This document shows, piece by piece, positions 1-5,421 of a stretch of 5,421 bases of DNA. Position 1 is the stretch's first letter, and each line of letters starts with the position of its first letter. The notes beneath the pieces were generated by a model. The model was not told the DNA's origin. It made no database searches and was given only the letters and a program-made list of their open reading frames with translations. Origin of the DNA: Lachnospiraceae bacterium (GTDB lineage: Bacteria; Bacillota_A; Clostridia; Lachnospirales; Lachnospiraceae); contig JAEEWS010000071.1 in the NCBI GenBank assembly GCA_016287765.1, positions 1-5,421 on the forward strand, in the 5' to 3' direction. Both the position numbers and the translations under genes were made by a program.

Positions 1-163
1 GGATAAACGCTGAAGGCATCTAAGCGTGAAGCCCCCCTCAAGATAAGATATCCCATAGCACAAGCTAGTAAGACCCCTTGAAGACGACAAGGTTGATAGG
101 TGAAAGGTGGAAGAGTGGTAACACTCGGAGCTGATTCATACTAATAGGTCGAGGGCTTAACCA
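1..163 (+). rRNA. 23S ribosomal RNA, 3' end (partial)
   Basis: This is the 3' terminal part of the large-subunit rRNA. It is recognised by the conserved blocks GCTGAAGGCATCTAAG (10-25), AAGACGACAAGGTTGATAGG, CTAATAGGTCGAGGGC and the closing GCTTAACC at 155-162. That last block would pair with the GGTTAAG-type sequence at the 5' end of 23S rRNA, which lies outside the window. The gene is cut by the left edge. The exact mature 3' end cannot be fixed from sequence and is placed within a few bases of 162-165. Confidence 0.96.
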
Positions 164-252
164 AAGTGGTTCTTGAAAGAATGGATGATTAGTATACAGT
201 TTTGAAGGTACACAATAGGTCGTGGACATAGTTCATGACCTTTTACCTTTAT
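164..252 (+). other. 23S-tRNA spacer without a 5S gene
   Basis: The spacer is only 89 bases, too short for a 5S rRNA of about 117 bases, and I see no 5S-like sequence in it. It holds a short inverted repeat TTCTTGAAAGAA (171-182) and a larger hairpin at 217-241. It is presumably transcribed as part of the rRNA precursor and removed when 23S and the tRNA are processed. Confidence 0.7.
217..241 (+). other. Hairpin in the rRNA-tRNA spacer
   Basis: AGGTCGTG (217-224) pairs with CATGACCT (234-241) as an 8-bp stem containing one G-U pair, around a 9-base loop. Only about four T residues follow, so it is at best a weak terminator. A processing hairpin between 23S and the tRNA is the more likely role, but this is inference. 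Confidence 0.4.
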
Positions 253-324
253 TCCTCGATAGCTCAATGGTAGAGCACTCGGCTGTTAACCGAGGTGTTG
301 TTGGTTCGAGCCCAATTCGGGGAG
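253..324 (+). tRNA. tRNA-Asn (anticodon GTT)
   Basis: A full cloverleaf can be drawn. The acceptor stem is TCCTCGA (253-259) with TCGGGGA (317-323), including one T-G wobble. The D arm is GCTC/GAGC (262-265/273-276). The anticodon stem is CTCGG/CCGAG (278-282/290-294) around loop CTGTTAA, with anticodon GTT at 285-287. The T arm is GTTGG/CCAAT (300-304/312-316) with loop TTCGAGC. G324 is the discriminator base. The next bases are TACA, so CCA is not encoded and must be added by tRNA nucleotidyltransferase. The gene is probably co-transcribed with the rRNA operon. Confidence 0.97.
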
Positions 325-331
325 TACATTG

Positions 332-359
332 CAGACAGTTTCGACTGTCTGTTTTTTTT
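332..359 (+). terminator. Rho-independent terminator of the rRNA-tRNA operon
   Basis: CAGACAGT (332-339) and ACTGTCTG (344-351) form a perfect 8-bp stem closed by a stable TTCG tetraloop, followed by eight T residues (352-359). It lies 7 bases past the tRNA and closes the rRNA transcription unit. Confidence 0.93.
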
Positions 360-370
360 ATCTCCGAATC

Positions 371-399
371 TTGCCTTTTTTACCCCATTGTTTTATATT
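371..399 (+). promoter_or_regulatory. Candidate sigma-A promoter for the DUF1538-PII unit
   Basis: TTGCCT (371-376) and TATATT (394-399) are separated by 17 bases and match 4/6 and 5/6 of the consensus. The predicted transcript would have a leader of about 95 bases before the start at 503. The gap 360-502 is strongly AT-rich, so chance matches are likely. A perfect TTGACA at 472-477 also exists, but it has only a poor -10 (TATTTC, 496-501) and would start transcription at the start codon itself. I see no riboswitch or terminator-type hairpin in this gap. Confidence 0.3.
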
Positions 400-502
400 T
401 AATCATATATTCATATCAGTTCCATACACACTATTCCTTAAGATGTATTTTTAATGCAATTTCATTCATTATTGACATTTCGATTTTTGTACGGGTATTT
501 CC

Positions 503-2038
503 ATGTTTGAACATAAGGATGTTACAATTGAAAAGATCAAAGAGTCATGTCGTTCGGTAGTTCCCATTTCAGGGATCGTTCTGGCACTGACTTTATTTTT
601 TATTCCTTTGAGCAGCGGATTGCTCCTTTCTTTTCTGCTCGGTTCTGTTTTGATTATCATAGGTATGGCTCTTTTTAACATCGGATCCGATGTTTCAATG
701 AGTCAGATCGGCGGAAACATCGGAGCAAAGATGACACAGTCGAGAAACATCTTTTTTATCCTTGGGTTGAGTCTCGCGCTCGGTATCGCTATTACCGTCG
801 CTGAACCGGATCTTCAGGTCCTTGCATCTAACGCTTCAAACATTAACAGGATGGCTTTGATAATCACCGTTTCTGTGGGCGTAGGCTTTTTCCTGATGCT
901 TGCCATGCTTCGTATCTTTTTCGGGATTCCGCTTAAATATTTGTTATTTGTTTTTTACGGGGCTGTTTTTGTCCTTGCTTTTCTTACCCGGCCGGATATG
1001 CTTTCCGTTGCCTTTGATGCCGGCGGAGTAACGACGGGGCCCATGACGGTTCCTTTCATAATGGCATTGGGCGTGGGTGTTGCCTCTATAAGAAGTGATA
1101 AAAGAGCAAAGGCGGATTCTTTCGGACTTGTCTCTTTGTGCTCCATAGGTCCGATACTTGCGGTATTCATCCTCGGCTTTTTCTATAAGGACGGTGCCTC
1201 CGAGCCGCTCGGGCTTCTTGAAGTCAGGAATTTTGACATTTCGGTTTCTCTTGGGCTGGGTTACCTGAAAGCGTTTCCCGAGTACATTTCGGAGGTTGCA
1301 CTTGCACTCCTTCCCATTTTCTGTTTCTTCATGCTTTTTCAGGTGATCTCTCTCAGATTAAACAAAAAAGCGATGACCAGGATCATGGTGGGCATCCTTT
1401 ATACCTATGCGGGGCTGGTCCTTTTCCTGACCGGAGTTAATGTCGGGTTTTCGTCACTCGGTTTCTGTCTGGGCGAGTCCATCGGAAATTCGAAAGCAGC
1501 CTGGACAGCCGTTCCCTTCGCGATGCTCATGGGATGGTTCATAATCAATGCCGAGCCGGCTGTACAGATCCTTAACAAACAGGTCAATGAGATCTCCGCG
1601 GGTGCGATCAGCGAAAAGGTGATGGGACGTTCTCTTTCCGTTGCAATTGCCGTAGCAATGGGACTTGCTTTGGTGAGGGTTCTGACAGGGCTTCCCATCC
1701 TGTATTTTGTGTTACCCGGTTATTTGATCGCTTTGATCTTGGCGATCTTTGTCTCACCGACGTTTACAGCCATTGCATTTGATGCGGGTGGTGTAGCATC
1801 CGGCCCCCTGACGGCGACTTTTGCACTTCCTTTTGCGATGGGCGTCTGTATGGCAACGGGCGGAAATGTAATGACCGATGCGTTCGGACTTGTGGCTCTG
1901 GTTGCTATGATGCCTCTTATCACGGTTCAGATCATGGGCGCGATCGCCATGGTGAAAACGAGAAAGGCTGCAAAAACCGTTACGTTGCCTGATTCCGTCG
2001 GAAACGACGAGATCATCGAACTTTGGGAGGTGGAGTGA
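503..2038 (+). CDS. DUF1538 family membrane transporter, two-repeat form
   Basis: This is a 511-residue, very hydrophobic inner-membrane protein with about a dozen or more predicted helices. It consists of two homologous halves. The first half carries AEP (100-102), FDAGGVTTGP (171-180) and DSFGLV (205-210). The second carries AEP (350-352), FDAGGVASGP (426-435) and DAFGLV (459-464), an offset of about 250-255 residues. These are hallmarks of DUF1538. From memory of the literature, a DUF1538 pair (UmpA/UmpB of Halomonas) was reported to act as a Na+(Li+,K+)/H+ antiporter. A cation/proton exchange role here is therefore an inference, with both halves joined in one chain. The buried acidic residues E101, D172, E351 and D427 are candidates for ion binding. 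The ATG at 503 lacks a good ribosome binding site, but no better in-frame start is seen, and it places the first helix at about residue 18. The stop overlaps the start of a PII-like gene by one base, so the two are probably translated together. Confidence 0.9.
   Translation: MFEHKDVTIEKIKESCRSVVPISGIVLALTLFFIPLSSGLLLSFLLGSVLIIIGMALFNIGSDVSMSQIGGNIGAKMTQSRNIFFILGLSLALGIAITVAEPDLQVLASNASNINRMALIITVSVGVGFFLMLAMLRIFFGIPLKYLLFVFYGAVFVLAFLTRPDMLSVAFDAGGVTTGPMTVPFIMALGVGVASIRSDKRAKADSFGLVSLCSIGPILAVFILGFFYKDGASEPLGLLEVRNFDISVSLGLGYLKAFPEYISEVALALLPIFCFFMLFQVISLRLNKKAMTRIMVGILYTYAGLVLFLTGVNVGFSSLGFCLGESIGNSKAAWTAVPFAMLMGWFIINAEPAVQILNKQVNEISAGAISEKVMGRSLSVAIAVAMGLALVRVLTGLPILYFVLPGYLIALILAIFVSPTFTAIAFDAGGVASGPLTATFALPFAMGVCMATGGNVMTDAFGLVALVAMMPLITVQIMGAIAMVKTRKAAKTVTLPDSVGNDEIIELWEVE
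2025..2030 (+). promoter_or_regulatory. Ribosome binding site fixing the PII-like start
   Basis: GGGAGG lies 7 bases before the ATG at 2038, inside the last codons of the DUF1538 gene. It supports ATG 2038 over an upstream TTG at 2023, which sits before this site. Together with the overlapping TGATG it indicates translational coupling. Confidence 0.75.
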
Positions 2039-2706
2039 TGGAGCTGTATTATGTTGTAAGCATATTGGATCGCAGTCGGGCTGATAAAATGGTGGAGCTC
2101 TATAAAGATGCGGGCATAACGGTCTGCCTTTCGACTCTTGCGAGAGGAACCGCCAAAAAATCACATCTGGATCTTCATGAGCTTGAAGCCACCGAAAAAA
2201 CAATAGTAAATGCAGTTGCATCGGGACATTCCGTGAAGCAGTTGATGAAAAATGCAAAGAAGCAGCTTTACATAGACATTCCGGGAAATGGGATCATGCT
2301 TTCGATACCGATGAAAAGCGTAGCGGGGCAAAAAACGTTGGATTTTATGACAAAAGGTCAGAATGCAGGAGGGACGGTTCCCAAAATGAAATTTTCGAAT
2401 GAATTGATCGTGATCATATTAAATGAAGGACATGCGGACACTGTGATGGACGCAGCAAGGGAAGCCGGAGCAACGGGTGGAACCGTGCTTCATGCAAAAG
2501 GCACAGGCAGTGCCAACGCCGAGAAATTCTTTGGCGTATCGATAGCCGAAGAAAAGGATCTGATCTACATCCTTGCACCTTCCAAAAAGAAGGCCGACAT
2601 AATGAAGGCAGTGAACGAAAAATGCGGCCTCGGCACTGAAGCGGGAGCTGTCAGCTTCTCACTCCCCGTTTCCGATGTGGCAGGCATACGCCGCATCGAC
2701 GACTGA
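2038..2706 (+). CDS. Tandem PII-like signalling protein
   Basis: This is a 222-residue soluble protein, about twice the 112 residues of a GlnB/GlnK protein. Residues 121-218 read as a PII fold: strand ELIVIIL, helix HADTVMDAAREAG, strand then HAKGTG (152-157), strand DLIYILA, helix KKADIMKAVNEKCG, then GAVSFSLPVSDVAGI. Residues 2-97 follow the same order: YYVVSIL, helix ADKMVELYKDAG, LARGTA (34-39), helix VKQLMKNA, GIMLSIPMKSVAG. The halves align with an offset of 118-119 residues, so this is an internal duplication. PII proteins are trimeric sensors of ATP/ADP and often 2-oxoglutarate, and they gate partner transporters or enzymes. I see no equivalent of the uridylylated T-loop Tyr51. Overlap with the DUF1538 gene makes that transporter the likely partner. 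The effector and the assembly form (two domains per chain against a trimeric fold) are unknown. NCBI-style naming would be P-II family nitrogen regulator, but a role in nitrogen control is not shown. Confidence 0.85.
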   Translation: MELYYVVSILDRSRADKMVELYKDAGITVCLSTLARGTAKKSHLDLHELEATEKTIVNAVASGHSVKQLMKNAKKQLYIDIPGNGIMLSIPMKSVAGQKTLDFMTKGQNAGGTVPKMKFSNELIVIILNEGHADTVMDAAREAGATGGTVLHAKGTGSANAEKFFGVSIAEEKDLIYILAPSKKKADIMKAVNEKCGLGTEAGAVSFSLPVSDVAGIRRIDD

Positions 2707-2715
2707 CCTTTTTGG

Positions 2716-2730
2716 ACCCCGGGACGGGGT
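2716..2730 (+). other. GC-rich hairpin between the PII-like and lipoprotein genes
   Basis: ACCCC (2716-2720) pairs with GGGGT (2726-2730) across a 5-base loop. No T-run follows, so it is not a standard terminator. It may shape or stabilise the mRNA between the two genes. Transcription could continue into the lipoprotein gene 58 bases on, for which I see no convincing separate promoter. Confidence 0.35.
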
Positions 2731-2764
2731 TAGAGGTACATTTTTCGAAGTACGAGGAATTCAT

Positions 2765-3856
2765 ATGAAGATAAAAGTAACCATTTTTGCTGCATCAGCC
2801 TTGTTTCTTGCGGGTTGTGGCAGTTTCATCACCAACACTCCGGGGCCCGTGATCACGGATGTTCCGGCTGTTGAGAAGAATGAGTCCAAGGCAACGGATA
2901 CACCCACGCCTACGCCGACTCCCGCCAAGCCTTCGGATATGAGAGCGGAGACTGAAGCAGCAGAAGTGTTTCCGAATGACATACAGCGTGAGGCGGCAGC
3001 GATAATAGATGAAAGCATATGGGCCGCGCTGGACGGGGTATATGCCTATGAGCCCTTCATTCCCGAGGATTTCTATCTGACAGCGGAAAGCAGGCCGTTT
3101 AAAGTGGAATGGGAGGTTTACAGTTCTTGTGATCCCTCATCAGAAAAGCTTGCCCGTAAGATCGAGGAACTGTCGGCGGATCTTGGGGCATTTCGTATAA
3201 AGGAAAGCGAATGGGGAAAGTCACTGGTGATAGATACGCTCACAGCCAACACTCTGCTGGTGTTCACGGATCCGAGGCTGATGTGCTACCAGCTCACGGG
3301 CTTTGACAGAAATGATGTCGTAAACGGTTATTTTGATCCAAACACGGGCACTTCCGCAGCAGTTACTCCGGGAACTCCGAAAATGGAAAAGCTGAAACAT
3401 GACATGGAAGTTTTTGATGCAGTTTTAAAACGTGTGACGGACAAAATGCCTGAGGACTACTCAGATGCACAAAAATATACTTACCTTGCCATGGTGCTGG
3501 CGACGAAATGCAACTATGATAAGACGTATGCCATTCCTACGAACGGAACGGCCTACGGGGCTCTGGTGAACGGCTGTGCCATATGCCAGGGATATGCGTC
3601 GGCTTATCAACTGCTCTGCGAAGCGGCAGACCTTTCCTGCAGCATGGTGGAAGGACAGGCTGACGGCGTGGGGCACATGTGGAATCTTGTCACATTGAAC
3701 GACGAGACCTATTATGTGGATGTGACATGGGCTGACGGGGACGGGATCACGGAGCCTGACTTTGAAACCTATATTTTCATGTCGGAAGAGGAAGCAGCAG
3801 AGCAGGATCACACCCGCACCAACGGACCGAAAGCCACAGGTGAGACTTTAAGATGA
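2765..3856 (+). CDS. Transglutaminase-like domain lipoprotein
   Basis: This is a 363-residue lipoprotein. The N-terminus MKIK, a hydrophobic stretch and lipobox LAGC (15-18) predict lipidation at Cys18 and anchoring to the outer face of the membrane. A TPTPTPTP linker (46-53) follows, typical of Gram-positive surface proteins. Residues 60-200 form a region I do not recognise. The C-terminal part is a transglutaminase-like (papain-fold) domain with a plausible complete triad: Cys274 in CQGYA, His304 in GHMWN and Asp319 in YYVDVTW. Domains of this family act as cysteine proteases or transglutaminases in many bacteria, and the substrate here is unknown. ATG 2765 is chosen because GAGGA (2754-2758) lies 6 bases upstream and the signal peptide begins there; a longer frame from 2675 would place 30 odd residues before the signal. 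The protein ends soon after the domain, perhaps slightly short at the C-terminus. It may share a transcript with the upstream pair, but no functional link is evident. Confidence 0.9.
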   Translation: MKIKVTIFAASALFLAGCGSFITNTPGPVITDVPAVEKNESKATDTPTPTPTPAKPSDMRAETEAAEVFPNDIQREAAAIIDESIWAALDGVYAYEPFIPEDFYLTAESRPFKVEWEVYSSCDPSSEKLARKIEELSADLGAFRIKESEWGKSLVIDTLTANTLLVFTDPRLMCYQLTGFDRNDVVNGYFDPNTGTSAAVTPGTPKMEKLKHDMEVFDAVLKRVTDKMPEDYSDAQKYTYLAMVLATKCNYDKTYAIPTNGTAYGALVNGCAICQGYASAYQLLCEAADLSCSMVEGQADGVGHMWNLVTLNDETYYVDVTWADGDGITEPDFETYIFMSEEEAAEQDHTRTNGPKATGETLR

Positions 3857-3900
3857 TAATTCTTGCCACGCTTATGGATGGATTTTCCGGAGTGATTTAA
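3853..3900 (+). pseudogene. 15-codon ORF coupled to the lipoprotein stop, possible gene remnant
   Basis: An ATG at 3853 overlaps the lipoprotein stop (ATGA), has AGGTGAG (3838-3844) 8 bases upstream, and opens a frame reading MIILATLMDGFSGVI before TAA at 3898-3900. The coupled start with a fair ribosome binding site looks like the beginning of a further operon gene. The frame ends just where AT-rich sequence and a new promoter begin. It may be a truncated gene, a tiny peptide or chance. No terminator was found after the lipoprotein gene (3857-3924). Confidence 0.22.
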
Positions 3901-3924
3901 TATCGGCAGCAGTAAATACCTTTG

Positions 3925-3953
3925 TTGATAATCACAAAAAAGTGTGGTATAAT
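3925..3953 (+). promoter_or_regulatory. Strong sigma-A promoter of the nucleotidyltransferase cassette
   Basis: TTGATA (3925-3930), a 17-base spacer and a perfect TATAAT (3948-3953) preceded by TGG (extended -10) make a near-consensus vegetative promoter. Transcription would start near 3960, about 30 bases before the first gene. A small palindrome TGATAATCA (3926-3934) overlaps the -35, and CAC-AAAAAA-GTG lies in the spacer (3933-3944). Either could be an operator for autoregulation, but both are short. Confidence 0.85.
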
Positions 3954-3988
3954 GTACCCTACAAAACTGAAAAATATTTGGAGAATGT

Positions 3989-4639
3989 ATGGGCAGAAAT
4001 GATAGTGAATATGAAAGCCTTAATAAGCGGCTTAATGAGATTAAAAATAAAATAAATACTTATCCCAAAGGCTGTTTACGATATAGAGTGATGCACGGAA
4101 AGGAATATTGCTATCTTCAGTTCAGAGAAGGCGGGCATATTAGAAGTCTATATCTTAAGAGAGATGAGATAGAAAAAACATGTGCGGCTATTGAGACAAG
4201 AAAAGAACTGGAAAAGCAGGCAAAGGAACTGGAAAAACGATTATCCCTCTATGCTCAGCTTATAGGAAAACACAAAAAATATCGACCGGTCAGAAATGTA
4301 GACTATGAGCAATACACGTTGTTTATGTCAACTGTTGCTCACGATCATAAGAATATGCAGCGGGATGCTTTTTTGGAAAAGTATGATGAATCAAAATTCA
4401 GAGGACTTAACAAACGATATCTTGCCGGGTATTTGGATCATATAAACGGTATAGACAGAGGTTACAGAAGAAAAACCAATGATCTTGTTCTGGATCCGTA
4501 TACCTATCTTATGTACTTTAAGTATGACAAAAAGGAAGTCCTTGAGGAGGAACTGGAGCGAGCGATCCCGGCTTTTTTAAACAGAGGTCTTTTGATAACC
4601 GATGTACAGGAGGCGGTAAGTGGCACATTTAGTCAATGA
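3989..4639 (+). CDS. Coiled-coil protein, partner of a nucleotidyltransferase (possible antitoxin)
   Basis: This is a 216-residue, highly charged soluble protein of unknown function. GGAG (3980-3983) lies 5 bases before the ATG. Residues 5-22 are helical. Residues 27-56 carry a KG-x7-GKEYCYLQFREGG-x-IRSLYL pattern, probably a beta hairpin, similar to a motif I know from small Firmicutes proteins and DUF6788-like sequences. Residues 57-93 form a Lys/Glu-rich helix, probably a coiled coil. The C-terminal part (105-216) is mixed charged and aromatic, with DPYTYLMYFKY at 169-179, and is not recognised. I see no clear helix-turn-helix. It is the first gene of a compact pair whose second encodes a nucleotidyltransferase, and the two overlap by 20 bases. 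In AbiE and MenAT-like systems the antitoxin commonly precedes the nucleotidyltransferase toxin, so an antitoxin or regulatory role is plausible but inferred only from arrangement. It is markedly AT-rich relative to the upstream genes. Confidence 0.8.
   Translation: MGRNDSEYESLNKRLNEIKNKINTYPKGCLRYRVMHGKEYCYLQFREGGHIRSLYLKRDEIEKTCAAIETRKELEKQAKELEKRLSLYAQLIGKHKKYRPVRNVDYEQYTLFMSTVAHDHKNMQRDAFLEKYDESKFRGLNKRYLAGYLDHINGIDRGYRRKTNDLVLDPYTYLMYFKYDKKEVLEEELERAIPAFLNRGLLITDVQEAVSGTFSQ
4608..4613 (+). promoter_or_regulatory. Perfect ribosome binding site for the GTG start of the nucleotidyltransferase
   Basis: AGGAGG lies 6 bases upstream of GTG 4620, inside the end of the preceding gene. Its perfect match and spacing decide the non-ATG start and point to coupled, possibly efficient translation of the second gene. 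Confidence 0.85.
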
Positions 4640-5198
4640 GGAATATCTTTACAGGGAAAATATTGATGAATACTTTGACTGTTTAGCAAAGAATATTGAC
4701 GAAGCAGGTATAGGTAAACATAAGATACTGGTAGTTGGCGGAGCTGCAATGGCACTGAAATATCACGACGGAAGATCTACTGTCGATATTGATATTTGTT
4801 TTCGCGAGCAAAATAATCTGTATTCATGTTGCAAAAAGGTTGCTGAGAAATATGATCTTCCTGAAGACTGGATCAATTCAGATGTTATGCATTCGGAATC
4901 TTTTTCTTACGCGTTGTTTGAAAATGCGAATCTCTACAGAACATTTTACGATGTTTTGGAAGTGTACGTAGTAGATGATATAGACATATATTGTATGAAA
5001 CTTGTTTCTTTTCGTCCGAAAGATGTTCAGGATATGGAGGTCTTGGCTGAAACACTTAAGGCTAAAGGGGTTACATCCGACCAAATGATTAAAAACTTTG
5101 TCAGATTGTATGGGGATGAGTTCCTTTTGCGAAAAGACAGCAGAAAGATACGCTTTATGGAAGCACAACTAAGATCAATTGATAAAGAAATCCCATAA
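4620..5198 (+). CDS. DUF6036/AbiEii-like nucleotidyltransferase (possible toxin)
   Basis: This is a 192-residue protein with a minimal nucleotidyltransferase fold of the DNA polymerase beta superfamily. Strand KILVVGG and helix AAMALKY (35-48) are followed by TVDIDICF (54-61), giving the GG...DxD signature with metal-binding Asp56 and Asp58. Further on, EVYVVDDIDIYCMKL (114-128) and FRPKDVQDME (131-140) match the Lys and Arg/Asp-containing C-terminal part of DUF6036 and AbiEii-type proteins. Members of the wider group include toxins that transfer nucleotides to tRNA (MenT) and abortive-infection effectors; others are uncharacterised. The catalytic residues look intact, so it should be active. 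The start is GTG, set by a perfect AGGAGG, and it overlaps the upstream gene by 20 bases. A terminator follows directly. The spacing between GG and DxD differs from the GSxxRG...SDxDL motif of HEPN-associated MNT antitoxins, so I favour the AbiEii/DUF6036 type. Toxicity is inferred, not shown. Confidence 0.8.
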   Translation: MAHLVNEEYLYRENIDEYFDCLAKNIDEAGIGKHKILVVGGAAMALKYHDGRSTVDIDICFREQNNLYSCCKKVAEKYDLPEDWINSDVMHSESFSYALFENANLYRTFYDVLEVYVVDDIDIYCMKLVSFRPKDVQDMEVLAETLKAKGVTSDQMIKNFVRLYGDEFLLRKDSRKIRFMEAQLRSIDKEIP

Positions 5199-5204
5199 TC
5201 CCCC

Positions 5205-5236
5205 GTGCAGTGACAAACTGTCACTGCACTTTTTTT
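5205..5236 (+). terminator. Rho-independent terminator of the nucleotidyltransferase cassette
   Basis: GTGCAGTGACA (5205-5215) and TGTCACTGCAC (5219-5229) form a perfect 11-bp stem with a 3-base loop, followed by seven T residues (5230-5236). It starts 6 bases after the nucleotidyltransferase stop codon. There is no A-run on the left side, so it acts in the + direction only. Confidence 0.95.
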
Positions 5237-5239
5237 ATG

Positions 5240-5278
5240 ACAATGGACCGCTGCATAGCAGGGGAGAGACTCCATTGT
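5240..5278. repeat. Inverted repeat with nested hairpin
   Basis: ACAATGGA (5240-5247) and TCCATTGT (5271-5278) form a perfect 8-bp inverted repeat. Inside it CTGC-ATA-GCAG (5251-5261) forms a second small stem. It lies after the cassette terminator and upstream of the likely start of the next transcript, so it is probably not in an mRNA unless another promoter exists. No T-run follows on either strand. It may be a protein binding site or a relic; the function is unknown. Confidence 0.4.
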
Positions 5279-5309
5279 ATACAGCAAACACCACCTAAAG
5301 TGACTAAAC

Positions 5310-5337
5310 TGTCACTTGCCTGTCATTCCCTTGTCAT
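5310..5337 (+). promoter_or_regulatory. Three phased TGTCAY boxes, likely response-regulator site
   Basis: TGTCAC (5310-5315), TGTCAT (5321-5326) and TGTCAT (5332-5337) start exactly 11 bases apart, so they fall on one face of the helix. Phased direct repeats of this kind are typical binding sites of OmpR/PhoB-family response regulators. The last box ends 10 bases before a weak -10 (TAAAGT, 5348-5353), as in activator-dependent promoters lacking a -35. The first box also lies in an inverted repeat, AAGTGAC/GTCACTT (5298-5304/5311-5317). Confidence 0.6.
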
Positions 5338-5347
5338 GAAGAAGTGG

Positions 5348-5353
5348 TAAAGT
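5348..5353 (+). promoter_or_regulatory. Candidate -10 element of the ABC transporter gene
   Basis: TAAAGT matches 4 of 6 consensus positions and lies 10 bases past the last TGTCAT box. An alternative is TTGTCA (5331-5336) as a -35 with AACAAT (5355-5360) as the -10, spacing 18. The weak core elements fit a promoter needing an activator. Confidence 0.35.
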
Positions 5354-5393
5354 TAACAATGTCGAAAGCGAAACGACAGAAAAGGAGAGAGTC

Positions 5394-5421
5394 ATGGAAA
5401 TTTTAAGATGTGAGAACATAT
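5394..5421 (+). CDS. Probable ABC transporter ATP-binding protein (5' end only)
   Basis: Only nine codons are present (MEILRCENI) before the right edge. AGGAGA (5383-5388) lies 5 bases before the ATG, a strong ribosome binding site. The opening residues match the usual first strand of MacB/bacitracin-type ABC ATPases in Clostridia, which normally precedes the Walker A motif by about 30 residues. The upstream phased boxes suggest control by a two-component regulator, as is common for peptide-antibiotic exporters, but the substrate cannot be read from this fragment. Identification rests on a very short match. Confidence 0.55.

Follow-up and report, generated by a model that had tools for sequence, protein, structure and literature searches.

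To our knowledge, UmpAB is the sole DUF1538 pair that has been characterised. It has been reported from Halomonas zhaodongensis as a heterodimeric Na+(Li+, K+)/H+ antiporter, in which seven transmembrane segments (TMs) are predicted for each subunit, the C-terminus of UmpB is hydrophilic, and the genes umpA and umpB overlap by one base (PMC5484666). According to that report, the clone that yielded the antiport activity carries four open reading frames, none of them a PII gene (PMC5484666). A lone gene with near-zero charge bias, a pair of opposite orientation and a fused protein have been described within one family for EmrE/CrcB-like dual-topology proteins and the DUF606 family (PMC3962082).

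Control by PII proteins has been reported for AmtB, Amt1, NrtABCD, UrtABCDE and SbtA, and it has been described that GlnK, whose gene is genetically linked to that of the transporter, plugs the AmtB channel, and that the SbtB trimer acts on trimeric SbtA (reviewed in PMC10710835). In Geobacter, the gene of a PII-superfamily protein, PII-NG, is reported to be clustered with the proton/cation antiporter CzcABC (PMC7726332, citing Sant'Anna 2009).

Pairs of PII and transporter genes are therefore known already; what is new in the locus analysed here is the DUF1538 partner, the tandem regulator and a carrier whose halves are probably antiparallel. The locus lies in a window of 5,421 nucleotides (contig JAEEWS010000071.1 of a Lachnospiraceae bacterium), by which we mean the whole stretch of DNA that was analysed. 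Like UmpAB, it encodes two DUF1538 domains, but here they are fused, and their scores lie far under the cut-offs for UmpA and UmpB. It differs from AmtB-GlnK in that the DUF1538-type PII proteins do not carry a uridylylation-type motif and the DUF1538 model has no clear match among solved structures. SbtB chains are single-domain proteins of about 100 aa, whereas the PII protein of the window is a tandem, and its partner gene encodes not SbtA but a DUF1538 protein, a presumed antiparallel carrier. The DUF1538 partner and the tandem PII also set the window apart from PII-NG. CzcABC is an RND-type system, and no CzcABC-type protein was found among the five window proteins scanned. The literature on PII proteins and antiporters that was searched yielded no account of a DUF1538-PII pair, and neither did the UmpAB paper, where PII or P-II does not occur in the main text (PMC5484666), or a paper naming DUF1538, where PII does not occur (PMC13255231).

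The DUF1538 protein and the tandem PII protein

The window starts in the 3' end of a 23S rRNA gene (1-164), followed by a tRNA-Asn gene (252-325) upstream of the DUF1538 gene, and the DUF1538-PII module stands directly downstream of an rRNA operon end (1-325). The module consists of a 511-aa DUF1538-DUF1538 membrane protein (503..2038, + strand) and a 222-aa tandem PII-superfamily protein (2038..2706, + strand), the stop and start codons of which share one base in TGATG (2036..2040, + strand). About 60 bases past the PII gene begins the gene of a lipoprotein-like protein with a transglutaminase-like domain (2765-3856; Pfam Transglut_core, E 8.1e-8). Further downstream (3989-5198), two genes overlap, one encoding a 216-aa protein with no family match above the cut-off and the other a DUF6036 nucleotidyltransferase (E 6.3e-12), an arrangement which we take to resemble nucleotidyltransferase-type toxin-antitoxin pairs. 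The closest locus in our genome scan, from a Lachnospiraceae metagenome-assembled genome (L001), encodes a membrane protein 79% identical to that of the window.

The membrane protein matches Pfam DUF1538 (PF07556) with 436.9 bits against a gathering score of 22.6, in two stretches that cover both the first half (residues 1-246; 503..1240, + strand) and the second (residues 247-511, Pfam stretch 272-480; 1241..2035, + strand). The equivalog models for UmpA (NF041627) and UmpB (NF041628) were not reached, the scores being 177.3 against 490 and 128.8 against 500 bits, respectively. An AlphaFold2 model of the protein (pLDDT 80.8, pTM 0.81), for which no clear match was found among solved structures, shows broken helices at the EPDLQ/EPAVQ and FDAGGV(T/A)(T/S)GP motifs; the residues E101, D103, D172, D205, E351 and D427 are invariant across 51 sequences. 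By analogy, the protein is most likely a fused antiporter of the UmpAB kind, whose substrate in this organism would most likely be Na+(K+) against H+.

Of the tandem PII protein, the C-terminal domain (residues 118-221; 2389..2700, + strand) has a Pfam P-II match (E 1.7e-12), while the N-terminal domain (residues 1-111; 2038..2370, + strand) has no Pfam hit by itself. In a predicted model of moderate confidence, the C-half is nearest to SbtB, GlnK and PstA, the nearest SbtB structures being ones solved with AMP or cAMP, and the N-half, which looks CutA1-like, is nearest to CutA1; the two domains are strongly diverged. Of 19 domains scanned, 18 match P-II. The P-II match and the predicted double beta-alpha-beta fold together place the second protein in the PII superfamily. 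Uridylylation by way of the T-loop and the C-terminal P-II signature are marked by classical sequence motifs, neither of which was found in the window protein or in any of 324 domains extracted from related loci (one extract being an artefact).

The initial annotation, which had read two DUF1538 repeats, a one-base overlap and a neighbour with two PII-like domains, is borne out by these results. Of the two outcomes that it named as refuting, rarity of the pairing and a confident non-PII model of the second protein, neither was found, in a survey of one phylum plus nine plasmid records and with a PII model of moderate confidence. Its further proposal, a PII-controlled cation/proton antiporter, stands in part: the coupling of the genes and the UmpAB precedent favour it, whereas the scores far below the UmpA/UmpB cut-offs do not.

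Recurrence of the gene pair

A profile search of genome contigs with a DUF1538 alignment gave 586 relatives, of which the best 80 were kept. Directly after DUF1538, 79 of these have a PII-type gene, in some cases truncated at a contig end; in the exception, the sequence stops 105 bases past DUF1538. Since these are the best-scoring of the 586 relatives, the 80 loci are close to the window. We also consider a sample of 299 genomes from one phylum, in which DUF1538 was found in 101 and the DUF1538-associated PII type in 98 (97 with both, 4 with DUF1538 only, 1 with PII only and 197 with neither; p 1.2e-72). Three of the four DUF1538-only genomes do hold a PII gene in the locus (L206, L177 and L182), and the fourth (G059) holds a DUF1538 remnant carrying stops. 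By comparison of coordinates, at least one DUF1538 unit is immediately followed by PII in 99 of the 101 genomes, namely in 80 of the 81 whose sequenced loci were retrieved, in G001 via locus L069, and in 18 of the 19 assessed by coordinates alone. PII does not follow in G059, nor in G221, where the tandem PII sits on another contig. Among plasmid records with DUF1538, the PII gene comes next in nine of nine, two of which were unannotated and had their PII assigned by our own profile; three of these records, from two species, are alphaproteobacterial and make up the proteobacterial evidence. The locus set and the genome sample do not overlap at 95% identity or more in the second DUF1538 domain. 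In the sampled genomes, DUF1538-PII is a recurrent two-gene module.

In 133 of 172 units, the PII start falls between -25 and +30 nt from the DUF1538 stop, a figure that favours closeness because the ATG nearest the DUF1538 stop was chosen. No other common neighbour was found beside the pair, the largest group being an ABC ATPase at 18 loci. As a background, 20 genomes were scanned (10 picked with and 10 without DUF1538), of which 15 had between 1 and 7 P-II matches. Of these 48 matches, 33 stand apart from DUF1538, so that PII genes as a whole are not bound to its presence. Matches to the DUF1538 type of PII away from DUF1538 number four: G221:C77, G283:C68 adjoining an MFS transporter gene, G105:C13 adjoining PntB, and the weak partial match G052:C31. 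In the retrieved loci, a single-domain PII follows the gene of the NAD(P) transhydrogenase beta subunit (PntB) rather than DUF1538 in L217 (1-3047), and a DUF1538-type PII lies downstream of an MFS/sugar transporter gene in L216 (2781-5310).

Charge bias and domain numbers

To assess orientation, the loops of the 7-TM unit were delimited on the window protein, and their lysine and arginine (K+R) residues were counted. The bias of the window protein is +7 in the first half, which is predicted N-in, and -7 in the second, for which the opposite orientation and a cytosolic C-terminus are predicted. In 68 of the 128 fused units with tandem PII and in 35 separate pairs, first domains are positive in 103 of 103 cases and second domains negative in 103 of 103, with class means from +4.1 to +7.4 and from -5.1 to -7.0, respectively. 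Lone DUF1538 proteins (9 rows) have a mean of +0.6 (range -2 to +3), a near-zero bias such as would be expected of dual topology; of their nine loci, seven belong to genomes with a single DUF1538 match and two to genomes with three. Because the bias is opposite, the two halves are probably antiparallel, and with inverted halves the membrane plane would contain their pseudo-twofold axis. The same bias pattern has been described for the EmrE/CrcB-like and DUF606 proteins (PMC3962082); in distinction to these, the DUF1538 domains are 7-TM units and a PII gene accompanies each stage. In a DUF1538 domain tree of 112 rows built by a quick method, the first, second and lone types are each set off by a starred branch (99, 99 and 98), and among second domains the fused and separate states require one change.

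After correction of one mis-parsed unit, 174 units with both genes were classified. A fused DUF1538 pair goes with a tandem PII in 128 units, with two PII genes in one and with a PII truncated at the end of its contig in one; the 128 include L174 and L182, where the first PII domain was deduced from length, and a few broken DUF1538 frames. A separate DUF1538 pair goes with a tandem PII in 14 units, with two PII genes in 6 and with one PII in 15, and a single DUF1538 goes with one PII in 9. A single PII domain was not seen with a fused transporter, save in the truncated unit, and only where there are two DUF1538 domains is PII duplicated, none of the 174 units showing a duplication with a lone DUF1538. 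The matched duplication pointed out by the initial annotation holds to this extent, but it is a tendency and not a rule, since a single PII domain goes with 15 of the 35 separate pairs.

In a PII-domain tree built from the same subset of units and by the same quick method (112 rows), one unstarred branch with support 92 splits 44 first-type domains from 68 second-type and single domains, which fits one duplication, the tree being limited by an alignment of 99 columns and by several long branches. The tree keeps 24 fused units, the window included, and excludes most fused units, extracts of at most 75 residues, the odd units L017 and L131, and L091, L168, L174, L182 and L194, the last four being fused with an N-domain unseen or long. 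An earlier tree of 196 rows was less tidy, with 3 changes each for fused N- and C-domains, and included L091 misread as a tandem, the annotated CDS of which is a single domain. On the DUF1538 tree, units with separate and with tandem PII are intermingled, which suggests that there was more than one switch between the two arrangements. L149 (1608-6121) carries two complete fused DUF1538-tandem PII units in tandem, and L152 and L162 each carry two separate-pair units with single PII. In L125 the first DUF1538 gene is apparently split into fragments (240-563 and 2962-3432) about 2.4 kb apart, and a c-di-AMP riboswitch (4913-5085) stands just past the unit.

A proposed docked PII sensor and its alternatives

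The adjacency of the two genes is so consistent in the genomes examined that the PII sensor probably controls the transporter. We consider it likely that the pair is a self-contained regulated transporter module, in which an antiparallel antiporter is gated by a docked, co-translated tandem PII sensor. The DUF1538 protein would be a secondary transporter with two antiparallel halves (7+7 TM), which most probably exchanges Na+(K+) for H+, and the PII-family sensor, its ligand state most likely set by an adenine nucleotide, would dock in one such state on the cytoplasmic face and shut or open the carrier, as GlnK does on AmtB and AMP-bound SbtB on SbtA. In this picture, the gene pairing, the opposite charge bias of the halves and the range of domain numbers are observed and the PII/CutA1-type folds come from predicted models, while we infer the binding, the ligand, the gating, the direction of control and the substrate. 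The more natural reading of the tandem protein would be a trimer-based assembly, to which the diverged N-domain would add a second sensor.

Docking may involve the acidic IIEL tail in the clade of the window. The predicted cytosolic C-tail of the membrane protein ends in DEIIELWEVE (1976..2035, + strand; pLDDT <50 at residues 493-511), and in its clade an acidic IIEL end commonly follows a variable linker; the tail is a candidate docking peptide for PII. The pattern occurs in 76 of 106 fused units with the window-type N-domain, in 0 of 20 of the other type, and in one of two units whose N-domain was unseen; by inspection, no tail of the separate pairs has it. The tail as a universal docking peptide is accordingly rejected. 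The W-E-V codons overlap the Shine-Dalgarno-like GGGAGGTG of the PII gene, and since the last residues overlap a ribosome-binding site and the correlation is a single one at clade level, the tail is a lead only. Fusions were also searched for, and 14 long proteins match the PII part. Five of them have DUF1538: by our reading, P0245 alone is a clean in-frame DUF1538-DUF1538-PII-PII fusion, on one contig, whereas two look frame-shifted and two have internal deletions. The remaining nine have other Pfam domains in eight cases and no Pfam domain in one; joins of this sort resemble errors of assembly or sequencing, and the fusion evidence is accordingly weak.

The PII protein might instead make no contact with the transporter and, as a co-transcribed sensor, report the ion, pH or energy state to an enzyme or transcription regulator elsewhere. 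PII proteins have many soluble targets, four such PII matches lie away from DUF1538, one by PntB and one by an MFS transporter gene, and UmpAB is reported to have been functional in E. coli with a clone that lacked a PII gene (PMC5484666), which is also expected under docking because PII would modulate and not form the carrier. Against such an indirect role stand the want of any other common gene beside the pair, the coincidence of PII and DUF1538 genomes (97/4/1/197) and the limitation of PII duplication to two-DUF1538 units, and we regard it as unlikely. That the second protein is a CutA1/PII-like metal- or solute-binder, which delivers or buffers the transported ion and is not a nucleotide-controlled gate, appears quite improbable, given the P-II match in 18 of 19 scanned domains and a C-half nearest to GlnK and to SbtB solved with AMP or cAMP. 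The suggestion of the initial annotation, taken strictly as one PII domain docked on each transporter half in a pseudo-symmetric complex, finds support in domain numbers of 2:2, which 129 of the 130 fused units show (128 by a tandem PII and one by two PII genes, the last unit being truncated at its contig end), as do 20 of the 35 separate pairs (14 by a tandem PII and 6 by two genes). It is nevertheless very improbable: by charge bias the halves are probably antiparallel and would turn unlike ends to the cytoplasm, a cytosolic PII reaches only the cytoplasmic face, a single PII domain accompanies 15 of the 35 separate pairs, and the two PII domains are strongly diverged.

If the reading of a docked, gating PII sensor is true, PII regulation would reach into an antiporter family from which a single pair has been characterised; as the carrier is probably not a trimer, this would go against a published generalisation. 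A set of genes annotated as 'P-II family nitrogen regulator' would gain a concrete partner with no obvious nitrogen link, and the regulation of DUF1538 proteins would become directly testable. We further raise, tentatively and as the less probable course of events, that PII control was kept through the whole dual-topology series, by which DUF1538-PII would be the first PII-gated antiparallel (non-trimeric) antiporter, and that the regulator became a hetero-assembly of two different sensing domains, a PII-like and a CutA1-like one, once the transporter was asymmetric, so that a single docked complex might read two signals, e.g. an adenine nucleotide together with an ion or a second messenger. 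The 1:1, 2:1 and 2:2 units would form a natural set for studying transporter asymmetry together with regulator duplication.
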